Positions 1-10,409 of a stretch of 10,409 nucleotides of DNA are shown here, piece by piece; within the stretch, counting starts at the first letter, position 1, and each line of letters starts with the position of its first letter. The notes below the pieces were generated by a model that did not search any database, was not told where the DNA came from, and saw nothing but the letters and a program-made list of their open reading frames with translations. The position numbers and the translations under genes are program-made. Source of the DNA: Candidatus Methanodesulfokora sp. (GTDB taxonomy: Archaea > Korarchaeota > Korarchaeia > Korarchaeales > Korarchaeaceae); contig JAGDWR010000047.1 in NCBI GenBank assembly GCA_023269865.1, positions 1 through 10,409 on the forward strand, given 5' to 3'.

Positions 1-381
1 TGTTATAACAACCCCATCTGGAAACATGAATGTCATAAGCGTGTGAAGAGTTATGAGACTTATCACGCTCCTGTTGATCAAGTAGTTTACCACTGTTTTC
101 TTATCCTCCAACATCGGAACTATCACCATTCTCACCATGCCAGTTTTTTGTGGTCCTATAATAAGAGACCCGCTGTAATAAAGCTCAGGTATCAAAGGAG
201 CCCCCACAATCCCCTGGACCCACTGTAGATCCTCCTCGTGTATTATCCTAATTACATCAGAGCTCATATAAGCGGAGAAGTCATCCTCAAATTTTATGTT
301 GATAATTGACACATTCTGCGCTGCAAGGACCGGCTGAAAGGTTAGAAGGGCAAGCATCAGCAACATTGTAACATGCTTCAA
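1..381 (-). CDS. Partial secreted protein of unknown function (5' part, runs off the left edge)
   Basis: An uninterrupted minus-strand frame of 127 codons runs from a TTG codon at 381-379 to the window edge, so the C-terminus is missing. The TTG is chosen because GGTGAT lies three bases upstream (390-385), the same spacing as other genes here; an ATG five codons further in is the alternative. The N-terminus looks like a Sec signal peptide: MKHV, then a hydrophobic stretch (about residues 5-20) ending in VLAAQN, a plausible cleavage site. The mature part starts with a mixed beta-like segment (NVSIINIKFEDDF), continues through GAPLIPELYYSGSLIIG, and has a second hydrophobic region around residues 106-120. 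I do not recognise a family. It is divergent from the DNA polymerase gene. What is seen is an exported protein start; the function is unknown. It was missed by ATG-only ORF calling because of its TTG start. Confidence 0.6.
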   Translation of the reverse strand, partial: MKHVTMLLMLALLTFQPVLAAQNVSIINIKFEDDFSAYMSSDVIRIIHEEDLQWVQGIVGAPLIPELYYSGSLIIGPQKTGMVRMVIVPMLEDKKTVVNYLINRSVISLITLHTLMTFMFPDGVVIT

Positions 382-410
382 ATCATCACCAGCTGACATT
401 AAGCTCACCA

Positions 411-418
411 TTTATAAA
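411..418 (-). promoter_or_regulatory. Candidate TATA box for the secreted-protein gene
   Basis: TTTATAAA is self-complementary, so it could be read on either strand. On the minus strand its centre lies about 26 bases before position 388, which would give a short leader carrying the GGTGAT at 390-385 and the TTG start at 381. On the plus strand it would instead start a transcript about 24 bases before polB. The assignment to the minus strand is inference. Confidence 0.4.
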
Positions 419-432
419 CTTCCTTAGGCATC

Positions 433-440
433 CTTATATT
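433..440 (+). promoter_or_regulatory. TATA box for polB (leaderless transcript likely)
   Basis: CTTATATT is centred about 28 bases before the polB ATG at 465, which puts the expected transcription start at or just before the start codon. No GGTGAT or GGAGG precedes the ATG. Both facts fit the leaderless mRNAs common for first genes in crenarchaea. Confidence 0.5.
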
Positions 441-464
441 CTCACACCGGCACTTGAACTTGAG

Positions 465-3035
465 ATGTCGATCAACTCAAGTTCTGTTTTAAGGGAGGCT
501 CGACCAAGTTTTGGTGAGGAAAAACCATCTGATGGTGAGAGAATCCTTTATCTTATCTCTGTTATATACGATGGTGAGAAGAAAAGTGCTATACTTAGGT
601 TTTATGATCCTGTTACCGGAAAAATGGAGTTCATCCAGGACAAAACAAGCCATAAACCATATCTGCTCACAGACGCCAGTCCAGAGGATGTTGAGAGAGT
701 AGTGCCGGAGAGCTTCAGGCACAGAATTGTGAAAGCTGAGAGAGTTGAGAAATACGATGTTTTAAATGACAGAAAAGTAGTTCTGACGAAGGTGGAGGTG
801 TCAGATCCCCTTGCAATAGGTGGAGCAAAGCCAAAGGATCTCAGAACCATGCTGAAGGAAGCTGGCTTTAACGTGTGGGAGGCTAACATAAAGTACTATG
901 ATAGCTACACTTATGATGTCGGTCTCATTCCGGGGATGCCCTACAAAGTAAAAGGGGATCAGATAGAACCTGTGGCAAGCCTAAAAGAGGATGAGAGAAA
1001 AGAAATAGAGAGGATATTTGGGGAAGAGGGGGAAAAGGTTCTGGAGATAGCCCTCGAGATGGCATCCATGCTGAGGTATCCAGTGCCTAGAATGAGATGC
1101 GCAGCCATAGATATAGAGGTTGCAGCTCCAGCTTTTCAGGTTCCATCTCCATCCGAGCCAAAAAGGCCAATAATAGCTGCAGCCATAGTTGGGGATGATG
1201 TAAAGAGGGTTCATCTTCTGAAAAGAGGTTCAGAGGCAGGATCTATCGCTGATTTTGAGGTGATCCAGCATGAGGATGAGATATCCCTTATAAGGGAGTT
1301 CATTAATGATATGAAGAAATATACAGTCATATACACTTTTAACGGGGATAACTTTGATCTGCCATATTTAGCTAGAAGAGCTAAGGAGCTTGGAATAACG
1401 AACACAGGAATAAAGCTTGAGACTGATAGAGCCCTATTGGATGAAGGGGTTCACATAGATCTTTATAAGCTCTTCAGCAATAGGTCGATACAGGTCTATG
1501 TCTTCAAGAACAGATATCTCGGATATACTCTGGACGAGGTATCCGAAGGTCTTCTTGGAGAAAAGAAGATGGATATAGGAGCTGATCACGATATAGCAAG
1601 CCTTCCTCCTGACAAACTTGCTAGATATTGTATTCAGGACGCAAAATTGACCTTTTCTCTCGCAAATTTACTGGATAATGGACTACTAAAGCTTCTATTT
1701 ATTTTCTCTAGGATATCAAGAATGTCACTTGAGGAGGTTTCCAGACATGGAATTTCACAGTGGATAAAGAGCATGATATACAGCATGTATAGGAGGAGAA
1801 ACTGGCTCATACCGAATAGCGAGGATGTGACAAGAACAAGAGGATCTAAGACGTTCAGCAGGGCTATTATAAAGGGTAAAAAGTACATGGGAGCTATAGT
1901 TCTGGCCCCAAGACCTGGAGTTCATTTTAAAGCAGCAGTTCTCGATTTTGCAAGCATGTATCCCAGTATAATAAAAAGGTGGAGGATAAGCTTTGAGACA
2001 ATAAACTGTCCTCATGAGGAGTGCAAGGAAAACAAACCAGTGGAAGAGTTGCCCCACTGGGTGTGCAACAAAGGAATAGGGATAATTCCTGAGGTAATAG
2101 GAGTGCTAAGGGATCTAAGAGTGAAGATGTACAAGAAGATGGCGAAAGATGAGAAACTTAATGAAGAGGAGAGAAATTGGTTTGATACTGTACAAAACAG
2201 CCTAAAGGTGCTCTTAAATGCGTCATATGGTGTTTTCGGGTTTGAAGAGTTCCCTCTATACTCCCCACCAGCAGCTGAAATGATTACAGCTATAGCAAGG
2301 AAGGCCATAACATCTGCTGTCAGAGAGGCAGAGAAAATGAGCATGAGCGTTATATACGGAGATACAGACTCTCTCTTCATAGAGGATGCTCCAATTGAGA
2401 AGTTAAAAGAGCTTGAAAGAAAAGTGGAGGCTGATTTAGGAATAGATCTAGAGCTTGACAAAATCTACAGGTATGTTGTCCTCTCCAAGCTGAAGAAGAA
2501 TTACTTAGGAGTAACTGAGGATGGCCATGTGGATGTTAAAGGTCTCCTGGGAAAGAAGAGGAACATACCGGACATAGTGAAGAAAGCTTTCTTTGAGACA
2601 TTAGATGAGCTCAGCAGGGCTAGAAATAGAGAAGAGTTTGAGAAGAGCAAGGAAAAAATAGGAGAGATAGTCAGAAAGTACGTAAACAGGCTGAGAAACA
2701 GAGAATTTGATATGGAAGAAGTCTGCTTCAGATCAACGCTTAACAAAAAGCTCGGAGATTATGTTAAGACTACTCCTCAACACGTTAAAGCAGCCAGGTT
2801 GCTGGAAGAAAGGCTCAACATGAAAGTAGTACCTGGGGATGTGATATCATACGTGAAGGTGACTGGAAGAGAAGGAGTAAAGCCTGTTGAGCTCGCAAGT
2901 AAACATGAGGTGGATGTAGAGAAATACATAGAAATAATGAGAAGCACCTTTCAGCAGATACTTGATGCCTTAGATTTGGATTTCGATTCTCTTGCAAAAG
3001 GAAAGTCCTCTGGAAGCCTAGAGAGCTTCTTGTGA
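465..3035 (+). CDS. polB: Family-B replicative DNA polymerase, PolB1/Dpo1 type
   Basis: This 856-residue protein is a replicative DNA polymerase with proofreading. The N-terminal domain contains HKPYLL (63-68) and YDVGLIPGMPY (150-160), which closely resemble Sulfolobus Dpo1. The 3'-5' exonuclease residues are present: D216/E218 (ExoI, DIE), N293 and D298 (ExoII, FNGDNFD) and Y388/D392 (ExoIII, YCIQD). Polymerase motif A is DFASMYPS (494-501), motif B runs from K581 to G589 (KVLLNASYG), motif C is YGDTDS (631-636), and the thumb-proximal KKNY is at 677-680. All catalytic carboxylates are intact and there is no intein. Cys515, Cys520 and Cys534 lie between motif A and motif B. The last residues (SGSLESFL) resemble a PCNA-binding PIP box with Ser in place of Gln. 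The start is the only plausible in-frame start near the TATA box. The stop overlaps the convergent gatE end by 18 bp. Confidence 0.97.
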   Translation: MSINSSSVLREARPSFGEEKPSDGERILYLISVIYDGEKKSAILRFYDPVTGKMEFIQDKTSHKPYLLTDASPEDVERVVPESFRHRIVKAERVEKYDVLNDRKVVLTKVEVSDPLAIGGAKPKDLRTMLKEAGFNVWEANIKYYDSYTYDVGLIPGMPYKVKGDQIEPVASLKEDERKEIERIFGEEGEKVLEIALEMASMLRYPVPRMRCAAIDIEVAAPAFQVPSPSEPKRPIIAAAIVGDDVKRVHLLKRGSEAGSIADFEVIQHEDEISLIREFINDMKKYTVIYTFNGDNFDLPYLARRAKELGITNTGIKLETDRALLDEGVHIDLYKLFSNRSIQVYVFKNRYLGYTLDEVSEGLLGEKKMDIGADHDIASLPPDKLARYCIQDAKLTFSLANLLDNGLLKLLFIFSRISRMSLEEVSRHGISQWIKSMIYSMYRRRNWLIPNSEDVTRTRGSKTFSRAIIKGKKYMGAIVLAPRPGVHFKAAVLDFASMYPSIIKRWRISFETINCPHEECKENKPVEELPHWVCNKGIGIIPEVIGVLRDLRVKMYKKMAKDEKLNEEERNWFDTVQNSLKVLLNASYGVFGFEEFPLYSPPAAEMITAIARKAITSAVREAEKMSMSVIYGDTDSLFIEDAPIEKLKELERKVEADLGIDLELDKIYRYVVLSKLKKNYLGVTEDGHVDVKGLLGKKRNIPDIVKKAFFETLDELSRARNREEFEKSKEKIGEIVRKYVNRLRNREFDMEEVCFRSTLNKKLGDYVKTTPQHVKAARLLEERLNMKVVPGDVISYVKVTGREGVKPVELASKHEVDVEKYIEIMRSTFQQILDALDLDFDSLAKGKSSGSLESFL

Positions 3036-4904
3036 CACCTCTTTTCTAATCCTCTCTCTAAGCTTGGAGCTCACAATTCTCCCATCAACTCTTCCCCTAG
3101 CCTTCTTCATCACTTCTCCCATCAGCATGCTAAAGGCTTTCTCTCCAATTTTCATGAGCTCATCTCTATGCGAGGATACCACATCATCTATCAGCTTTTC
3201 AAGTTCCTCCTGACTCATACTGTATCTCTTTGCTATCTCTTTGACATCTGCATATGGACTTTCAGCTAAGTCCCTGATCATACTTTCAACAGCTTCCTTC
3301 GCCAAAGCCCCTTGATCCACCAGAAGAAGAACCTCCGCAAGCTTGCTCTCTGGAATTAACTCTACTTTAACACCCTCTCTTCTCAGATATTTCATCATGG
3401 ATGTCAGCGTGCTTGCTACAAACCCCTTCGATAGATTCTTGCACAAGCTGGAAACTCTCTCAAAGAGCTCCACCTTCTCCTCATCAAATATCTCCTCAGC
3501 TTGATCTCTACTTATCCCGTACGATATCAATCTCCCTATTATGTCCTCTGGAAACTCTGGTTTCCATCCCTCTAGTGCTTCAAGAAAAGAATATGATAGA
3601 ACAGGAAGAACATCAGTCTCTGGATACATTCTTGCAGAACCAGGCATGGGTCTCATGAACTCAGTGTTTCCGTCCTCTAATGCTCTTCTGGTCTCCTCAG
3701 GAATGCCCTTAATAGCGTATTTAAGCCTATCAGCCACCGACTTGAGGGCTATTTCAGCTGTTTTCCTGTCCGATATAACGAGGATAAACGCATCCTCTTC
3801 TCCTATTCCTAGCCTATTTCTTATTTCTGCAACAAGATCTGAGCTTATACCGTAGTTTGGGAGCTCATCCGAGTGTATTATTCCCTTCACACCAGCAAAG
3901 ACCTTTGCATAGCTAGCAAGCTCTGTTCCTAACCTCCTTCCTGGCTGTATCTCTCTTCCTATTAATCCTCTCATCCTTCTAGCATATATAGCGAATGCAG
4001 ATTCGCCAGAATCGATTGCTTTTCTCACAAATCCCTTTTCAGCTTTTTTCAGCACATCGCTTAGTTCGAAAAATCCCCCTATATCCTCCTCCACAATTCC
4101 CCTCTCTGAGATCTCATCCCTTATCCTGAGAAGATTCAGCTGCCTATCTACTTCTCTGGATATCACAACAGGGATTAAATCCGGCTCCTGAACTCCTTTT
4201 ATCTCCTGCCTAGCTCCTCCCTCTATGCTCACATTTATGTCTTGTCTTATTGTCCCAATCCCTCTCATCACCTTTCCAGTGGCCCTCAGTATTCTGCCTA
4301 TCCTCAAAGCTACTTCTTTCGCCTGCTCAGGGCTTTTTATGTCAGGATGGGTTGCTATCTCCACTAAGGGGATTCCAAGCCTATCTAATTTATACCTGAC
4401 AAAATCAGAGCCGGTTTCAGCTATGAATGCAGATTCCTCCTCCAGGCATAGAGTGGCTATCCTCACCTCCCCCTGATTCGTCCTTATCACGCTGTCTTCT
4501 CCTCCTATAGCGATTAGAGCAGTTCTCTGGAAACCCGTTGTATTGCTTCCATCCACAACTATCTTTCTCATTGTGTGTATCTCATCAACTACATCCATGT
4601 TCAGCATTTTGGCTATCCTTATAGCTATCTCTATAGCCTCTCTGTTCATCTCAAGGGGAGGAGACTCATCAACCTCAACTTCACATGTTTCATCAAAGTA
4701 TATCCCATAAAGAAACTTCCTCTGTCTCAGCAGCTCGAATCTCGCAGCAGGATCTACTGATCCAAGCTCGCTCCTTGAGATGCCCATCATCCTCATTACC
4801 CAGCCATCTGGCTCCCTCTCCATTAGCATGGAAGGACAGTTACAGAAGAGCTTATGGGTTTTAAGCCTCTGATGTATCTCCAAACCGACCTTAAGCCCTT
4901 TCAT
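3018..4904 (-). CDS. gatE: Glu-tRNA(Gln) amidotransferase subunit E
   Basis: GatE is the archaea-specific tRNA-binding and kinase/transamidase subunit. It phosphorylates Glu on misacylated Glu-tRNA(Gln) and amidates it with ammonia supplied by GatD. The 628-residue product begins MKGLKVGLEIHQRL, the conserved GatB/GatE opening, followed by KLFCNC with Cys21 and Cys23. Further family signatures are VDESPPLE (78-85), VDGSNTTGFQR (117-127) and MYPETDV (426-432). A GAD-type insert lies roughly at 277-400 and a helical GatB/YqeY-like tail from about 485 ends in the DGRIVS region (607-612). An open frame extends 30 codons upstream, but I chose ATG 4904. It overlaps the gatD stop as ATGA, has GGTGAT three bases upstream, and starts exactly at the conserved N-terminus. 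The gene is translationally coupled to gatD. Its end overlaps polB. Confidence 0.96.
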   Translation of the reverse strand: MKGLKVGLEIHQRLKTHKLFCNCPSMLMEREPDGWVMRMMGISRSELGSVDPAARFELLRQRKFLYGIYFDETCEVEVDESPPLEMNREAIEIAIRIAKMLNMDVVDEIHTMRKIVVDGSNTTGFQRTALIAIGGEDSVIRTNQGEVRIATLCLEEESAFIAETGSDFVRYKLDRLGIPLVEIATHPDIKSPEQAKEVALRIGRILRATGKVMRGIGTIRQDINVSIEGGARQEIKGVQEPDLIPVVISREVDRQLNLLRIRDEISERGIVEEDIGGFFELSDVLKKAEKGFVRKAIDSGESAFAIYARRMRGLIGREIQPGRRLGTELASYAKVFAGVKGIIHSDELPNYGISSDLVAEIRNRLGIGEEDAFILVISDRKTAEIALKSVADRLKYAIKGIPEETRRALEDGNTEFMRPMPGSARMYPETDVLPVLSYSFLEALEGWKPEFPEDIIGRLISYGISRDQAEEIFDEEKVELFERVSSLCKNLSKGFVASTLTSMMKYLRREGVKVELIPESKLAEVLLLVDQGALAKEAVESMIRDLAESPYADVKEIAKRYSMSQEELEKLIDDVVSSHRDELMKIGEKAFSMLMGEVMKKARGRVDGRIVSSKLRERIRKEVSQEAL

Positions 4905-6232
4905 CTCATCACCCAACAGGGAGGGAAGTCTCTCATGCTTATTGAGCTTGATATTTCTCCTGCCATGTTCTTGAGCATCATCTCTTTTATACAATTCATC
5001 TCATCACAATGGCCCAGGACAAACATCAACTTGACCAAAGCTACTTCAGGAAGCATATCTTCCCCAGGAATTACGCCTGCTTTCAGGAGAAGTCTACCGG
5101 TCTCGTACACTCTAAGGTTAACTCTCCCAAAAAGAGTCTGCGATGTAATAACAACTGGGATTCCATCTTTAACAAGCCTTTCTATGCTGGGTATTATGCA
5201 GGATGGTGTGTGTCCCAGCCCAGTTCCTGCTATAACCAGACCTCTGTAGCCAAGAGATCTTATGCTTTCTATTATATCAGGGCTCATCCCAGGCCAAGTG
5301 TAAAGAAGAAATACTCTGTCATCAATTCTTCCATCAAATTCAACTTTTGAGTTCTCCTCGGCCTTTCTGTAATCTGATATTATCTCTATCTTATCCCTTG
5401 TGACCCTTGCTATAGGGGGAGAATTAACCGGTATAAACGCATCTCTCCTAGATGTGTGCATCTTTCTAGCTTTAACTCCCCTCAAAACCCATGCAAATTC
5501 ATCTGATGGGCTCCCATGCATTGTTATTACAACTTCTCCTATGTCAGATTGGGCTGCTACTTTAACTGCAGCTATTAGATTGAGCACAGCATCTGTAGAT
5601 GGTCTATCTATCGATCTTTGAGATCCAACAAGGGCTACAGGCTTTCTCAAATTCACCAGCATAAAGGAGAGAGCTGCTGCTGAGTAGTGCATTGTGTCAG
5701 TGCCATGAGCTATCACCACACCTCTTGCCCCGCTGTTTAGCTCTTCTGATGTCTTCTCGGCCATCTTCCTCCAATGATTTGGAGTGAGATTTTCGCTGAA
5801 CTCGGCGAAGATCGGTTTATATTTTATGTTGGCTATATCGGCAAGTTCTGGTATCAGATCTAGGAGCTCTTCTGGTCTTTCATATGCCCTCACAGCTCCA
5901 GTCCTGTAGTCCACTCTTGAGGATATAGTGCCTCCAGTGACAACGAGAGGGACATATGGAAGATCCTCCCTGAACTTAACCTCTGGAATGGTCTCTTCTC
6001 TCTGATATGCCTTCTCCAGGACTCTTATCTCAACTATCCTCGCTATGTTTATACCTATATTATAACCATTTGGCAATTTTACTATTATATGCTCATCGTC
6101 AAAAATGCTTGGTCTGGGAATTATCCTTCCCACTAACTCTCCTTTTGTTGTGATGATCCTCACTAAATCATAGTCCTCCACGTTGTACCTTTCCAGAAGA
6201 GCACACGCTTTACCCACATAGGAAAGGGGCAT
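4901..6232 (-). CDS. gatD: Glu-tRNA(Gln) amidotransferase subunit D (asparaginase-like)
   Basis: GatD is the glutaminase subunit of archaeal GatDE. It resembles type-I/II L-asparaginases and releases ammonia from glutamine for use by GatE. The 443-residue protein has an N-terminal GatD-specific domain (about 1-90) with a small beta-barrel look, then the asparaginase fold. Catalytic residues are visible: Thr102 in TGGTIS (99-104), Thr178/Asp179 in HGTDT (176-180), and Lys257 in ARKMHTSRRDAF, the position matching the asparaginase KTNT lysine. GTGLGH (336-341) is also typical. The ATG at 6232 has no Shine-Dalgarno sequence but lies about 27 bases after a TATA box, so the mRNA is probably leaderless. 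The last codons contain the gatE ribosome-binding site and start, so the two subunits are made together. Confidence 0.96.
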   Translation of the reverse strand: MPLSYVGKACALLERYNVEDYDLVRIITTKGELVGRIIPRPSIFDDEHIIVKLPNGYNIGINIARIVEIRVLEKAYQREETIPEVKFREDLPYVPLVVTGGTISSRVDYRTGAVRAYERPEELLDLIPELADIANIKYKPIFAEFSENLTPNHWRKMAEKTSEELNSGARGVVIAHGTDTMHYSAAALSFMLVNLRKPVALVGSQRSIDRPSTDAVLNLIAAVKVAAQSDIGEVVITMHGSPSDEFAWVLRGVKARKMHTSRRDAFIPVNSPPIARVTRDKIEIISDYRKAEENSKVEFDGRIDDRVFLLYTWPGMSPDIIESIRSLGYRGLVIAGTGLGHTPSCIIPSIERLVKDGIPVVITSQTLFGRVNLRVYETGRLLLKAGVIPGEDMLPEVALVKLMFVLGHCDEMNCIKEMMLKNMAGEISSSISMRDFPPCWVMR

Positions 6233-6253
6233 AATTCACTGTATCAGCTGGAG

Positions 6254-6264
6254 GATAAAAATAT
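6254..6264 (-). promoter_or_regulatory. TATA box for the gatDE operon
   Basis: Read on the minus strand this is ATATTTTTATC, centred about 27 bases before the gatD ATG, which predicts transcription starting at the start codon. A second TATA-like stretch, TTTTATAT, lies further upstream at 6290-6297. It would give a leader of about 35 bases and is the weaker choice because no ribosome-binding site follows. Confidence 0.5.
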
Positions 6265-6312
6265 GGTTGTTTTCAGGAAATCTATTCGGATATAAAATCT
6301 TTGAGCTAATAA

Positions 6313-6458
6313 TGTTGAAAAAGCACAATTCTTAAGTAAATCTGCTTTTTAGACCTTATTAAGGAGTTCAATCTTCCATGAGTCCTTGATGAAGGCCTTA
6401 ATATTCTCTGAACTTCTTGGAATTCAATTTCAACTTATTATGATCTTTACTTTCAACA
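6313..6458. repeat. AT-rich spacer with several 8-bp inverted repeats
   Basis: No gene is seen between gatD and the DUF35 gene (6233-6494). The spacer has three 8-bp arm pairs: TGTTGAAA (6313-6320) with TTTCAACA (6451-6458); AAAAAGCA (6318-6325) with TGCTTTTT (6343-6350); and TATTAAGG (6357-6364) with CCTTAATA (6396-6403). The 5-bp palindrome CCTTATTAAGG lies at 6354-6364. In AT-rich DNA some of this is expected by chance. Possible readings are terminator structure, a small structured RNA or a decayed element; none can be settled by eye. Confidence 0.35.
6318..6350 (-). terminator. Hairpin with T5 tail, possible second terminator
   Basis: AAAAAGCA and TGCTTTTT can pair across a 17-base loop. 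On the minus strand the 3' arm ends in five T residues, and by symmetry the same is true on the plus strand. It lies between the end of the HMG-CoA synthase operon and the gatD promoter, where a barrier to read-through would make sense. Archaea do not need hairpins for termination, so this is tentative. Confidence 0.3.
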
Positions 6459-6490
6459 ATAAAATACAAAAAGATAAAGAAAGGAAGGAG
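6457..6490 (-). terminator. T-rich tract ending the HMG-CoA synthase operon
   Basis: Starting five bases past the DUF35 stop codon, the minus strand is almost pure pyrimidine and rich in T, including runs of five and four T. T-rich tracts of this kind are the known signal for intrinsic termination by archaeal RNA polymerase. Position and composition support the call; the exact end cannot be read from sequence. Confidence 0.55.
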
Positions 6491-6494
6491 GTGC

Positions 6495-6902
6495 TCACTT
6501 TACTACAGGTCTGAACTTATAGCCGTATGCTATGAAGCCTGACTCTCCGCATACCCTCAATATTCTCAGCGACATTTCCACCTCCATACCCTCTTTTACT
6601 TCCTCCGGATCCACATCCGTGAGCTGAGTCAGCACCTTAGCTCCGTTCTCAAGCTCAACAAGAGCTATTACATACGGTGTGTAATACTCATAACCTCTAG
6701 GAGGGTTGTGCACGACAGTATAGTCCAGAACCCTCCCTTTTCTCGGCAATTTCTCCTCCGATATAAGGTGAGATCCGCATCTTGGACAGGTCCTTCTGAA
6801 CGGGAAGAATTTGTAGTCGCAATTGTTGCATTTTCCTCCTATCAACATGTACCTTCTGGATCGGCTTCTCCAGTAGGAGGGAACACTTAGCCAGCTATAC
6901 AT
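6495..6902 (-). CDS. DUF35 zinc-ribbon/OB-fold protein, partner of the thiolase and HMG-CoA synthase
   Basis: This 135-residue protein has an N-terminal rubredoxin-like zinc ribbon formed by Cys25/Cys28 (CNNC) and Cys39/Cys42 (CPRC), followed by an OB-fold with the conserved region from about 55 to 115 (KGRVLDYTVVHNPP, then YVIALVELENG). This is the DUF35 (OB-fold, acyl-CoA-associated) family. In a methanogen, a DUF35 protein bridges acetoacetyl-CoA thiolase and HMG-CoA synthase and helps form a shared CoA-binding channel. All four zinc ligands are present and the length is normal. ATG 6902 follows AGGAGGTGAT with three bases of spacing, and that ribosome-binding site contains the thiolase stop codon. 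Its job here is therefore inferred as scaffold of the same three-protein complex. Confidence 0.9.
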   Translation of the reverse strand: MYSWLSVPSYWRSRSRRYMLIGGKCNNCDYKFFPFRRTCPRCGSHLISEEKLPRKGRVLDYTVVHNPPRGYEYYTPYVIALVELENGAKVLTQLTDVDPEEVKEGMEVEMSLRILRVCGESGFIAYGYKFRPVVK

Positions 6903-6906
6903 GAAA

Positions 6907-8028
6907 TCACCTCCTCAACACGGCAACAATGCAACTGCTAGCCAGCCCTCCCAGGCTGACAACAGCACAATTTTTTGCTCCCTGAATTTGATACCCATCT
7001 GCGGCTCCCTTAAGTTGCATATATGACTCAGCTAACTGATAAATACCACTTGCCCCAACGGGATAACCTCTTGCCTTCATTCCTCCTTCTGGGTTTATTG
7101 GAATCTCTCCATCTCTTCTGAATTTTCCGTTCTCAGTATCCCTGGCTGCTTTCCCCTTATCCGAAAGTCCTAAAGACTCTATCTGCAGATATGCAAGTAC
7201 ACTACTTGTATCATGTATCTGGATGAAGTCCAGATCCTTGATCCCGATGCCAGCTTCCTGCATAGCCATATTAAATGCTGATGTGACATTTTCCAAGTCA
7301 AGTGAATCCACTCTATGTGTAATTATAGCTTCATTCCCGCTAAATCCGATACCAGCCACTTTTACAGGTCCATCAGATCTACTTAATATTATTGCTGCTG
7401 CGCCATCTGCCTCAGAGGGTATATCCATTAGTTTCAATGGTGTTGAGACGTAAGGGGATTCGATATACTCCTTCATGCTGACCTTGAACCTCAATTGTGC
7501 ATGAGGAACATTGATTGCATTTTCATGCATCATAATTGGAAAGTGGCCGAAATCTCTCTCCTCCAGCTTATACCTCCTCATATACTCTCTCATCATCAAG
7601 GCATGATGTGAGTAAACCGTTGCTCCAAGAATTCCCTCATGCTCCCTATTTATAGAGCTGGACACGACAGATGAGATGTCCTCAAGCGATGTCACATCGC
7701 TCAGCTTCTCCACACCTATAAGCAGTATCCTATCATATCTGTTCAACAATGAACATGCAGCTACTAGGGCAGCCCCTCCAGAGGCTCCTTCCAACTCGAT
7801 TTTAAATGATGGTTTTCTTGCCATTCCCAAGTTTGAGGCTATGTGGGCAGCAAGATTCTCCTGACCATTGGCCACACCAGAGAAAGCATTTGCCACTATT
7901 ATGGCGTCCACCTTTTCAGTATTTGCATCCCTCATTGCTTGTTCAGCTGCTTCAAAGGCCAAATCCTCTATCGACATGTTCCAATGACTGGATACTTTCA
8001 TCAGACCAGCACCTAATATAGAAGCCAT
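6907..8028 (-). CDS. Thiolase-family protein with degenerate active-site motifs
   Basis: This 373-residue protein has the thiolase fold and lies between HMG-CoA synthase and DUF35, where archaea encode acetoacetyl-CoA thiolase. Thiolase landmarks are clear: GVEKLSDV (105-112), SEADGAAAIILS (205-216), IHDT (271-274), NPEGGMKARGYPVGASG (312-328) and a C-terminal SLGG (358-361). The active-site loops differ from the family pattern. The usual C-A-S-G nucleophile loop reads E-G-A-S-G-G, putting Gly81 at the Cys position. GHP reads GYP (Tyr322 for the catalytic His). The SCP2-type HDCF reads HDTS. The frame is intact and the neighbouring residues are well conserved, so it is not a decaying pseudogene. 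It may lack thiolase activity and serve a structural or CoA-handling role, or use different chemistry. ATG 8028 follows GAGGTGAT by four bases, and the stop of the upstream gene lies in that site. Confidence 0.88.
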   Translation of the reverse strand: MASILGAGLMKVSSHWNMSIEDLAFEAAEQAMRDANTEKVDAIIVANAFSGVANGQENLAAHIASNLGMARKPSFKIELEGASGGAALVAACSLLNRYDRILLIGVEKLSDVTSLEDISSVVSSSINREHEGILGATVYSHHALMMREYMRRYKLEERDFGHFPIMMHENAINVPHAQLRFKVSMKEYIESPYVSTPLKLMDIPSEADGAAAIILSRSDGPVKVAGIGFSGNEAIITHRVDSLDLENVTSAFNMAMQEAGIGIKDLDFIQIHDTSSVLAYLQIESLGLSDKGKAARDTENGKFRRDGEIPINPEGGMKARGYPVGASGIYQLAESYMQLKGAADGYQIQGAKNCAVVSLGGLASSCIVAVLRR

Positions 8029-8038
8029 TTAGATCACC

Positions 8039-9124
8039 TCAGTATCCGCTGAAGTCCTTCAGGAGTGTTATCATCCTTCTGTTCCTTGCATATATTGCAT
8101 AATCAACGTATCTCTTCCTGCTTATGTAATCCATCACCTTTGGTGCCAAGTCCTTGACCCCTTCAATCTTATCTGTTACCTCTATGTGGAATGCATCACT
8201 TCCAGCTCCCGAGCCAAATGAAACCATCAGTATCCTCTGGCCTGGAGAAGCCACATCTAGAATTGCTGAGAGTCCGATTAAAGAAGAGCCGCTATAAGTA
8301 TTTCCTATGTATGGAGTTATTAATCCTGGTTTTATCTTCTCCGGAGGGAAGCCCAAACGTTGTCCTACTCTCAGTGGAAACTTTCCATTTGGCTGATGGA
8401 AAACAGCATAATCATAGTCCTCAGGTTTTGTCCCGATTTCCTCCATCAACATTTTAGCAGCCTCTATTATATGGTGGAAGTAGGCCGGTTCACCTGTAAA
8501 GGCCCTTGTATGGGCCGGATATTTTTCATGTTGTCTTCTCCAGAAGTCAGGGGTATCGCTTACATATGAGCAGCTCGCTTTTATCAAAGCAACTGATCTT
8601 TCTGCTGGTCCTATGACAAATGCAGCCCCTCCAGATGATGCTGTATACTCCAAAGCATCTCCTGGTGCTCCTTGAGCTGTATCAGCTCCTACTACAAGGC
8701 CGTAATCTATCATGTTAGATCCGACAAGCCCTATAACTGCTTGCATTGCCTCTGTTCCTGCTTTACATGCGAACTCAAAGTCTGCCCCTGTTGTAGCCCT
8801 CTTCTGGCCGCCTATTCCTAATGCCTCAGCCAATATTGTTGATGTAGGTTTTACAGCATAGGGTTTTGATTCTGTCCCAACGTAGACAGCATTTATTCTA
8901 GAGGGGTCTATTCTAGCCCTTTTAATTGCATTAGAGGCAGCTTCATACGCTATTGTGAACGTGTCCTCATCTATACCAGGGACGCTCTTTTCCTCCACCA
9001 TTATCCCTGCAGCATACCTCTTCCACTCTCTTCCCCAAGCTCTAGCAAGCTCCTCTGATCTTATCCTGTACATGGGAACGTAAACTCCCCATCCCACTAT
9101 CCCAACTTGCCTATCCGGTCTCAA
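8039..9124 (-). CDS. Hydroxymethylglutaryl-CoA synthase, archaeal type
   Basis: The enzyme condenses acetyl-CoA with acetoacetyl-CoA to HMG-CoA, the committed entry to the mevalonate pathway for archaeal isoprenoid lipids. The 361-residue protein is of the archaeal/UPF0219 type. The opening [15 protein letters not shown] is characteristic. The expected catalytic residues are present: Glu85 in [14 protein letters not shown], Cys120 in [13 protein letters not shown] (the acyl-enzyme cysteine) and His243 in [10 protein letters not shown]. Other conserved parts are [23 protein letters not shown] (146-168, given by its ends) and GNTYSGSS (274-281). The start is TTG at 9124; it follows AGGAGGTGAT by three bases, and the nearer ATG in another frame meets a stop at once. 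It is the first gene of the synthase-thiolase-DUF35 operon, with 10 bases to the next gene. Confidence 0.95.
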
Positions 9125-9155
9125 CCCATCACCTCCTGCATTATTACAATAAAGT

Positions 9156-9195
9156 TAACAATAGGTGCGAAAGGTGACAAGCTAACAAGAAGGTG
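9156..9195 (-). promoter_or_regulatory. Candidate operator: near-direct repeats around the predicted start of the HMG-CoA synthase operon
   Basis: On the plus strand TAACAATAGGTG (9156-9167) and TAACAAGAAGGTG (9183-9195) match in all but a few positions, about 27 bases apart; a further AAGGTGACAA (9171-9180) lies between them. The block sits just downstream of the TATA box (9196-9204) and across the expected transcription start near 9174. A protein bound there would block the promoter. Which regulator binds is unknown; the adjacent XRE gene is the obvious candidate. Confidence 0.35.
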
Positions 9196-9204
9196 TAATA
9201 TAAA
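9196..9204 (-). promoter_or_regulatory. TATA box for the HMG-CoA synthase operon
   Basis: On the minus strand this reads TTTATATTA. It predicts transcription starting near 9174 and a leader of about 50 bases ending in the AGGAGGTGAT ribosome-binding site. A weaker AT-rich stretch at 9142-9153 could place the start at the TTG codon itself, but the strong ribosome-binding site argues for the leadered transcript. Confidence 0.45.
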
Positions 9205-9246
9205 GCTTAGTTTAACGGCTATAAGAGAATCGTCTAACGACTAATT

Positions 9247-10002
9247 TTACTCAAGCCTTTTCCTGAGGGATTCCACGAGATCCCTCGTGCTCTCCATTTT
9301 AGAAACTGCCAAGGGGACGCCCATTATCTCAGCGAGTCTTATTCCAAGCTTATCCACAGACTCTGGCTTGAGACCATGTAGCACAACCAAACTTGGTCTT
9401 ATGTCGAAGACTTTTAAGGCGACCATAGGGCTTCTTCCAGTCCCAACTCTCGTGAATATAAGAGCTCTCTCCGTCGAGGAACCGAAGAGCTTCATAAAAT
9501 CTGTTCCTGATAGATTCTCTATCGCTCTTATGCTGTCTATGATAGTGTAGCCATGTATCAATGTATTGCCTGGAACGATGAGCTCTCCATCGATCCACTC
9601 GATGAATTTTTCAAGCTCCACTGGGATCGTCATCTCCGCCATATCTATCACGCTCGAGAGAAGCAGACCAATTCCCATGGATTTTGCGAGAACTCTGAGT
9701 TTCTTTCCTCCTGTCTCCTCATCTTTTGCTATTATCGCCTGTATAAACCTCTTGAGGACATAGGATCCTGGGCTTTTCCTCCTGCCTGACTCGTAATCCG
9801 ATATCACAGATGCCGATATTCCCAGCATTTTTGCAAGCTCGCTTTGCTTCACTCCAAAATATTCTCTCCACTTTTTCATGGCTAATCCTATGTTTGATGA
9901 GTAAAGGATATCTCCTGCTATCTTTTTGGCGACCATTTCCTTAAGAACTCTCCTATGATACGACATCGGCTCCATTTCTTCCTCGTCCTTTATCTCCACC
10001 AA
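9247..10002 (-). CDS. XRE-family transcriptional regulator with conserved archaeal C-terminal domain
   Basis: This protein of about 251 residues has a Cro/C1-type helix-turn-helix at roughly 39-95. The sequence MKKWREYFGVKQSELAKMLG leads into the recognition helix region ASVISDYESGRRKSPG (64-79). The second half (about 130-251) is conserved-looking, with HGYTIIDSIRAIENLSG (150-166), STERALIFTRVGTGRSPM (176-193) and VVLHG (206-210). From memory this matches an archaea-specific group of predicted regulators (COG1709-like) in which the C-terminal half may sense a ligand; that assignment is not verified. It lies 122 bases upstream of the HMG-CoA synthase operon on the same strand, so control of that operon is a reasonable inference. 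The start is uncertain: TTG 10002 or GTG 9999, both following GGTGAC (10016-10011) at wider spacing than other genes here. No strong terminator follows, so read-through into the next operon is possible. Confidence 0.85.
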   Translation of the reverse strand: MVEIKDEEEMEPMSYHRRVLKEMVAKKIAGDILYSSNIGLAMKKWREYFGVKQSELAKMLGISASVISDYESGRRKSPGSYVLKRFIQAIIAKDEETGGKKLRVLAKSMGIGLLLSSVIDMAEMTIPVELEKFIEWIDGELIVPGNTLIHGYTIIDSIRAIENLSGTDFMKLFGSSTERALIFTRVGTGRSPMVALKVFDIRPSLVVLHGLKPESVDKLGIRLAEIMGVPLAVSKMESTRDLVESLRKRLE

Positions 10003-10035
10003 CCTCGACAGTCACCTAATGATCTTGAGAGCTTC

Positions 10036-10046
10036 GATATATAAGC
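10036..10046 (-). promoter_or_regulatory. TATA box for the XRE regulator gene
   Basis: On the minus strand this is GCTTATATATC, lying just past the stop codon of the SWIM gene. It predicts a start near 10013 and a leader of about 11-14 bases that contains only the GGTGAC. The regulator can therefore be transcribed on its own even though the SWIM gene is 46 bases upstream on the same strand. Confidence 0.5.
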
Positions 10047-10048
10047 AT

Positions 10049-10396
10049 TTATTCTCTCCTGTATATGACTTCCTTAAGAACGGTCTCGAGCTCATCATCA
10101 GAATGATTTATTGTCCTGATTAAATTCATATCCTCAGCTACCATGACAGCAGCTATATGATAACAAAATCTTCTCTCTTCTCTTACTATAACGCTCAATA
10201 GGAAATCTATACAACTGCAGTAATTTCTATCAAAAACTATATAATCTCCTTCTTTTCCTCTGACTATATAAAAGGAGAAGCCGCTCGGAAGAAAGACATG
10301 TCTCTCTACTCCTCCTCTGTAAACCACATCTAAGAGCTTCTTTATGCTTCTTTTTGGAAGCTCTTTTCTGAGAAAGCTGTATTTTACAGGTATCAT
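10049..10396 (-). CDS. Small SWIM zinc-finger protein
   Basis: This 115-residue protein is built around a SWIM zinc-binding motif: Cys60-x-Cys62 (NYCSCIDF) and Cys78-x-His80 (RFCYHIAA), with Ala83 completing the CxHxxA pattern. The part before the motif (about 33-56, VFLPSGFSFYIVRG to YIVFDRN) looks like a beta hairpin, as in other SWIM proteins, and a helix follows. SWIM modules bind DNA or proteins; the CxC...CxHxxA form is the one described for the Shu2/SWS1 family, which works with RecA/Rad51-type recombinases. No RadA paralogue is visible here, so a recombination role is only a possibility. ATG 10396 is the start: an in-frame TAA lies four codons upstream. No ribosome-binding site is visible in the 13 bases before the window edge, so it may be leaderless. 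Confidence 0.8.
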   Translation of the reverse strand: MIPVKYSFLRKELPKRSIKKLLDVVYRGGVERHVFLPSGFSFYIVRGKEGDYIVFDRNYCSCIDFLLSVIVREERRFCYHIAAVMVAEDMNLIRTINHSDDELETVLKEVIYRRE

Positions 10397-10409
10397 TTTA
10401 TGAACTTAT

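Follow-up and report, generated by a model that had tools for sequence, protein, structure and literature searches.

A thiolase-fold protein without the catalytic cysteine in a korarchaeal HMG-CoA synthase cluster is probably a retained pseudothiolase

Why would a cluster of mevalonate genes keep a thiolase that lacks the catalytic residues of thiolases? The question is raised by a 10,409-nucleotide stretch of DNA (the window; contig JAGDWR010000047.1) from Candidatus Methanodesulfokora sp., whose genome assembly (G000) measures 1.04 Mb and is 72% complete. A 373-residue thiolase-fold protein of the SCP2 type is encoded on the minus strand at 6907..8028, from an ATG start and with no internal stop. 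Its neighbours on the same strand are the archaeal HMG-CoA synthase (HMGCS; 8039..9124; TIGR00748, 557 bits) and a DUF35/ChsH2-type zinc-ribbon OB-fold protein, the presumed bridging subunit (6495..6902). Ten nucleotides separate the HMGCS stop codon from the thiolase ATG and four separate the thiolase stop codon from the DUF35 ATG; the thiolase and DUF35 genes each carry a GAGGTGAT ribosome-binding site, and that of the thiolase gene (8033..8040, minus strand, read directly) overlaps the HMGCS stop codon, in keeping with the tight spacing and good ribosome-binding site described in an earlier note on this sequence. The closest named organism, Candidatus Methanodesulfokora washburnensis MDKW, has a thiolase 87% identical to that of the window, likewise clustered with HMGCS and DUF35 genes in the same order. 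Upstream of HMGCS lie an HTH regulator-like gene (9247..10002, minus strand) and a gene for a 115-residue protein (10049-10396) that matched nothing in Pfam or NCBIfam at E 0.001; MDKW (L003) has the same gene order here. The window also holds GatD and GatE genes on the minus strand and a family B DNA polymerase gene on the plus strand.

The predicted fold of the window protein matches the archaeal thiolase in 6ESQ over the whole chain, and the residues that the earlier note had singled out can all be read within one intact open reading frame. In an HMMER alignment, Gly81 (codon GGA, 7786..7788, minus strand) pairs with the Cys of EAACASG in 6esq_A, and Tyr322 (codon TAT, 7063..7065, minus strand) pairs with the His of its GHA motif, so that the GHP loop reads GYPVGA. 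The 6ESQ nucleophile is numbered Cys85 in PMC6392133. Gly81 aligns with the nucleophile Cys of both 6ESQ and 7YVY, and no Cys comes to lie at the nucleophile position in either the sequence alignment or the fold match; the C-x-S-G Cys is absent, which supports the earlier proposal that a classical acyl-Cys mechanism is not possible. With Gly81 and Tyr322 in place of Cys85 and the GHA/GHP His of 6ESQ-type thiolases, acyl-Cys chemistry cannot carry out the first step of a channelled thiolase/HMGCS pair. The protein does retain the motifs ASG and GGxKARGxPxGA. The protein scores 229.6 bits against NCBIfam NF053570, below the equivalog cut-off of 600 bits, a weak criterion given that a Cys-bearing paralogue (L002) also falls below it at 320.9.

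A third altered loop carries less weight than the earlier note gave it. Residues 272-275 (7204..7215, minus strand) read HDTS where HDCF or HDAF is expected, with His272-Asp273 kept and Phe275 lost. However, of 101 Cys-bearing cluster thiolases that can be read at this loop, 32 lack the HDCF Cys as well (HDAF 25, HDSF 4, HDST 2, QDST 1; one further row has gaps). The changes at positions 81, 322, 275, 138 and 358 are more informative than loss of the HDCF Cys.

Could another residue have taken over, or is the reading frame in error? Cys92, the alternative named in the earlier note, lies 11 residues beyond Gly81 on the same helix (80-94), while Gly81 itself sits on the Cys of 6ESQ and 7YVY; Cys92 is Thr in G022 and is unconserved even within the genus. 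Cys366 is absent in G022, and Cys354, although shared by all three genomes of the genus, is replaced by Ala or Gly in those copies from genus g4 that can be read there. We reject all three as displaced nucleophiles. A sequencing error is unlikely because Gly81, His272 and Tyr322 recur in both other genomes of the genus, G022, whose thiolase is 52% identical and has HDSS as its HD loop, and G023, where the identity is 87%. A frameshift or assembly error is disfavoured by these two genomes and by the dN/dS of the window thiolase against MDKW, which is 0.050 (NG86; dS 1.4, near saturation) beside 0.051 for the neighbouring GatD. The shared residues and the low dN/dS bear out the view that the gene is maintained.

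Catalytic residues were lost from the thiolase subunit while the active site of its partner stayed intact: HMGCS retains Glu85, Cys120 and His243 in the window, as it does in 140 of 140 genomes. Relative to HMGCS, the Cys-less subunit also evolves faster. At HMGCS identities of 0.90-0.95, thiolase identity is 77% for Cys-less copies (23 pairs) versus 96% for Cys-bearing ones (18 pairs), and at 0.85-0.90 it is 68% (55 pairs) versus 89% (37 pairs), these pairs being non-independent and drawn largely from different lineages. Within the korarchaeal family the Cys-less copies are again faster, with thiolase identity of 64% at 85% HMGCS identity (171 Cys-less pairs) compared with 69% at 75% (10 Cys-bearing pairs). 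The korarchaeal Cys-less proteins keep 51 of the 95 positions that are highly conserved among Cys-bearing cluster thiolases. The columns that changed most completely include the catalytic ones, 81, 275 and 322, and others without an assigned catalytic role. Phe138 is present in 102 of 102 Cys-bearing cluster thiolases and in 1 of 37 Cys-less ones. This pattern is consistent with a constrained scaffold whose active site has been released.

HMGCS was found in all 26 genomes of Korarchaeia, with L003 omitted from the counts as a duplicate of L004, and the adjacent thiolase lacks the nucleophile Cys in 19 of them. Column 81 is Gly in all three genomes of the window's genus (g1), Gly (11) or Asn (5) in all 16 of genus g4, and Cys in the other seven. 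The GHP loop of g4 reads GNP in nine genomes, GDP in five and GHP in one, and is unreadable in one; in five g4 genomes HD is replaced by GE or EE. All 19 Cys-less proteins fall into a single clade (FastTree support 100), whose sister (support 85) is a Cys-bearing korarchaeal clade that unites the cluster thiolases of g2, g3 and g5 with the g1 paralogues L002, L029 and L030. Internal stops were absent among the matches listed for the korarchaeal Cys-less thiolases; the G013 copy (L027) is partial, cut by contig ends, and does not extend to column 322.

The orthologue survey that the earlier note had suggested, for Cys or Gly at residue 81 and His or Tyr at residue 322, revealed that Cys-less thiolases recur in other archaea. 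Our sample of relatives comprised 198 genomes, 144 of them with HMGCS at E 1e-60, and every one of these 144 encodes at least one SCP2-type (PF22691) thiolase protein. Outside Korarchaeia, 119 HMGCS loci were fetched from 118 genomes, and the thiolase lay within the fetched stretch for 114, where the nucleophile column is Cys in 96, Asp in 10, Glu in 4, Thr in 3 and Gly in 1. Altogether the HMGCS-adjacent thiolase is Cys-less in 37 of 140 archaeal genomes, made up of the 19 of 26 Korarchaeia, a class over-represented in the sample, and 18 of the 114 genomes outside it; all 18 non-korarchaeal Cys-less loci also have a DUF35 match in the stretch. Four genomes with HMGCS and no thiolase in the fetched stretch (G028, G053, G174 and G175) enter none of the Cys counts. 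Parsimony requires at least 7 changes of Cys state on the HMGCS tree and gives 9 on the thiolase tree, which includes extra sequences and has several deep branches with low support. Among the papers listed in literature searches, no title or abstract dealt with Cys-less thiolases in archaeal HMGCS clusters.

In nine non-korarchaeal families (for example at loci L051, L058, L061, L133 and L160) the HMGCS-adjacent thiolases have the nucleophile Cys replaced by Asp, Glu, Thr or Gly and often keep HD and GHP; a carboxylate there may reflect something beyond simple loss. One genome, G139, has two HMGCS genes, L169 (42% identical to that of the window), with a Cys-bearing thiolase alongside, and L130, with none in the fetched stretch. 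Its thiolase state was taken from L169 in the Cys count, the HMGCS residue counts use L130, and the genome was omitted from the phylogenetic trait counts, thiolase tree, column statistics and rate comparison.

The pairing of Gly81 with Tyr322 extends beyond the genus. It occurs in a clade named Nitrososphaerota or Thaumarchaeota where a phylum is given (P0028, P0085-P0152 and relatives), in another clade elsewhere in the thiolase tree (P0030 type, with one member named Anaerolineae) and in a thiolase beside HMGCS in G089. The P0028-type proteins mostly read GASG, HDSYS and GYPVGA, and their position in the tree suggests a separate loss of Cys; a search for their loci gave no match at E 1e-90 in 198 genomes or at 1e-85 in 394 genomes. 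Because the 195 homologous proteins behind these comparisons were selected for their likeness to two Cys-less queries, proportions among them should not be read as frequencies. Four of them combine Cys with Asn at the GHP His. The protein P0083, with GASG, YDCY and GQP, shares its residue pattern with the bile-acid aldolase Sal of Comamonas and has 9MYR as its best PDB match.

If the cluster thiolase is inactive, acetoacetyl-CoA, from which the membrane lipids are built, would have to come from elsewhere, and the window protein is not the only thiolase of its organism: the same genome encodes the Cys-bearing SCP2-type paralogue L002. Like its g1 counterparts L029 and L030, this gene directly follows TPP/ferredoxin-domain and POR-domain genes (L002:15-3088), and L002 and L030 have a DUF35 gene of their own beside the thiolase. 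We take the TPP/ferredoxin-domain and POR-domain neighbours to be IorA/IorB-like, and a 2-oxoacid or aryl-CoA route is possible for this cluster. Classical PF00108 thiolases with CAS, NEA, GHP and the second Cys occur in 18 of the 19 Cys-less Korarchaeia versus 1 of the 7 others. No such AtoB-type thiolase was found in the 72%-complete source genome; it is present in the other two genomes of the genus, G022 and G023, and we do not claim its absence from the lineage.

Across the archaeal sample, all 37 Cys-less genomes encode a second, Cys-bearing thiolase elsewhere. Counted as Pfam matches, fragments included, any second thiolase (PF00108 or a second PF22691 match) occurs in 37 of 37 Cys-less versus 17 of 103 Cys-bearing genomes, and a PF00108 thiolase (E 1e-40) in 31 of 37 versus 7 of 103; the six Cys-less genomes without the latter (G026, G027, G035, G038, G060 and G000) have separate Cys-bearing SCP2-type thiolases. 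Direct reading of the Cys in the second thiolase covered all 37 Cys-less genomes and, among the 17 Cys-bearing ones, G005, G042, G050, G104, G139 and G197. Fisher's test, which ignores kinship, gives 4.8e-21 for any second thiolase and 1.7e-18 for PF00108. Counted by lineage, with each family as one unit except the korarchaeal family, which was divided into its genera, any second thiolase is found in 11 of 11 Cys-less versus 9 of 48. Phylogenetically independent pairs give on average 3.3 in agreement, 0.0 opposed and 1.7 equal for any second thiolase, and 3.0, 0.1 and 2.0 for PF00108 (median p 0.25 in each case), an underpowered test with only 5 supported pairs. The association between Cys loss and a second thiolase is therefore strong in counts and near uniform in direction, and non-significant after strict correction. 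Such stand-alone thiolases may serve other pathways. In the two korarchaeal loci scanned, the classical thiolase adjoins acyl-CoA dehydrogenase and ETF genes (G006, L041:949-5158) or a flavoprotein gene with an ETF-QO domain match (L035:4844-6142), which suggests that it belongs to an acyl-CoA redox cluster.

The earlier note had offered a complex-shaping pseudoenzyme, a CoA or acyl-CoA binder and an enzyme of other chemistry as possible functions. The first is best supported, because the partner HMGCS is intact, separate intact thiolases are encoded, the Cys-less copies evolve faster and the catalytic columns are among those most completely lost; the other two stand as rivals. We consider it probable (about 0.62) that the protein is a pseudothiolase, which lost thiolase chemistry but stayed on as a subunit that the HMGCS/thiolase/DUF35 complex requires, while a separate thiolase makes the acetoacetyl-CoA. 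The window protein would occupy the thiolase position of a korarchaeal HMGCS/thiolase/DUF35 complex and contribute no activity of its own. Archaeal HMGCS would need it for assembly and to complete a CoA-binding site shared between subunits. Two papers describe thiolase and HMGCS as sharing a CoA site in the Methanothermococcus thermolithotrophicus complex (PMC12329534, PMC6392133), and by analogy this would explain the need. Acetoacetyl-CoA could be supplied by the AtoB-type enzyme in G022 and G023 and, in the incomplete G000, by the Cys-bearing paralogue with its own DUF35 protein.

A functional likeness may be drawn to the PhlABC acyltransferase (5M3K), which also assembles thiolase-like, HMGCS-like and DUF35 subunits of which one lacks the catalytic Cys. 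PhlABC is the mirror image of the window cluster: its HMGCS-like subunit has lost the catalytic residues, whereas thiolase-like PhlC retains Cys88. The catalytic Cys position of PhlA is given as Gly115 in PMC6392133. By this analogy the window protein would be a subunit without catalytic residues in such an assembly, the reverse of PhlA. MucABC (9VBO) is a further match, with a likeness at the level of the fold. The archaeal ST0096 of Sulfolobus tokodaii (4YZO) has the same fold with Ser instead of Cys at the nucleophile column but keeps the GHP His, where the window protein has Tyr322. Several observations sit less easily with a pseudothiolase. His272-Asp273 in the genus and Gly81 with Tyr322 in other clades are kept as if selected, some of the highly conserved positions that were lost have no assigned catalytic role, the AtoB-type enzyme was not found in the source genome, and a second thiolase also occurs in the 17 Cys-bearing genomes.

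The strongest rival, which we nevertheless judge unlikely, is an active enzyme of the thiolase fold with non-Cys chemistry, catalysing acyl-CoA aldol or retro-aldol reactions like Ltp2 and Sal; Tyr322 would be the general acid, His272 the base or part of the oxyanion hole, and the DUF35 protein the partner. TcLtp2 (Ltp2-ChsH2(DUF35), 6OK1) and CtSal (Sal-Shy(DUF35), 9MYR) both align with Gly at the nucleophile column and have DUF35 partners, and the Tyr of TcLtp2 falls, like Tyr322, in the GHP-His column. For the second acid residue, Tyr322 lies at the column of TcLtp2 Tyr344 and Thr274 at the position of CtSal Cys304. PMC12329534 places Tyr344 50 residues after Tyr294 of YDHF, the same spacing as from 272 to 322 here, and describes CtSal, with Gly at the Cys position, as incapable of thiolysis yet active. 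By analogy, activity of TcLtp2 and CtSal with Gly at this site may also count against a dead subunit. In a set that joins the cluster thiolases to sequences picked for their likeness to Cys-less queries, column 81 is Gly in 154 members, of which 90 have Tyr at 322; Gly-plus-Tyr sequences sit in separate parts of the thiolase tree, and the purifying selection on the gene also speaks for an enzyme. However, the catalytic base Tyr of YDHF or YDCY is His272 in the window protein, which lacks the residues that mark thiolases and one of those that mark Ltp2/Sal aldolases. Ltp2 and Sal belong to bacterial steroid pathways with a hydratase partner and are only about 21-23% identical to the window protein, whereas the window genes include no hydratase and the neighbour is HMGCS. 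In the same operon place, residue 322 is Asn or Asp in the sister genus g4, except for His in G016, and 272-273 shows the five GE or EE variants; the faster evolution of Cys-less copies also speaks against this rival. A bolder form of this idea, which we find less credible still, supposes that Methanodesulfokora-type korarchaea, P0028-type Nitrososphaerota and the P0030-type clade converged independently on Gly81, His272 and Tyr322 as a new active site; in korarchaea the protein would be an acyl-CoA aldolase or lyase beside HMGCS, acting for example on HMG-CoA or another beta-hydroxyacyl-CoA.

Doubtful to a further degree is a catalytically dead carrier or gate that binds acetoacetyl-CoA or CoA made elsewhere and hands it to HMGCS, with ligand binding selected instead of scaffolding. 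Such a role is compatible with the CoA site that thiolase and HMGCS have in common in M. thermolithotrophicus and with the retained ASG and GGxKARGxPxGA motifs, but Phe138, Asn358 and Phe275, filled in nearly all Cys-bearing copies, are lost, and the idea overlaps with the pseudothiolase reading, differing solely in what is selected. That the gene is simply in decay, its loss still incomplete, is very improbable: the copies do evolve faster than Cys-bearing orthologues, but the dN/dS, high-confidence predicted fold, ribosome-binding site and operon are those of a kept gene, and the Cys-less form is spread over most Korarchaeia with no internal stop among the matches listed.

The archaeal thiolase/HMGCS/DUF35 complex is presumed to work as a channelling machine where the mevalonate pathway begins, and Cys-less subunits separate the catalytic from the structural role of its thiolase subunit. 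Some Cys-less relatives bear the name acetyl-CoA acetyltransferase in their sources, which is probably wrong; this misnaming matters for pathway reconstruction and for the transfer of archaeal mevalonate genes to other hosts.
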